From Candidatus Edwardsbacteria bacterium RifOxyA12_full_54_48 (lineage in GTDB: Bacteria > Edwardsbacteria > AC1 > EtOH8), in NCBI GenBank assembly GCA_001777915.1, contig MFFN01000004.1:124001-188000 (forward strand): a DNA stretch of 64,000 nt. The letters are read 5' to 3'. Made by a program: the position numbers and the translations under genes. The first letter of the stretch is position 1, and each line of letters opens with the position of its first letter. The notes under the pieces are model-generated. The model was not told the DNA's origin. It saw only the letters and a list, made by a program, of their open reading frames with translations, and did not search any database. Positions 1 through 64,000 of the stretch are shown here, piece by piece.

Positions 1-682
1 TGAAACTTATCTTGGATATCCGCTGGTCCTTGATCAGCATCTCGCCGACCTCGCCTCCCGGCCCCGGCAATAGGCTTATGGCTTCCCGGGGCAGGCCAGC
101 CTCGATAAAAGCTTTTACCAGCTCTATCCCTGAAAGGGGGGTGGCCGTGGCCGGTTTGAGGATGACCGGACACCCGGCGGCGATGGCCGGCGCCACTTTA
201 TGGGCCGCCAGGTTCAGGGGAAAGTTGAAGGGGGTGATGGCCGCCACCACCCCGATGGGATGCCTTTCGTAATATCCCACCCGGCCCTCGCCCGACCGGC
301 CGGCGTCAATCGGCAGGGTCTCGCCATGAATGCGCTTGGCTTCCTCGGAGATGTATTCGAGATTCTCCACGCAGCGCTCGACCTCGGCCTTGGCGTAGCG
401 GTAGGGCTTGCCCGCCTCGCGGGCGATGGTTACCGTAAGCTGGTCCTTCTGCCGGTCGATGATCCCGGCGGCAGAGCGGATGATGGCCGCCCGGCGGTGG
501 GCCGGCAGTTCAGCCATTACTTGCTTTGCCGTTTCCGCGGCCGTTATCGCCTCATCGATTTGAGCGCTCTCGGCAGCGTAAACTTCGGCCATCGTTTCGC
601 CGGTGTATTTGTCCAGCACCTTGAACCGTTTCCCTGAAACTCTTGGGTGCCCGGCGATGTTCAATTTATGAATAGGGTTCAT
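1..682 (-). CDS. NAD(P)-dependent aldehyde dehydrogenase, N-terminal part (cut by window edge)
   Basis: This is the N-terminal 227 residues of an aldehyde dehydrogenase superfamily enzyme, which oxidises an aldehyde to an acid (or acyl-CoA) with NAD(P)+. The cofactor-domain motif PFNFPLNLAAHKVAPAIAAG and the following PVILKPA lysine segment are clear. The catalytic Cys and Glu lie beyond the window, so acylating and non-acylating types cannot be separated. The start is ATG at 682; no longer in-frame alternative looks better. It is the last visible gene of the minus-strand unit that begins near 2.9 kb. The substrate is unknown; short glyceraldehyde-3-phosphate, lactaldehyde or semialdehyde dehydrogenases are all possible. 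Confidence 0.9.
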   Translation of the reverse strand, partial: MNPIHKLNIAGHPRVSGKRFKVLDKYTGETMAEVYAAESAQIDEAITAAETAKQVMAELPAHRRAAIIRSAAGIIDRQKDQLTVTIAREAGKPYRYAKAEVERCVENLEYISEEAKRIHGETLPIDAGRSGEGRVGYYERHPIGVVAAITPFNFPLNLAAHKVAPAIAAGCPVILKPATATPLSGIELVKAFIEAGLPREAISLLPGPGGEVGEMLIKDQRISKISF

Positions 683-700
683 ATCATCCAACCGTTTGTT

Positions 701-1366
701 TTACATTGCCGATTTCCTGGCCGCCTTCTGCTTGGCCAGCCCCAGGATCAGCCCCAGCGCTATGGCCAGCAGGGCCGCCGCCACCACCCGAAATTCCGGC
801 GGCAGCATGAAATTCACCGACTGGACCGGGAGCCAGAACCAGATGATCGACCCCCCTACTATCCTGAACATATTGTCCCAGTCTATGTTTCGGTAGGTCT
901 CGATCAGCGGCCATCTGGAGAACAATTTGCCTTTGTCGATCAGGGTGTCGGTGATCCGGTGAAAGGTCATAAAAGGAAAGCCGAACACCGCCTGAAAGAA
1001 GAACGATTTCCAAAAGGCGGTCAGCCAGGGAAATCCCCGGCCCGGCAGGTAACCCTGGTCCAGCAGGCCTTCGGTCCCGGATGAGAACAGGGGAAAGGCC
1101 AGTGTCATCATCACGCCCAACAGTCCCCAGACCAAGGCCCGCTGCCACAGCCGGATCCCGGCCAGCTGCCATTTGCCGGAGACCACCTTCCGGCTCAACA
1201 GTTCGCCCATGGTCCCCAACAGGATGAACTTGGCCATACCCATCAGATAGGGATGGGCCCGGGTGGTCATCACGAACAGTTCTCTGGTGCCGGGGATGAT
1301 CAGAATGGTCAGCACTCCGCCCAGCAGCAAGGTCCAGATCAAGGAGATGGAAACGTCCACGATCAT
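701..1366 (-). CDS. Integral membrane protein resembling Mpv17/PMP22
   Basis: A 221-residue protein with about five or six hydrophobic segments (roughly 5-25, 39-57, 76-93, 115-135, 160-180, 188-208). The C-terminal stretch with WFWLPVQSVNFMLPPEFR resembles the Mpv17/PMP22 signature, in which a W-P-x-x-Q-x-x-N-F segment is followed by P and R. The N-terminal [20 protein letters not shown] resembles the first Mpv17 helix. Family membership is inferred from these patterns. Residues 1-75 are clearly paralogous to the first 75 residues of the chimeric gene at 2117-2755. The start is ATG at 1366 with no convincing Shine-Dalgarno. Function in bacteria is unknown. Confidence 0.75.
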   Translation of the reverse strand: MIVDVSISLIWTLLLGGVLTILIIPGTRELFVMTTRAHPYLMGMAKFILLGTMGELLSRKVVSGKWQLAGIRLWQRALVWGLLGVMMTLAFPLFSSGTEGLLDQGYLPGRGFPWLTAFWKSFFFQAVFGFPFMTFHRITDTLIDKGKLFSRWPLIETYRNIDWDNMFRIVGGSIIWFWLPVQSVNFMLPPEFRVVAAALLAIALGLILGLAKQKAARKSAM

Positions 1367-1410
1367 ATTGTTTTATACTTCATTTCGGGATAAAACGTTT
1401 GAAATTTATT

Positions 1411-1447
1411 AAGTTAATCTGCGTGAATCTATGAAACCTGCGGATAC
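1411..1447. repeat. Degenerate intergenic repeat of the ATCCGCAG/GCAGATTAA type
   Basis: Read on the minus strand this 37-bp stretch is a string of near-repeats built on ATCCGCAG, ATTCACGC and AGATTAACTT. It lies between the V4R-like and Mpv17-like genes. Similar low-complexity intergenic strings with CACAGAG-type units occur elsewhere in the window (16535-16654, 11721-12156). Its nature is inferred from pattern only. Confidence 0.35.
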
Positions 1448-1448
1448 G

Positions 1449-2069
1449 TTATTTTAGGTCCCCGGGCAGATGAATGGCGAACTTGCAGTGCTCGTCCCCG
1501 CTGATGATGGCCTCCAGCACTTCCACCCGAATCGGGGTCTTAAAGATCCCTTCGTAGATTCCCTTGTACCAACCGGCGCTGCAATGGCAGTATTCCTTGG
1601 AGACAACATTCTTGGTGGCCCGCATCAGGGGGCAGAAACAGGCTGCCATTTGTTTTTCGTAGGGCGTAGCGGCCTTGGCAAAGGCCTCCGGGTCGCGCGG
1701 ACTGCGGATCTCGTAGATCACGCTGCCCTCCCGGTAGGGCTGGCCGAATTTCCCCTTGTCCGCGCCCATGGCCTCCAGCACCTTATCCACGCTTTTGGTC
1801 TCGGCGTACAGCTTGGCCAGGGCATCTATCGGCCCGGTCCCGAATTCCTCGGTGAAGACGCAGGCCCGGCCCTGCATGATCTCCTCCCTGGCCGGCTGTT
1901 CCGGAACGGCCGTCTCCAGCCTCTTCATGGCTTGTTCCGACCAGACCGCGTATTCCTCCGGGCGGTCCGGGACCTTGTCATAGCCCGCGATCACGGAGTC
2001 TCCCTTACCGGGGGCATGACGGTCTATCTGGGCCGCCCATTTTTTCATCTTATCCGCCAGCCAGGCCAT
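1449..2069 (-). CDS. Cysteine-containing V4R/DUF6144-like protein
   Basis: A 206-residue soluble protein. The second half carries a Cys-rich block (ACFCPLMR ... EYCHCSAGWYKGIYEG) followed by V-E-V-L-E-A-x-x-x-G-x-x-x-C-K-F-A-I. That layout is seen in V4R-like small-ligand domains and in DUF6144-type proteins. The conserved C-x-C pairs could bind a metal or Fe-S cluster, but this is inference. No catalytic residues can be named. It sits between two genes with Mpv17-like segments in one apparent minus-strand operon, which suggests a shared but unknown role. Confidence 0.6.
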   Translation of the reverse strand: MAWLADKMKKWAAQIDRHAPGKGDSVIAGYDKVPDRPEEYAVWSEQAMKRLETAVPEQPAREEIMQGRACVFTEEFGTGPIDALAKLYAETKSVDKVLEAMGADKGKFGQPYREGSVIYEIRSPRDPEAFAKAATPYEKQMAACFCPLMRATKNVVSKEYCHCSAGWYKGIYEGIFKTPIRVEVLEAIISGDEHCKFAIHLPGDLK

Positions 2070-2116
2070 ATCATATTCCTTTCAAAAGATGGTGGATCAG
2101 ATCGCTTGTCCCAAAA

Positions 2117-2755
<639 letters not shown>

Positions 2756-2807
2756 ATGATGCGGTTCCTTCATTGAACTCTAGGTAAATGTATAGACTAT
2801 ATAATTA

Positions 2808-2874
2808 GCCACATAATGCACAAAGCACGCAAAGGAATATTATTGGCCTTTGTGATCTTAGTGTTCTTGGTGGC
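2808..2874. repeat. Imperfect inverted repeat in the leader of the chimeric-gene operon
   Basis: The ends GCCACATAATGCACAAAGCACGCAAAGG-like and CCTTTGTGATCTTAGTGTTCTTGGTGGC-like are imperfect inverted copies around an AT-rich centre. It lies between the promoter at 2911-2940 and the start codon at 2755, so it would be transcribed as a hairpin. It resembles the CACAGAG-type elements elsewhere in the window. Confidence 0.4.
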
Positions 2875-2910
2875 AAAAGATACGGTTTATCAAGGCAGGG
2901 TGCTGGTAAT

Positions 2911-2940
2911 AGTATATTTTCAAACCGGAGGCAAAGTCAA
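2911..2940 (-). promoter_or_regulatory. Sigma70-like promoter for the chimera/V4R/Mpv17/ALDH unit
   Basis: On the minus strand TTGACT (2940-2935), an 18-bp spacer and TATACT (2916-2911) form a near-consensus promoter. Initiation near 2904 would give a leader of about 150 nt that contains the inverted repeat at 2808-2874. It lies just downstream of the hydrogenase-operon terminator. Confidence 0.6.
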
Positions 2941-2988
2941 GCATTAATTATCGTATTGGCTCCCAAGGTCAGTTTGCCGGCCTGTCAA

Positions 2989-3024
2989 AAGAAGAGCCTC
3001 CCGGCGTTCCGGGAGGCTCTTCTT
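2989..3024 (-). terminator. Intrinsic terminator of the hdr-frd-mvh operon
   Basis: A perfect 16-bp stem (2989-3004 with 3009-3024), a 4-nt loop and, read on the minus strand, a TTTT-rich tail follow the maturation protease stop codon by 14 bases. Confidence 0.9.
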
Positions 3025-3038
3025 TCCTGCGGGGGCTG

Positions 3039-3500
3039 TCACACCATGCCTTTTATCATTTCAATCACCGGATCTATGGCCGCCCTTACCTCAGGAGTGA
3101 TATCCTCGCTTACCCGGCGGTTCTCCAGGATCTCCACCGCGATGATCTCGATCCGCTCCGGGATCTTCATATTCAGCTTGCGGCCCAGTTTCAGCGAGGT
3201 AAAGAAACCTACATCATGGACCCCGGCGCTGCGCTGGGTGCAGTCGAAATCCTCCGGCCGGAACCGGATAATCTCGCCGGGCCGGCGCAGGCCGGTCTTG
3301 ATGGAATCTATTATTATGGCCGAATGGTAGCCCTGCAGTGACTCCAGGATGGCCAGCCCGCCGCTCTCGATGGTCTCAACATCTATGCCCGTAAATTTTG
3401 GGTCCTGTTTGATCTGTTCGGCAATGATCAGGCCGATGGCATCGTCCGAGGCGATGGCGTTCCCCATCCCCAGGATCAGGGTTTTGGCTTTTTCGCTCAA
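3039..3500 (-). CDS. NiFe-hydrogenase maturation endopeptidase (HycI/HoxW/FrxA family)
   Basis: A 153-residue protease that removes the C-terminal extension of a NiFe-hydrogenase large subunit after nickel insertion. The diagnostic N-terminal LILGMGNAIASDDAIGL contains the first nickel-sensing acidic residue; IIDSIKTG supplies the second and AGVHDVGF the histidine. Length is typical. It starts 3 bases after the mvhA stop and is the last gene of the operon, so MvhA is the likely substrate. The MvhA cleavage motif has Asn where His or Arg is usual, which makes the specificity of this protease of interest. Confidence 0.92.
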   Translation of the reverse strand: MSEKAKTLILGMGNAIASDDAIGLIIAEQIKQDPKFTGIDVETIESGGLAILESLQGYHSAIIIDSIKTGLRRPGEIIRFRPEDFDCTQRSAGVHDVGFFTSLKLGRKLNMKIPERIEIIAVEILENRRVSEDITPEVRAAIDPVIEMIKGMV

Positions 3501-3503
3501 TGG

Positions 3504-4964
3504 CTAATCGCGCCGCCACTGGTCGGCCAGGCTGCCGTCGGCATTATGGAGTTTCACGATCAGGGGCATCTCGCCCGGCAGGGTGTTTGTGGAGCAGGCA
3601 AAGCAGGGGTCGTAGGCCCGGAAGGCCATCTCCACCTTGTTCAGTATCCCCTGGGTGACGTGGCCGTCCTTTATCAGCTTCTGGGCGGCGCTCTTGATGT
3701 CCAGGCACATGGCGGCGTTGTTGAAGACGGTGGCCACGATCAGGTTGACGTCGGTCAGGATCCCGTTGGCGTCGGTCTTGTAATGGTGGATCAGGGTGCC
3801 CCGGGGGGCCTCCAATATCCCCACGCCTTCGCTGGGGGTCTCGGTGGGAATGGTCCTTATATCCGGCGAGGTTATCTCCGGATCCCGGATCAGCTCCAGC
3901 TGCCGTTCGGCGGAATACATCAGCTCGATGATCCGGGCCCAGTGCATGGCCAGGGTATGGTGCACCGGCTTGCCGCCCAGGGTCTGGAACATCTTCTGAT
4001 ATTCGGCATCGGCCAGCGGAGTGGCCATTCCCTCGGAGACGTTGAGCCGGGCCAGGGGGGCGGCCCGGACCACGCCGCTTTCCTTCCCATCAACCAGACC
4101 CTTCCATCCCACCTTTTTCAGGAAGGGGAATTTTAGGTAGGTCCAGCTCTCGACATGCTCCCGGATATGGTCCAGGTAATCCTGCTGGTCGAACTTGGCA
4201 AATTCCTTGCCGTCGGGATCCACGATCCGGATCTGGCCGTGATAGAAATTGGGACGGTTGTTCTCGTCCACCATGCCGATGTAATAGGTCTTCAGTTTGT
4301 AGACGTCGCTCAGTATAAGATCGACGTATTCCTGGTTCTTGAGCACAATGTCCTCGAAGGCCTTCAGGGTGAATTTGGCGAACTCGATGGTGGAGATTAT
4401 CCATTTTTCCATCTCATCCCGTTCCTCTTTTTTCAGGGCTTTGCTCATGCCTCCCGGCAGGGCACAGACCGGATGGGTGGCCTTGCCGCCCAAAATCTCC
4501 TGGATCTTCTGGGCATAGGCCCGGTGCTTGATCACCTCGGTCCCCGCCGCCAGCCCCACTTTTTCGATCACCCCCAGGATGTTTCGCTTGGCCGGGTCGG
4601 CCTCCGGGCCCACGATGAAATCCGGCGCCCCCAGGGCGTAGAAATGGGCGATGTGGGAATGCACCATGTGGGCGTTGTAGAACAGCTCCCTCAGCTTCTT
4701 GGCCGCCGGGGTGGGATCGGCCTTGTAGACATTGTCCACCGCCTTGGCTGAAGCCATATGATGGGCCCCGGGGCAGACCCCGCACAGCCGGGTGGTTATC
4801 CGGGGCATCTCCTCCACCGGGCGGCCGATGCAGAACTGCTCGAATCCCCGGAGCTCCGGGATCTGAAAATAGGCGTTCTCCACATTCCCCTGGTCGTTAA
4901 GGAAAATATCTATCTTCCCGTGGCCCTCCAGGCGGGTGATGGGATCTATGGTTATTCTCTTCAT
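3504..4964 (-). CDS. mvhA: F420-non-reducing (Mvh-type, group 3) NiFe hydrogenase large subunit
   Basis: The 486-residue catalytic subunit of a cytoplasmic group 3 NiFe hydrogenase, which binds and splits H2. The N-terminal nickel motif RLCGVCPGAHH (about residues 59-69) and the C-terminal motif DPCFAC supply the four Cys ligands. In the C-terminal motif the residue two after S is Asn (DPCFACSTN), whereas the family normally has His there (less often Arg), the residue after which the maturation peptidase cuts. A further 20 or so residues follow and would be the cleaved tail. The start ATG overlaps the mvhG stop by 4 bases (ATGA), typical of translational coupling. Its neighbours mvhG, mvhD and hdrA support an Mvh-Hdr electron-bifurcating complex. 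Confidence 0.95.
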   Translation of the reverse strand: MKRITIDPITRLEGHGKIDIFLNDQGNVENAYFQIPELRGFEQFCIGRPVEEMPRITTRLCGVCPGAHHMASAKAVDNVYKADPTPAAKKLRELFYNAHMVHSHIAHFYALGAPDFIVGPEADPAKRNILGVIEKVGLAAGTEVIKHRAYAQKIQEILGGKATHPVCALPGGMSKALKKEERDEMEKWIISTIEFAKFTLKAFEDIVLKNQEYVDLILSDVYKLKTYYIGMVDENNRPNFYHGQIRIVDPDGKEFAKFDQQDYLDHIREHVESWTYLKFPFLKKVGWKGLVDGKESGVVRAAPLARLNVSEGMATPLADAEYQKMFQTLGGKPVHHTLAMHWARIIELMYSAERQLELIRDPEITSPDIRTIPTETPSEGVGILEAPRGTLIHHYKTDANGILTDVNLIVATVFNNAAMCLDIKSAAQKLIKDGHVTQGILNKVEMAFRAYDPCFACSTNTLPGEMPLIVKLHNADGSLADQWRRD

Positions 4965-5932
4965 GGCTTTTCCCCCTTTGATCTGGTGGGACTTAAGATG
5001 GCGTTGGCGCCTCCAAATCGATAGAGCGTCCCGGTTGCGTCTACCATGGAGTTGATTATCTTATCGGCTTTTTGTTCGTCCTCAAATTTTACTATGCTGG
5101 CCAGGGCCGACAGCATCTTGGCCCCCTGGTCCTTGATGTCCTTAGCCGGCCCGAAACAGCCCCGGCAGGGCATGTTGACCTTGATGCAGGCCGTCCCGCA
5201 GCCGCTGCGGGTGGCCGGGCCCATGCAGATCAGCCCCTGTTCCAGCAGGCATTTCTTGCCGTCGGGGATCACCTGGAAGGGCCGCTTGATCTCGGTGATC
5301 ACCGGTTTCTCCGATTTCTCCAGGGGGCACTCGTCGCACAGGGTCTTCTCGCCGGCGATGGTGCTTCCCGCCGGGGGCAGCTTGCCGGTGACGATGGCCT
5401 CCACCGCAATCATCAGCAGGTCGGCCGGCGGCGGGCAGCCCGGAATGGTGTATTCCACCGCTACGATATCGCTCAGCTTGTAGACGTTATTGTAGAACAC
5501 GGGGATGGTGATCTCCCCCTCCGGCATTTGAGTGGAGGGCTGGGGATACACTCCTTGCGGGTTGTCGGTGGAGACCGTGGTCTGGTAAGCTTTCTCCAGT
5601 ATTTTTTCCCGGGTGGTGAAATTGGCCAGGGCCGGGATGCCGCCGAAGGCTGCGCAGGCCCCGTAGGCCACCATCACCTTTGATTTTTTCCTCAGCAGCT
5701 TGGCCAGGTGCTCGTTCTCCGAGTTCCGGATGGCGCCGTTGAACAGGCAGACATCCAGAAAGCCGTCCTCCATGGCCTCGACATCCTTGTATTTGAAATC
5801 CATGGCGATGGGCCAGAAATAGATATCAGCCGCCTCCACGATCTTGAGTAGCCGCTCATGGGTGTCTAATACCGAGACGTCGCAGCCCCCGCAGGTGGCC
5901 GCCCAGTATATGCCCAGTTTTAATTTTGCCAT
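4961..5932 (-). CDS. mvhG: Mvh-type hydrogenase small subunit (Fe-S)
   Basis: A 323-residue small subunit that passes electrons from the NiFe site to MvhD. The proximal-cluster ligands are visible in AATCGGCD near the N-terminus, YGACAAFGG and PGCPPP. Further clusters are indicated by CDECPLE, GLICMGPATRSGCG and MPCRGCFGP in the C-terminal third. The ATG at 5932 is preferred over a GTG three codons upstream because AGGAGG stands about 8 nt before it. It begins one base after the mvhD stop codon. The protein has no Tat signal, in line with a cytoplasmic complex. Confidence 0.95.
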   Translation of the reverse strand: MAKLKLGIYWAATCGGCDVSVLDTHERLLKIVEAADIYFWPIAMDFKYKDVEAMEDGFLDVCLFNGAIRNSENEHLAKLLRKKSKVMVAYGACAAFGGIPALANFTTREKILEKAYQTTVSTDNPQGVYPQPSTQMPEGEITIPVFYNNVYKLSDIVAVEYTIPGCPPPADLLMIAVEAIVTGKLPPAGSTIAGEKTLCDECPLEKSEKPVITEIKRPFQVIPDGKKCLLEQGLICMGPATRSGCGTACIKVNMPCRGCFGPAKDIKDQGAKMLSALASIVKFEDEQKADKIINSMVDATGTLYRFGGANAILSPTRSKGEKP

Positions 5933-5933
5933 A

Positions 5934-6335
5934 TTATTCACTCCTCCTTGGTCCCATCGCTCTCAGGTCTTCGGTAAAGGTGTTGATGACCTTCACCAGC
6001 TTGGCCCCCTCGGCGGCCGAGATCCATTCTATCCGGAGCCGGTGGGGATCTATGCCGAAATCGGGCAGAATTTTTTGCAGCATGGTCACCCGGTTATGGG
6101 TCAGCTGGTTCCCGGTGACGTAGTGGCAGTCCCCGTAATGACAGCCGCCGATCAACACCCCGTCAGCCCCTTTTTTGAAGGCCTCCAGAACATGTTGGGG
6201 ATCGATCCGACTGGAGCACATCGTTTTGAGGACCACTCCGTTGGACACATATTTCATCCGGCTGGTCCCGGCCAGGTCGGCCCCGGTGTAAGTGCACCAC
6301 TTACAATAGAAGCATATCATCTTGGGCTCAAACAT
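5934..6335 (-). CDS. mvhD: MvhD: [2Fe-2S] subunit linking hydrogenase to HdrA
   Basis: A 133-residue protein of the MvhD family, which carries a [2Fe-2S] cluster and connects the hydrogenase to HdrA in methanogen and bacterial Hdr complexes. The Cys residues in CFYCKWCTYTGAD, TMCSS and GCHYGDCHY match the family. The gene overlaps the end of hdrA by 8 bases, so the two are probably translated together. Its presence as a separate gene between hdrA and mvhG is the usual arrangement for Mvh-coupled HdrA. Confidence 0.93.
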   Translation of the reverse strand: MFEPKMICFYCKWCTYTGADLAGTSRMKYVSNGVVLKTMCSSRIDPQHVLEAFKKGADGVLIGGCHYGDCHYVTGNQLTHNRVTMLQKILPDFGIDPHRLRIEWISAAEGAKLVKVINTFTEDLRAMGPRRSE

Positions 6336-8292
6336 TGCTCTCCTCCAATGCGGTGAATATCATCTCGTAATATTGCTGGTCGGAAAAATTGTTCTGCTGG
6401 GTGGCACCGGAGGCGCAGGCCGAAACACAGGCACCGCAGCCCTCGCAAAGTACCTCGTTGACCTTGGCCACTTTTTTCTCTTTATCGTACTCCCGGGCGC
6501 CGTAGGGGCAGGCCGAAACGCAGATCCGGCATCCCGAGCAGAGGTCCTCGACCACCGTAGCCACGATCGGCTCGTGCTCCAGATATTTTCCGCTGAACAG
6601 GGCCGTAACCTTGGCGGCGGTGGCGCTGGCCTGGGCCACGGCCTCCGGAATATCCTTGGGGGCCTGGGCGGCGCCGGCCAGGAAGAATCCCCCGGTGTTG
6701 CTCTCCACCGGACGAAGCTTGGGATGGGCCTCGCTGAAGAAGCCGAATTCGTCCACCGCCACCTTCAGCTTCTGGGCCAGTTCCCGGGAGTCGGACTGGG
6801 CGGTGATGGCCGAGGCCAGCACCACCAGGTCGGCGGCTATCTCCACCTTCTTGCCCAGCAGGGTGTCCTCGCCGCAGACCATCACCTTGTCGCCGTCCCG
6901 GTAGATCCGGGAGACCTTGCCCCGCAGGTAGACCACCTTCTCCTCCTCCATGGCCTGCTGGACGAACTCCTCGTACTTTTTGCCCCCGGCCCGGATATCG
7001 ATATAGAAGACATAGGGCTGGCCGCCGTGCACCTTATGCTTGTAGAGTTTGGCGTGCTTGGCGGTGTACATGCAGCAGATCTTGGAGCAGTAGGGGAAAT
7101 ATTTCTCCGGGTCCCGCGAGCCGGCGCACTGGATGAAGACCACCTCCTGGGGGGTCTTGCCGTCCGAGGGCCTTTTCACCTCTCCCTCGGTGGGTCCGGA
7201 GGCCGACAGCATCCTTTCGAACTGCAAACCATCTATCACATCGGGGATGGTGCCGTAGCCGTACTCGGCGAATTTATTCACCGGGTGGACCTCGTACCCG
7301 GTGGCGATCACGATCGAGCCCACCTGTTCCTCGATGATCTCATCCTGCTGCTCGTAATCGATGGCGCCCACCGTGCAGACCTTGGCGCACACCCCGCATT
7401 TGCCGGTTTGGAAATAGGTGCAGCTCTCCCGGTCGATCACCGGTTTGTTGGGAACCGCCTGGGGGAAGGGGGTGTAGATGGCCTTCCGGGAGGCCATCCC
7501 TCTTTCGAACTCGCTGGAATTGTTCTTGCTGGGGCATTTTTCTGAGCACAGCCCGCAGCCGGTGCATTTTTCCCGGTCCACATAGGCGGCCTTCTTTTTG
7601 ATCCGGACCTTGAAATTGCCCACATAGCCCGAAACCTCCTCCACCTCGGAATAGGTGTGAAGGGTGATGTTGGGGTGCTTGCTGACGTCGACCATCTTGG
7701 GGGTCAAAATGCACTGGGAGCAGTCCAGGGTGGGAAAGGTCTCCGACAGCTGGGCCATGTGGCCGCCGATCGATGGCTGGCGCTCCACCAGAATAACCGG
7801 ATATCCGCTGTTGGCAATGTCCAGGGCAGCCTGGATCCCGGAGATCCCTCCCCCGATCACCAGGGCTTTCTTGGTGACATCCACCTTGATGGTCTCCAGG
7901 GGGCTGTCTCCCCGGACCTTCTCCACCATGGTCCGGACTATCTTGATGGCCTTAGCCGTGGCCAGGGCCTTGTCGTCATGGACCCAGCTGCACTGCTCGC
8001 GAATGTTGGCGATCTCCACCTTGTAGGGGTTGAGCCCGGCCCGTTCGGCCGCCTTTCTGAAGGTGGCCTCATGCAGGGTGGGGGAGCAGGCGGCCACCAC
8101 CACCCCGCTCAGCCCCTTCTCCTTGATGGCCTTGATCACCAGGTTCTGCCCGGGATCCGAGCACATGTATTTATATTCCTCGGCATGGGCCACATCGCGG
8201 TAAGTAGAGATGGCCGAAACGACTTTCTTGACATCCACCGTCCCGGCGATATTGAGGCCGCAATGGCAGACAAAAACTCCGATTTTTTCCAT
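6328..8292 (-). CDS. hdrA: HdrA: FAD electron-bifurcating subunit of heterodisulfide-reductase-like complex
   Basis: A 654-residue flavoprotein of typical HdrA length. It starts with the VCHCGLNIAGTVD domain, followed by the FAD-binding GGGISGIQAALDIA near residue 148. Several cluster motifs follow: TLDCSQC, CTGCGLCSEKCP, CTYFQTGKCGVCAKVC, then two ferredoxin motifs at the C-terminus (CSGCRICVSACP and CEGCGACVSAC). In characterised Hdr complexes HdrA splits electrons between a high-potential acceptor via HdrB and low-potential ferredoxin. ATG 8292 is preferred over the adjacent TTG because AGGAG is correctly spaced. Here its high-potential partner may be fumarate, given the frdAB genes directly upstream. 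Confidence 0.95.
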   Translation of the reverse strand: MEKIGVFVCHCGLNIAGTVDVKKVVSAISTYRDVAHAEEYKYMCSDPGQNLVIKAIKEKGLSGVVVAACSPTLHEATFRKAAERAGLNPYKVEIANIREQCSWVHDDKALATAKAIKIVRTMVEKVRGDSPLETIKVDVTKKALVIGGGISGIQAALDIANSGYPVILVERQPSIGGHMAQLSETFPTLDCSQCILTPKMVDVSKHPNITLHTYSEVEEVSGYVGNFKVRIKKKAAYVDREKCTGCGLCSEKCPSKNNSSEFERGMASRKAIYTPFPQAVPNKPVIDRESCTYFQTGKCGVCAKVCTVGAIDYEQQDEIIEEQVGSIVIATGYEVHPVNKFAEYGYGTIPDVIDGLQFERMLSASGPTEGEVKRPSDGKTPQEVVFIQCAGSRDPEKYFPYCSKICCMYTAKHAKLYKHKVHGGQPYVFYIDIRAGGKKYEEFVQQAMEEEKVVYLRGKVSRIYRDGDKVMVCGEDTLLGKKVEIAADLVVLASAITAQSDSRELAQKLKVAVDEFGFFSEAHPKLRPVESNTGGFFLAGAAQAPKDIPEAVAQASATAAKVTALFSGKYLEHEPIVATVVEDLCSGCRICVSACPYGAREYDKEKKVAKVNEVLCEGCGACVSACASGATQQNNFSDQQYYEMIFTALEESNV

Positions 8293-8361
8293 CAATGGCT
8301 CCTAATTAACAGCTGTGATGTATTTGGACTGGGTTTTGCTTAGATAACGGTTTTCAATCCA

Positions 8362-10032
8362 TCACCTGATGTTCCCCACATAGCAGGTGGTTATCTGGTT
8401 CTTCCTGACCTCGGGATTGCTGTAATCCGGCAGCAGCATGGGAGAGACCCTTTCTCCGCCGATGCCGGCGGCCTCCAGCTCCTGGTGATATTTTCTGACA
8501 TGCTCCAGCCCCAGCTTTCCGTCCTTGGCTGTTGTCTTGATATACTCGGCCGCAAACCGCCCGGCCCGCCGGCCGAACACGCAGACGTCCAGCAGCGAGT
8601 TGCCCATCAGCCGGTTCTCACCGTGGATCCCCCCGGCCACCTCGCCGGCGGCGTATAGCCCGGGCAGCGAGGTCTCGGAGCGGGCGTTGATCTTCAGCCC
8701 GCCGTTCTGGTAATGCAGGGTGGGGTAGGTCAGCATCGGTTCCTTGGAGATGTCGATGTCGTGCCGTTTGTAGAGTTTCCATTTGCCCACGAATTCCTTC
8801 TCCACCGTGCCCTTGCCCTTCAGATCGTCGATCATGGGCGAATCCAGCCAGACCCCGACCTTTCCCGAGGGCGTGGCGATTCCCTTCTGGCGCTCCTCGC
8901 ATTCGCGGATGAAGGCTGCGGCCTCCACGTCGCGGGGCTCGCGCTCGAACACGAACTGCTCGGCGTCGATGTTCAGGATGTTGGCGCCCATGCCCCGGAA
9001 CTTCTCGGTCAGCAGCAGGCCCTCGATCTGATCGGGATAGGACACTCCGGTGGGATGAAACTGGACGGTATGCAGAAAATTCAACTCCACTCCGGCCCGG
9101 TAGCCCATCACCAGCCCGTCGCCGGTGGCCCCGTAATGGTTGGTGGTCATGAAATTCTGGATGTGGAGCCGGCCCGAGCCGCCGGTGGCCATGATCACCG
9201 CCTTGGCTTTGATGGTGAAGTATTCCTCGGTCTCGTGGTTATAGGCCACCACCCCGGCGCACTGGCCCTTATCGTTCAGGATCAGCTCCACCGCCGAGGT
9301 GAAGTCGATGACTTTGATGTCTTCGGGGAAGTTGAGGGCCTCGTCCCGCAGGGTCCGCATGATCTCGGCCCCGGTAATGTCGGCCGCGTAATGCATTCGC
9401 TTGCGGCAGGTGCCGCCGCCGTGGATGGTCAACAGCCGTCCGTCCGGGTCCTTGGTGAACATGCAGCCCAGGGACTCCAGCCAGGCCAGGGTCTCGGGCG
9501 CGTCGCCCACCAGGGCCTCGGCCAGCTCCGGCACGTTCTTGAAATGGCCGCCGCCCAGCACGTCCAGATAGTGATAGTAAGGAGAGTCCTTGTGCAATTT
9601 GGAAGCGGACTGGATCCCGCCCTCGGCCATCATGGTGTTGGCGTCGCCCACCCGCAGCTTGGTCAGAATCAGCACCTTGGCCCCGTGTTCCTTGGCCATG
9701 ATGGCCGCGGCCACGCCGGCCCCGCCCCCGCCCACCACCAGCACGTCGGTGGTAAAGCGCGGGTTCAGGTCGACCTTGTCGGGGTTTACCCGGCTCCTGG
9801 CCTCCAGCTGATCCACTATCTCCGGGGAGATGGCGTAGCCCTTGTTGACTCCGACCCCGATGGGACGCTTGGAGGTTTTTTTGCAGTCCGGGTGGAAGGC
9901 GTCCAGCACCGCTTGGCGTTCCTCCAGCGACATGGCCGGCATTTCCTTGCCCTCCTTCTTCCGGCGGACCCGCTCCGGCCTGGTGGCCTCGACCTTCTTG
10001 ATCAACTGTTTCAGTTCAGGGGTATATGGCAT
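8362..10032 (-). CDS. frdA: Fumarate reductase/succinate dehydrogenase-like flavoprotein (TfrA-like)
   Basis: A 556-residue flavoprotein that interconverts fumarate and succinate. It has an unusual N-terminal extension of about 90 residues before the FAD motif GGGGAG (101-106). Catalytic elements are retained: QFHPTG (324-329), TEKFRG with Arg346, His440 in HYQNGG and Arg473 in GENRLMGNSLLD. The position of the His that binds FAD covalently in membrane SdhA/FrdA (S-H-T) is Asn132 here (A-N-T), so the flavin is probably non-covalent, as in L-aspartate oxidase. It lies 11 bases after frdB and before hdrA. No membrane anchor genes are present, which favours a soluble, Hdr-linked thiol- or ferredoxin-coupled enzyme. 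Confidence 0.88.
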   Translation of the reverse strand: MPYTPELKQLIKKVEATRPERVRRKKEGKEMPAMSLEERQAVLDAFHPDCKKTSKRPIGVGVNKGYAISPEIVDQLEARSRVNPDKVDLNPRFTTDVLVVGGGGAGVAAAIMAKEHGAKVLILTKLRVGDANTMMAEGGIQSASKLHKDSPYYHYLDVLGGGHFKNVPELAEALVGDAPETLAWLESLGCMFTKDPDGRLLTIHGGGTCRKRMHYAADITGAEIMRTLRDEALNFPEDIKVIDFTSAVELILNDKGQCAGVVAYNHETEEYFTIKAKAVIMATGGSGRLHIQNFMTTNHYGATGDGLVMGYRAGVELNFLHTVQFHPTGVSYPDQIEGLLLTEKFRGMGANILNIDAEQFVFEREPRDVEAAAFIRECEERQKGIATPSGKVGVWLDSPMIDDLKGKGTVEKEFVGKWKLYKRHDIDISKEPMLTYPTLHYQNGGLKINARSETSLPGLYAAGEVAGGIHGENRLMGNSLLDVCVFGRRAGRFAAEYIKTTAKDGKLGLEHVRKYHQELEAAGIGGERVSPMLLPDYSNPEVRKNQITTCYVGNIR

Positions 10033-10043
10033 CGCTCATCTCC

Positions 10044-10772
10044 TTATAAATAATCGTTAGATTTCGGAGCCCATTCGTCCGTCGTGTTGTCCGGCTCGGC
10101 TTCCCGGGCCTTGTACAGCTCCTTCAGCTTGTTGACGTCAGCCTTTTTCAGCTGGTCCAGCCCTTCATTGAACTTCCCAGCCTTTACTTGCTTAACCTGT
10201 TTGGCCAGGTGCTCGGCCCGCGGTGCGATCTGCGAACCATACAGCCGCCGGGCCAGTATGGCCACATTGGCGTGGGATATCTCGGCCGGGCAGCGGGAGG
10301 TGCACAGCCCGCACATCACGCAGTCGAAGGAAAGCTCGGCCGCCTGCTCGATATCCCCTCGGATGACGGCGTTGATATAGTCCATCACTTCGATGGACAT
10401 CGGGCAGGACTTGGTGCAGGTGTTGCAGGACACGCACTTGAACACCTCCGGGTACAGGGCCTTGAAGGTGTCGACGGTGGCCTTGACCTTGTTCAGGTCG
10501 TGGATGCCGCGCTTGTTGGGGAAGAAAGGCAGGACGGCCAGGTACATGCCGGGCCGGGCCATGGCCTGGCAGGCCAGACCCACTTCGATCTTGTAGCTGT
10601 CGGGCAGGCGGAAGGCTATGCCGCAGGCCCCGCAGATGCCGCCCCGGCAACCGCAGCCCCGGGTCAGCTGATAGCCGGCATACTCCATGGCCTTCATGAC
10701 GGTTAGGGTGTCCGGCACCATATACTGTTTGCCCATCACGTGGATTGGGATCAGGTTTATTTTGGCTTCCAT
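10044..10772 (-). CDS. frdB: Fumarate reductase/succinate dehydrogenase-like iron-sulfur protein (TfrB/SdhB-like)
   Basis: A 242-residue electron-transfer subunit. A [2Fe-2S] domain with GCGCRGGICGACG (about 40-52) is followed by two ferredoxin motifs, CVSCNTCTKSCP and CVMCGLCTSRCP, as in SdhB/FrdB. The second motif has C-x2-C-x2-C-x3-CP, so both distal clusters look like [4Fe-4S]. The methanogen TfrB carries a fused HdrB domain; here that function is split off as hdrB, 40 bases upstream. It should wire FrdA to HdrB/HdrC. Confidence 0.9.
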   Translation of the reverse strand: MEAKINLIPIHVMGKQYMVPDTLTVMKAMEYAGYQLTRGCGCRGGICGACGIAFRLPDSYKIEVGLACQAMARPGMYLAVLPFFPNKRGIHDLNKVKATVDTFKALYPEVFKCVSCNTCTKSCPMSIEVMDYINAVIRGDIEQAAELSFDCVMCGLCTSRCPAEISHANVAILARRLYGSQIAPRAEHLAKQVKQVKAGKFNEGLDQLKKADVNKLKELYKAREAEPDNTTDEWAPKSNDYL

Positions 10773-10812
10773 ATATCTTCTCCCTTATTAATTAGAATTC
10801 GGATTTCTGATT

Positions 10813-11694
10813 TTATAACAGATTCTTCTGTTTAAGCAGCGGCCGGGGATCGATATGATGCAGGTCGAATTTGCAGACCTCCGCCCCCAATCCCAATCCC
10901 AGGGCCAGCAGCTGGGTGAAATACAGGATGGGGAGATCGTAAGCCTTGCCAGTTTTCTCCTGGATGTTCTTCTGGCGCTCATCCAGGTTGAAGAAGCACA
11001 ACGGACAGCTGGTGACAATGGCCTCGGCGCCATTCTTTATGGCCGACGATATTATCCGCTCGGCCTTGTCGGCCACCACCTCCTGGTCCATCACGGTGTG
11101 ATAGGATCCGCAGCATTCGGTGAGACAGGGATCGTACACCGCCTGGGCTCCCAGGGAGGCTATCAGATCGCCCATGACGGTCGGCATCTCCACATCATCG
11201 ATGGCCGCGGCCTTGGGCCGGGTCAGCAGACAGCCATAATACGGCGCCAGCTTAAGTTCTTTCAGCGGCCGGGAGATCTTTTCCTTGATCTTGCTGAAGC
11301 CGATGTCGTTCTTCAATATCTCCAGCAGGTGCAGCACCTCCACCCGGCCCTTGTATTCGGCATCCTTGTCCTTGATGAAGAAATTGATCTTCTCCAGCTT
11401 GTCCTTATCTTGCTGCACCATCAGGTTGGACATCTTCAGGGTATGGTAACACATGCTGCACAGGGTGGTCAGCCTGTCCCGTCCCAGCTCCTGGGTATGG
11501 ACCAGCAGCCTGACCGGAGCCACATGGTTGATCAGGTTGTCGGAGGCCAGGGAATAAACGGTGCCGCAGCAGTTCCATCGGGGCAGCTCATCCAGCTCCC
11601 AGCCCAGGGCTTTCATTGATTCCCTGGCCGAAAGGTCGAAATTCTTGGCGGTGTTGGAAAGGGTACAACCGGGATAATAGGATATCTTGTTCAT
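10813..11694 (-). CDS. hdrB: HdrB/SdhE-like CCG-domain protein
   Basis: A 293-residue protein with two CCG domains. The first has NCCGTVYSL followed by CSMCYHT; the second has ECCGSYHT followed by CPLCFFN. In HdrB these Cys-rich motifs bind the non-cubane [4Fe-4S] clusters that reduce the CoM-CoB heterodisulfide. Proteins of the same fold (SdhE, MfrE) act as third subunits of anchorless succinate/fumarate enzymes. The neighbours frdB and hdrC make both readings possible: it may reduce an unknown disulfide or relay electrons to FrdAB. Start ATG 11694. Confidence 0.9.
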   Translation of the reverse strand: MNKISYYPGCTLSNTAKNFDLSARESMKALGWELDELPRWNCCGTVYSLASDNLINHVAPVRLLVHTQELGRDRLTTLCSMCYHTLKMSNLMVQQDKDKLEKINFFIKDKDAEYKGRVEVLHLLEILKNDIGFSKIKEKISRPLKELKLAPYYGCLLTRPKAAAIDDVEMPTVMGDLIASLGAQAVYDPCLTECCGSYHTVMDQEVVADKAERIISSAIKNGAEAIVTSCPLCFFNLDERQKNIQEKTGKAYDLPILYFTQLLALGLGLGAEVCKFDLHHIDPRPLLKQKNLL

Positions 11695-11720
11695 GTTTTC
11701 TCCATTTCCATTAAACCTTA

Positions 11721-12156
11721 ACCACAGAGGCCCAAAGACCCAGAGATAATTTATAAGATGACCCTTTTGATGCCCCGTTTCATCATGTCGGTATTAAAGT
11801 TCAGCAGCAAACCCAATTTCATTTTCGTCAACTTAAGATATGTCAACACCTGCGCCACATGGACAGGTAAAATCATCTCGACGCATTTTAATTCGACAAC
11901 CACTGCTTCATTCACCACTAGATCGAGCCTGTATTTCTCGGATAGCACCATACCCTTATACTGTATCGGCAATTCCTTTTGCCGAGTGTACGGCAACCCA
12001 TCCAGGTCAAATTCCTTGCACAAGCACTCTTCATATATCGACTCAAGAAGACCGGGGCCCAATGTCCTGTGCACTTCAATCGCGCACTTGATGATCCGCT
12101 CAGTTATGATATTCTCTGTGTCCAATGATTTCTCCGTGTCTCTGTGTCTCTGTGGT
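11721..12156. mobile_element. Putative mobile cassette: GxxExxY gene bounded by CACAGAG-type inverted repeats
   Basis: The left edge reads ACCACAGAGGCCCAAAGACC and the right edge ends in TCTCTGTGTCTCTGTGGT, an inverted copy of the same CCACAGAG motif. Between them lies only the GxxExxY gene. The unit separates hdrC from hdrB, genes that are otherwise tightly packed. A shorter element with similar ends but no gene lies at 16535-16654. Mobility is an inference; no transposase is present. Confidence 0.4.
11751..12125 (-). CDS. GxxExxY family protein
   Basis: A 124-residue protein of the GxxExxY family. The name motif is seen as GPGLLESIYEECL near residue 23. A later VVVELKCVE segment resembles the PD-(D/E)xK nuclease-type core (E-x-K). 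The family's cellular role is not established. The apparent start is TTG at 12125 because no ATG is available before the conserved N-terminus. The gene interrupts the hdrC-hdrB pair on the same strand and is flanked by inverted CACAGAG repeats, so it looks like a passenger and not a complex subunit. Confidence 0.85.
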   Translation of the reverse strand: MDTENIITERIIKCAIEVHRTLGPGLLESIYEECLCKEFDLDGLPYTRQKELPIQYKGMVLSEKYRLDLVVNEAVVVELKCVEMILPVHVAQVLTYLKLTKMKLGLLLNFNTDMMKRGIKRVIL

Positions 12157-12168
12157 ATAAAACAAAAA

Positions 12169-12618
12169 TCAGCCGGACTGCTTGCGCAGGCAACTGATCA
12201 ATGCGATCTGGGGAACCTCTTCCAATATCTCTTTGGGTATCTTATTGCCGTCCACCCGGTCCAGCCTTTTTCTGACCAGCAGCTGGCGCACCGCCTCCAT
12301 CACCTTGGCCAGGTCGATGCCCTTGGGGCAGCGCACCCCGCAGGTGAAGCACGACAGGCAGGCCCAGATCGATTCGGAATTCTTCACCTTTTCGTACTCG
12401 CCCATCTGCAGCAGTTTCCAGATCTGGTTCGGGGCGATGTCCATCCGGTCGTGCATGGGGCAGCCAGCCGAACAGGATCCGCATTGCATGCAGCGGAAGA
12501 CCTTCTCCCCGCTGATCTCCTCGATCTTCAAAAAGATCCTGTCGCCGATCCTCTCTCCGCTGAGTTGCAGGGTATCGTTGGTCTCGACCGGGGTGTAATT
12601 CAGAGGTGCTTTGGCCAT
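12169..12618 (-). CDS. hdrC: HdrC: [4Fe-4S] ferredoxin-like subunit
   Basis: A 149-residue protein with two [4Fe-4S] motifs, CMQCGSCSAGCP and CLSCFTCGVRCP, the size and layout of HdrC. It transfers electrons between HdrA and HdrB. The reading frame is open further upstream to 12756, but ATG 12618 (MAKAPLNY) is chosen because GGGAG precedes it and the upstream part shows no conserved features. It is the first gene of the hdr-frd-mvh unit, about 120 nt from a predicted transcription start. Confidence 0.9.
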   Translation of the reverse strand: MAKAPLNYTPVETNDTLQLSGERIGDRIFLKIEEISGEKVFRCMQCGSCSAGCPMHDRMDIAPNQIWKLLQMGEYEKVKNSESIWACLSCFTCGVRCPKGIDLAKVMEAVRQLLVRKRLDRVDGNKIPKEILEEVPQIALISCLRKQSG

Positions 12619-12746
12619 TATTATTCTCCCAATTTGATATTTTTCTAAACAAAAAAGGATCCAAAAAAAGCGTTGACGATCAAAGGTGATATTGAATCCC
12701 CTTCTATTGTCCGGAAGCACCTTCCGTGAAAATTCCCTGTTTTTCA

Positions 12747-12774
12747 AGTTTACCACATAATTTCAAAAAGTCAA
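12747..12774 (-). promoter_or_regulatory. Candidate promoter of the hdrC-frd-mvh operon
   Basis: On the minus strand TTGACT (12774-12769), 16 bp and TAAACT (12752-12747). The -10 is only moderately good. The leader contains a small hairpin CGGAAG-CAC-CTTCCG at 12712-12726. It would let the hydrogenase complex be transcribed separately from sucCD. Confidence 0.5.
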
Positions 12775-12805
12775 TAGATAATCTGCCCTTTCAGTTTATG
12801 GCCGA

Positions 12806-13672
12806 TCACAGAACGCTCTTCAGCGCCTTGCCCATCTCGGCCGGGCTTTTGGCCACCTTTATTCCGCAGGATTTTAATACCCTGACCTTCTCCTGATAGG
12901 TTCCCTTGCCTCCGGAGATGATGGCCCCCGCATGCCCCATCCGCTTTCCCTTGGGAGCGGTGGCCCCGGCGATGAAAGCCGCCACCGGCTTGTCGAAGTT
13001 CTTCTTTATCCACCGGGCGGTCTCCTCCTCCATGGACCCGCCGATCTCGCCGATCATCAGCACCGCCTTGGTCTGGCGGTCCTTCTTGAACAGCTCAAAG
13101 GCGTCGATGAACGTGGTGCCTATCACCGGGTCCCCGCCGATCCCAAGGCAGGTCGACTGCCCGATCCCCATCTGGGTCAGCTGGTTGACGGCCTCATAGG
13201 TCAGGGTTCCGCTGCGGGAGATCACCCCCACCCCGCCCTTCTTGTGGATGGAGGCCGGCATGATGCCGGCCTTGGCCAGGCCGGGGGAGATGACACCGGG
13301 ACAGTTGGGGCCTATCAGCCGGGTTCTCTTTCCCATCAGGTAGCGCTTGACGAACAGCATGTCGTTGACCGGGACGCCCTCGGTGATGCAGATCACCAGT
13401 TCCATTTCGGCGTCTATTGCTTCGATCAGGGCATCCTTGCAGAAATTTGCCGGAACGAATATCATGGAGGTGTTGGCTCCGCCTTTCTCCCGGGCCTGGG
13501 CCACGGTGTCGAACACCGGAAAGCCCTCATGAATGGTCCCGCCTTTTCCGGGCACCACCCCGCCCACCACCCTGGTCCCATATTCGGCCGATTTCAGGGT
13601 GTGAAAGGTGCCGTGCTTTCCGGTGAACCCCTGGCATACCAGCCGGGTGTTTTGATCAATCAGAATGGCCAT
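12806..13672 (-). CDS. sucD: Succinyl-CoA ligase, alpha subunit
   Basis: A 288-residue alpha subunit that interconverts succinate, CoA and NTP with succinyl-CoA through a phospho-histidine. The CoA-binding half has [13 protein letters not shown] and [11 protein letters not shown]. The phospho-His lies in [17 protein letters not shown] 13672 follows GGAGG at 9 nt and overlaps the sucC end by 17 bases; an upstream TTG at 13693 is less likely. A second, truncated copy of its C-terminal half is found in the chimeric gene at 2117-2755. Confidence 0.95.
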
Positions 13673-14834
13673 AGCCCTCAGCCTCCGCAACAATTTTTTT
13701 GGCCGCTTCGTTCAACGAACCGGCCGGGGTTATTTTCAAACCGGACTCAGCCAGTATCTTTTTCCCCTGCTCCACGTTGGTGCCGTCCAGCCGGGCCACT
13801 ATCGGCACCTTCACCCCCAGGGTCCTGGAGGCCGAGACGATCCCCTCGGCGATCACGTCGCATTTCATGATCCCGCCGAAGATGTTCACCAGGATCCCTT
13901 TTACATTGGGGTCGCTTAAGATTATCTTGAAGGCCTCGGTCACCTTTTCGGCGGTGGCGCTGCCGCCCACATCCAGAAAATTAGCCGGGCTGCCGCCGTG
14001 GAATTTGACGATGTCCATGGTGGCCATGGCCAGGCCGGCTCCGTTGACCAGGCAACCGATGGTCCCGTCCAGCTTGATGTAGCTCAGGTCGTATTTCGAG
14101 GCCTGGACCTCGTTGGGGTCCTCCTCATTTATATCCCGCAGTGCCTGGATCTCCTGGTGGCGGCCCAGGCCGTTGTCGTCAAAGTTGACCTTGGCGTCTA
14201 TGGCCAGAAGCTTTCCGGCCTTGGTCTTTACCAGCGGATTGATCTCCACCAGAGAGGCGTCCTTCTCTATGAAGAGATTGAATAACCCCCTCATGATGGC
14301 GGTCAGCTGCTTGGCCAGGTCCCCGGTGAACCCCAGTTTTCCGGCCATCTCCAGGCCATGAAAGTTCTTGAACCCGCTGAAGGGATCTATGTAAATTTTG
14401 ACGATGCTGTCGGGCCTTTCCTCGGCCACCTTCTCTATCTCCATCCCGCCCTCGGTGGAGGCCACAAAGACGTATTTGCAGACCGCCCGGTCGATCAGCA
14501 GGCTGAGATAATATTCCCGGTCGATGTCCACCGCCTCGGTGATCAGCAACCGGCTGACCAGACGGCCCTGCGGGCCGGTCTGGTTGGTGACCAGGTTCAT
14601 CCCCAGAATATTCCTGGCCTGCTCCAGGGTTTCCTCTTTGCTTCGGGCCAGCTTCACCCCGCCGCCCTTGCCCCGCCCCCCGGAGTGTATCTGGGCCTTG
14701 ACCACATAGCCGGGGCCCGGAAGCTCGTTTAGTTTTCTCCCGATCTCTTCGAGCGACTGCACCATGAACCCCCGGTCCACCGGAACGCCGTAGCTTTTCA
14801 GCAATTCCTTGGCTTGATATTCGTGGACATTCAT
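13656..14834 (-). CDS. sucC: Succinyl-CoA ligase, beta subunit
   Basis: A 392-residue beta subunit with an N-terminal ATP-grasp domain ([24 protein letters not shown]) and a C-terminal CoA-ligase domain ([23 protein letters not shown]). It pairs with SucD for substrate-level phosphorylation, or for succinate activation if the pathway runs reductively. It lies between fumarase and the Hdr-Frd genes, which links fumarate reduction to succinyl-CoA. A 21-codon remnant of another sucC start lies at 18300-18362. Confidence 0.95.
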
Positions 14835-14905
14835 CTAACCTGCTCCAAATGTTATACGGATAATTTTTGTCATTTTAAGCCATGCCGAATCTGGGAAAAT
14901 TCATG

Positions 14906-15077
14906 CTGAGCTGGGCAGTCTTCGCCCAGCTCAGTATTCTCTTCTGCTATTGAGGCAAAGGCCGAGAACGGCCTAAGATCGGGAGGTAGTCTCTGCCCTT
15001 GACCCAGCCCTTAAGGGCTGGGTCAAGAACGCCTGTCGAAAGCAAGCAAGGCTGGTCATGGCCTTCTGCTTGCTTTC
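14906..15077. repeat. Cluster of inverted repeats between fumarase beta and sucC
   Basis: At least three perfect or near-perfect inverted repeats stand in a 256-bp gap: 14906-14916 with 14924-14934 (CTGAGCTGGGC arms), 14999-15012 with 15013-15026 (TTGACCCAGCCCTT arms) and 15038-15048 with 15067-15077 (GAAAGCAAGCA arms). None has a following T-run on either strand, so simple intrinsic termination is doubtful. They would form strong RNA hairpins in a fumarase-sucC transcript. Confidence 0.6.
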
Positions 15078-15090
15078 ACTAATGTATTCG

Positions 15091-15651
15091 TCAGGCTTTT
15101 TTGAATTTCTTGGGCCCTTCCTTGTACAGGTCGTTCCCCTCAGAATCGGTGGCCACGATGGCCGGAAAATCCTCCACCTCGTATTTGCATACCGCCTCGG
15201 GGCCCAGCTCCTCGTAAAGGATGGGGGTGGATTTCTTGATGGCCTTGGAGATCAGGGCCGCGGCCCCGCCGATGGCGGCGAAATACACCGCCCCCTTTTC
15301 CTTCATGGCCTTGATGACCTCTTCGCTGCGCTCGCCCTTGCCGATCATGCCCCGCAGCCCGGCTTTATGGATCATGGCCGGGGAATAGGCGTCCATCCGG
15401 TAGCTGGTGGTGGGGCCGGCGCTTCCGATGGCCTTTCCCGGCTTGGCCGGCGACGGACCTACGTAGTAGATGATCTCTCCCTTCAGTTCCACCGGCAGCT
15501 TGCCGTCCTTTTCCAGTGCCTCGCACAGTCTTTTATGGGCGGCATCCCTTCCGGTATAGATGGTTCCGGTGATCAGGACTTCGTCGCCCATCTTGAGGGA
15601 CCGGGCGGTCTCCTCGGTCAGGGGGGTGGATATCTTTTTTGGATTTGCCAT
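15091..15651 (-). CDS. Fumarate hydratase class I, beta subunit
   Basis: A 186-residue C-terminal-type subunit of the two-chain class I (iron-sulfur) fumarase, also used by L-tartrate dehydratase. Motifs include GDEVLITGTIYTGRDAAHKR, GPSPAKPGKAIGSAGPTTS and AAIGGAAAL, the usual beta-subunit signatures. The gene follows the alpha subunit by 12 bases. Fumarase is favoured over tartrate dehydratase because malic enzyme, FrdAB and SucCD are the neighbours. Confidence 0.92.
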   Translation of the reverse strand: MANPKKISTPLTEETARSLKMGDEVLITGTIYTGRDAAHKRLCEALEKDGKLPVELKGEIIYYVGPSPAKPGKAIGSAGPTTSYRMDAYSPAMIHKAGLRGMIGKGERSEEVIKAMKEKGAVYFAAIGGAAALISKAIKKSTPILYEELGPEAVCKYEVEDFPAIVATDSEGNDLYKEGPKKFKKA

Positions 15652-15663
15652 AATGAGATTCTC

Positions 15664-16509
15664 CTATAATACGCGATGGGCATGCCGGTGGGCATGACAG
15701 TTGACATTCACCGCCACCGGCAGCGAGGCCAGATGGCAGGGATGATGCTCGATATGGATGGCAAAGGAGGTGACATTGCCCCCCAGACCCTGGGGGCCGA
15801 CCCCGGAATTGTTGATCCGGTGAAGGATCCTCTTTTCCAATTGGTCATATCGTTCATCCTGGTTGAGGGCATTCAGCGGCCACATCAGGGCCTTCTTGGC
15901 CAGATAGGCCACCTTTTCAAAGGTGCCGCCGATGCCCACCCCCACCACCGTGGGTGGACAGGGGTTTCCCCCGGCCTTGACGATGGTGTCCACCACGAAA
16001 TCGATCACCCCCTTCTCCCCGGCCGACGGCGGCAGCATGGCCAGCCGGCTCATGTTCTCGGCTCCGCCGCCCTTGGGGGCCATGGTGATGTCCAGCTTGT
16101 CCCCGTCAACGATGTCCAGATGAATGATGGCCGGAGTGTTGTCCCCGGTGTTTTTCCGGGCGAACAGGGGGTCGTCCAGGGAAGATTTTCTGAGGTAGCC
16201 ATCCTTGTACCCCTGCCGCACCCCCTCGTTGACGGCATCCTTGAGCAATCCCCCGTCGATCTTGACATCGGCGCCGATGTTGATGAAGAAAACCGACAGT
16301 CCGGTGTCCTGGCAGATGGGCACCCTTTCATCCTTGGCGATCTGGGCATTCTTGAGGCACTGCTCCAGAATGGATTTCCCCAGGGGCGATTCCTCCTGGG
16401 CCACGGCCTTCTTAAACCCGTCGATCACATCCTGGGGCAGGTCGTAATTGGCCTCCAGGCACATCTCCTTGACCGTCTCCACTATCTTTTTGTATTCGAT
16501 GGTCCGCAT
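15664..16509 (-). CDS. Fumarate hydratase class I, alpha subunit
   Basis: A 281-residue alpha subunit that holds the catalytic [4Fe-4S] cluster and hydrates fumarate to malate. Cluster Cys candidates are in PICQDTG, GGNPCPP and HHPCHLASLP. KGGGAENMS is a conserved substrate-loop motif. It lies between malic enzyme and the beta subunit in the C4 pathway block. An inverted-repeat element separates it from malic enzyme. Confidence 0.93.
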   Translation of the reverse strand: MRTIEYKKIVETVKEMCLEANYDLPQDVIDGFKKAVAQEESPLGKSILEQCLKNAQIAKDERVPICQDTGLSVFFINIGADVKIDGGLLKDAVNEGVRQGYKDGYLRKSSLDDPLFARKNTGDNTPAIIHLDIVDGDKLDITMAPKGGGAENMSRLAMLPPSAGEKGVIDFVVDTIVKAGGNPCPPTVVGVGIGGTFEKVAYLAKKALMWPLNALNQDERYDQLEKRILHRINNSGVGPQGLGGNVTSFAIHIEHHPCHLASLPVAVNVNCHAHRHAHRVL

Positions 16510-16534
16510 TATGCGTCTCCTTATATTAATTTAT

Positions 16535-16654
16535 CCTTGCCACAGAAGCACGAAGACACTGAGTTTTTCTTTGATGGTCCCAAATTATTAGACGGCTGGG
16601 CACTCGAACAAGTATTCGAATTTTCTCTGCGCCTCGGTGTCTCTGTGGTAAAGG
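16535..16654. repeat. MITE-like inverted-repeat element between malic enzyme and fumarase alpha
   Basis: A 120-bp non-coding segment with ends CCTTGCCACAGAAGCACGAAG and CTCGGTGTCTCTGTGGTAAAGG, which are imperfect inverted copies. The centre contains the palindrome CTCGAACAAGTATTCGAA-like. It ends flush against the malic enzyme stop codon. The ends match those around the GxxExxY cassette at 11721-12156, so it may be a gene-less derivative. Confidence 0.45.
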
Positions 16655-18109
16655 TTATTTTATCTGGGCCACCGCCCTTTTGACCGCCGCCTCCAGCATC
16701 TCCACCGGCGGTTTTTTGATCATTCCCAGCTCCATCATCTTGTCGGTTATCTCCCGGGCCTCTTTGATATCCGTTTCGGCCTTGGTGAAGGCCTCCTGGG
16801 CGGTCATCTTCACCCGGGCCACTCCGTCCTTGATGGCCTGCATGGCCACGTCGCGGGCCTCGGTGGGAAACACCTCGGCGTCGCTCATCTTGGGGATGAT
16901 ATTGTCCGGCGACAGCGCTTTCTTCTCGGCGTAGTCGGCCAGCGAGTGGGCGGCGGCGATGGCCATGTTGTCGGTGATCTTCTTGGCCCGCACCATCAGC
17001 GCCCCTTTCAGGATGCCGGGAAAGCCCAGGGAATTGTTCACCTGGTTGGGAAAGTCGCCCCGGCCGGTGGCCACGATGTAAGCCCCGGCCTCTTTGGCGG
17101 CGTAGGGATATATCTCGGGCACCGGGTTGGCGCAGACGAAGACGATGGACTTGGGGGCCATCGACTTGATCCATTCCGGTTTGATGACGTTGGGGCCGGG
17201 GGTGGACAGCGAGATCAGCACGTCGGCCCCCTTCATGGCCTCCTCCATGGTCTTGACTCCCTTGGGATTGGTCTTCTGGCAGATCTCCCACTTGCGGTAA
17301 TGGGCCGGATTGCTCTTGATATCCTCCCGGAATGGGCCCAGGGTGCCCTTGGTGTCGAACATGATCATGTTCTTTGCATCGCCGCCGTCGGTCTCTATCA
17401 GGCGGAAGATGGTGGTGTTGGAGGCCCCGGCGCCGTAGAATACGATCTTGACCTCGGACATCTTCTTCCCCACTATCTTCAGGGCGTTGATCAGGCCGGC
17501 CAGGGTGACGCAGCCGGTCCCCTGGGCGTCGTCGTGCCACACCGGAATGTTGCATTCCTGGCGCAGGGTGTCCAGAACCTTGTAGCAGTTGGGCTGGGAG
17601 ATATCCTCCAGGTTGATGGCCCCGAAGCTGGGCTCGGCCATCTTCACGAAATCTATTATCTTCTGGGCATCATGTTCGCCCTTGCTGTTGCGGCTGTCCA
17701 TGCACAGAGCCACCCCGTCGCAGCCGCCCAGATATTTCATCAAAAAGGCCTTGCCCTCCATCACCCCCAGGCCGCCCGGGGGGGTGCAGTCTCCGTCGCC
17801 CAGCACCCGGGTGGAATCCGAGACCACCGCCACCAGGTTGCCACGGTTGGTGAGGTCGAACGAGGCGTCGTTATTGTCCCTGATGGTGGTGGAGATCTTT
17901 GATACCCCCGGCGTATACCAGATGTTGAACCAGTTGAAACCATAGACCCCGGCCTTGGGCACGGTGATCATCTTGCCGCCGTAATATTTATGAAGGTCAT
18001 AAGCCAGCTCTTTAAGCAGAATCGTTTTCCCCTTAGCCAACTGTTCCTGGGTGAACCCATCCGGAAACAATTCTTCCAGATTTTTCAGGGTCAAATCAAA
18101 ATTCGCCAT
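16655..18109 (-). CDS. NAD-type malic enzyme (malate dehydrogenase, decarboxylating)
   Basis: A 484-residue enzyme that interconverts malate and pyruvate plus CO2 with NAD(P). Visible elements are YTPGVS, SDSTRVLGDGD, the metal-binding DDAQGTG, the Rossmann segment VFYGAGASN and CANPVPEIYP with ATGRGDFPNQVNNSLGFPG. It is the short prokaryotic form. ATG 18109 is used because AAAGGAAG lies about 10 nt before it; ATG 18127 would place this Shine-Dalgarno inside the gene. It feeds the fumarase, FrdAB and SucCD steps. Confidence 0.93.
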   Translation of the reverse strand: MANFDLTLKNLEELFPDGFTQEQLAKGKTILLKELAYDLHKYYGGKMITVPKAGVYGFNWFNIWYTPGVSKISTTIRDNNDASFDLTNRGNLVAVVSDSTRVLGDGDCTPPGGLGVMEGKAFLMKYLGGCDGVALCMDSRNSKGEHDAQKIIDFVKMAEPSFGAINLEDISQPNCYKVLDTLRQECNIPVWHDDAQGTGCVTLAGLINALKIVGKKMSEVKIVFYGAGASNTTIFRLIETDGGDAKNMIMFDTKGTLGPFREDIKSNPAHYRKWEICQKTNPKGVKTMEEAMKGADVLISLSTPGPNVIKPEWIKSMAPKSIVFVCANPVPEIYPYAAKEAGAYIVATGRGDFPNQVNNSLGFPGILKGALMVRAKKITDNMAIAAAHSLADYAEKKALSPDNIIPKMSDAEVFPTEARDVAMQAIKDGVARVKMTAQEAFTKAETDIKEAREITDKMMELGMIKKPPVEMLEAAVKRAVAQIK

Positions 18110-18159
18110 AGCCCGACTTCCTTTCATTTTTAGTAGCTTCGGTATTTTGGTTATATTAT

Positions 18160-18189
18160 ATTAAAACATAAATCGACCAGTCTTGTAAA
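18160..18189 (-). promoter_or_regulatory. Candidate promoter for the malic enzyme-fumarase-sucCD unit
   Basis: TTTACA (18189-18184), 18 bp and TTTAAT (18165-18160) on the minus strand. A second AT-rich -10-like TATAAT lies 6 bp further on. It follows directly after the terminator at 18197-18228. Confidence 0.4.
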
Positions 18190-18196
18190 GAAAAAA

Positions 18197-18228
18197 AAAC
18201 CTCTCCATCGGTGTTGGTGAAGAGGTTT
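18197..18228 (-). terminator. Intrinsic terminator downstream of the sucC remnant
   Basis: Arms AAACCTCT and AGAGGTTT enclose a 16-nt loop, and the minus strand continues into a run of nine T residues. It separates upstream transcription from the malic enzyme promoter. Confidence 0.8.
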
Positions 18229-18405
18229 GTTAAATCAACATATTTCCGGGACTTTATTGCCGCCTTTGGTTCATTTGATGCCGGACAGGAAAGGTTCTCC
18301 GGCTGGACCGGAATCCCGTGGTCGCGCAGCAGCTGGCGGGCTTGGTATTCGTGAATGTTCATGATTTTTATTTAGTATTGTTAAATAAAATAGTGTTTAA
18401 TGTTT

Positions 18406-18858
18406 TTATGCTTTGGTTGACAAATATGCAATATAACTCACAAAGCACATAGGCAAAATACTTATGAAAGGTATGAACAAAAAACCTATAACAGACGTTG
18501 ATGACCCTGGTGAATTTGTATATATTGAATGCCAAATTGAAAAATGACCTGCTATTGTTGCTATAAGTGAACCAACGATCCCCCCTATGCACATGGCGTA
18601 TGCTTTTCTTATAGATCCTTCTGAAGTGTAATAAAGCAAATATGCTGTTAGAACAAAAAACGGAATTAAGCTTGTTAATTCAATAAAAAATAAATTATGA
18701 CCTTCTTTAAATTGTGAAACATATATCTCCTGAATTGCTATAAATAATCCGATTTTACCATAAAACACTTTTACATATAATAATACTGCTGGAGCCACAA
18801 GAACACCAACAAGCAAAGGCAAAAAAGAGCAGAATAGACGTTGTTTTAAATTCTTCAT
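18406..18858 (-). CDS. AT-rich hypothetical membrane protein
   Basis: A 150-residue protein with about four transmembrane helices (approximately 8-30, 50-75, 82-105, 122-145) and no family that I recognise. ATG 18858 is used; it has GGGTGG upstream and stands 2 bases after the end of the dehydrogenase gene. Base composition is strikingly AT-rich compared with both neighbours, and codons end mostly in A or T, which suggests acquisition from another source. No function is assigned. Confidence 0.6.
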   Translation of the reverse strand: MKNLKQRLFCSFLPLLVGVLVAPAVLLYVKVFYGKIGLFIAIQEIYVSQFKEGHNLFFIELTSLIPFFVLTAYLLYYTSEGSIRKAYAMCIGGIVGSLIATIAGHFSIWHSIYTNSPGSSTSVIGFLFIPFISILPMCFVSYIAYLSTKA

Positions 18859-18859
18859 A

Positions 18860-19822
18860 TCACGCCACCCTATTTGTCTCAATTCCCTTTTCAAAATCCG
18901 CAATATTTCTAAACGTCACTTCCAACTTCCTCAACAGCGCCTCCTGCGTCTTATAGCCTAAATGCGGCGTCAGCACTGTATTCTTCGCGGTCAGCAGGGG
19001 GTTGTCTTGGGCCGGCGGCTCGCTGCCGAACACGTCCAGCCCGGCGCCGGCCAGTTTTCCATCGTTGAGCGCCTGGGCCAAAGCCGCCTCGTCGATCAGC
19101 CCGCCCCGGGCGGTGTTGATCAGATAAGCCGAGGGCTTCATTTTGGCGATCCGCTCCGCGTTCATTATATGCTTGGTCTCGGCGTTAAGCGCCAAGTGCA
19201 GGGAAACTATGTCCGCGTTCTTCAGCAGATCATCCATACTGCAGTATGTCCCGCCCAGTTTCTCAAATTCTTCTTTTTTCACCCGGTTGTAACCCAGCAC
19301 CTTGCAGCCGAAGGCGGCGAACAGTTTTGCCGCGGCCAGCCCGGTGGCCCCGGTGCCTACTATCCCCACGGTCTTGCCCTTGAGCTCGACGCCATCGGGG
19401 AAGGCATAGAACTTTTCTCCGGTCTGGCGGGCATGGGCATCGCCCCTGGGAATGCTGCGGAGAAGCGATAACGCCAGGCCCAGCGCCAGCTCGGCCACCG
19501 AGTCGGTGGAATACCCCGGGGTGTTGTAGACCGCGATCCCCTTCTCCCGGCAGGCCGCCAGGTTCACGTGGTCGTACCCGGTAAAGGAGATGGAGATCAT
19601 TGACAGCGCGCAGTTCCGGATGGTCTGGCCGTCTATCGGCAGACTGCCGGTGATCAGGTACTTGGCGCTGCCCATCATCTCGGTCAGCGGTTTGCCCCCG
19701 GCCAGCTCCGAACCCTTCCAGACCAGTGCATGTCCGGGCAGGATCTCAGCAAAGCGCTGCTGCACCAGCTCCCGGGGCACGCCCAGCGTCTGGATCAGTA
19801 TGACCTCTGAAGGTTTGTTCAT
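18860..19822 (-). CDS. D-2-hydroxyacid dehydrogenase (NAD)
   Basis: A 320-residue member of the D-isomer 2-hydroxyacid dehydrogenases, which reduce 2-keto acids to D-2-hydroxy acids. The NAD motif GIVGTGATG is central. The catalytic triad is visible: Arg in NTARGGLID, Glu in GSEPP and His in TPHLGY. Length is typical. Substrate cannot be fixed; glycerate/hydroxypyruvate or D-lactate are candidates. It has no obvious operon partner apart from the AT-rich membrane protein downstream. Confidence 0.88.
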   Translation of the reverse strand: MNKPSEVILIQTLGVPRELVQQRFAEILPGHALVWKGSELAGGKPLTEMMGSAKYLITGSLPIDGQTIRNCALSMISISFTGYDHVNLAACREKGIAVYNTPGYSTDSVAELALGLALSLLRSIPRGDAHARQTGEKFYAFPDGVELKGKTVGIVGTGATGLAAAKLFAAFGCKVLGYNRVKKEEFEKLGGTYCSMDDLLKNADIVSLHLALNAETKHIMNAERIAKMKPSAYLINTARGGLIDEAALAQALNDGKLAGAGLDVFGSEPPAQDNPLLTAKNTVLTPHLGYKTQEALLRKLEVTFRNIADFEKGIETNRVA

Positions 19823-19865
19823 TGATCGAAAAGTGGAATAATTACTGATTTGGGTGTCTGCATAA

Positions 19866-19902
19866 ATAAAACCTCTTCCTTAAAATAACGAAGAGGTTTT
19901 AT
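19866..19902 (-). terminator. Intrinsic terminator of the rpmH-rnpA-yidD-yidC-jag operon
   Basis: A 13-bp perfect stem (ATAAAACCTCTTC with GAAGAGGTTTTAT) followed on the minus strand by a T-rich stretch, 50 bases after the jag stop. Confidence 0.8.
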
Positions 19903-19952
19903 CAGCCTGTTAATCCACGGCCTTTTTATCTGCTATCCTTGACATTGCTTTT

Positions 19953-20969
19953 TTATCTTCCGCCTTTGGCCTTTTTGCCGCGGGGAACAAAGGGCTCCGC
20001 CGGGCGGCTGGCCATGCCGCTGGCAACGGTGGTGCTTCTTAGGGAATTATCTGTCTTGACCGCCGTCTGCGGCCTGGGCCCCTTGGGACTTTTGCTCCTC
20101 GACTTGAAATCATTCACCGGCCGTGGAGCCGGCCTTTCCCTGGCGGGCTGGGGCTTTGGCGGAACGGGCCTGGCCTGAGGCTGCACCTTGCCGGCGGACT
20201 GGGGTTTTGGCGGAACGGGCCTGGCCTGAGGCTGCACTTTGCCGGCCGGCCGGGGCTGCGGCCCCCTGCCTTTTGGGGCTCCCCGGAATTTTCCCCGGTC
20301 GCCGCCTTCGTGACGGGGGGCGGACGGGGTTCCTCTCTGGCCGGGCTTATCTCCCGGCAAACGCGGGGCGATTATCACCCGGCGGAAATCGGCGTTGCCC
20401 ACCGCGAAGGTCTTGACGTCGGGGTTGTTCTCCAGGGTCTTGTGGACGATCTTCCTCTGGTGGGGCGGCATCGGTTCCATCTTGTGCTCCTGGCCGCTTT
20501 CCTTGACCTTGGCCGCCAGCTGCAAAGCGCGGGTTTTCAGGTCGTCGTTCTGCTTCTCCCTAAAGCCCCCGATATCCAGGCGGACCTCATATTCCGAGTC
20601 ACGGTAGATCTTGTTGATAAGATATTCCATGGCGGTGATGGCCGCCCCTTGGTTGGCCTGGAGGTATTTTTCGCCCTCGAAAGAATCTATGGTGGCTACC
20701 AGAAGGTTTCCCTCCTCGTGGAAGGAACTGACCATGCCCGGGATATCCATCTTTTCCAGGATGCCCTCCACCAGCCGCTTGACCCTGGGCTGGGGAAGCA
20801 CTTTGAGCCTGACCTTGGCCGGCTTGCCCCCGAATATTCCCAGAAATCCGGCGGAGCCCAAGCTGACTATCTCTATCTCCACGTCCTCCCGGTGGATCCC
20901 CATTTGCGCCAGGCCCTTGTCGATGGCCTGTTCAACTGTCTTGGCCTCTTTTTCTATGAATACGCTCAT
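19953..20969 (-). CDS. jag: Jag/KhpB-like RNA-binding protein with long disordered tail
   Basis: A 338-residue protein. Residues 1-50 form the Jag N-terminal domain (SAGFLGIFGGKPAKV). A KH-like region follows (about 75-150), then an R3H domain around 150-210 (RALQLAAKVKESG, MPPHQRKIVHKTL). From about 215 on the chain is Pro/Arg/Lys-rich and disordered, with a tandem repeat of about 18 residues containing KVQPQARPVPPKPQ. Jag is the usual partner gene of yidC and binds RNA; in Gram-positives it influences cell elongation. The tail is much longer than in standard homologues. Confidence 0.88.
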   Translation of the reverse strand: MSVFIEKEAKTVEQAIDKGLAQMGIHREDVEIEIVSLGSAGFLGIFGGKPAKVRLKVLPQPRVKRLVEGILEKMDIPGMVSSFHEEGNLLVATIDSFEGEKYLQANQGAAITAMEYLINKIYRDSEYEVRLDIGGFREKQNDDLKTRALQLAAKVKESGQEHKMEPMPPHQRKIVHKTLENNPDVKTFAVGNADFRRVIIAPRLPGDKPGQRGTPSAPRHEGGDRGKFRGAPKGRGPQPRPAGKVQPQARPVPPKPQSAGKVQPQARPVPPKPQPARERPAPRPVNDFKSRSKSPKGPRPQTAVKTDNSLRSTTVASGMASRPAEPFVPRGKKAKGGR

Positions 20970-21038
20970 TTGGTTCTCTTTTGATTTGGTTCTTAATTTA
21001 AAAGTGATGTCTGTCCCGCCTTGGCAATGAACGGCGGA

Positions 21039-22631
21039 TCAGTCCTCGATGGGTTTGTGGCGGATATGGATGATGTACTGTTCGCCGATGGAAAGGATGT
21101 TGTATATCAGCCAGTAGAGGTTAAGCCCGGCCGGCAGGCTGCTGAATATGAACACCATGAACGGCGGCATCATATAGATCATGAATTTCTGCTTGGGGTC
21201 CACCGTGGTCATCTTCTGCTGGAAGAACATGGCTATCCCCATCAGGGCCGGCAGCACATAATAGGGATCCTTGATGGCCAGGTCGTTGATCCAGAAGATG
21301 AACGGGGCCTGGCGCAGTTCGATGGTGTTGGCCAGCACGCTGTACAGGGCGAAGAACACCGGCATCTGGAGAAGCAGCGGCAGGCAGCCGCCCAGCGGAT
21401 TGACCCCGTGCTTCTTGTACAGGGCCATGGTCTCCTGGTTCAGTTTGCCGGGATCCTTCTTGTACTGTTCCTGGATCTTCTTCATCTTGGGCTGGAGCTG
21501 CTGCATGTGCTTCATGGACTTCATGCCCTTGTAGGACAGCGGGAAGAAGGCCAGCTTGATGATGATCGAGAACAGGATGATCACCAATCCGTAGTTGGGA
21601 ATGAAGCTGTGCAGGAACAGCAGCAGCCATAATATCCCGCGGGTCACCGGCTGCAGGGGTTTCCACCCGGTATCGGCCACCTTGTCAAGCTGGGGGAAAA
21701 CCCCGGCCAGTATCTGATGCTGGATGGGACCCAGATATACCACAATGCTGTCGTAGCCGGATGGTTCGGCCTTCAGCGAGAGCCGGCTGGAGACCCGACC
21801 GTCATTCAGCCCCTGCTTGACCGCCACTGCTTTCTTGTTGGACGGGATCATGGCCGCCAAAAAATACTTGGTGCGCACCCCGCTGAAAATTATATCTCCA
21901 GGAACTTCATCAATATCCGGGTTGGCTAATTTTTTTGCCTTGTCGGTCTCCAGCTTCTGGCCCAGCATCGAGACAGCGGCGTACTCGTTCTCGTCTATCT
22001 TCTGGTCCTTCTCGGTAAAATTGAGCCCGCAGTTCCAGAAAAGATTATAGCTCCTGCCCAGGACAACGTTATCCGGCTTTTCCAGATAGATGTTAAGCGC
22101 CAAGCCCGAACCATTGTCCAACACGGCATAGCGTTTTTTGACGATCAGCCCGTTGCCCAGTTTGATCTGGTAGGTCACCGATCTGTCGGTCTCCTCAGAC
22201 ACCATGAATGCATACTGCGAAAGATCCACCGGAACGCCGTTGGCGGCAAGGTCCATGGTCAGGGCCCGGCCGTTCTCCGGGATCAACTGGACCGCCTGGC
22301 CGTCCGGCAGTTTGTAGCCCTTGAGATCGTACTCCACCAGACAGGCCCCCTGATTGCTGAACACCGCCCTGAGATCGGCGGATTCCAGCGTTGACTGGAC
22401 CACCGGGATCTGCGGGGCGGTTTCCTGGACCGAAGCCCTGTTTGGGGTTTGAGCAACTATCGTGGCTTCCGGCTGTCCGGCGGTGCTTTCCGCCTCCGGC
22501 AGGCCGGCCGCCGGCGATTGTTCCTGCGGCGGCTGGACCGGGGCTTGGCCCTTGGGGCTTAAATACTGGAAAGCCACAAATACCCCCAGGATCAGTATCA
22601 GCGCGACAAATGTTCTCTTGTTGGAATCCAT
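21039..22631 (-). CDS. yidC: YidC membrane protein insertase
   Basis: A 530-residue insertase of the Gram-negative type. There is an N-terminal helix (residues 6-24), a large periplasmic beta domain (about 70-330) and the conserved five-helix core from about 335 to 520. The core includes NYGLVIILFSIIIKLAFFPL and GGCLPLLLQMPVFFALY. It inserts inner-membrane proteins with or without SecYEG. It lies 2 bases from yidD and upstream of jag, the conserved order. The gene end lies 69 bases before jag. Confidence 0.95.
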   Translation of the reverse strand: MDSNKRTFVALILILGVFVAFQYLSPKGQAPVQPPQEQSPAAGLPEAESTAGQPEATIVAQTPNRASVQETAPQIPVVQSTLESADLRAVFSNQGACLVEYDLKGYKLPDGQAVQLIPENGRALTMDLAANGVPVDLSQYAFMVSEETDRSVTYQIKLGNGLIVKKRYAVLDNGSGLALNIYLEKPDNVVLGRSYNLFWNCGLNFTEKDQKIDENEYAAVSMLGQKLETDKAKKLANPDIDEVPGDIIFSGVRTKYFLAAMIPSNKKAVAVKQGLNDGRVSSRLSLKAEPSGYDSIVVYLGPIQHQILAGVFPQLDKVADTGWKPLQPVTRGILWLLLFLHSFIPNYGLVIILFSIIIKLAFFPLSYKGMKSMKHMQQLQPKMKKIQEQYKKDPGKLNQETMALYKKHGVNPLGGCLPLLLQMPVFFALYSVLANTIELRQAPFIFWINDLAIKDPYYVLPALMGIAMFFQQKMTTVDPKQKFMIYMMPPFMVFIFSSLPAGLNLYWLIYNILSIGEQYIIHIRHKPIED

Positions 22632-22633
22632 TA

Positions 22634-22888
22634 CTAAATATTCTTCCCTTCTTTTGTTTTGAGGCCGGGGACCGGGTCATAACCGCCGGCATGGAACGGA
22701 TGGCAGCGCAGCACCCGGCGGACAGCCAGCCACGATCCGCGCCACGGCCCGTGAGTCCTGACGGCCCCCAGGGCATAGACCGAGCAGGTGGGGCTGTACC
22801 GGCAGGAATCGGGCAACAGCAGGCCCACCGTTATCCGGTAGAATTGGATGACAGATGCCAATATGAATGTCAGCAAGCCTCTCAGCAT
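22634..22888 (-). CDS. yidD: YidD membrane protein insertion efficiency factor
   Basis: An 84-residue YidD protein with the family core SCRYSPTCSVYAL and the RVLRCHPFHAGGYDPVP motif, both carrying conserved Cys. It assists YidC-dependent insertion. It is spaced 3 bases from rnpA and 2 from yidC, so translation is probably coupled. Confidence 0.94.
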   Translation of the reverse strand: MLRGLLTFILASVIQFYRITVGLLLPDSCRYSPTCSVYALGAVRTHGPWRGSWLAVRRVLRCHPFHAGGYDPVPGLKTKEGKNI

Positions 22889-22891
22889 GTT

Positions 22892-23251
22892 TTAATTATC
22901 CTCCGATACAATCTTTCCCCGTTTGATAAGCTCGGCCATCGCCTCCCGCACCCTGATGTATTCAATAATCTGATTTGCGGAGAATACCAGATCGTAGCCC
23001 GGCTTCAGCCGGCATTTGATCCTGCGGTAGGCTTCGCGCATCCTGCGTTTCATCAGGTTTCGGGACACCGCCTTTCCCAGTTTTTTCCTTACGATAAAAC
23101 CGGCCCTGGTGCCGGGCGCCCCCTTCCTTTGGCTGAAGATCAGGGAGATCCCGTCCTGGCCCAGGCGGGTGCCGGTTTTCAGAGCTTCGGTAATGTCCTG
23201 CGACCTCCGCAGCCGTTCATCCTTTTTGAATGTCTGGTCCATTACCGTCAA
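22892..23251 (-). CDS. rnpA: Ribonuclease P protein component
   Basis: A 119-residue RnpA that assists the P RNA in tRNA 5' maturation. The RNR-like motif is present as AVSRNLMKRRMREAYRR. The TTG at 23251 has GGAGG 7 nt upstream, while the in-frame ATG at 23242 is too far from it, so TTG is preferred. It directly follows rpmH. Confidence 0.92.
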   Translation of the reverse strand: MTVMDQTFKKDERLRRSQDITEALKTGTRLGQDGISLIFSQRKGAPGTRAGFIVRKKLGKAVSRNLMKRRMREAYRRIKCRLKPGYDLVFSANQIIEYIRVREAMAELIKRGKIVSEDN

Positions 23252-23268
23252 CTGCCGCCCTCCGGCCC

Positions 23269-23436
23269 TTAGGTGTGCTTCAGGCTGACTTTTTCGTCGG
23301 ACACCGTCAGCTTATGGCGGCCCTTGGCCCGGCGGCGGGCCAGTATTTTCCGGCCGTCAGCCGTTTCCATCCGATTGCGAAAACCGTGCTTTCTGGCCCT
23401 CTTCACCTGGCTTGGCTGGTAGGTTCTCTTGGTCAT
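23269..23436 (-). CDS. rpmH: Ribosomal protein L34
   Basis: A 55-residue L34. It begins [20 protein letters not shown] and continues with the conserved [17 protein letters not shown]. An excellent AGGAGG lies 6 nt before ATG 23436. The tail is about ten residues longer than the usual 44-46. It is the first gene of the rnpA-yidD-yidC-jag cluster. Confidence 0.95.
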
Positions 23437-23494
23437 TTAATCCTCCTGTTTGGTTATCCAATGTTGAAAAGATGTATTTGCAAATTAGCGTATT

Positions 23495-23523
23495 ATGATA
23501 GCTTAAAACAGCCCCAAAGTCAA
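23495..23523 (-). promoter_or_regulatory. Sigma70-like promoter of rpmH
   Basis: TTGACT (23523-23518), a 17-bp spacer and TATCAT (23500-23495), each one mismatch from consensus. The leader is about 50 nt. The spacer and -35 also lie within an inverted repeat (GCCCCAAAG with CTTTGGGGC) that could act on upstream transcription. Confidence 0.75.
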
Positions 23524-23569
23524 GGTTTTTTAAGCCTTTGGGGGCCGTTTTGAGGTCGTGGCATCGCTA

Positions 23570-23597
23570 AAAGGGCCGCCCTTTAGGGCGGCCCTTT
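23570..23597 (-). terminator. Hairpin downstream of the YVTN repeat protein gene
   Basis: A perfect 13-bp stem (AAAGGGCCGCCCT with AGGGCGGCCCTTT) with a 2-nt loop, 15 bases after the stop codon. The T-tail on the minus strand is short, so efficiency is uncertain. Confidence 0.6.
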
Positions 23598-23612
23598 GTG
23601 GACAAAAGATAT

Positions 23613-26600
23613 TTATCTTACTATCATCAGCTTCCTGGTGGAAACAAAGTCTCCTGCCTTAAGCTGGTAGATATAGACCCCGTTGGGCAGGAGATTATTG
23701 TTCCAGTTGATCTGGTGGTACCCGGCAGGCTTGGTTCCGATATCGAACCGTTTGACCGCCTGGCCCACCACGTTGTAGACCGTCAGGCTGACCTTCGATT
23801 CCCTGGGCAGCTGGTACTTGAAAGTGGTCTGCCCTCTTGAGGGATTGGGGTAGGCGTTGCCCAAGGCATAAACCTTTGGAATCGAGCCGGCCGGCCGGCC
23901 GGTTACGCCGGTCAGGTTATACAGCCAAACAGTCCTCGACGAACTTTGATTCCGGTTAAGATCGTGAGCGTGATCCCGGGCGCTGACCGAATAAGCTACG
24001 ATCAGGCTGTCTCCCGCGGCCAATATCTGGGCCGGGATGTTGGCGGCAAAGGTATCTGCCGTGGCCCTGTTCATGGCCACGCTGTCCCCGTCGTAATGCA
24101 GAAAGGCCGTAAAGATGCCGGAAAAATCCCGGATGACCGCTTTCACCGGGTAGGGCCCGTAGCCGCCGATGGAATCCGCGTCATCCGGCAGGCTGTCCCA
24201 CCAGGCGATGGTGGGCGGAACATTGTCCAGGTAATAGATGGGGTAGGTCAGAAGGTTGCCGGTCATGGCCGTGCCCAGCCCCAGGTTGTTGGTGGTGCCG
24301 CTTTGCGACAAGGGAACGATGTTGAGGTAATTCAGGCCCCACAGCAGGGAATCGCCGCCCCAGGCATAGGTCCAGTCCACCGTCTTGCCGGATCCATTCA
24401 CCGAAGCCTGGTGCCAGGCCTCCTGCCCGGTCATCCATTTATCCAGCACATGGTCCAAAGTGATCCAGTTGGGCGGCCAGTTCACCGAGGCCGTGCCGGT
24501 GATATATGGCCGATGGGTATAACTGCGGTGGTTGGTGCTGCTGTCGACGACTGCCGTTATGCCGGTGTCCCACTCCCTAACCGCATCGATCACCGTCACG
24601 CTGCTGCCGCCGTTGTTCACCACGTAGATCCTGTTGCTTACCGGGTTCACCGCCAGGTCGCAGGGGGCGGGGCCGGCGGCTATGGCGCAGGTCGTATTGG
24701 TGGCCCCGTCGATCACCGTCACGCTGTCGTTGCCGACGTTGGCCACGAAGATCATGTTGCTTACCGGGTTGACCGCCACGTCATAGGGCGATGGTCCGGT
24801 GGCCACCGTAGTGGTGTCGTTGGTGGCCCCGTCGATCACCGTGACGCTGGCGCTGCCTTCGTTGGCCACGTAGATCCTGTTGGTCAGCGGATTGACCGCC
24901 ACCGCCCGGGGTTTGGCGCCCACGGTCACTGTGGCCGTGTCGTTGGTGGCCCCGTCGATCACCGTGACGCTGGAGTCGTTGTAGTTGGCCACGTAGGCCT
25001 TGTTGGTCAGCGGGTTGACCGCCACCGCCCGGGGATTGGCGCCCGCCCATACGGTGGCCGTGCCGTTGGTGGCCCCGTCGATCACCGTCACGTTGGCATT
25101 GCCGTAGTTGGCCACGTATATCTTGTTGGTGGCCGGATTGACCGCCAGCGCGAAGGGGGCCGACCCGGTGGCCACGGTGGCGGTGTCGTTGGTGACCCCG
25201 TCGATCACCGTGACGCTGGAGTTGTTGCCGTTGGCCACGTAGACCTTGTTGGTCACCGGGTTCACCGCCACCGCCCGGGGGGTGGTCCGGGTGGGCACCG
25301 TGGTGGTTCCGCCGCTGGCTCCGTCGATCACCGTGACATTGTTGTCGTAGTAGTTCGCCACGTATGCCTTGTTGCTTACCGGGTTCACCGCCACCGCCCA
25401 GGGGGTGTCCCCGGCCGCCACCAGCGTGGTGTCGCCGGTGGCCCCGTCGATCACCGTGACATTGTCGCTGTTGGTGTTGGCCACGTAGACTTTATTCGTT
25501 ACCGGGTTCACCGCCGCATCATAGGGGATGGATCCGGCCGCCACGGTGGTGGTAGCGTAATGGCCGCCGTCGATCACCGTCATATTGTCGCCCATATGGT
25601 TGATGCTGTAGATCTTGTTGGTGGCCGGGTTGACCACTATGGCCTGGGGCCAGGTAAAATTCCCGGTGGAGATATTGGTTACGGCATGGGTGGCCCCGTC
25701 GATCACCGTCACGCTGTCCCCGGTATCGTTGGCGGTGTAGATCTTATTGGTCGCCGGGTTCACCGCTATGGCCTGGGGAGGCGATCCCAGGGCCACTCTG
25801 GTCTTGGCGTGGGTGGCCCCGTCGATCACCGTTACGCTGTTGTCGTTGTAGTTGGCCGCGTAGATCTTGTTGGTCACCGGGTTCACCGCCAGAGCTTGGC
25901 CTTCGCCATCCAATAACACGGTGCTGGTGTCGTCATGGCTGTCCCCGACCACCATCACCAACCGGCCGTCGCCCCTGGTGGCATAGACCATGTCGGTGGA
26001 GGGGTTCACCGCCACCGCAAAGGCGTAGGTTCCGCTGGGGGCTATGTTGATGGTCTCCACCCAATTATCAATACCGGACAACTCGGTCAGGTAATGGCTG
26101 CCGGCGTTGGCCACGTAGATCATGTCGGTCACTGTGTTCACGGCTATGGCGTAGGGCACGTCTCTTCCCGTCACCTTCACTGCGGAATTGTTGGTCCCGT
26201 CGATCACGGTGATATTGGCGCTGCCCTCGTTGGCCACGTAGATCTTGTTGGTCATGGGATTCAGCGCCACGGCGCGGGGATGGGTACCGGTCGCCACGGT
26301 GACGGTGCCATGGGTGGCCCCGTCTATCACCGTTACGGTGCTGTCGTCATAGTTGGCCACGTAGATCTTGTTGGTGTATGGATTGACCGCCAGGGCTATG
26401 GGATACTGGCCCACCCTCACCCTGGTCGCAGACAGGGTGGCTCCGTCTATTATGGTGACGCTGTCGGCGTACCGGTTGGCCACGTAGATCTTGTTGGTGA
26501 CCGGGTTCACCGCACCGGCCACCGGCCAGGAGCCGGCTTTTATGGTGGCGGTGGCCCAGTCGGCCCGGCAGGTCGCCGCACCGCCCAGAAGCGTTGCCAG

Positions 26601-26633
26601 CAAGGCTAAAAACGGGATGATTATTTTTTTCAT
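23613..26633 (-). CDS. Secreted YVTN-repeat beta-propeller protein with C-terminal sorting domain
   Basis: A 1006-residue protein. A signal peptide covers residues 1-24 (MKKIIIPFLALLATLLGGAA). Then come 16 YVTN-type units of 41-43 residues each, with the core AVNPVTNKIYVAN and VTVIDGAT, to about residue 690. They probably form two beta-propellers. A region at about 695-900 of unknown fold follows. The last 85 residues are a FlgD-like/Por-type sorting domain (YPNPSRGQTTFKYQLP, LPNGVYIYQL). It should be secreted or surface-anchored. YVTN repeats are typical of surface proteins, but the ligand is unknown. Confidence 0.9.
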   Translation of the reverse strand: MKKIIIPFLALLATLLGGAATCRADWATATIKAGSWPVAGAVNPVTNKIYVANRYADSVTIIDGATLSATRVRVGQYPIALAVNPYTNKIYVANYDDSTVTVIDGATHGTVTVATGTHPRAVALNPMTNKIYVANEGSANITVIDGTNNSAVKVTGRDVPYAIAVNTVTDMIYVANAGSHYLTELSGIDNWVETINIAPSGTYAFAVAVNPSTDMVYATRGDGRLVMVVGDSHDDTSTVLLDGEGQALAVNPVTNKIYAANYNDNSVTVIDGATHAKTRVALGSPPQAIAVNPATNKIYTANDTGDSVTVIDGATHAVTNISTGNFTWPQAIVVNPATNKIYSINHMGDNMTVIDGGHYATTTVAAGSIPYDAAVNPVTNKVYVANTNSDNVTVIDGATGDTTLVAAGDTPWAVAVNPVSNKAYVANYYDNNVTVIDGASGGTTTVPTRTTPRAVAVNPVTNKVYVANGNNSSVTVIDGVTNDTATVATGSAPFALAVNPATNKIYVANYGNANVTVIDGATNGTATVWAGANPRAVAVNPLTNKAYVANYNDSSVTVIDGATNDTATVTVGAKPRAVAVNPLTNRIYVANEGSASVTVIDGATNDTTTVATGPSPYDVAVNPVSNMIFVANVGNDSVTVIDGATNTTCAIAAGPAPCDLAVNPVSNRIYVVNNGGSSVTVIDAVREWDTGITAVVDSSTNHRSYTHRPYITGTASVNWPPNWITLDHVLDKWMTGQEAWHQASVNGSGKTVDWTYAWGGDSLLWGLNYLNIVPLSQSGTTNNLGLGTAMTGNLLTYPIYYLDNVPPTIAWWDSLPDDADSIGGYGPYPVKAVIRDFSGIFTAFLHYDGDSVAMNRATADTFAANIPAQILAAGDSLIVAYSVSARDHAHDLNRNQSSSRTVWLYNLTGVTGRPAGSIPKVYALGNAYPNPSRGQTTFKYQLPRESKVSLTVYNVVGQAVKRFDIGTKPAGYHQINWNNNLLPNGVYIYQLKAGDFVSTRKLMIVR

Positions 26634-26755
26634 ATCTGTTCCTTGTGAATTATGTTTTCAGGGAAAGCGCCACCAGTTTTTGATGATCCATTGTGAACAT
26701 TTATGTTATCTTAAAACCACCCTAAATGCAAGATGAATTTCATTATGCCAGACAA

Positions 26756-26784
26756 AAGGGGCCGCCCCTTTGGGGCGGCCCCTT
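26756..26784 (-). terminator. Intrinsic terminator after the purine permease
   Basis: Stem AAGGGGCCGCCCC with GGGGCGGCCCCTT around a 3-nt loop, followed on the minus strand by TTTTGTC. Confidence 0.85.
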
Positions 26785-26830
26785 GGCAAAAAAGATATGT
26801 TCCCTTGAGGCCTGATGATGAATTTGACCG

Positions 26831-28153
26831 TCACCTGAACTCCGGGCTGATCAGGAAGAACAGCAGTCCCAGCGCCGCCAGCACGTACATGGCCGGGGCT
26901 ATGGTCCTGGCCCGGCCGGTCAGGGCCTTGATCAGGACGTAGGATAGGAAGCCCAGGGTGATGCCGTTGGAGATGCTGTAGGTGAAGGGCATGGCGGCGA
27001 TGGTGATGAAGGCCGGCACCGCCTCGGAGTAGTCGCTGAAATCTATCTTCAGCACCGGCTCCATCATCATGATGCCCACTATGATCAGGGCCGGGGCCAC
27101 CGCCGCCGCCGGGACCAGGCCCACCAGCGGAGCCGCGGCCATGGCCGCCAAAAACAGCAGGCCGGTGACCACCGCGGTCAGCCCGGTCCTGCCGCCCTCC
27201 TCCACCCCGGCCGCGCTCTCGATGAACGAGGTCACGGTGGAGGTTCCGGCCAAAGCTCCCACGACCGGGCCCATGGAATCGGCCAGCAGCACCCGTCCCA
27301 CCCGGGGGATCTTGCCCTTATCGTCCAGGAACTTCGCCTTGACCGACACCCCGATGATGGTCCCGGCCGTGTCGAAGAAGTCCACGAACAGCAGGGTGAA
27401 GATCAGCGCGGCGAACTGCCAGCGCAGGGCGCCCAGGATGTCCAGCTGGAAAAAGGTGGGGCTAAGCGAGGGGGCCAGCAGGCTAAGCCCGGCGCCGTCG
27501 GGCCGGAAGGCGGGGATGAGGCTGAGAAGCGTGCCGGCCGCGATCCCGATCAGGATGGCCCCCTTGACCTTCCTGGTCAGCAGGATGGTGGTGATGATGA
27601 TCCCGACCGAGGCCAGCAGCACCTGGGGCCAGACCTGGGGACTGGCGAAGCGGGAGATGGTGACGAAGGTGGCCGGATGCGGGGCGATGATGCCGGCGTT
27701 GGCGAAGCCGATGAAGGTCAGGAACAGGCCGATCCCGGCGCTGATGGCGCATTTCAGGGAAAAGGGGATGGCGTCTATCACGATCTCGCGCAGCCTGGTC
27801 ATGGTGACCAGCAGGATGATCACCCCCTCGATGAAGAAGAACCCCAGCCCGATCCGCCAGTCGATCCCCATCCCGGCGCAGATGCTGTAGGCGAAGTAGG
27901 CGTTGATGCCCATGCCGGGGGCCAGGGCTATCGGGTAGTTGGACAGCAGTCCCATGGCGATGGTGATCAGCCCCGAGGCCAGGCAAGTGGCCAGGGTCAC
28001 CGCGCCCTTGTCCATCCCGGCGGCCGCCAGGATCATGGGATTGGCGGCGATGATGTAGGACATGGCCATGAAGGTGGTGATCCCGGCCAGGATCTCGGTC
28101 CGGACGTTGGTCCGGTTCTCCTTCAGTTTGAAGAGCCGGTCAAGCAAGGTCAT
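26831..28153 (-). CDS. NCS2-family purine permease (AzgA/PbuG-like)
   Basis: A 440-residue transporter with about 12-14 membrane segments. It belongs to the AzgA-type subgroup that imports adenine, guanine or hypoxanthine. Seen motifs: AGITTFMAMSYIIAANP, APGMGINAYFAY, LFVDFFDTAGT and the GTSTVTSFIESAAGVEEGGRTG loop. A guanine deaminase is encoded 10 kb away (38306-39571), which fits purine salvage. Start ATG 28153. The downstream end carries a strong terminator. Confidence 0.9.
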   Translation of the reverse strand: MTLLDRLFKLKENRTNVRTEILAGITTFMAMSYIIAANPMILAAAGMDKGAVTLATCLASGLITIAMGLLSNYPIALAPGMGINAYFAYSICAGMGIDWRIGLGFFFIEGVIILLVTMTRLREIVIDAIPFSLKCAISAGIGLFLTFIGFANAGIIAPHPATFVTISRFASPQVWPQVLLASVGIIITTILLTRKVKGAILIGIAAGTLLSLIPAFRPDGAGLSLLAPSLSPTFFQLDILGALRWQFAALIFTLLFVDFFDTAGTIIGVSVKAKFLDDKGKIPRVGRVLLADSMGPVVGALAGTSTVTSFIESAAGVEEGGRTGLTAVVTGLLFLAAMAAAPLVGLVPAAAVAPALIIVGIMMMEPVLKIDFSDYSEAVPAFITIAAMPFTYSISNGITLGFLSYVLIKALTGRARTIAPAMYVLAALGLLFFLISPEFR

Positions 28154-28168
28154 CTCCTTGTTCGGGTG

Positions 28169-28429
28169 TTATTTTTTAAAGGTTTCAAGATAGAGGGCTA
28201 CCGCCACCATCAGGTAGGCGAGGATCCTGATGGCTATCAACAGGGACTCCAATTGGATCTGCAAATCGAAAAGGGTGGCCAGATGGGTGCCTCCGAACAG
28301 GCCGAAGGCCAGGCCGACCATCAAAGCGGTCCGGTTCTTTTTATTCCGGTAGCCCCAGATGCCGAATCCCAGGATGACCAGGCATAAAATAAGGTTGATC
28401 AGGTATATCAGTTTGACAGCTTCGATCAT
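28169..28429 (-). CDS. Small hypothetical membrane protein
   Basis: An 86-residue protein with two or three hydrophobic helices (about 2-24, 35-52, 57-80). ATG 28429 is chosen because GAGGAGGT stands just before it; an upstream frame to 28462 lacks such a site. It is located 15 bases upstream of the purine permease and is probably co-transcribed with it. No family was recognised. Confidence 0.6.
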   Translation of the reverse strand: MIEAVKLIYLINLILCLVILGFGIWGYRNKKNRTALMVGLAFGLFGGTHLATLFDLQIQLESLLIAIRILAYLMVAVALYLETFKK

Positions 28430-28468
28430 GGGACCTCCTCGTTTATTATATTGTGTGGACAAGTTATT

Positions 28469-28498
28469 GATGCCGCAGAAAACCTTCCCTGCGGCATC
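28469..28498 (-). terminator. Hairpin between two small minus-strand genes
   Basis: Arms GATGCCGCAG and CTGCGGCATC (10 bp, perfect) with a 10-nt loop, 19 bases after the stop of the 28518-28970 gene. No clear T-run, so it may only attenuate. Confidence 0.5.
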
Positions 28499-28517
28499 GT
28501 TATGATGAACTCTTCCC

Positions 28518-28970
28518 TTAGTCCTTGGAGCTGGCCTTGACGGCGGTCCGTGGCTTGGGCTTGCCGGAGGTCTTTTTAAGCGCCTTCAATACCACCTTGG
28601 GCTTGCTTCCGCTTTCCAGATATATTACCTCGATCTGGGTGCCGGAGATGATGTCCCCGAAGCCGTATCCGTCATCGTGCTCGGCGGTGTAGAATTTCTT
28701 GCCGTCGCGGGAGATGATCCCGGAGAAGGCCTCGGTGGTATCCACCCCCAGCAGGTTCCAGGCCTTGTAACCGGTGATCATGCGGCCCTTCTGCTCCTCG
28801 ACGACGAAGGTGTATTGGGATGACTGGACGTGCCCCCGGTCTTTGTGGTGGGAGACGGTCGAACCCTCCCAGGTCCCTACCAGATTGGGCTGGGGGCTTT
28901 TCTGGGTCCAGGCGGTCATGGCAAAAGCCAACCCGATAAGAACCACGATGGCTGCCAGTAATTTTTTCAT
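28518..28970 (-). CDS. Hypothetical secreted protein
   Basis: A 150-residue protein with a signal peptide (MKKLLAAIVVLIGLAFAMTA, cleavage near AWT-QK). The mature part has GTWEGSTVSHH and TGYKAWN, which look like a small lipocalin-like or beta-barrel domain. It ends in a basic tail rich in Lys and Ser. No Cys lipobox is seen. No function is assigned. Confidence 0.65.
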   Translation of the reverse strand: MKKLLAAIVVLIGLAFAMTAWTQKSPQPNLVGTWEGSTVSHHKDRGHVQSSQYTFVVEEQKGRMITGYKAWNLLGVDTTEAFSGIISRDGKKFYTAEHDDGYGFGDIISGTQIEVIYLESGSKPKVVLKALKKTSGKPKPRTAVKASSKD

Positions 28971-29093
28971 GGGTTTCCTTTCGATAATGATTGTTATTGG
29001 TTTATATTTTTAATGGATTTCATTAAATCAACATTTTGTTATGTTATCTTAAAAGAGAAACAAAAGCAAGAAATATTTGGCATTGCAATAAAA

Positions 29094-29116
29094 AAGCCCA
29101 TCTGATTGACGGGCTT
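29094..29116 (-). terminator. Intrinsic terminator after threonine aldolase
   Basis: Arms AAGCCC and GGGCTT with an 11-nt loop, followed on the minus strand by TTTTTATTG; 13 bases after the stop. Confidence 0.75.
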
Positions 29117-29129
29117 GGGACTTGTGATA

Positions 29130-30158
29130 TTAAAAAACGGTCTTTAATATTTTGCCGGCCCGGACAATATCCCCATCACTTACATCCAGGTGGGTCACCG
29201 CCCGCAGCTTGGTGGTTCCGAACGGTATAACCCACAGGCCCTTTAGGGCCAGCTTCTTCATGGCCTGCTCGGAATTCATGCCGGTCCGTTTGATGTCAAA
29301 AACGATTATGTTGGTCTGCACGCTCGTCAGATCGATTTTGATTTTTGATATTTGGGAAATCGTCTGGCCCAGCATCTTGGCCCTCCTATGGTCATCGGCC
29401 ATCCTTTTGATGTTATGCTTCAGGGCATAAAGACCCGCCCCGGCCAAAATTCCTGATTGGCGCATGCCGCCGCCCAGCATCTTGCGGTTACGGGCCGCCA
29501 CGGCAATGAACTTTTTTTCTCCGGCCAGCACCGAGCCCACCGGGCAGCCCATCCCCTTGGAGAAGCAGACCATCACCGAATCAAAATATTTGGCGTATTC
29601 TTTGAGCGGGATCCCTGTGGCCACCGAGGCGTTCCACAGGCGGGCCCCGTCCAGATGCATTTTGATCCCCTGCTTTTTGCATATGGCCGATATCTTTTTG
29701 ATCTCATCCAGCGGATAGACCGTTCCGCCCGCCCGGTTGTGGGTGTTCTCCAGGCAGACCAGGGTGGTGGCCGGCTGATGAATATCATTCGGGCGGATGG
29801 CATCCTGTACCTGTCTGGCAACCATCACCCCGCCGGGCCCGCTCAGGGTGTTGAACTGCACCCCGGACATCACCGCCGCCCCGGCCACCTCGTAGCGGAA
29901 GATGTGCGATTCGTAATCCAGGATCACCTCATCCCCCGGCCGGGTATGGGTCATGATGGCCAGCTGGTTCCCCATGGTGCCGGAGGGCACGAACAGCCCG
30001 GCCGGCTTGCCCAGCAGTTTGGCGGTCTCGTTTTGCAGTTTGATGACGGTGGGGTCGTCGCCCAGCACGTCGTCGCCCAGCGGCGCGGCCATCATGGCCT
30101 TGATCATGGCCGGGGTGGGCCGGGTGACGGTATCGGAACGCAGGTCTATTATCTTCAT
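29130..30158 (-). CDS. ltaE: Low-specificity L-threonine aldolase
   Basis: A 342-residue PLP enzyme that cleaves L-threonine or allo-threonine to glycine and acetaldehyde. The N-terminal DLRSDTVTRPTPAM and GDDVLGDDPTV are diagnostic. The PLP lysine is in FSKGMGCPVGS, and HLDGARLWNA holds the PLP-binding Asp. Length is typical. It appears monocistronic, closed by its own terminator. Confidence 0.93.
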   Translation of the reverse strand: MKIIDLRSDTVTRPTPAMIKAMMAAPLGDDVLGDDPTVIKLQNETAKLLGKPAGLFVPSGTMGNQLAIMTHTRPGDEVILDYESHIFRYEVAGAAVMSGVQFNTLSGPGGVMVARQVQDAIRPNDIHQPATTLVCLENTHNRAGGTVYPLDEIKKISAICKKQGIKMHLDGARLWNASVATGIPLKEYAKYFDSVMVCFSKGMGCPVGSVLAGEKKFIAVAARNRKMLGGGMRQSGILAGAGLYALKHNIKRMADDHRRAKMLGQTISQISKIKIDLTSVQTNIIVFDIKRTGMNSEQAMKKLALKGLWVIPFGTTKLRAVTHLDVSDGDIVRAGKILKTVF

Positions 30159-30202
30159 CTTGATTTATTGTTTGTGATTTTAGTTTTTCGCGGTTTGAAA
30201 TG

Positions 30203-30697
30203 TTACCCGAATTTAGCTGAAAAGATAAACGGAATTTTGGAATCTATGAATCTACGACTGGTGGCGATTTCTAAAGAAAAGGTATATCCGCTCCGAGACA
30301 TATTGCTTATACCTATTGGGATATAAAAATCATAATTGGTTTTGGGTTCTGGAACATTCCATCCTGCTTTATAAAATACATCGCTACCTGGTAACGGGGG
30401 TATTGCCGTTACCAAAACTCCAGTATATAATGTGGTCCTCATATTTCTTTGCCCTCTGAAATGATATTTTGGTCCGGCATAATAACCCCAAATACCGCCG
30501 CCTGCTTCAATGTTCAATATGGGCAATATAAAATAATCTAACGACGCCGAAACAAGTATTGTCGGGCCGCCCAAATTCAAACTTAAACCCATAGGCCTTT
30601 TAACCCTCGGGTTCTCAACCGCAAAACTTGTTGCTTCTTGCGTATATATGACCGAACTAAACAATAGGGCGATTATAAGGAGTTTGATTTTTTTCAT
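30203..30697 (-). CDS. AT-rich hypothetical secreted/outer-membrane protein
   Basis: A 164-residue protein with a signal peptide (MKKIKLLIIALLFSSVIYT). Alternating hydrophobic and glycine/aromatic residues follow (SLNLGGPTILVSASLDYF, EAGGGIWGYYAGPKYHF), suggesting a small outer-membrane beta-barrel. ATG 30697 is used because it begins the signal peptide; the frame is open upstream to 30775. Base composition is much more AT-rich than the neighbouring ltaE and lpxB, which suggests separate ancestry. Confidence 0.6.
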   Translation of the reverse strand: MKKIKLLIIALLFSSVIYTQEATSFAVENPRVKRPMGLSLNLGGPTILVSASLDYFILPILNIEAGGGIWGYYAGPKYHFRGQRNMRTTLYTGVLVTAIPPLPGSDVFYKAGWNVPEPKTNYDFYIPIGISNMSRSGYTFSLEIATSRRFIDSKIPFIFSAKFG

Positions 30698-30820
30698 ATT
30701 TAATTTATCTTCGTTTATGCCATACATGCAGTTTTGGGCGATGAGCTCTTCGCCTCTAAAGTCACACCGCTTCAAACCTTTTCAAACACCGCCTTGCTTT
30801 CCACCATATCTTCCCTCTCC

Positions 30821-31972
30821 TTACGGGGGAGGGATTAAGGGAGGGGTCAAACATTCCAGAATCTCCTCCGCCGCCCGCCGGGCCGCTCCCGGCTCGCCCA
30901 GTAACTGCGGGATCCTGGCCAGTTCGTTGATCACCGCCTGGCGCGGAGGACCGTCTTCCAATAGCATCTTGGCCATCAGGAAGATGGCCCCCGGCCGGGC
31001 CTCCCATTGCAAAAACTCCGGAACCACCTTCTTGCCCGCCACCAGGTTCACCAGCCCGATGAACGGGAGTTTGACCAGGGACTTGCCGATGATAAATGAC
31101 AGGGGATTGGTCCTATAGATGATGATCATCGGGGTCCCGGCCAGGCCTGTCTCCAGGGTGGCGGTGCCCGAGGCCACCAGTACCAGGCGGCTGTGGGCCA
31201 TCAGATCATAGGCCTGGTTTTCTACCAGGGCAACATTGATGTTGCATCTATCCAGCTGCTCTTTTATATATTGCCGGTCGATATGGGGCGCCAGCCCCAG
31301 ACCGAACTGAATGTTTTGATCTTCGTTATGAAGCAGCTGGCAGGCCTGCAGCATGGCCGGCAGGATCTTCTCCACCTCCTGGCGGCGGCTGCCCGGCAGT
31401 ATTCCTACCAAAGCTTCATTAAAATTCAATCCATGCTGCCGGCAGAATTCCTCTTTTCCCAGAGAGGGTTTCACGGTATCCCTCAAGGGGTTCCCCACAT
31501 ATTTGGCCGGCACTTTCAGCCTTTGGTAGAATTTCTCCTCGAAGGGCAGGATCACCAGCATCTTCTTTACTAGGCGCCTGATCAACCTGACCCTCCGTTT
31601 ACCCCAGGCCCACACCTGCGGTGAAATGTAGTAGACGACCTCGATGCCCGCCTTTCTGGCGATCTTGGCGAAACGAAGATTGAACCCGGGGTAATCTATC
31701 AGCACCAACAGATCGGGCTGGCGACTGACCAGCAGCTCCTCCAACCTTTTGAAGACCGAACGGATGAACGGCAGATGGGCCAGCACCTCCACAAAGCCCA
31801 TGAAGGAGAATTCCCTGATGTGGTAGACCAGCTCCATGCCGGCCGCCTGCATGCTCTCCCCGCCGATGCCGTAGATCTCCAGGCCGGGGTCCAGCTTCCT
31901 GAGTTCGCGCACCAGCATCCCGCCGTGCAGATCGCCGGAGGTCTCCCCGGCAATGATCATTATTCTGGTCAT
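30821..31972 (-). CDS. lpxB: Lipid-A-disaccharide synthase
   Basis: A 383-residue glycosyltransferase that condenses UDP-diacylglucosamine with lipid X to the lipid A disaccharide. The family signature IIAGETSGDLHGG opens the protein. IYGIGGESMQAAGM, YYISPQVWAWG and PGSRRQEVEKILP follow, with SGTATLE near residue 265. It marks a diderm cell with lipopolysaccharide. The last dozen codons (LTPPLIPPP) run into a GC-palindromic intergenic sequence, so the original C-terminus may have been replaced. Other lpx genes are not in the window. Confidence 0.94.
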   Translation of the reverse strand: MTRIMIIAGETSGDLHGGMLVRELRKLDPGLEIYGIGGESMQAAGMELVYHIREFSFMGFVEVLAHLPFIRSVFKRLEELLVSRQPDLLVLIDYPGFNLRFAKIARKAGIEVVYYISPQVWAWGKRRVRLIRRLVKKMLVILPFEEKFYQRLKVPAKYVGNPLRDTVKPSLGKEEFCRQHGLNFNEALVGILPGSRRQEVEKILPAMLQACQLLHNEDQNIQFGLGLAPHIDRQYIKEQLDRCNINVALVENQAYDLMAHSRLVLVASGTATLETGLAGTPMIIIYRTNPLSFIIGKSLVKLPFIGLVNLVAGKKVVPEFLQWEARPGAIFLMAKMLLEDGPPRQAVINELARIPQLLGEPGAARRAAEEILECLTPPLIPPP

Positions 31973-32063
31973 AACTGTAAATTCTTTGCCGTACGATTTT
32001 CAAGTATAGCAGTTATTTGCTTTTCCTGGCAAGCCAAATGTTAAAAAGCCCCTCCGCTTTTTC

Positions 32064-32093
32064 TTGACTAAAAGATGCCCCAGCGGTTATAAT
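32064..32093 (+). promoter_or_regulatory. Promoter of terC, positioned for a leaderless transcript
   Basis: TTGACT (32064-32069), 18 bp and a perfect TATAAT (32088-32093). The ATG of terC is at 32101, 7 bases after the -10, where initiation is expected. No Shine-Dalgarno precedes the ATG (CCCACCC). Confidence 0.75.
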
Positions 32094-32100
32094 CCCACCC

Positions 32101-33012
32101 ATGCATCAATTATTAATGTGGTCCATATTCTCGGTGATGGTGTCGGGAATGCTTTTTATCGATATCTTTGCCACCAGCCACCGTCATCACTCCATGTCCA
32201 CCCGCAAGGCCCTGTTGTGGAGCATCGTCTGGATAAGCACCGCCCTGGTGTTCTGCCTGGGCATCTGGTATTTCCAGGGCCGGCTGCGGGCCCTGGAATT
32301 CCTGACCGGCTATATAATAGAAAAATCGCTTTCGGTGGACAACCTGTTCGTATTCATCATGATCTTCGCCAGCTTCAAGCTGGGGCCGGAGCGCCAGCCG
32401 CTGGTGCTCAAATGGGGCATCCTGGGCGCGGTGATCATGAGGGTGGTGCTGATCCTGTTCGGGGTGGCCCTGATGCAGGCCTTCCACTGGGTGATCTACG
32501 TCTTCGGGGCCATTCTGCTGTTCACCGCCTACCGCATGGCCTTCGACGAAGCCCAGGACATCGAGATCGAAAAGCACCTGATGGTCAGGCTGTCGCGCAA
32601 ATTGTTTCCCGTCAGCTGCGCCGACAATAAGGAAAAATTCTTCGTCCGGGAGGCCGGAAAACTTTGCGCCACCTCGTTATTCGTGGCCCTGCTGGTGGTG
32701 GAGGCCTCGGACCTGGTCTTCGCGGTGGATTCCATCCCAGCGGTGCTGGGCATCACCCGGGACCCCTTCATCGCCATCACCTCCAACATCTTCGCCATCT
32801 TGGGCCTGCGGGCCCTGTATTTCCTGCTGGCCAACATCGTCATGAAATTCCGCTTCCTTAATTACGGCGTGGCGCTGATCCTGGGCTTTGTGGGGGTCAA
32901 GATGATCCTGGCTGATGTCTTCCACATCTCCATCGGCCTGTCGCTGGGGGTGATCATCCTTATCTTGGCCGGTTCGATCGTGGCCTCGCTGCTGCTAAAA
33001 CCCAAAGAATAG
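32101..33012 (+). CDS. TerC/Alx-family membrane protein
   Basis: A 303-residue integral membrane protein with about eight or nine helices. The family hallmarks are EKSLSVDNLFVFIMIF near residue 75 and EASDLVFAVDSIPAVLGITRD near residue 200, followed by TSNIFAILGLRALYF. The conserved Asp and Glu in these helices are thought to bind divalent metal. TerC/Alx proteins are linked to tellurite resistance and Mn2+ export. It stands alone on the plus strand between lpxB and the EamA gene, with its own promoter and terminator. Confidence 0.92.
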   Translation: MHQLLMWSIFSVMVSGMLFIDIFATSHRHHSMSTRKALLWSIVWISTALVFCLGIWYFQGRLRALEFLTGYIIEKSLSVDNLFVFIMIFASFKLGPERQPLVLKWGILGAVIMRVVLILFGVALMQAFHWVIYVFGAILLFTAYRMAFDEAQDIEIEKHLMVRLSRKLFPVSCADNKEKFFVREAGKLCATSLFVALLVVEASDLVFAVDSIPAVLGITRDPFIAITSNIFAILGLRALYFLLANIVMKFRFLNYGVALILGFVGVKMILADVFHISIGLSLGVIILILAGSIVASLLLKPKE

Positions 33013-33034
33013 TTGTTTCCGGACGATACCACCT

Positions 33035-33064
33035 GCGCCCGATAAACCTCCCGGGCGCTTTTTT
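33035..33064 (+). terminator. Intrinsic terminator of terC
   Basis: Arms GCGCCCG and CGGGCGC with a 10-nt loop, followed by TTTTTTATTTTT. Confidence 0.85.
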
Positions 33065-33068
33065 ATTT

Positions 33069-33971
33069 TTACAATGGGGTGGCCCGCACCGGTTTTTCGG
33101 CCACTGTCAGATAGACCCCGGCCAGTATCAGCAACCCGCCGAGAACCTCGAAGGCGGTGGGCATCTGCCTTAAAAAAGCCCAGGCCAGCAGGGCCGAGCC
33201 CACCGGCTCGGTGATGATCAGCATGGCGATCTTGGGGGTGGAGAAATATTTCAGCCCCCAGTTGAAGGTGCTGTGGCCGATCAGTTGCGGGCCCAGGGCC
33301 AGCAGTACGAAGAACAGCCAGGTCCGGCCGTCGAAACCCCATAGCGGAACCCTGAAAACCAGCGAGGCTGCTAACATTATGACGGCGGTGGTTCCGTAGC
33401 ACAGGGTGATATAGGGCAGGATCCCCATCCTGTTGCGCAGGTACCGTCCCACCAGCAGATAGCAGGAGGCCATCACCGCCCCGCCCAGAGCCAGCAGGTT
33501 GCCGAAATTGGCCGGGCCCGAAAGGTCGGACCGGCCGGCGATCAGCCCGCCCCCCAGCAGCACCAGCATTATGGCCAGAAAGATCCTGATGCCTGGTTTC
33601 TCCCGGAACAACAGCCAGCCCAGCAGGCTGACGAACAGCGGATTGGTGGTGACGAATACCACCGAGCTGGCAACCGAGGTGTAGTTCAAGGAATAGATCC
33701 ACAGGATAAAATGCAGGCTTAAGAAAAGCCCGGACAGGGCCGCCCATAAAATATCGGTCCGGCCAAGATGTTTGAAACCCTTTTTTGCCGCGAAGACCGG
33801 CAACAGAAGCAACGAGGCAAATCCCAGCCGGTAAAGAGCGATGGCCAGAGGCGGGGCCTGACAGCTTTTTATAAGCACCGCGGCAAATGATATGGCGGTG
33901 ATGCCGGCCAGCATCACCGGCCAGAGGTACGGGGGCCGGTTTGGTTGTGGAGACATAAATTTATTGCTCAA
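33069..33971 (-). CDS. EamA/DMT-family transporter
   Basis: A 300-residue permease with ten predicted helices in two EamA repeats, as in the drug/metabolite transporter superfamily. SSVVFVTTNPLFVSLLGW and TEPVGSALLAWAFL are the repeat ends usually conserved. The first in-frame start is TTG 33971; ATG 33956 is a possible alternative, and neither has a strong Shine-Dalgarno. It begins 9 bases after the relA stop, so co-transcription with relA is likely. The substrate is unknown. Confidence 0.85.
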   Translation of the reverse strand: MSNKFMSPQPNRPPYLWPVMLAGITAISFAAVLIKSCQAPPLAIALYRLGFASLLLLPVFAAKKGFKHLGRTDILWAALSGLFLSLHFILWIYSLNYTSVASSVVFVTTNPLFVSLLGWLLFREKPGIRIFLAIMLVLLGGGLIAGRSDLSGPANFGNLLALGGAVMASCYLLVGRYLRNRMGILPYITLCYGTTAVIMLAASLVFRVPLWGFDGRTWLFFVLLALGPQLIGHSTFNWGLKYFSTPKIAMLIITEPVGSALLAWAFLRQMPTAFEVLGGLLILAGVYLTVAEKPVRATPL

Positions 33972-33980
33972 GCTGATTCA

Positions 33981-36215
33981 TCATTTCCCCCTGGATAGAA
34001 TCCGGGAAACATTAGATACGTCTTTTATCCGCGACAGCCCGGCCATCAGGTTCTCCAGTTGTTCCCGGGAGCCTATCTCCACCGTGACCCTGATACTGTG
34101 CCGGCTGCTCCTGGTGGAGGACTTGGTGGCCTGGATCCTCAGCTTGGCCTGGTTGATGGCATTGACCACGTCGAACAGCAGGTCCGGACGATCCATGCCC
34201 TCGACATTCAGAATGACGGCATAGGACGATCCCGGCTCCTGTTCCACCCAGCTTACCTTGACCACCCGGTCAGGGCTGGAGGCCAGATTGCGATAGTTGG
34301 GGCAGTCCCGTCGGTGGACCGAGATGCCCTTTCCCAGGGAGATGTAGCCGAACACCTCGTCCCCGAAGATGGGCGAACAGCAGCGGGCAAAGCGCACCGC
34401 CACATTATCCACCCCGGCCATGCCGATCCCCGAAGGACGCTGGTTGATCTTCCTGGCAGGCGGCAGGGAAGCCGCCGGCGTGGCCGGCAGTTCCGGGCTG
34501 ATCAGGGCCTTGATCTTTTTGACCACCGTCCCGGCGGCCAGCTCGCCGTAGCCCACCGATACGAAAAGATCATCCGGCGAAGCGAATTTATAGTGCTCCA
34601 ACAGGGAGCGGATTATCTCGGAATTATCCAGGGCGATCTCCAGCCGGTTTTTCCTGGTCTCCACCAGCAGCGCCTCCCGGCCCAAAGCCACATATTCCGG
34701 CCTTTTTTCCTTTTTGAACCATTGCCGGATCTTGTTCCTGGCGTGGTGGCTGCGCACCACCTTCAGCCAGCCGGCCGAGGGGCTGCTCTGCTTGGAGGTC
34801 AGTATCTCTGCAATGTCGGCGTTGTTGAGCTTGTACTCCAAGGGAACTATCCGGGAGTTGACCTTGGCCCCGATGAAACGGTGGCCCACCTCGGTGTGTA
34901 TCCGGTAGGCAAAATCCAACGGGGTGGAGCCGGCCGGCAGGTCTATCACCTGGCCCTTGGGGGTGAACACGAACACCTCTTTCTGCAGCAGGTCCAGTTT
35001 CAGGTTCTCGATGTACTCCCGGGCATCACGCGACTCCTCTTGCCAGTCCAGCATCCGCCTTATCCAGGGATAGACCTCCCCGGTAAGGTTGATGTCGGTG
35101 CCGGATTTTTTCTCCTTGTAGGCCCAGTGGGCAGCAATGCCGTATTCGTCGATCTGGTGCATCTCGCGGGTCCGGATCTGGACCTCCACCGGCTGGTTGC
35201 CCGGCCCGTAGATGGTGGTATGCAGCGAGCGGTAATTGTTGGATTTGGGCATGGCGATATAATCCTTGAAACGATCCTGAAAAGGCATCCACAGGCTGTG
35301 GATTATCCCCAGCACCTGGTAGCACTCCGGGACGCTGTCCACGATCACCCTTACCGCCAGCAGGTCGTAAATATCGTCGATGTTGCGGCCCTTGTCGTGC
35401 ATCTTGCGGTAGATCCCGTAAAAATGCTTGGGCCGGCCCTCGATGATGAAATCCTTCATCTCGGCCGAGGCCAGGCTGTTCTTCAGGATGGCCTTCATCT
35501 CCGCTATCTGCTTCTCCCTCTCCTGGCGCTTCTGGGTCACCTTTCGGGAGAGCTCCAGATATTCCTCGGGCTCCAGGTAGGAAAGGGCCAGATCCTCCAA
35601 CTGCCATTTGAAATCCCATATTCCCAGCCGGCTGGCTATGGGAGCGAAAACCTCCAGGGTCTCCCGGGCGATCAGCTCCCGTTTTTCCCGGGGCAGCGAA
35701 TTCAGGGTTTTCAGGTTATTCAGCCGGTCGGCCAGTTTTATCAGGATCACCCGGATATCCTTGGCCATGGCCAGAAATATCTTCCTCAGGTTCTCCGCCT
35801 GATGGTCCACCGCCTGCCTGCCTGGCTTGAGGCCGCGGCTCTGCTCCCGGGGCAGGCTGATGGCCGCCAGCTTGGTGACCCCCTCCACCAGATCGGCCAC
35901 CGGCTTTCCGAAGCCGTCGGCGATGCCCTGGTAGCCCACCTCGGTATCCTCCAGAACGTCATGCAGAAGGGCCGCAGCAATGGTGGAGACATCCATCCTG
36001 ATGTCGGCCAGCAACAGGGCCACGGCCAAGGGGTGGACGATAAACTCCTCGCCGGAGGCCCTGGCCTGCCGGTGGTGGGCGGCGCTGGCCATCTGAAAGG
36101 CTTTCTCCAGCACGGCCCAATCCGCCGGGTCCTTATCGTACCGATTAAAGCTCTCTTTCAGCTTGCCGAACATCCTGTCCGGCGTGGGATTATTTCCGAT
36201 ATGGGCTTTGGTCAT
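33981..36215 (-). CDS. relA: Bifunctional (p)ppGpp synthetase/hydrolase (Rel/SpoT)
   Basis: A 744-residue long RSH enzyme that controls the stringent response. The HD hydrolase domain has HHRQARASGEEFIVHP and LLHDVLEDT, so hydrolase activity is expected. The synthetase domain follows (YRSLHTTIYGP, EVQIRTREMHQIDEYG). A TGS domain (VFTPKGQVIDLPAGSTPLDFAY) and a C-terminal ACT domain complete the chain. Both catalytic halves look intact. A consensus-like promoter is 40-60 bases upstream, overlapping the ligA upstream region on the other strand. Confidence 0.94.
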   Translation of the reverse strand: MTKAHIGNNPTPDRMFGKLKESFNRYDKDPADWAVLEKAFQMASAAHHRQARASGEEFIVHPLAVALLLADIRMDVSTIAAALLHDVLEDTEVGYQGIADGFGKPVADLVEGVTKLAAISLPREQSRGLKPGRQAVDHQAENLRKIFLAMAKDIRVILIKLADRLNNLKTLNSLPREKRELIARETLEVFAPIASRLGIWDFKWQLEDLALSYLEPEEYLELSRKVTQKRQEREKQIAEMKAILKNSLASAEMKDFIIEGRPKHFYGIYRKMHDKGRNIDDIYDLLAVRVIVDSVPECYQVLGIIHSLWMPFQDRFKDYIAMPKSNNYRSLHTTIYGPGNQPVEVQIRTREMHQIDEYGIAAHWAYKEKKSGTDINLTGEVYPWIRRMLDWQEESRDAREYIENLKLDLLQKEVFVFTPKGQVIDLPAGSTPLDFAYRIHTEVGHRFIGAKVNSRIVPLEYKLNNADIAEILTSKQSSPSAGWLKVVRSHHARNKIRQWFKKEKRPEYVALGREALLVETRKNRLEIALDNSEIIRSLLEHYKFASPDDLFVSVGYGELAAGTVVKKIKALISPELPATPAASLPPARKINQRPSGIGMAGVDNVAVRFARCCSPIFGDEVFGYISLGKGISVHRRDCPNYRNLASSPDRVVKVSWVEQEPGSSYAVILNVEGMDRPDLLFDVVNAINQAKLRIQATKSSTRSSRHSIRVTVEIGSREQLENLMAGLSRIKDVSNVSRILSRGK

Positions 36216-36253
36216 TATTGCTTCTTTTTAAAATATACGGCTTGACGTGGATT

Positions 36254-36282
36254 ATTATAATGTAGTATCCTAATATCGTCAA
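36254..36282 (-). promoter_or_regulatory. Sigma70-like promoter of relA
   Basis: TTGACG (36282-36277), 17 bp and TATAAT (36259-36254) on the minus strand. A leader of about 30 nt results. On the plus strand a weaker ligA promoter (TTGACG 36242-36247, TAGTAT 36263-36268, 15 bp) overlaps it. Confidence 0.75.
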
Positions 36283-36293
36283 GGCAAATGTAA

Positions 36294-39571
<3,278 letters not shown>

Positions 39572-39585
39572 ACAGATTACAAGAT

Positions 39586-39627
39586 CAACAAAAATGGCAG
39601 GAGAAATTTCTCCTGCCATTTTTGTTG
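39586..39627. terminator. Bidirectional terminator between guaD and the lipoprotein gene
   Basis: A perfect 21-bp palindrome whose arms end in A- and T-runs, so it can terminate both the plus-strand ligA-guaD and the minus-strand lipoprotein gene. Confidence 0.85.
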
Positions 39628-39640
39628 TTTAGACGAGCCT

Positions 39641-40456
39641 TTACTTTTTTGAGTCAAAGGTATGCTGGATAGCCCAGTTTTCCGACAGCAGGGTGTAGTA
39701 TCCGCGCGGGCTGACGCCGTCGGCGTAGAAATGCATCCGGCAGAACTCGACCCCTCCGGCCGATACCTTGCCGTCGCCCGAACCATCGGCGATCAGGGTG
39801 ATCTCGCCGGTAATGGCGGCCATGACATATCCGGTTGTTACCGCCACCGGGTAGGTGCCGGAGTAGACGAAGTGGCCGCTGTGGTCGTTGACCCCGACGT
39901 TGTCAAAATTCATGTGCCAGTAGTAGCCATAGTTAACCCCGAGCACATAATAGGGGATGTCATACTTCCACAGGCCGTGCACGGTATTCGGCTTGGTCTG
40001 CCAGCCGATGGTATAGTAATAGGTGAAGTTGTAGGCGGTGGTGTCAAGCCACTCGTACTTGAATTCAAGGCTGTCGGGGTTGACGACCAGGGTATCGCTC
40101 CAAGGGTCCGGCATCAGGTGGACGCCCCACCGGTACTGGGCGCTGAAAGTCTGCCACCACCAGTGGGTCGCAGTATCATAATGCCAGCTAGTGTCGGGCG
40201 GGTTCTTAACGCCGTCATTCTGGGCAGAAGTCAGGGAGAAGCCGCCGCCGCTAAGCATGTCCATGTTACCCTGCACTTGTTCAACACCGGCTAAGGTTTG
40301 GGTCGCCGCTAAGTCGCCTACCGTGGCTTCCTGTGCAGCAGGAATCGTGGTAGCGGTGGTGGTCGGAGTTTCGGTAGGAGTATCCTTGCTGCAGCCGAAG
40401 CTGATCGTCAGGAGCAATACCGCCGACAGGGACAGGAAGATCTTCAGTGCCTTCAT
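39641..40456 (-). CDS. Hypothetical lipoprotein
   Basis: A 271-residue protein with a lipoprotein signal (MKALKIFLSLSAVLLLTI, lipobox ISFGC). A Thr/Pro-rich linker follows (TPTETPTTTATTIP). The mature part is rich in Trp and Tyr and looks beta-structured. It contains no motif that I recognise. ATG 40456 is used because AAGGAG precedes it and it starts the signal. It is probably anchored in the outer or inner membrane. Confidence 0.7.
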   Translation of the reverse strand: MKALKIFLSLSAVLLLTISFGCSKDTPTETPTTTATTIPAAQEATVGDLAATQTLAGVEQVQGNMDMLSGGGFSLTSAQNDGVKNPPDTSWHYDTATHWWWQTFSAQYRWGVHLMPDPWSDTLVVNPDSLEFKYEWLDTTAYNFTYYYTIGWQTKPNTVHGLWKYDIPYYVLGVNYGYYWHMNFDNVGVNDHSGHFVYSGTYPVAVTTGYVMAAITGEITLIADGSGDGKVSAGGVEFCRMHFYADGVSPRGYYTLLSENWAIQHTFDSKK

Positions 40457-40509
40457 TTTTTCTCCTTTATAATGGTTGATCATTCTTTTTATATTCTGTA
40501 AATAGGATA

Positions 40510-41145
40510 TCAGATTATTTTGAAGCTGTCAAGCAGCTTTTTAATCTGCTTTTTATTCATTTTTCTGGCCCCGCCCAGCTGTCCGGCCGCCAGCATTATC
40601 CTGGCCAGGTGTTCCACCCTCTCCATCCGGTGCAAAGCTTCGGTGATATCCTGGCCAACGGTCAACACCCCGTGATTGGCCAGCAAAATGGCATTATGCT
40701 TTTTGATATATGGCGCTATGGATCTGGGCACCTCATCGGTGGAGGGGGTGGCGTATTTTGCCAGGGGAACCGGCCCCACGGTCAATATTACTTCCGGCAG
40801 GACCGGATCGGTCAGGGATATTCCGGCCGTGGCGAAACCGGTGGCCGCCGGGGGATGGGCGTGCACCACCGCTTTTATATCGGGACGCATCCGGTAGGCG
40901 TACAGGTGCATCTTTATCTCGGAGGAGGGCCTCCCTCTCCCGGCCAGCGTTTTTCCCTCGAGATTGCATATCAAAAGCTGTGATCCTTTGATCTCGCCCT
41001 TGGACAGCATCGACGGGGTGATCATTATTCCGCCGCCATCAAGCCTGGCTGAAACATTACCATCGGTGGCCGCCACAAAACCCAGTTGATCCAACCGTTG
41101 ACAGCATTTTACCATCTGTTGCCGCAAGCTATTCTGATAGGCCAT
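40510..41145 (-). CDS. Class II aldolase/adducin-family protein (fuculose-phosphate aldolase-like)
   Basis: A 211-residue zinc aldolase. Zinc histidines are in VVHAHPPAATGFA (HxH) and LLANHGVLTVG; the Glu in GRPSSEIKMHLYAYR is the catalytic acid. TDGNVSARL is the phosphate-binding segment. Family members cleave fuculose- or rhamnulose-1-phosphate or act on ribulose-5-phosphate-like substrates. The substrate here is unknown. It lies 15 bases downstream of the ABC exporter gene and may be co-transcribed. Confidence 0.88.
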   Translation of the reverse strand: MAYQNSLRQQMVKCCQRLDQLGFVAATDGNVSARLDGGGIMITPSMLSKGEIKGSQLLICNLEGKTLAGRGRPSSEIKMHLYAYRMRPDIKAVVHAHPPAATGFATAGISLTDPVLPEVILTVGPVPLAKYATPSTDEVPRSIAPYIKKHNAILLANHGVLTVGQDITEALHRMERVEHLARIMLAAGQLGGARKMNKKQIKKLLDSFKII

Positions 41146-41160
41146 GTCCTTATACTCCCA

Positions 41161-43260
41161 TTAATTTGGTTCTCCGCCCAGCTGAAGCTGGTATAGACTG
41201 TGGTACAGGCCTCGTTTCTTCAAAAGCTCCTGATGGCTGCCGCTCTCCCGGATCTCGCCCTTGTGGATCACATAGATCCTATCCACATGCTTTATGGTGG
41301 ATAGTCGATGGGCGATAACTATGGAGGTGCGTCCCTGCATCAGCTTGGCCAGGGCATCTTGGATCAGTTTCTCGGTGGGGGTGTCTATGTTGGCGGTGGC
41401 CTCGTCCAGCACCAGCACCGGGGGATCGAAGGCCAAAGCCCGGGCAAAGGACAGCAGCTGGCGCTCCCCCACCGACAGGGTCACCCCCCGCTCCTTGACC
41501 TCCTCTCCGTATTGGCCGGGAAAACGCTCGATAAAGGTGTCGGCATGGACCTGCCGGGAGATATCGACCACTTCTTGATCGCTCAGCGGTTTGTTCAGGC
41601 GGATGTTGCCCTTGATGTCTCCGGAGAACAGGAACACATCCTGCATCACCACCCCCAACGAGGAGCGCAGCTTCTGGATATCCATCTTCCGGATATCCAC
41701 CCCGTCCAGCAGGATCTGCCCGCTTTTGATGTCGTACAGCCTGGCGATCAGGTTGATGATGGTGGTCTTGCCCGAACCGGTGGCGCCCACAAAGGCTATC
41801 CTCTCCCCCGGCGATACCTTAAAGGTAACATTCTTCAGCACCGGCTCGCCGGGGACATACTCAAAAATGACATCTTTGAATTCTATCTCCCCTTTGGGCC
41901 GGCCGATATCCACCGGTTTTTCAGCCAAGCTGATCCCTGAAGGTTCGTCCAGCAATTGAAACACTCTCTCCGAGGAGGCCATGGCCGACTGCAGAACGGT
42001 ATAACTTTCGGTCAGCTCCTGGATGGGCCGGAAGAACATCCGCAGATAGGTGGTGAAGGCCACCAGGGTCCCCAAGGACAGGTTGCTGGCCATCACCTTG
42101 CCGCCGCCGTAATAGATTATCAGGGCCAGTCCCACCGCCGATATTATCTCCACCATCGGACGGAAGAACGACATCACCAACACTTCCTGCAGGGAGCTCT
42201 TTAGATAGTCGTCGTTGATGTTCCCGAAGCGGCGGATGTTCTCTTTTTCCCTCTGGAATATCTGGATCACCCTAATCCCGCTGAGATTCTCCTGCAGGGT
42301 GGCGTTGAGCCGGGCCAGCCGCACCCGGATATTGCGATAGATGTCCCGGGCCTTGATCCTGAAGAAGATGGTCCACACCGCGATCAACGGTATCGTCAGG
42401 TAGGCCACCAGCGACAGTTTGACGTCCAGCAGGAGCATCATGGCCATCAGGGCCAGCACCAGCAGGACATCCCGGAACAGCTGGGCGAATACCGAGACGA
42501 AGGCCTCGTTGATGGCATCCACATCGTTGGTGGCCCGGGTCACCAGGCGGCCCACCGGATTGCGGTCGAAGAACGACATGTCTATGGATTGCAGCTTGGC
42601 GAATATCCTCTCCCTGAGGGAGTGCATGAACCTCTGTCCCACCAGCTGGACCAGTATTATCTGCACAAAATTCAGCCCGAAACTTATCACCAACAGCACC
42701 AGGAACAACATCCCGAAATCAAGCACCCCCTTGATGTCCCGCTGGCGCAGAACGGCGATCTTGGCAGGGGAAAGGGTTTTCAACTGGTCATATTTTATAA
42801 GGTACAGATCGCCGTATTTCTGGAATAAAGCACCGCTGCCCTTGGCTGCCTCAACGGCTCTTTGTGTCTGATCGCTGCCGTCGGACACCAAGTAATAATA
42901 GCTGGCCTTTTCAAGCCGGCCCTGCTTCTCCCAGCTCCCCGCCCGATACTGCTGCTCCCGCCCCAGCCTGGCTACATCCACCAAAACCGTGTCTCCGGCC
43001 AGGCGAAAGGTGCCCGGTATCTCCTGGGTGGTCACCATCTTTCTGCCCGAAACCTTTATATAGCGGTCGATGGCCTCTTTGGTGATATAAGGCAGGACCA
43101 GCTCGAAGGCGGTCACTACAATCAACACCATGATGGCCAGGGCAATGTGCCACCGGTATGGCCGCATCAGCCACAGAAGGCGCTTCACCAATTTGGCGTC
43201 GTAGATATTCCCCAGGGCCGATTCCTCGGCAAACTCGTTATGTTGGTTGTGATCGGACAT
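41161..43260 (-). CDS. ABC exporter half-transporter, consensus-Walker-B partner
   Basis: A 699-residue permease-ATPase fusion. The six-helix domain contains an insertion of about 110 residues between the first two helices (about 66-178), probably extracytoplasmic. The ATPase has Walker A GATGSGKTT, Walker B with catalytic Glu (VLVLDEATANID) and H-loop AHRLS. Its signature is LSVGERQ instead of LSGGQ. The gene at 43906-45654 has the reciprocal pattern, so the two form a heterodimeric exporter like BmrCD or TM287/288. Substrate is unknown; lipids or drugs are usual. Confidence 0.9.
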   Translation of the reverse strand: MSDHNQHNEFAEESALGNIYDAKLVKRLLWLMRPYRWHIALAIMVLIVVTAFELVLPYITKEAIDRYIKVSGRKMVTTQEIPGTFRLAGDTVLVDVARLGREQQYRAGSWEKQGRLEKASYYYLVSDGSDQTQRAVEAAKGSGALFQKYGDLYLIKYDQLKTLSPAKIAVLRQRDIKGVLDFGMLFLVLLVISFGLNFVQIILVQLVGQRFMHSLRERIFAKLQSIDMSFFDRNPVGRLVTRATNDVDAINEAFVSVFAQLFRDVLLVLALMAMMLLLDVKLSLVAYLTIPLIAVWTIFFRIKARDIYRNIRVRLARLNATLQENLSGIRVIQIFQREKENIRRFGNINDDYLKSSLQEVLVMSFFRPMVEIISAVGLALIIYYGGGKVMASNLSLGTLVAFTTYLRMFFRPIQELTESYTVLQSAMASSERVFQLLDEPSGISLAEKPVDIGRPKGEIEFKDVIFEYVPGEPVLKNVTFKVSPGERIAFVGATGSGKTTIINLIARLYDIKSGQILLDGVDIRKMDIQKLRSSLGVVMQDVFLFSGDIKGNIRLNKPLSDQEVVDISRQVHADTFIERFPGQYGEEVKERGVTLSVGERQLLSFARALAFDPPVLVLDEATANIDTPTEKLIQDALAKLMQGRTSIVIAHRLSTIKHVDRIYVIHKGEIRESGSHQELLKKRGLYHSLYQLQLGGEPN

Positions 43261-43290
43261 CAGCAGATCGTTTCAAATGGAAATCAACGA

Positions 43291-43830
43291 TTAGAAATTT
43301 CCGATCTCGATATCGGTGATGGTCATCGGCTCAACCGGTTTGTCATTGGCCTTGGTCTTGGCCCCGGCGATGGCGTCCAGCACCTCAAAGCCCTGATACA
43401 TCTGGCCGAAAACGGTATAGCCCTCGGCCGGCCCTCCGTCCGTTGGGTGGTCCAGGAAAGGAACCCCCTTGGCCGGATGGACGATGAAGAACTGTGACCC
43501 GATGCTGTTTGGCAGGCTGGTCTTGGCATAGGACAGGGCCCCCCGGATGTGGCTCAGGTCGGGATGATACTGGTCGCCGATGGTGGTGCCGGGCCCTTTG
43601 TGGGAGTGGCCGCCGGTGCCGTTCTTGTTGGTAAAATCCCCGCCCTGGACCATAAAATCCTTGATGATGCGGTGAAATGGCACATCCTTATATCTGCCGG
43701 CCCGGGCCAGCTCGGTGAAATTCTTGACCCCCTCGGTTATCAATTTGTCAAACAGGCGAAAATGCATCTCTCCCTGGTTGGTTTTGATGACGGCGATCAG
43801 GTCGCCTTTCTGGGGCATCTCTTTCTGCAT
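43291..43830 (-). CDS. Cyclophilin-type peptidyl-prolyl isomerase
   Basis: A 179-residue PPIase that speeds proline isomerisation. The active-site Arg and Phe lie in PFHRIIKDFMVQGGDFT; GSQFFIVHP and VFGQMYQG are conserved. No signal peptide is seen, so it is cytoplasmic. It is encoded between the two ABC exporter halves on the same strand, an uncommon position. Confidence 0.93.
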   Translation of the reverse strand: MQKEMPQKGDLIAVIKTNQGEMHFRLFDKLITEGVKNFTELARAGRYKDVPFHRIIKDFMVQGGDFTNKNGTGGHSHKGPGTTIGDQYHPDLSHIRGALSYAKTSLPNSIGSQFFIVHPAKGVPFLDHPTDGGPAEGYTVFGQMYQGFEVLDAIAGAKTKANDKPVEPMTITDIEIGNF

Positions 43831-43905
43831 TTATATCTCCTTAAATTTATAGTGATCTGTTTCAAGGTGACCAGCACATTAGTGGTAATTATATGATTAT
43901 ACTTT

Positions 43906-45654
43906 TTATTTCGTTGCCAGCTCCCGTTCCAACTGCTGTAGCTTGTACATCTCGTAATATTTTCCTTTAAGGGCCAACAACTCCTGGTGATTCCCCTGCT
44001 CGGCTATCTGGCCCTGTTCCAGCACTATTACAAAATCGGCATCCTGGATGGCAAAGATGCGATGTGAGATGACGATGGCCGTGCGTTTTGAGAACTCCGC
44101 TGATAGCTGATTCAATATCCGTCGTTCGGTATCGGCGTCCACTGCCGACAGGGCGTCGTCCAATATCAATATCGGCCGGTCCATCAGCAGGGCCCGGGCC
44201 AGGGCCACCCTTTGTTTCTGCCCTCCGGATAGGGTCACCCCCCGCTCGCCCACCACCGTTTGGTAGCCCCTGGGAAAGGAACTGATCTCCTCGTGAATCG
44301 CCGCGATCCGGGCCGCTTTTTCCAACTCGGGGGAATCCTTCATCTCCGGGCGGCCGAAAGAGATGTTCTCCCTGATGGTGTCGGAGAATAAAAAACTGTC
44401 CTGGGGAACAAAGGCCACCTGGCCCCGCAATGATTCCATGGAATAATCGGAGATGTTCCGTCCATCCAAAAATATCTTCCCGCTTTGGTGCTGGTACAAT
44501 CTCAGAATTAAATTAACTATGGTGGATTTTCCCGAACCAATGGCGCCGGTTATGCCTATCAATTGTTGCGGCTCTATTTTCAGGGATATCTCCTTCAGGG
44601 CCGGCCGGGACTTCCCGTTATGAAAAAAGCTGACGTTCTTAAATTCCAGCCGGCCCTGGGCTCTTTCAAGCCTTTGACATCCCGGCTGGTCGGCGATCTC
44701 GGTCCTGGTGGCAAAGATCCGGTTGAGCCTCCCCTGCGAGGCGGCCCCGCGTTGGAACACGTTGATGGCCTGTCCGATGGCGATCATCGGCCAGATAAGT
44801 ATTCCCAGATAGGCCGAGAAGGCCACGAACTCGCCCAGAGAAACACTGCCGAATATCACCAGGTTCCCCCCGGCCAGGAATGTTATTCCCTGGGAGAGCG
44901 AGGCGATGAACATTATGATCGGAAAAAAAGCGCCCCATACTTTGACCAGCTTCATGTTCTTGGCATAATAATCCCGGCTGGATTCCCGAAACTGCTGTTT
45001 CTCCGGCTCCTCCTGCACGAAGAACTTTACCACCCGGATGCCGGAGATATTTTCCCGCACCCTTTCGGTAAGCTCCGAGAAGGAGGCCTGTACCTGCTCA
45101 AAACGTTTCCTGATCATCTGCCCGAAAAAGGCCACCACCAGGCTTAAGAAAGGAAGTGGGATCAGGGCGTACAGCGACAGCCGGGGGGAGATATGGAACA
45201 TCATATAGAGGGAGGCTATGCCCAGCACCACGATGTCGGTCAGTATCACCATTCCGAAGCCCAGGGCCATCCGAACGGCGTTGATATCATTGGTGGCGTG
45301 GGCCATCAGGTCGCCGGTCTTGTGTTCGTCAAAGAATGAAAAATCCAGGAACGCCAGGTGTGAAAAAAAATCCTGGCGCAGTTCCCGCTCTATGCGGCGG
45401 GCCGAACCGATGATGAAGTATCTCCAGAAGAAGCGCCCCGCACCCATCCCCAGGGCAATGGCAATTACCCACCAGCCATATGTCATTATCAATGACAGCG
45501 TGGCGGTGCCGCCGGCCAGGGCATCGATGGTCAGCTTCAGCACCTGTGGAATGAATAACTGCAGGATGTCAACCAAGATCAGGGCCAGCAGACCGGCCAT
45601 GATCTTCCACTTGTGGCGGCCGACGTATTTTTTGAGTTTTATCAGTTCTTTCAT
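43906..45654 (-). CDS. ABC exporter half-transporter, degenerate-Walker-B partner
   Basis: A 582-residue six-helix plus ATPase protein. Walker A is GAIGSGKST and the signature is the consensus LSGGQKQR. Walker B has Asp at the catalytic position (ILILDDALSAVD), and the H-loop is SHRI. It should pair with the product of 41161-43260. The consensus ATP site would then combine this LSGGQ with the partner's Walker B Glu, and the other site would be degenerate. It is first in its operon, behind a strong promoter. Confidence 0.92.
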   Translation of the reverse strand: MKELIKLKKYVGRHKWKIMAGLLALILVDILQLFIPQVLKLTIDALAGGTATLSLIMTYGWWVIAIALGMGAGRFFWRYFIIGSARRIERELRQDFFSHLAFLDFSFFDEHKTGDLMAHATNDINAVRMALGFGMVILTDIVVLGIASLYMMFHISPRLSLYALIPLPFLSLVVAFFGQMIRKRFEQVQASFSELTERVRENISGIRVVKFFVQEEPEKQQFRESSRDYYAKNMKLVKVWGAFFPIIMFIASLSQGITFLAGGNLVIFGSVSLGEFVAFSAYLGILIWPMIAIGQAINVFQRGAASQGRLNRIFATRTEIADQPGCQRLERAQGRLEFKNVSFFHNGKSRPALKEISLKIEPQQLIGITGAIGSGKSTIVNLILRLYQHQSGKIFLDGRNISDYSMESLRGQVAFVPQDSFLFSDTIRENISFGRPEMKDSPELEKAARIAAIHEEISSFPRGYQTVVGERGVTLSGGQKQRVALARALLMDRPILILDDALSAVDADTERRILNQLSAEFSKRTAIVISHRIFAIQDADFVIVLEQGQIAEQGNHQELLALKGKYYEMYKLQQLERELATK

Positions 45655-45688
45655 TTACAACGACCTGAAGATAAAGGCATGAATTGAC

Positions 45689-45718
45689 ATTATAAGTTAT
45701 ATCAAATTGCAAAGTCAA
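45689..45718 (-). promoter_or_regulatory. Sigma70-like promoter of the ABC exporter-cyclophilin operon
   Basis: TTGACT (45718-45713), 18 bp and TATAAT (45694-45689), leader about 28 nt. Confidence 0.75.
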
Positions 45719-45760
45719 GCGGACATCCGCCCGGGACCGGAGGCAGTAACGAAAACAACA

Positions 45761-45787
45761 AAGCGCCCCGGCATAACCGGGGCGCTT
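45761..45787 (-). terminator. Terminator of the Lys-rich micro-gene pair
   Basis: Arms AAGCGCCCCGG and CCGGGGCGCTT (11 bp, perfect) with a 5-nt loop; the minus strand continues with TTGTTGTTTTC. It is 24 bases after the second micro-gene's stop. Confidence 0.8.
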
Positions 45788-45811
45788 GAGCACACCTGAT
45801 TTTTCAATCAG

Positions 45812-45877
45812 TTATTTTTTCTTCTTCTTGACGACCTTCTTGGTGGCTTTCTTGACGGCTTTCTTCTTTACTGGCAT
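45812..45877 (-). CDS. Lys-rich histone H1-like micropeptide 2 (21 aa)
   Basis: A 21-residue peptide, MPVKKKAVKKATKKV followed by VKKKKK. It is built from K-K-A/V-x units like the tails of histone H1 and bacterial HctB/AlgP-type proteins. AGGGAG lies 7-8 nt before ATG 45877. It is far below normal gene-calling length, but its twin at 45935-46009 with the same layout, the shared promoter and the terminator support it. A DNA- or RNA-binding role is inferred from charge alone. Confidence 0.65.
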   Translation of the reverse strand: MPVKKKAVKKATKKVVKKKKK

Positions 45878-45934
45878 GTTGATTCTCCCTTTAATGTTAT
45901 TTATGGTTTTGAAGCACTCATGCTAGTCACGCAA

Positions 45935-46009
45935 TTATTTTTTCTTCTTAGCAACCTTCTTTACCGCCTTCTTGACTACCTTCTTAGCAGCTTTCTTTGC
46001 ACAAGCCAT
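45935..46009 (-). CDS. Lys-rich histone H1-like micropeptide 1 (24 aa)
   Basis: A 24-residue peptide, MACAKKAAKKVVKKAVKK then VAKKKK. Except for one Cys at position 3 it consists of Lys, Ala and Val in KK-doublet periodicity. The Shine-Dalgarno AGGAGGTGA before ATG 46009 is a full complement of the 16S 3' end. The gene is preceded by a near-consensus promoter and followed by a second, similar micro-gene. It could neutralise and compact nucleic acid, or be a small ribosome- or membrane-associated peptide; this is inference. Confidence 0.7.
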   Translation of the reverse strand: MACAKKAAKKVVKKAVKKVAKKKK

Positions 46010-46018
46010 TATTTTCAC

Positions 46019-46035
46019 CTCCTTTTTTTTAGGAG
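46019..46035 (-). promoter_or_regulatory. Possible hairpin masking the micro-gene ribosome binding site
   Basis: In the minus-strand mRNA, CTCCT (46035-46031) can pair with AGGAG (46023-46019) of the Shine-Dalgarno across a seven-A loop. The 5-bp stem is weak and could be temperature- or factor-sensitive. Confidence 0.35.
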
Positions 46036-46099
46036 CCGGTTTTTGATCGGCACCCAAAATAATAAAACCTTTTTTATAATCTTGTGTTATTTGTTTATA

Positions 46100-46127
46100 A
46101 ATATACAACATATTGTATTTTTGTCAA
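46100..46127 (-). promoter_or_regulatory. Strong promoter of the Lys-rich micro-genes
   Basis: Perfect TTGACA (46127-46122), 16 bp and TATATT (46105-46100), in very AT-rich sequence. The leader is about 85 nt. Confidence 0.75.
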
Positions 46128-46255
46128 GAATATTTTTTGCAAAAATTTATTTATTTTTGATTAGATTTTAATGAATTCTTACTAAGCTTGAAAAATCCTT
46201 TAAAATCAATGCTTTACAAGCTCTATGATTGTTTATAGCTGATTATAGATAAAAT

Positions 46256-46291
46256 AATATCCACAACACAATATATTGTGTTGTGGATATT
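46256..46291. repeat. Perfect 36-bp palindrome with inverted DnaA-box-like ends
   Basis: Two 18-bp arms match perfectly about the centre 46273/46274. Each arm holds ATATCCACA, one mismatch from the DnaA box TTATCCACA, in inverted orientation. It lies in the 417-bp AT-rich gap between micro-gene 1 and the polysaccharide deacetylase; the rest of that gap (about 46130-46426) shows no gene. It could be a protein-binding site, a cruciform or a terminator for the deacetylase gene. Confidence 0.6.
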
Positions 46292-46426
46292 AAAATCCTG
46301 TTTTTATAAGATTTTTTTTTAAATAGTTGCCAAACCCTTTAATACCAATATGTTCAATGTCTTTAGATTTTAAAATAAGTTCGCAAGTATTGTAAATACT
46401 GCATCTTACGGGTTTGGGGAAATTTA

Positions 46427-47341
46427 TCATTCAAACTTCTTTGGGGATGAGCGAAACAATTTTATTATGTTTTGCACAACTATTGTTCCCCCGGCACAAA
46501 AATTTACCATCCGACACCACAGGTCCTGCAGCCAAAAAAACCGTCCTTCCTGGAATATTTTATTCCGATAATTCCACATCATATCGGTGATATAAATCGC
46601 ACTGCGACGCAGGGCCATAAAATTTATCTGGTTGTTTTTCATTTGGGGAGAAAGACTGCAGGCCGCCTCATAGCCGTATTCGCCAGCAGCCTCCATCACC
46701 CGTTGATCATAACGGCCGAAGGGATAGGACAACGTCCCGATTTTTTGCCCCAGATATTTTTCCAAAATATTTTTTGCCCCAGCCAGTTCTTCCCTCAGCT
46801 CTTCATCGTCAAGTCGGCGAAGGTCCTGATGGGTGCGGGTGTGGGACCCGAATTCGATGCCGGCTTCCGACATCTCAATGATCTGCTTCCATCCCAGATG
46901 CCTGAATTTACGGCCTCCCCAGTTGACATCCCAGTCGTTCTCCCTTCCCACATAATCAGTGACCACAAAAATGGTGGCTAAAAATCCATGCTTTTGCAGA
47001 ATGGGCCAGGCATAATTATACAATCCCTCATAGGCATCATCGAAGGTAAGGCAGATATGTTTTTTATTTCTGCCCTCGCCGCTCTTCATCAACTCCACCG
47101 CCCGGGAAAGCGTTACCGGAGTTATGCCCTTGGCCTTGAGATAGTCCATATGTTTTTGGAATTGCTCTGGTGTGGTCCAGGTCCCGCCCAGTTCGAATTT
47201 TTTATCAACCTTATGATAGGTCAGAATGGGAATATAATTCCCGGCCGGCCGGCCGAACCTTGCCCGCCAGACAATATATCCCAGAAAAAGCAAGCTGCAT
47301 GATATAATCACCACAAGGATTATAAATATAACTATATACAT
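46427..47341 (-). CDS. Membrane-anchored polysaccharide deacetylase
   Basis: A 304-residue NodB-family enzyme that removes acetyl (or other acyl) groups from a polysaccharide. An N-terminal helix (2-24) anchors it outside the membrane. The first NodB motif is LTFDDAYEGLY, with catalytic Asp and metal Asp. Metal histidines are in GSHTRTHQDL, and LSYPFGRYD is motif 3. A further hydrophobic segment near the C-terminus (VNFCAGGTIVVQNIIK) may be membrane-associated. The gene is divergent from rpsU. Confidence 0.9.
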   Translation of the reverse strand: MYIVIFIILVVIISCSLLFLGYIVWRARFGRPAGNYIPILTYHKVDKKFELGGTWTTPEQFQKHMDYLKAKGITPVTLSRAVELMKSGEGRNKKHICLTFDDAYEGLYNYAWPILQKHGFLATIFVVTDYVGRENDWDVNWGGRKFRHLGWKQIIEMSEAGIEFGSHTRTHQDLRRLDDEELREELAGAKNILEKYLGQKIGTLSYPFGRYDQRVMEAAGEYGYEAACSLSPQMKNNQINFMALRRSAIYITDMMWNYRNKIFQEGRFFWLQDLWCRMVNFCAGGTIVVQNIIKLFRSSPKKFE

Positions 47342-47450
47342 AATGTATATTAATGATTTTTAGATTAAAATTCAAATGCTAAAAAGACAGTCAAAGAAAT
47401 TTTATTTCTAAACACTTGTCCTGCTTGATGTTGGGTATGCAAAATAAAAC

Positions 47451-47479
47451 TTGACAAAACGCTTAAAATGTTGTATATT
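47451..47479 (+). promoter_or_regulatory. Promoter of rpsU
   Basis: Perfect TTGACA (47451-47456), 17 bp and TATATT (47474-47479). Confidence 0.8.
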
Positions 47480-47548
47480 TTAAGTCTAAATTAAAAGCAA
47501 CATATACTCTTACTTGCTTTCATTATTGAGAATCGGAGGTGATTTAAT

Positions 47549-47731
47549 ACGAAGGTAACCGTTGAAAGCAATGATTCATTCGATAAAGCTTTAAGAACCT
47601 TTAAGCGCAAGTGTATCAAGGAAGGTTTACTGGCCGATATTCGCAAAGGCGAGTATTTTATGAAACCCAGCGTTCGCAAGAGACTGAAGTCAGCCAAGGC
47701 CAGAACCAGAAAAGCCAAGATCGGAATTTAA
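47549..47731 (+). CDS. rpsU: Ribosomal protein S21, lacking a canonical start codon as read
   Basis: The frame TKVTVESNDSFDKALRTFK, KRKC-type core and RKRLKSAKARTRKAK tail is S21, which helps mRNA binding on the 30S subunit. GGAGGTGA (47535-47542) is perfectly placed, yet the expected start reads AAT-ACG; no ATG, GTG or TTG exists in this frame before codon 37. The sequence ATACGAAG looks like ATGACGAAG with one G lost. Either the read lacks a base, or initiation is at ACG (or similar). The feature is given from ACG 47549. Promoter and terminator are in place. Confidence 0.88.
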   Translation, partial: TKVTVESNDSFDKALRTFKRKCIKEGLLADIRKGEYFMKPSVRKRLKSAKARTRKAKIGI

Positions 47732-47747
47732 ACATCATTGAAATCGT

Positions 47748-47776
47748 AGGCTCCCTGACAACAGGGAGCCTTTTTC
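47748..47776 (+). terminator. Intrinsic terminator of rpsU
   Basis: Arms AGGCTCCCTG and CAGGGAGCCT, 4-nt loop, then TTTTT. Confidence 0.9.
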
Positions 47777-48644
47777 ATAGGTAGATTATCATCCATACCG
47801 CCAGAACATATGCCACCACGCTGGATAACAGCCAGCGGTCGTTCAAAAGCACCATCTCCGGCTGCTCCCCCTGATCTTTCCGGTAGATAAGATAAAGATA
47901 TCTGAATATACCATACAGCACAATGGGTATGCTGTATTTCAAATTACTGCTACCGAATTTTTCCACCGTCTCCGGCCACATGGTGTAAAGGCTGTAGCTG
48001 ACGGCCACCGCCGCAGTGACCACCGCGATCATCTGATCCAGCAGTTTATCGCTGTAATCGGAAAGAGCTTGGCGGTAAGCGGCAGCGCCATTTTCCAGGG
48101 TTTTCATCTCCTGCCTTCTTTTGGCCAGGGCCAGGAACAGCGACAATAGTATCACGCAGATCAGCAGCCAGTCGGAGATAGGCACGTCGACTGCCTCGGC
48201 CCCGGCCGCCGCCCGGAGGACGAATCCCGCCGCGATCACAAATACATCAATTATCACCAAGCGTTTGAGCCACAGGCTGTAGCCCAGCATCAACAGCAGG
48301 TAGGAGAGCGCCACAGCCCCGAACGGCAGATTTATCAGGAACGAGAGAGCGCTGCCGGCAAAACCCAGTATCACCGCTGCTGCCAAGGCGGCTGGCCGGG
48401 GCAGGGCGCCGCTGGCAATGGGCCTCTGCTTTTTTACCGGATGCAATTGATCGAAACTGTAGTCCAGTAGATCATTGATAATATAGACCGCGCCGGAAAT
48501 GGCGCAGAACAATATAAAGGCAATGATGGTCTTTGCCAGCAGCAGCGGATGGCCTAAGTTCTGGGAAAATATCAGGCCGGCGAATATTATCAGATTTTTC
48601 GTCCACTGTCTGGGCCGCATTGAAATGAAAAGGCTCTTTATCAT
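47775..48644 (-). CDS. UbiA-family prenyltransferase, decaprenyl-phosphate phosphoribosyltransferase-like
   Basis: A 289-residue protein with about eight helices. The first UbiA aspartate motif is NDLLDYSFDQLHPVKKQRP, and MRPRQWTKN at the N-terminus is typical of the phosphoribosyl transferase (DPPR synthase) branch. That branch moves 5-phosphoribose from PRPP to a polyprenyl phosphate and supplies arabinose or ribose donors for envelope glycans. Its start overlaps the ksgA end by 4 bases. The stop lies next to the rpsU terminator on the other strand. Confidence 0.82.
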   Translation of the reverse strand: MIKSLFISMRPRQWTKNLIIFAGLIFSQNLGHPLLLAKTIIAFILFCAISGAVYIINDLLDYSFDQLHPVKKQRPIASGALPRPAALAAAVILGFAGSALSFLINLPFGAVALSYLLLMLGYSLWLKRLVIIDVFVIAAGFVLRAAAGAEAVDVPISDWLLICVILLSLFLALAKRRQEMKTLENGAAAYRQALSDYSDKLLDQMIAVVTAAVAVSYSLYTMWPETVEKFGSSNLKYSIPIVLYGIFRYLYLIYRKDQGEQPEMVLLNDRWLLSSVVAYVLAVWMIIYL

Positions 48645-49462
48645 CGCTGGTCCGCCTTAAAAATGTTATATAGCTTGACGAATTCACTCAGGTTCATCGT
48701 CTCAGCTCTCCGGGTAAGATCGACCTCGTCCGATATTCGATTGCCGATCACCTCCCATTTATTATGCTGTTTAAGCACCGAGCGCAGCATCTTTCTCCTC
48801 TGGGAAAAACATAATCTCACAAAATTGAAAAAGTCAGCTTCCCCCTCCAGTGTCACCGGCGGATTTTTATGCGGTGTTAATTTTATCACCGATGATGTTA
48901 TCTTGGGCTTGGGGAAAAAGGAGCCGGGCAATACGTTGAATAATTTTTCTACCTTCAGATGATATTGAACGAATACCGATAGCGAGCCGTAATCCTTGCT
49001 GCCGGGTTTGGCTGATAGGCGCTCGGCCATCTCCTTTTGAACCATCACTATTATGCTGGCAATATGCTGGCGGCAGTCTATCAGTTTTTCCAGGATGGGA
49101 ACCGTTATATTATAAGGCAGGTTGGCCACTACCCTGAATGGCCTATCGGATTCTTTTATCATTTCATCAAGATCATATTGTAGGATATCATGATTGACGA
49201 TCTTGATTTTTTCGTTTTGTCCGAACATTGTTGTCAGGGTTTCTACCAGCCGGGGATCTATCTCCACCGCCCAAACTTTGCGGCACCGGTCGGTCATTAG
49301 TGCTGTCAACACGCCCTTGCCTGGCCCGATCTCCAGCACCGTCTCGTTTGATCCCAGCTCGGCGGCATTTACGATTCTTTCGGCCACCGCCGGCGAGATC
49401 AGAAAATTTTGGCCGTATTTTTTCTGGGGAGATAAGCTTTTGTTAAATGATACGCTTCCCAC
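48641..49462 (-). CDS. rsmA: 16S rRNA dimethyladenosine transferase
   Basis: A 273-residue SAM enzyme that dimethylates A1518 and A1519 of 16S rRNA. KKYGQNFL opens the conserved core; VLEIGPGKGVLT is the SAM motif and VVANLPYNITVPI the NLPY catalytic motif. A GTG start at 49462 overlaps the stop codon of the TatD-radical SAM gene. It is coupled at its 3' end to the UbiA-like gene. Confidence 0.93.
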   Translation of the reverse strand: MGSVSFNKSLSPQKKYGQNFLISPAVAERIVNAAELGSNETVLEIGPGKGVLTALMTDRCRKVWAVEIDPRLVETLTTMFGQNEKIKIVNHDILQYDLDEMIKESDRPFRVVANLPYNITVPILEKLIDCRQHIASIIVMVQKEMAERLSAKPGSKDYGSLSVFVQYHLKVEKLFNVLPGSFFPKPKITSSVIKLTPHKNPPVTLEGEADFFNFVRLCFSQRRKMLRSVLKQHNKWEVIGNRISDEVDLTRRAETMNLSEFVKLYNIFKADQR

Positions 49463-50847
49463 TATCCCACCACATCGTAATGTCTGACGCGGATAGTGAC
49501 CCCCAGCTTCTGGGCTGTCTGTTCAGCCAGTTCAAGATCCACCCCTGGCATATCCATCACCGTCACCGTGGTTTTTATTCCCACCATCCGGCAACCCCTG
49601 GCAAAATCAAGCAACGCCACAAAGGCTTTATCGGAGAACCGGCTGGGGCATATCCTGTCGTAGGTCTCCTGGTCCCCGGCATTAAGGCTGATGGAGACCT
49701 CATCTATCAATCCTTTTAATTCAGGAATTATATCACGTCCGGCGATCAGGTTGCCATGCCCGTTGGTGTTTATCCGCACCTGGGCATTTTTGCTTTTAAG
49801 CCAGCCGGCCACTTGTTTAACCAGATCCAGCCGTAACATCGGCTCGCCGTAGCCGCAGAAGACCACCTCCCGGTATTTTGACGGGTCACCGATGGCAGCT
49901 ATCACCTCCTGAAAAGTTGGCTCCCTTTCCAGCCTTAGGTTATGCCCCTTGATGAAATCTGTCTTCTGCCGGATGCAAAACACACAGGCATTGGTGCAGC
50001 GGTTTGTGATATTCAGATAAAGCGAGTTCCTTATTTGATAAGCGATCTTGGCCGGGTCTATTCTTCCGATATTGAAGAACTTCTTGGCATTAAGAGTGGT
50101 AACGCGGCAGATATCATCATAAGTGAGTGGGGCCAGTAATTCCGTTATCTTTTGGGCGATGATGGGCAAATAAGCCGGTTCGTTACGCTGGCCGCGATGC
50201 GGGGCAGGAGCCAAATATGGGCAATCGGTCTCCAGCATCAGGTTCTCCAGCTCAACCGTTTTAAGCACTTCGGGAAGGTGTTTGGAATTCTTGAAGGTGA
50301 CCGGACCTCCAACCGATAGAAGATATTCCCTTTGCTTGGCCTCTATAGCCATCTCGGCATCTCCGGCAAAGCAATGGAGAACAACCTTGAGATCAGAGTG
50401 TCCCTTCAGGATATCCATCGTCTCTTGATGAGCGTCGCGATCATGAACTACCACCGGCAAGTTCAGGGTCTCCGCCCAAACCAGCTGTTTATTGAAAGCT
50501 TCTATCTGGATTTCTTTGGGGGATAGGTTCCGGTGGAAATCCAGCCCCATCTCTCCGATGGCCACAACCTTGGGATTCTTGGCCAAAGACTCCAACTCTT
50601 TGAATGTTTTTTCATCCAACGTTTTGGCGTCATGGGGATGGATGCCCACCGCAGCATAGCAGCAATCATATTTCTCGGCCAGCTCCACCGAAGCGATACT
50701 GGTCTTCAGGTCGTAGCCGATGTTTATGATGTATTCAACGTCTGCATCCTGCGCTCTATTGATCACCTGATCCCGGTCGTTCTTGAAGTCGCTTTTGGTC
50801 AGGTGGGCGTGGGTGTCGATGATTTTTATTTTATCAGGCCCGTTCAT
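49462..50847 (-). CDS. TatD hydrolase fused to a TatD-associated radical SAM domain
   Basis: A 461-residue two-domain protein. Residues 1 to about 255 are a TatD-type metal-dependent nuclease with IIDTHAHL, GIHPHDA, GEMGLDFH, VVHDRDAH and ETDCPYLAPAPHRG. Residues 270-460 are a radical SAM domain with CTNACVFC (CxxxCxxC) and CGYGEPMLR for SAM. In other bacteria the two are often neighbouring genes; here they form one chain, which argues for joint action. The true substrate of the radical domain is unknown. ATG 50847 is used. It is upstream of ksgA. Confidence 0.9.
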   Translation of the reverse strand: MNGPDKIKIIDTHAHLTKSDFKNDRDQVINRAQDADVEYIINIGYDLKTSIASVELAEKYDCCYAAVGIHPHDAKTLDEKTFKELESLAKNPKVVAIGEMGLDFHRNLSPKEIQIEAFNKQLVWAETLNLPVVVHDRDAHQETMDILKGHSDLKVVLHCFAGDAEMAIEAKQREYLLSVGGPVTFKNSKHLPEVLKTVELENLMLETDCPYLAPAPHRGQRNEPAYLPIIAQKITELLAPLTYDDICRVTTLNAKKFFNIGRIDPAKIAYQIRNSLYLNITNRCTNACVFCIRQKTDFIKGHNLRLEREPTFQEVIAAIGDPSKYREVVFCGYGEPMLRLDLVKQVAGWLKSKNAQVRINTNGHGNLIAGRDIIPELKGLIDEVSISLNAGDQETYDRICPSRFSDKAFVALLDFARGCRMVGIKTTVTVMDMPGVDLELAEQTAQKLGVTIRVRHYDVVG

Positions 50848-50853
50848 CAAATC

Positions 50854-51243
50854 TCATTTTAATATTTCAATTGTCGCATCCCGGACATGCTTGAACCGGT
50901 CTGCTCCAAGGTGCACCCCGCCATACCAGCGGGTGACGACGACACAGAGGTTCTCGGCCTTCTTATTCCGCATGATCTCCAGCATCATCACCCCGGCCCC
51001 GGACTCCTTGGAGGGAGAGTTATATCCGTCGTTCTTATATTCCATGATCCCGCCATCGCCGTTCTTGATCCGGTAAGCAACGATATTATGATCAGCCTGC
51101 CGGAATCTTTTGTCTTTCATCAGAAGCTTGCTCTTTTGCTTGAAATCATCCTCCGAAACGACCGGAAAAGAGGTGACTGCGTATTTTGATCTTCGGTCCA
51201 CTATAAAAGGATTTATCTGATTTAAACCTTGTATGTGCTTCAT
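50854..51243 (-). CDS. YigZ/IMPACT-family (UPF0029) protein
   Basis: A 129-residue protein matching the IMPACT N-terminal domain. HNIVAYRI, then SGAGVMMLEIM and VVVTRWYGGVHLGADRF are the conserved segments. The usual bacterial YigZ is longer (about 200 residues) with a second DUF1949 domain, absent here. Cellular role is unclear; the eukaryotic relative regulates translation. It lies 6 bases upstream of the TatD-radical SAM gene. Confidence 0.85.
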   Translation of the reverse strand: MKHIQGLNQINPFIVDRRSKYAVTSFPVVSEDDFKQKSKLLMKDKRFRQADHNIVAYRIKNGDGGIMEYKNDGYNSPSKESGAGVMMLEIMRNKKAENLCVVVTRWYGGVHLGADRFKHVRDATIEILK

Positions 51244-51307
51244 CTTCGAATGATGGAATTAATATATTGTAAAGATATCATTATACCACCAATGGTGTCA
51301 ATAATTA

Positions 51308-51801
51308 ATAATTATTTTGATCGGTCAACGGTCTGGCTGGAGGCCGGATATACAGATTATGAAAAGCTTACGAAGATGCCTTGAGATTATCGGCCGGCGC
51401 CGATTACCGGTTAAGCGATAGGATCTATGCCTTCGGGGAGTATCATTTCAACGGTTTCGGAGAACACCTTCCCTCTGCTTACGTGGAAAATCATACCAAG
51501 CCTGCCTACCGGGACAATATTGTCCATCTTATGGCTAAAAACTATCTTACGGTCGGCTTGAATTACCAGCTGACTCCCTTGTTGAACTCCGGCACCCAAC
51601 CGATCCTGAATATTGACGATACCCATTGTTTTAAACCAGCAGTTCGATTATAACCTTACCCAGAACAGTTACTTGTCTTGCGGATTTTACAAGGGTTGGG
51701 GGAAAGCGCCCGAAACCATTCCCGGCAGTGCCGGGATAATTAGATCCGAATTTGGCACCTATTCGGACCTTTATTTCGCCTCATACAGAATTTATTTTTA
51801 G
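51308..51801 (+). pseudogene. Decayed outer-membrane beta-barrel gene, C-terminal part
   Basis: Three frames in succession carry barrel-like sequence. They are STVWLEAGYTDYEKL (ending in a stop near 51382), then LSAGADYRLSDRIYAFGEYHF to about 51620, then LNQQFDYNLTQNSYLSCGF to the stop at 51801. The last strand ends in aromatic F (YRIYF), the usual outer-membrane protein C-terminus. Two frameshifts and loss of the 5' part suggest decay. No family was identified. A terminator follows. Confidence 0.65.
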
Positions 51802-51813
51802 CAAACCAATGAT

Positions 51814-51846
51814 AAAAAGGGACAGGCCCAGGCCTGTCCCTTTTTT
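51814..51846. terminator. Bidirectional terminator
   Basis: Stem GGGACAGGCC with GGCCTGTCCC, flanked by AAAAA on the left and TTTTTT on the right, so it can serve the plus-strand remnant and the minus-strand gene at 51862. Confidence 0.85.
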
Positions 51847-51861
51847 GGTTTTAATAAAAAA

Positions 51862-54800
51862 TCACCTGAGCAGGGTCAGTCGCTTCATGAAATTGGACTG
51901 GCCGATCTTTAGGTTGACAAAATATACCCCGGTGGACAGTTTTCGGCCATTATCATCGGACCCGTCCCAGCCGGCCTCATAGGAGCCGGAACCCTTGAGG
52001 CCCAAATTCCTGGTGTGGACGGCCTGCCCAACGATATTATAGACGGTCAGATTGACCTCGGCATTGCCTGGGCCCACCTGATAGCATATTCTGGCAGAGG
52101 AGCTGAACGGACTGGGGCCGCAGGAGATAAGCCTTGATAGCAAAGAAGCAGGAGTTCCGCTGGCCACCATCACCGGCCCATAATAAGCAATACTTCCGTC
52201 GTCATCGATCTGGGCCAGGCGGTAATAATATTGAGCATTATATCCGGCGTTGTTATCGATCCATTGATACTGGTGGGGCTGGCCGTAGGCTTCGATCTCG
52301 CCAGTTAAACGATAGGGGCCTGCCGAGAGGGTCGATCTCTCTATCCTCCAGCTATCGGTGGCGGATTCATAGGATGTGATCCATTTAAGCACCACCTTCC
52401 CGTTCTCCAATGCCCCGGCAAACGAAGCCAGCTGCACCGGCAGGGGGTTGGCGGCGTCGCTGACCGTCCAGGCCGAGAACGAGGTCACGTTTTCGGTGAT
52501 GGACCTGCTGGAGGAAGCATCCTGGGGGCTGAAGGCTACGGTCCAGGTGCTCCCGCCGTCCAGGCTCTTCCACAGCTGTGCGGTGGTCAGATCCCGGCCG
52601 TTATCGTCGTCGGAAACCCAGGACAGCGTCAGGCTCCTTCCGCCGGATGGTGGGTTGTCGGAGGTGATGTTCCATTTGCGGGCGATGCTGGTGTCGGCGT
52701 CGGCTCCGGTTATGCTGGCCACCGCCTGGCCGGCCGTTCCCGAGATGCGGGTCAGGTTGACCGTCCCCAGATCATCGGCCCCCGAGTTTAGCGACACCCC
52801 TGCCCCGCCGAAGCTGGAGCTCCCGGTGCCCACCGCCCTTGAGGTCAGCAGTTTCCCGATCACGTAGCGGCCTGCCTGTTCCCCGCTTAGGGTGGCGCTG
52901 GAGCCCAGGATCAGCGAGTCGATCCCGGTGTTCAGGTTGCCGTTATTCAAAGTCAATGAACTTTCGACCGTAGTAGTGGTATCCATGGTAACGTTGTTCG
53001 AGTTGTTGATTCTGATGTTGGGCATCACTGTCAGCAGCTCCTGGCGGGTATGCTGGGCGGATGTCCCGGCATATTCCAGGGTGGCCCCGTTGGCATACTG
53101 CAGAACACCGGCCACGCCGTGCCCCAGATAATAGCTGCTCCTGAACACCGCTCCGTTGTTGACCAGTATGCTGTCCCCGGCGATGCTCGATCCGTAAAGT
53201 TCCAATATGCCGTCCACTGCTATTCTGCGGCAGGTGGCCGAGCCGGACGAGGTGCGGGATATGTTTCGGGCTATCAGCGAGGCTCCTGTCGCCACCGAGA
53301 GGGTCCCGGTGGAAACCAGGCCCGAGTCGGCCCGGACGTCCCCCCCCCTGAAAACGCCGGAGGACATGATGATATCGGCGGCCTTGATGTTCTTGGAGGA
53401 CGTCCCGGTGTCACCGGGGGCCAGGGCCACCTCCATCCGCCACCTGGTGCCGTAGGCTCCCCAGTTGTCGCCGAACAGGATCCGGGCGCCGCCCACGAAT
53501 CTGAGTCGTCCCGAGTTGCAGCGGATCAGATAATCGTTCAGGGTCACACCGTCGGCGTTGAGCATCCCATGGACCGCCAGGGTGTAATTGTCGATGTCCA
53601 GCCTGGTCCCGTAATTGGCCCCCAGAAAAGTGGCGTTTTTGCAGGAGCCATCGGCATCGACGGTGATGGTGTCGCTGCTCCGGATGATTATGTTATTGGT
53701 GGAACAGGGCGGCTGGCTGGCGGCTCCCCAGACGGTCCCGTTGTAAGTCTCCCATGACGAAAGGTCCGTCCAGGTCCCGGTCTTCAGCGACCGGTAATCC
53801 CCGGCATCGAAATGCTCGGTGGTCAGCTGGCTGTCGACCGCCGGGCTTAAGGTCAGGTAATTCTCCGTGCCCCCCGAGCCATTGTACTCATATATTGCAA
53901 AATGATAGGTGGTGTTGGGGGCCAACCCCAGGATTGTGTCGCAGTTCCCGCTACCGGAGTAAACGGTATAGTTCCCGGTGCCGATCTCCTGTCCCATCAG
54001 ATATGTGGAGCTGGGGAAATAACTGTTGCCATCCACCGGATCGGCGTCCACCGGGCTGCCCTGCTGGATCAGCACTATCCGGGCGCTGCCATTGCCGTTG
54101 GTCCAGCTGATGATCAGCTGGTTCTCGGAGACTTCGCTGAAGACGATATTGCTGGCCTGAACGCTGGGCGCCCCGCCGATGGCTCCAAAGCTGATGGTGG
54201 TGTCCGGAGCCAGGCCGGAGGCCGAGGCCTCGATGGTCAGGCCGGACTCGGCCAGGTCGTACTGCAGGTCGCTCCAGGCCCTTAATCCCGAAGCCAGGCT
54301 CTGGGTCAGTCCGGCTGCCGAGGTCAGATTTCCCGTCCCGCCCAGCAGGGTCAGAGTGGTGCTATTGGTCGCATCCAGATCGCGGTTGCCGTTGCCGTCG
54401 GCTGCCTCAACCGATAACCCAAAGTCGACACTGACGTCAACTGAAGCTGGAGGTTCTGAAGAAATGTTGAGCCTGGTGGCTGTCACAGTGATGGCATTGT
54501 TGGAAGCGCCGGATTCCACCGCCGTGCCAGCGCCGCTGGCGAAGGGGGTGCCGGCGGCGTCCACCGTGAAGCTGGTTCGGTCCACCTTGAGGGCCAGGTT
54601 GTTGTTGTCGATGGTGGCCTTGAGCGCGCCCAGGTCGCCCTTAAGCCAAAGCTTCAATTGATATGTCTTGCTGCCGTTATCTGTCACTTCGCCCAGTTTG
54701 CCTGCTGAATGGTCGATGCCGGAGAAGACGATGCTGTCGGCATAGATCGTGCCCGAGGACGAATCGGCCGAACCGTCGAACAGCTTTACCCCGTCAATCA

Positions 54801-55737
54801 CGCCCGACCAATTGATTATATCGTTCCCGGTCCCTTTGGCAATGATGATCTTTTCGATCAAAGTATTTAAGGCGTCGCCCCCGGTGGAATCATCCTTGAC
54901 CCGGAAATCGAAATTAAGCACCTTCTCGGCATCGCTGTCCAACAGGGCCGAAATTGAGGCCGGCTCGGCGCCCGCACCGATGCTGACGTCGGAGCCTCCG
55001 GAGACGGCAGGAACAATATCCGTCCATGAGGTGCCGATCCGAATACCGTCCACCGTGATCCTCTGGGCGGCGTTATACTGCCGCAAAGCGATGGTACCCA
55101 GTTCGGCAGCATCGGCGCCCACGGCACCTATGGGGCCGATGGCGGGGGTGGCCGGCTCCGAGGACGGGACCCCCGATGATATCACATAAAGGCACAGGCT
55201 GTCGTTGGTGGTCGATCCAGTATAGAACGTGTACTTCAAGACAACCAGGTATGTGGTGCCGTAGGAATAATTGTTATCTGTGTAGACTGCCGTCTCGGTG
55301 GTTTTCTGCAACCCGAATTCGAGATTGCTTCCGGCATCGTTAGTCACGTTGACCCGTCCCAGAAAGGTCGTTCCAATCGGATTGGGACCCAAATGCAGGA
55401 AATATCCCGTTGGAGCGCCGCCCGACGCCACATTGACCAGAAATGACGCATAGACCGATCCGCTGGTTATCCCCGCATCAAAGGTGCGGCTCACATCTTC
55501 CCCAGTGCTGTCCACCGAGGCGGCGTTGCCGATGCCAGAGGAGGCGTAGTCGGTATAGCTAAGGCCCCCCGAAGACACCGTAATGGGGTTAGAACCAGCG
55601 CTGCTGTGAGCGGTCCATCCGTTATCGGTCAGATTGGTGCCGGCGGTATAATCGAAATTATCTACCAGCAATTGCCCTTGGGCATACGGGGTCAGCATCA
55701 AACCGCCCAATATGGCCATCAACACATATTTTTTCAT
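51862..55737 (-). CDS. Giant secreted protein with C-terminal sorting domain
   Basis: A 1291-residue exported protein. A signal peptide (MKKYVLMAILGGLMLTPYA) precedes a concanavalin-like region at about 20-240. Fibronectin-III-like segments follow around 530-640 (NIVFSEVSENQLIISW). A parallel-beta/filament-like stretch occupies about 660-990 with many short repeats. The final 90 residues form the FlgD-like/Por sorting domain (CGPSPFSSSARICYQV, LSTGVYFVNL). This layout is typical of Bacteroidota-type T9SS cargo and of similar proteins in candidate phyla. No enzymatic motif was found, so it is probably adhesive. Confidence 0.82.
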   Translation of the reverse strand: MKKYVLMAILGGLMLTPYAQGQLLVDNFDYTAGTNLTDNGWTAHSSAGSNPITVSSGGLSYTDYASSGIGNAASVDSTGEDVSRTFDAGITSGSVYASFLVNVASGGAPTGYFLHLGPNPIGTTFLGRVNVTNDAGSNLEFGLQKTTETAVYTDNNYSYGTTYLVVLKYTFYTGSTTNDSLCLYVISSGVPSSEPATPAIGPIGAVGADAAELGTIALRQYNAAQRITVDGIRIGTSWTDIVPAVSGGSDVSIGAGAEPASISALLDSDAEKVLNFDFRVKDDSTGGDALNTLIEKIIIAKGTGNDIINWSGVIDGVKLFDGSADSSSGTIYADSIVFSGIDHSAGKLGEVTDNGSKTYQLKLWLKGDLGALKATIDNNNLALKVDRTSFTVDAAGTPFASGAGTAVESGASNNAITVTATRLNISSEPPASVDVSVDFGLSVEAADGNGNRDLDATNSTTLTLLGGTGNLTSAAGLTQSLASGLRAWSDLQYDLAESGLTIEASASGLAPDTTISFGAIGGAPSVQASNIVFSEVSENQLIISWTNGNGSARIVLIQQGSPVDADPVDGNSYFPSSTYLMGQEIGTGNYTVYSGSGNCDTILGLAPNTTYHFAIYEYNGSGGTENYLTLSPAVDSQLTTEHFDAGDYRSLKTGTWTDLSSWETYNGTVWGAASQPPCSTNNIIIRSSDTITVDADGSCKNATFLGANYGTRLDIDNYTLAVHGMLNADGVTLNDYLIRCNSGRLRFVGGARILFGDNWGAYGTRWRMEVALAPGDTGTSSKNIKAADIIMSSGVFRGGDVRADSGLVSTGTLSVATGASLIARNISRTSSGSATCRRIAVDGILELYGSSIAGDSILVNNGAVFRSSYYLGHGVAGVLQYANGATLEYAGTSAQHTRQELLTVMPNIRINNSNNVTMDTTTTVESSLTLNNGNLNTGIDSLILGSSATLSGEQAGRYVIGKLLTSRAVGTGSSSFGGAGVSLNSGADDLGTVNLTRISGTAGQAVASITGADADTSIARKWNITSDNPPSGGRSLTLSWVSDDDNGRDLTTAQLWKSLDGGSTWTVAFSPQDASSSRSITENVTSFSAWTVSDAANPLPVQLASFAGALENGKVVLKWITSYESATDSWRIERSTLSAGPYRLTGEIEAYGQPHQYQWIDNNAGYNAQYYYRLAQIDDDGSIAYYGPVMVASGTPASLLSRLISCGPSPFSSSARICYQVGPGNAEVNLTVYNIVGQAVHTRNLGLKGSGSYEAGWDGSDDNGRKLSTGVYFVNLKIGQSNFMKRLTLLR

Positions 55738-55765
55738 CTCCCGGGCCTCCCAGTTATTGTATTTA

Positions 55766-58261
55766 TCATTTTATAAGTATGACCCTGCCATGCTGTTCGC
55801 TGCCGCCGGCCGCCAGCCTGAAGAAATACACTCCTGCCGGACAGGCCTTCCCGTCCTCTCCCCGGCCGTTCCAGTTGAAATAATTCTGTCCGGCCGGTCC
55901 ATTGTTTTCAGAGAAAGCCCTTACCAACCGTCCGGATACATTATAGATGTCCAGTTTTACAGAACCGGACTGAGGCAAATTATATCGAAAAGTTATATTG
56001 CTTTTAAAGGGGTTGGGGCTGCAGTTCACCCATCCGCCCGGATCATTTCCGGAAATACCCGGAGTTGCCGCGGCCCTCACTGGGCCATAAACAGCCGAGT
56101 CGCCGTTGATGTCCTTTTCCAGCAGACGATAGTAATAATCAACCCCCGTCAACACGTTCCTGTCGGTCCAACCGTAGTTGTGGATCTCGTTGCTGTTGCC
56201 GGCCGTCGGCAGGGAAACCATCAATTGGTAATAATTTAAAGAATCCAGAGACCGCCAGACCTGCCATTGGTAGCTGTTGATCTCGCTGGCGGTGACCCAC
56301 TTAAGCGTGATCTGGCCCGGCTCGCCCAGGGCGGTGAAATAGGCCAGCTCCACGCCCAAAGGATCGTTGGGGTTGGCCCCGCCGGGAGTGCCATAGGTGG
56401 CAGTGGTGCCGTTGGCGGCGTCTCCGTACCAGCTGGCGGGCAGGGTCCCGCTGGAAAACGGACGGCTGCGGTACTGGCAATAGTAAGTTCCAAAGGTGAT
56501 CGTTGAATCCACCAAAGCGTTGCCGGCATCCCGCAGACTGAAGGTTTCTCCGCCGTTCAATATCAAAGAGCCGACCAGGTTATAGGGAATACTGTAATAG
56601 TTGGACCAATTGCCGGTTGATGACCGAACCACGACGAAGTACCCGCCGGCTGTAATCTGGTCGCTTGCTCCAAAGGTGGTGGTATATGCGCTGCCATACT
56701 GCCTCAGTTGCCATCCGTTTAAACTGACCGTACCGGCAGTGTTGTTATATAATTCCACGTATTCATTCAAGTATCCGGGGATTGAACTGTTTTGTTCGTT
56801 CACTTCATTTATCACCACGGTGAACCCGCCGGCCGCCGTGGTGGCAAAGGTATTGTCCCCGGAATAGGTGGGTCCGTTGTTCATGGGATCGGTGGAGGAA
56901 ACCTTGTAATGATAGGTGGTTGAAGCCGCAAGGCCGGAAAGTTCCACCGAATGGCTGGTGACATCGCTTTCGTTCTTTGCCGTGTCGGAGTAAGTGGTGG
57001 TCAGGCCGTAGTAGACCCAGGAATTGGAGGCCTCGTCGGTGGTCCAATTAACCGTGGCCGAGGAGGAGGTGATACCATTGACTGTGGGTCCGGAGGCGAT
57101 TACCGGGGCGGTGACATCGTCATTGTCGCCCAGGGTCAGGGTGAGGACGCTGTCGGCGCCGATGGCGGCGCTGCTGCCGCCGGAAACGTTCCGCAGCTTG
57201 AATATCAGGGTCTCGGTGCCCTCCTCTAGGGCATCATCTGTGATGGTGATGCTTACGTTCTGGTTGGCCGAAGATCCCGCCGGAAAGCTTAGGGTCTGGG
57301 TGGTGTAACTGTTGATGTCTGCCGCGGTGCCGGATCCTCCGGTCAGTACAACTTGCACCGAGGTGGCGCTGCCGGCGCTGGGCGCGGAGATGGAGACCGC
57401 AATGTTGAAGGGGGCGTCCCCCTCTGCCTTGGTCACCGAAGTGGCGGCGAAATACACGCTGGTGTTCAGATATTCCGGGAAGTAGCAGCGGTCCACCAGC
57501 GAGCTGTCTATCACAAAGGGGTTGGGCTTGTTCTGCTGGTAGGCGGCTATCAGCCAAGTCCTCGTTTTTTCCAGGGCATCCGATGGGTCGGTAAGATGCC
57601 AATTCCGTAATGTATATTTCTGCCCTGTCCACCAAGCCAAGGTCGTATCGGGCAGTTGATACATAGTCAGCATGTAGAACATGGCTCGAGCTGTATTGCC
57701 TTTCTGAATTTCCCGCGGTTCGCAACTGGGCGTTCCAACGTTCAGGTTTACTTCAGCATAGCCGTCAATATTTGAAGACGGGATAGATGTGCTTCTTTCA
57801 ATATTCTTGTAGTACCAGTACTGGGTGCTGGCGTCAGATATTTCGGCAAAAGGAGAAGCACCCCTGTCAGCATTGACCAGTTGCCTGGTGGGGAACAGAT
57901 GATGCATATCACCTGTGGGATTTGGCGTCTGTGAAGTATTTAATAAACTCTGGGGCCACGTATGTTCACAATTTATATCATTGGCAAGCGCCTCATCATC
58001 CGGATCCTGCCCCGGTTGCATATAGATGATATAACCGCTGTAAACACATTCTAAACTGTCATTGGCGGTCAAGTATATTTCACCGAACAGGGTATCTCTA
58101 GGGTCTGGTGATCCTGCATATGCAAGTATTCTGGTGCTTTTGTAATATTTCCGCAATGAGTCTATCAGCGGGCGGCCGGTGACCCCAGGGAAAAGCTCGG
58201 CCGCCGATACCGAACCAAACGCCATCGCAAAAATAGCTATCGCTGTGAGTAATTTTTTCAT
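55766..58261 (-). CDS. Secreted endonuclease I with Calx-beta, FnIII, lamin-tail and sorting domains
   Basis: An 831-residue exported nuclease. After a signal peptide (about 1-20) the endonuclease I (EndA/NucM) domain spans roughly 25-265, with the catalytic signature NCEHTWPQSLL and DMHHLFPT. Then a Calx-beta-like domain (about 275-385), a fibronectin III domain (about 390-475), a lamin-tail domain (about 480-600; VVINEVNEQNS, EYVELYNN) and a sorting domain at 740-831 (CSPNPFKSNITFRYNLP) follow. It probably degrades extracellular DNA for nutrients. It sits 28 bases upstream of the giant secreted gene. Confidence 0.9.
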   Translation of the reverse strand: MKKLLTAIAIFAMAFGSVSAAELFPGVTGRPLIDSLRKYYKSTRILAYAGSPDPRDTLFGEIYLTANDSLECVYSGYIIYMQPGQDPDDEALANDINCEHTWPQSLLNTSQTPNPTGDMHHLFPTRQLVNADRGASPFAEISDASTQYWYYKNIERSTSIPSSNIDGYAEVNLNVGTPSCEPREIQKGNTARAMFYMLTMYQLPDTTLAWWTGQKYTLRNWHLTDPSDALEKTRTWLIAAYQQNKPNPFVIDSSLVDRCYFPEYLNTSVYFAATSVTKAEGDAPFNIAVSISAPSAGSATSVQVVLTGGSGTAADINSYTTQTLSFPAGSSANQNVSITITDDALEEGTETLIFKLRNVSGGSSAAIGADSVLTLTLGDNDDVTAPVIASGPTVNGITSSSATVNWTTDEASNSWVYYGLTTTYSDTAKNESDVTSHSVELSGLAASTTYHYKVSSTDPMNNGPTYSGDNTFATTAAGGFTVVINEVNEQNSSIPGYLNEYVELYNNTAGTVSLNGWQLRQYGSAYTTTFGASDQITAGGYFVVVRSSTGNWSNYYSIPYNLVGSLILNGGETFSLRDAGNALVDSTITFGTYYCQYRSRPFSSGTLPASWYGDAANGTTATYGTPGGANPNDPLGVELAYFTALGEPGQITLKWVTASEINSYQWQVWRSLDSLNYYQLMVSLPTAGNSNEIHNYGWTDRNVLTGVDYYYRLLEKDINGDSAVYGPVRAAATPGISGNDPGGWVNCSPNPFKSNITFRYNLPQSGSVKLDIYNVSGRLVRAFSENNGPAGQNYFNWNGRGEDGKACPAGVYFFRLAAGGSEQHGRVILIK

Positions 58262-58288
58262 TTTACTTTATTCATTGGATCAAATTTT

Positions 58289-58315
58289 AGGCGGCAGCCA
58301 CGCTGGCTACCGCCT
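58289..58315 (-). terminator. Hairpin downstream of rpoD
   Basis: Arms AGGCGGCAGCCA and TGGCTACCGCCT (one mismatch), 3-nt loop, between rpoD and the endonuclease gene. No T-tail, so termination may be partial. Confidence 0.55.
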
Positions 58316-58371
58316 ATTTATAACACAAAACCCTGCCCCTGTCAATTAAGATTGTATTAAATATTTTCGGG

Positions 58372-60099
58372 CTAGATCACGTCGGAGAAGCCCTCCAGAC
58401 GCTTGCTGCGGGAGGGATGGCGCAGCTTGCGCAGGGCCTTGACCTCTATCTGGCGCACCCTCTCCCGGGTGACGTTGAAAATGGCCCCCACCTCCTCCAG
58501 GGTCCTTGGACAGCCGTCGTTGAGGCCGAACCTCAGGCGGATGATGGATTCCTCCCGCTTGGAGAGGGTGGCCAGCACCTTCTCGATCTGGTCCCGCAGC
58601 ATCAGAAAGTTGGCGGTGCGGGCCGGGGACTTGGCCGAAGCGTCCTCGATGAAATCGCCGAAGACGGTGTCCTCGTCGTCCCCGATGGGCTTGTCCAGGG
58701 AGATCGGCTCCTGGGCCACTTTGATTATGGAGCGCACCTTGTCGAACGGCAGCTCCATGTGCTCGGCGATCTCGTGGCTGGTGGGCTCCCGGCCGTACTC
58801 CTGGACCAGCTTGCGGGAGGCCTTGGAGACCTTGTTGATGGCCTCGATCATGTGCACCGGAACCCGGATGGTACGGGCCTGGTCGGCGATGGCCCGGGTG
58901 ATGGCCTGCCGGATCCACCAGGTGGCGTAGGTGGAGAACTTGTAGCCCTTGTGGTAGTCGAACTTCTCCACCGCCCGCATCAGCCCGGAGTTGCCCTCCT
59001 GGATCAGGTCCAGGAACTCCAGGCCCCGGTTGATGTAGCGTTTGGCGGTGGATATCACCAGCCTGACATTGGCCTCCACCATCTCCTTTTTGGCATAGTC
59101 CCGCTGGAACTGCATCTTTCTGACGCTGTCGGCCAGCTCCATCACCTGTTCCGGGGTGGTCCTGGCATCCTTGGCCAGGGCGGTCATTTGCTTCTGGGCA
59201 GCGTGGACCTCCTGCCAGTAGCAGAGCAGTTTGTCTTTGGGGACCTTCAGCCTGGCCTTTTCCTCTTTCTTCAGCTTCTTGCCCGATTTCAGGATCCGGG
59301 CCATCTTGTCCAGCTCCTGGACACTCAGTTTGCAATGGCCCAAAGCGCGGTCCCTCTCCTTCTGGTGGGTCTTTATCTGGAAGGACAGGCTCAGCAGGCG
59401 GTGGACCATGGAATTAAGCAATTCGTTGCTCAGCTTCAACGCCTGAAGGTTGGTCAGGATCTTCTCCCGGCGCTGGCTTATCTTTGGTCCGGCCTTCTCC
59501 TGATTCTTGAGGGCGGAGAGATACTCAACATCCTTGTAATCCCGGTGGATCCTCTTCAGCAATTGCAGGATCTTCTGCCTTTTGCGGCTGGAGGAATACT
59601 GCGGCATCCAGCCGTCGATATCGGTCTGCACCAGTTCCTCCATGGCCAGTTCATGCTTTTCGAACTGCTTGGAAAGGCGCATGAACTCCTTCATGTTGAC
59701 CGGGGCCGAAAAAGACAGGCTCAGGATCTGCCTCTGGCATTCCTCTATCTTCTTGGCTATCTCGATCTCCTTCTCCCGGTCCAGCAGGGGGACCCGCCCG
59801 ATCTCATGCAGGTACATCCTCACCGGATCGTCGAAGCGCAGCCCGACGGGCACTTCCGCCGCCTCCTCCTCTTTGCCCTTGGCCTTCTCCCGCGCCTCCT
59901 TGATCTGGTTCCACTCCTCTTCGGAATTGACCACCTCCACGCCGGTCTGGGCCAGCATCATGATGAAATTCTCCAGCTCCTCAGGAGAGACGATATCCTC
60001 GGGCAGCATTTCGTTCAGCTTCTGGTAGGTGATAAACCCCTGGGCCTTGCCGAAACTGATTATCTGCTTGATCTTCTTCTTGATGTTGCGGTCCTCCAT
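58372..60099 (-). CDS. rpoD: Primary RNA polymerase sigma factor
   Basis: A 575-residue sigma70. Region 1.1 is at the N-terminus; region 1.2 starts at [17 protein letters not shown]. An insert of about 230 residues, rich in Lys and Glu, follows. Regions 2-4 are complete: [36 protein letters not shown] and the C-terminal [20 protein letters not shown]. It matches the TTGACA/TATAAT-like promoters in this window. It follows dnaG by 29 bases, as in the classical rpsU-dnaG-rpoD unit, but rpsU is elsewhere here. Confidence 0.96.
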
Positions 60100-60128
60100 G
60101 GCCTCTCCTAATAATTGGTTATATATAC

Positions 60129-61919
60129 TTATTGCTTATTTTCGTCTGTTTTGAGTATTTTTCGCTTTGGGGTTAAATCCCTAAATTCATTTAATAGTTT
60201 GTTTTCCAAAATAACATCCCCGGTGTTTTTTACTTTTATCAATTCTTTCATTATAGCCTCTCGCCTGGGCTTAAGTTTCAACTGACGCATTGTATCTATA
60301 CAATCAAACAACGATTTATCATCCACTTCTGCACTATCTAGCGAATCATCTTGCGTTTCTTTATCCGCCAGAGCATCTAAAAGAAGGGTTTGCTCTTCGT
60401 TGCTTTCAAATTTTAGAACAATGTTGGCACCATCTATCTTTCCCTTATCTTGGTAAATTGCCTCAAGTTTTTTAAGAAGGTTTGTCAATATTTCTGAAGT
60501 TAATTTTTGTTCTGATAATTCTTGTAAAATTATTACGATTTTTTCAGGCCTTCGTAATAAGATAGAGAGTATTTGTTTTTCATATTTATTTTCACTATTG
60601 ACTTCTTGTCCTAAGCTCGTAAAGGATGGCTTTAGACCATCTTTCTTTTGAATAAGCTCAATCACAAAATTTTCTTCTATACCGGTAGATTCTGCAATTT
60701 CTTTTCTATAATAATTTTTCCTCACCGGGTCGGACACCAGGGCCAGCAGGTTCAAAAGATTGTTCACCAGGGCGCTCTTGTCGGCCACCTGGGACAGGTC
60801 GGACATCAGCCGGGCCCGCATCACCTTGAACTCGATGAAGGTGATGGCCGTTTCGATGATGGCGGCAAAGGCCTGTTCCCCCTCCCGGCGGATGGCCAGG
60901 TCCGGATCCATCTCATGAGGCAGCACCGCCACCTTGACGTCTATCCCGGCCTCCAGCAGCAGGGGGATGGCCCGGTCGGTGGCGTTCTGGCCGGCGGCAT
61001 CGGGATCGTAGCATAACACCGCCTGCTTGGCGTAGCGGGATAGCAGCTTGGCCTGGTCGCTGCTTAAGGCCGTCCCCGAGGTGGCCAGAATGTTCCTGAA
61101 ACCGTGCTGGTAGGGGATGATCAGGTCGAAATTGCCCTCCACCAGGATGGCCTTTCCGGCGTCCTGCACCGGGCTCTTGGCCTGGCAGAATCCGTAGAAG
61201 CCCCGCCCCTTGTGATAGATGGGCGTCTCCGGAGAGTTGAGGTATTTGGCCTGGGGATTCTGCTCCAGGCTGCGCCCGCCAAACCCGATCACCCGGCCGC
61301 TCAGGGAGAATATGGGAAATATTATCCGGTGCCGGAACCGGTCGTAGTATCCGTTGCTCTCATCGCGGGCGATTATAAGTCCGGCCTCCTTCAGCAGCTG
61401 CAGGCTTAAGCCCCCTTTGCCTGCCGCCCTGATCAGGTCCTCCCAGGCGTTGGGGGCGTATCCCAGCCGGAAAAATTCTATGGACTGGTCGCTGATGCCG
61501 CGGTTCTTGAGATATTCCCGGGCGGCGGTCCCGATGCCGGAGGCCAGTCGCTCCTGGAAGAATTTGGCGGCGAACTCGTTGGCCTGGTATAAAAGGTCGT
61601 GGGCCCCTTCCTTATAGTCGTCGGAGGTGGGCAAAGTTATGTTGGCCCGCTTGGCCAGGGTCCTTAAGGCCTCGATGAAGGAGACCTTGTCATGCTCCAT
61701 CAGAAAGGAAATGACGTTGCCGCCCTTGCCGCAGCCGAAGCAATGCCAGATCTGCTTGACCGGGGTCACCACGAAGGAGGGGGTCCGTTCCTGATGGAAG
61801 GGGCACAGGGCCTTGTAGGTGCTGCCGGTCTTCTTAAGCGACAGATACTGCCCCAGCACCTCCACCACGTCGTTGGACTGCCGGACCTCGTCGATTATTT
61901 CCTCGGGGATGCGCGCCAT
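60129..61919 (-). CDS. dnaG: DNA primase with compositionally distinct 3' third
   Basis: A 596-residue primase that makes RNA primers. Zinc finger CPFH ... CFGCGKGG (about 38-65), the catalytic core and Toprim motifs ([18 protein letters not shown]) are intact. From about 60715 to the stop the base composition changes abruptly from GC-rich to AT-rich, although the frame continues without break. The C-terminal DnaB-interaction region (last about 195 residues) is therefore compositionally foreign. Recombination with another genome is one explanation. rpoD follows. Confidence 0.94.
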
Positions 61920-61958
61920 TACGGTTTGAAAATATGAACGGTTGAGTTATTTTATATA

Positions 61959-63014
61959 TCAGTCTTCTGAAGTGCGCACTTCAAGCACATATTTAACAAG
62001 TCCTTCAAGTGATTCACGCGGTAAGCCGTAGATTATTATTGGATTTTTGGGCAACCACATTTCATAAATAATATATTCATTAAGCATCCCTTTATTGACC
62101 GCCTCGATAAGTGTAATTGCCGCAGGATCTGTAACATTTGCTTTTGGCTTAAAATATCTTTGCTGGGAATCGCTGCTATCAATTTCTGCGTTTGCTGTAA
62201 TAAAATTAAGTAAATATTCCTTTTCTTCACTTGTGTCTATTTTGACAGTTTTTTTATCGGCTTTATTTTTAGTAGAATATCCTGGCTCATATTCTCTAAC
62301 TGCTTTTGCTACAGCATAGCCCAGCCAAGTCTCGTCGGTTTCTATATAAACCGTTTTCTTGTTTTTTCTGATATTGCATTGTGGTACAAATCGCCAAATG
62401 TTGTATTCTTTGTTGTATTTTTTGCATATTTTTTGATAATTTAATTCAAGAAATTTAAAACTTCGATTCAATAACATTGCTGTAGCATATTCCTCAATAC
62501 ACTTTTTCCCGTAACTATTATCAGCATTGGCCATATCTGAATAACACTTGCCAAGCGACATATGGGTTAACCAATTATTATAATTAGCTTTCAATGCTTT
62601 ATTATACCAACCTATCGCTTCATTATATTTATTTTCCTTTTGATAAGTTTCCCCCAAATATGTCAATATCTTTGAATCCATCGAATCAATGGCCAGCATT
62701 TCGATGCACAAAGCACGCACCTTTTCATTATTTTTGTTTTTGTAATTTGCTTCAACCGCTTCTAACAATTTCTTGGATTCAGAACTTCGTTTATAGAATA
62801 CAATCTCTATTCCATTTTTCTTCTCTATTGCTTTTGTATCAGCTGAAATAGGCAATGGGGGTGTTGCTGTATCTTGCACAGTTTCCTTAAGTTCGGAAAT
62901 TGTATATGTAAATTTTGAGTTTTCCATAATGTCATAGAACTCTTTAAAACTGTGCTCTTGTTGTGTAAAAACTTGTGAAGTTATAGCACAAAGGACCCAT
63001 ATTGCTAATTTCAT
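61959..63014 (-). CDS. AT-rich TPR-containing secreted protein
   Basis: A 351-residue protein with a signal-like N-terminus (MKLAIWVLCAITSQVFTQ). One or two TPR-like units lie at about 110-165 (LGETYQKENKYNEAIGWYNKAL). A conserved C-terminal region has KTVYIETDETWLGYAVAKAV and IIYEMWLPKNP, of unknown fold. Start ATG 63014 begins the signal. Composition is strongly AT-rich and matches the foreign 3' end of dnaG next to it. No function is assigned. Confidence 0.75.
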   Translation of the reverse strand: MKLAIWVLCAITSQVFTQQEHSFKEFYDIMENSKFTYTISELKETVQDTATPPLPISADTKAIEKKNGIEIVFYKRSSESKKLLEAVEANYKNKNNEKVRALCIEMLAIDSMDSKILTYLGETYQKENKYNEAIGWYNKALKANYNNWLTHMSLGKCYSDMANADNSYGKKCIEEYATAMLLNRSFKFLELNYQKICKKYNKEYNIWRFVPQCNIRKNKKTVYIETDETWLGYAVAKAVREYEPGYSTKNKADKKTVKIDTSEEKEYLLNFITANAEIDSSDSQQRYFKPKANVTDPAAITLIEAVNKGMLNEYIIYEMWLPKNPIIIYGLPRESLEGLVKYVLEVRTSED

Positions 63015-63043
63015 ACTAGACTCCAAAATAGATATTAGATGTT

Positions 63044-63514
63044 TTATTTTTGGATCTGCTTAACAAACTCGTCCAGCCGGGCATCGCTCTCCGGCTTTCC
63101 GGCCTCGCGGGCCTTGACGGTCAATTTGGCCGCCGCCGTCTGGCCGGAAAGCGATTCCATCTCATTGAATGTGTTCTGGTCCCCGGAGCCGCCCAGGGTG
63201 CAGAACAGGGCCAGCTTTTTGATCCGGTCCTTGTTCCGGCCGATATAGGTCCGGATGGCGCAGGCCATGTTGCCGGCCCACACCGGGGTTCCTACGACCA
63301 CCAGGTCGTATTGGGCCGGATCCTTTTTGGTTTCGGCGATATCAGCCGGGATCCGTTTCATGGCATCGCGCCCGGCCTTGAGGTATTCCCATGCCCCTTG
63401 GCGGTCCTTGAGGTCTATGATCTCTTCGGTGTCTGCCTGGATCTTTGAAGCGATGGCCTGGCCGATCTTTTTAGTGATGCCTGTGCGGGAGTAATAAATT
63501 ACTAAGGTTTTCAT
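63044..63514 (-). CDS. Flavodoxin-family protein
   Basis: A 156-residue flavodoxin-like protein with the FMN phosphate-binding loop YYSRTGITKKIG and the GTPVWAGNMACA isoalloxazine loop. CTLGGSGD is the third FMN loop. It is a candidate low-potential electron carrier in a cell with hydrogenase and HdrA, but a direct link is not shown by position. Length is standard. Confidence 0.9.
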   Translation of the reverse strand: MKTLVIYYSRTGITKKIGQAIASKIQADTEEIIDLKDRQGAWEYLKAGRDAMKRIPADIAETKKDPAQYDLVVVGTPVWAGNMACAIRTYIGRNKDRIKKLALFCTLGGSGDQNTFNEMESLSGQTAAAKLTVKAREAGKPESDARLDEFVKQIQK

Positions 63515-63542
63515 ATCAACCTGTGGTATTTATATTATCTGG

Positions 63543-63836
63543 TTACCTTCTTTTATTGCGATTCGAAGGACGATGACCCCCGTGGCCCTTTTCCTGGGGA
63601 CGGGCTTCTTTGACGAATATGGCCTTGCCCTTGAGGGCCACCCGGCCGTTCAGATTGTCTATGGCCGCCAGGGCCTCGGATTTCACCGGCATCTCCACAA
63701 AGGCAAAGCCGCGGGGCTGGCCGCTGTATCGGTCCATCACAAAGGCCACTGATGTCACCTGGCCGAACTTCTCAAAGACCTCCTTCAGTTCGGCCTCGGT
63801 CATTTCCTTGGCCAGGTTTCCTGCAAATAAATTCAT
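63543..63836 (-). CDS. RRM-domain RNA-binding protein
   Basis: A 97-residue single RRM protein. RNP2 is LFAGNL and RNP1 is RGFAFVEM; the tail is basic with Gly, His and Arg. Such short RRM proteins are common in bacteria with cyanobacterial- or delta-type RNA-binding sets and may act as RNA chaperones. It lies 28 bases upstream of the flavodoxin gene. Confidence 0.93.
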   Translation of the reverse strand: MNLFAGNLAKEMTEAELKEVFEKFGQVTSVAFVMDRYSGQPRGFAFVEMPVKSEALAAIDNLNGRVALKGKAIFVKEARPQEKGHGGHRPSNRNKRR

Positions 63837-63924
63837 CGTCTCTCCTCAATATATAGTGATTGTGATTGGTTTGCATCCCCATAAGACATAATGCTAAATT
63901 TGTGGATTGTGGTTGGTTATAATT

Positions 63925-64000
63925 TCAATTATCATCCCCCGGACTGACCATTATCTCCTGCTTGCCGTACTTGGCGTGCACCTGCCATTTCTGGCCCAGG
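63925..64000 (-). CDS. C-terminal end of an unidentified protein (cut by window edge)
   Basis: The last 24 codons and stop of a minus-strand gene, reading GQKWQVHAKYGKQEIMVSP and ending GDDN. Too short to assign. Confidence 0.5.
   Translation of the reverse strand, partial: LGQKWQVHAKYGKQEIMVSPGDDN

Follow-up and report, generated by a model that had tools for sequence, protein, structure and literature searches.

Paired lysine-rich micropeptide genes behind a putative NrdR-type operator in Candidatus Edwardsbacteria

Cationic, low-complexity sequence of the KKAA or KKVA type and of variable length is known from Chlamydia Hc1/Hc2 and from the tails of Pseudomonas AlgP/PhaF, where it makes up domains or entire proteins some 100-350 aa long. 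In AlgP, these H1-like tails rich in Lys and Ala are DNA-binding (PMC9239181). The locus described here encodes sequence of the same kind, but as whole genes of 13-27 aa which are paired, one of them with an N-terminal Cys. Protamines and other sperm nuclear basic proteins are also small, highly cationic and Cys-containing; this likeness is by analogy only, and the present peptides differ in being bacterial and in having Lys for Arg, and DNA packaging by them would be a putative role. With respect to control, the closest described system is the NrdR regulon (nrd operons, topA). Its sites consist of two 16-bp palindromes each, set 15-16 bp apart and overlapping the RNA polymerase site (PMC12051234), and in P. 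aeruginosa NrdR also controls the DNA-topology gene topA via one box (PMC4409342). The micropeptide locus shares with this regulon a 16-bp palindrome over the promoter and the nrdR-nrdJ layout of its relatives, with a candidate second site beyond a 15-bp spacer. It differs in having a micropeptide operon as the target and only a half-match at the candidate second site, and no nrdR was found in its own genome. No description of such micropeptides was found in a limited search of the literature.

The window analysed, a stretch of 64,000 nucleotides from Candidatus Edwardsbacteria bacterium RifOxyA12_full_54_48, carries on its minus strand micro-ORF 1 (46009..45935, 24 codons, peptide MACAKKAAKKVVKKAVKKVAKKKK) and micro-ORF 2 (45877..45812, 21 codons, peptide MPVKKKAVKKATKKVVKKKKK), exactly where the preliminary description had placed tandem ORFs of these lengths. 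The expression signals it had proposed were likewise located by promoter and terminator scans. The promoter, TTGACA-16-TATATT (46127..46100, minus), matches the consensus at 11/12 positions in the promoter scan, the Shine-Dalgarno sequence of ORF1 is AGGAGGTGA (46023..46015, minus) and an intrinsic terminator with a 12-bp stem lies 3' of ORF2 (45787..45761, minus); the latter two are kept in relatives. The Shine-Dalgarno sequence of ORF2, GGGAG (45889..45885, minus), is weaker than that of ORF1 and is AGGAGG in genera g2 and g4. Lys makes up 12/24 residues of peptide 1 and 12/21 of peptide 2, in low-complexity sequence of the KKxx type, and the two are the sole ORFs of the window with at least 42% Lys plus a ribosome site. 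A 400 kb sample of the same genome held two short, unrelated ORFs of such Lys content, both without a ribosome site, and none of 20 Markov-simulated windows yielded a comparable ORF, in agreement with the earlier argument that random sequence would not produce the pair. The name histone H1-like given to the peptides holds only as a description of composition; no family model matched either of them at E<=0.01 (Pfam) or E<=10 (NCBIfam), HC2/histone-H1-like models included.

Conservation was examined in ten genomes of the phylum, all of one family, among them that of the window (G000; 2.74 Mb, 9 contigs, 100% complete). The preliminary description had made its case depend on a conserved reading frame in relatives, and the whole pair recurs in seven of the nine other genomes (G002, G003, G004, G006, G007, G008 and G009). 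In G001 the promoter is present and the contig ends at the ribosome site, and G005 (89% complete) gave no match to the promoter. Records with the same locus are those of Candidatus Edwardsbacteria and of a UBP2 genome. In orthologues, peptide 1 is 16-27 aa long and peptide 2 is 13-24 aa long; the length differences of both are always whole codons, while the untranslated spacing is free to vary. Differences at first, second and third codon positions numbered 47/53/224 in ORF1 and 22/51/102 in ORF2, summed over all genome pairs, which are not independent of each other. The same third-position bias is seen in ORF1 of close pairs, for example G000 and G003 (0/1/4). ORF2 hardly varies among close relatives; a comparison of G000 with G002 shows five changed codons, every one of them an exchange of residues within the set Ala, Val and Thr. 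Lys is retained throughout, peptide 2 always starts MP[AV]KKK and peptide 1 always M[AP]C, the N-terminal Cys being present in 8/8 complete orthologues. Their conservation, the length changes that stay in frame and the concentration of changes at third codon positions support the micro-ORFs as genuine short genes that profile libraries miss, and they evolve as coding sequence.

The peptide 1 Cys, an NrdR-type operator and an upstream 38-bp palindrome are new with respect to the earlier reading. A block of 32 bp around the promoter is near-identical and single-copy in 9/10 genomes of the phylum. Within it, box 1 is an NrdR-box-like 16-bp palindrome (46103..46118, minus; ATACAATATGTTGTAT) that starts 3 bp after TTGACA and lies over the spacer and the -10 element. 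The consensus used here for scoring, acaCwAtATaTwGtgt, is reportedly that of Rodionov and Gelfand 2005, and box 1 agrees with it at 13-14/16 positions in all genomes. Box 2 (46072..46087, minus; ACACAAGATTATAAAA) follows 15 bp after box 1 and matches the NrdR box in its first half only, with an ACACAA half-site. This half-site, NYACAA ([AG][CT]ACAA), is found at exactly 15 bp in 9/9 Edwardsbacteria, and no other part of the leader is as well conserved.

In relatives, the gene that follows nrdR encodes an RNR-type ATP cone and is nrdJ by sequence inspection, and the nrdR-nrdJ promoters of eight of them combine TTGACA, a palindrome over the -10 element, 15-16 bp and YACAA. Compared at the sequence level, the micropeptide promoter is built like these. 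A weight matrix trained solely on the eight promoters, with the box register hand-set on the palindrome centre, was run over 819 kb of the window's genome and placed the micropeptide promoter 4th among all sites. It came 1st (16.0 vs 11.0) when TTGACA was required 1-5 bp upstream; with mis-registered boxes it had come 19th. In 1.5 Mb, a post hoc pattern made from the micropeptide and nrdR promoters matched those promoter types alone, and it had no match in 755 kb of the own genome or in 4 Mb of simulated AT-rich sequence. When box pairs were scored against the consensus without supervision, the Edwardsbacteria site did not stand out from chance partners. Outside the phylum, a Goldiibacteriota gene of 12 aa (MACKKKAKKKKK) has two boxes, ATACTATATATAGTAT and ATACTATATAATGTAT (box type ATACWATATATWGTAT), 15 bp apart over its -10 element. 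This pair scores 27/32 to the consensus, and no pair in 1 Mb of simulated Goldii-like sequence scored that well. The operator alone would offer a handle for finding further members.

The gene for NrdR itself (TIGR00244) is present in 8/10 genomes of the phylum, including all three congeners of the window's genome. It was found neither in G005 nor in the window's own genome, which is 100% complete and has an intact operator, and the nrdR neighbourhood of a congener was absent from the contig ends of the latter. A recent loss or an assembly gap is possible. The operator may instead belong to another regulator that uses NrdR-like palindromes, in which case the coupling to dNTP synthesis would be accidental; this explanation is plausible, though on balance we lean against it. 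It would account for an intact site in a genome where NrdR was not found and for the conservation of box 2 by half only, but not as readily for the architecture shared with the relatives' nrdR-nrdJ promoters or for the paired boxes in Goldiibacteriota. As an account of how the operon is controlled, it is compatible with nucleic-acid binding by the peptides.

About 150 bp further upstream lies a perfect 38-bp palindrome (46255..46292, unstranded; TAATATCCACAACACAATATATTGTGTTGTGGATATTA) with DnaA-box-like arms TATCCACA around ACACAATATATTGTGT. Its core fits the NrdR consensus exactly, and it is single-copy and without mismatch in 4/4 genomes of the genus. In genus g4 the arms are kept and the core is changed, which makes a hairpin/terminator or another factor as likely an explanation, and the palindrome may instead serve the upstream gene as its terminator. 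A canonical NrdR pair formed by this palindrome and the promoter box was rejected, the two being about 145 bp apart as opposed to the known 14-17 or 24-27 bp. A replication origin at the locus was also rejected, as dnaA is 308 kb off and the GC skew changes sign elsewhere, near 480 kb.

The conserved upstream neighbour of the pair is a polysaccharide-deacetylase gene, with an mscS-like gene (assigned by sequence inspection) in between in other genera. Downstream, an ABC exporter follows in the window's genus, a LIM-like protein in g4 and feoB in g2, the last two assigned by sequence inspection. This variation by genus marks the micropeptide cassette as an independent, free-standing unit. No match to the pair was obtained among viral contigs or phage records, and a phage origin was discarded. 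Elsewhere in the window, a 462-aa ORF (49462-50850, minus) fuses a TatD-type DNase domain to a radical-SAM domain, and two large proteins (51862-55737 and 55766-58261, minus) have FlgD_ig-like C-terminal domains; the product of 55766-58261 also contains domains of the endonuclease I, lamin-tail and Por secretion-tail types.

The reading we favour, with confidence evenly poised, is that the genes encode nucleic-acid-binding micropeptides, similar to a histone-H1 tail or protamine, from a free-standing operon under NrdR-type control and made in step with dNTP synthesis. Each of its two cistrons would yield a disordered micropeptide of strongly cationic character, and the two would coat or condense nucleic acid, in all likelihood DNA, much as a histone-H1 tail or protamine does; the Cys of peptide 1 could permit disulphide dimers or metal binding. 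NrdR, or a regulator sharing its site, would control transcription so that the peptides are made while dNTPs are made. Nucleic-acid coating is favoured by the composition, the lack of a fold family, the weak or absent amphipathicity and a promoter of the DNA-metabolism type; the likeness of this promoter to that of an RNR operon (nrdR-nrdJ) suggests DNA-coating peptides made in step with DNA synthesis. Inferred from these sequences are the level of translation, the binding of DNA by the peptides and of the operator by NrdR, and the physiological coupling. HU was found in 10/10 genomes, so that the peptides would act in addition to it, and the idea that they stand in for an absent HU was abandoned. 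More tentatively, one may speculate that the dATP/ATP-sensing RNR repressor NrdR also controls paired micro-histones of 13-27 residues, one with a Cys, and thereby couples chromosome coating to dNTP supply in several candidate phyla. Should this hold, as few as 13 residues would suffice for a complete nucleic-acid-coating protein, and such proteins would escape both profile libraries and length-limited gene callers. A conserved repressor would then tie their expression to the dNTP pool, a direct and testable link from DNA precursor supply to nucleoid packaging in uncultured phyla.

Composition alone cannot separate DNA binding from binding to RNA, polyphosphate or ribosomes. That the peptides bind one of the latter and not DNA, for instance as counter-ions or condensate formers, is rather unlikely but has several points in its favour, since many polyanions are bound by Lys-rich disordered tails, AlgP provides a precedent by its association with polyP granules (PMC9239181), and the strong ribosome sites and the terminator suggest abundant peptides. 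The nrdR-nrdJ-type promoter points to DNA metabolism instead. The promoter architecture shared with nrdR-nrdJ and the conserved Cys of peptide 1 would also suit small, NrdR-co-regulated inhibitors or chaperones of the ribonucleotide reductase NrdJ. We regard this as improbable, because length and Lys-rich sequence drift freely, unlike a specific interface, and there is no linkage to nrd genes.

The preliminary description had further considered membrane-active peptides. Two tandem cationic peptides with an ABC-transporter gene downstream in the window's genus might be taken for a secreted or membrane-active two-peptide bacteriocin or antimicrobial, but they have neither leader nor immunity gene. 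Helical amphipathicity is at most marginal in the window's genome and absent in relatives and the exporter is unlinked outside the genus, which weakens the membrane-active option and leaves the bacteriocin reading very improbable. A regulatory RNA or lysine-sensing leader, with the ORFs as mere stalling sites, would suit the runs of Lys codons ahead of a terminator. It is equally hard to credit, since the downstream genes vary by genus and none of them is a lysine gene, no Rfam family matched at the locus, and each ORF has its own ribosome site and third-position-biased changes.

Look-alikes outside the phylum were sought with the strict pattern M[AP]C(x)KK behind AGGAGGT in the genomes of 84,980 species. 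Besides Edwardsbacteria, the matches came from two genomes of one TA06-type phylum, from Endomicrobiales and from Goldiibacteriota. In a third genome of the TA06 type, MACAKKSAKKATKKTAKKKKK is accompanied by the same terminator motif. The Endomicrobiales match is a tandem pair, MACKKKAKKKKKKK then MAKKKKAKKKKKKK (L069:6712-6980), situated directly 3' of a folD-like gene and downstream of gyrB-gyrA-like genes. NrdR-type boxes were not found at the TA06-type and Endomicrobiales genes, and the strict type is not widespread in the phylum to which the Endomicrobiales genome belongs, occurring in only 1/199 genomes. Peptides so short and of such low complexity do not allow homology among the look-alikes to be told from convergence. 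Looser patterns recovered similar Lys-rich genes of 12-20 aa in a few of 386 diverse genomes. One further peptide of the same kind, MSCGKCGKKKAKKKKK (L147:1500-1560, genome G293), contains two Cys and has its own ribosome site.
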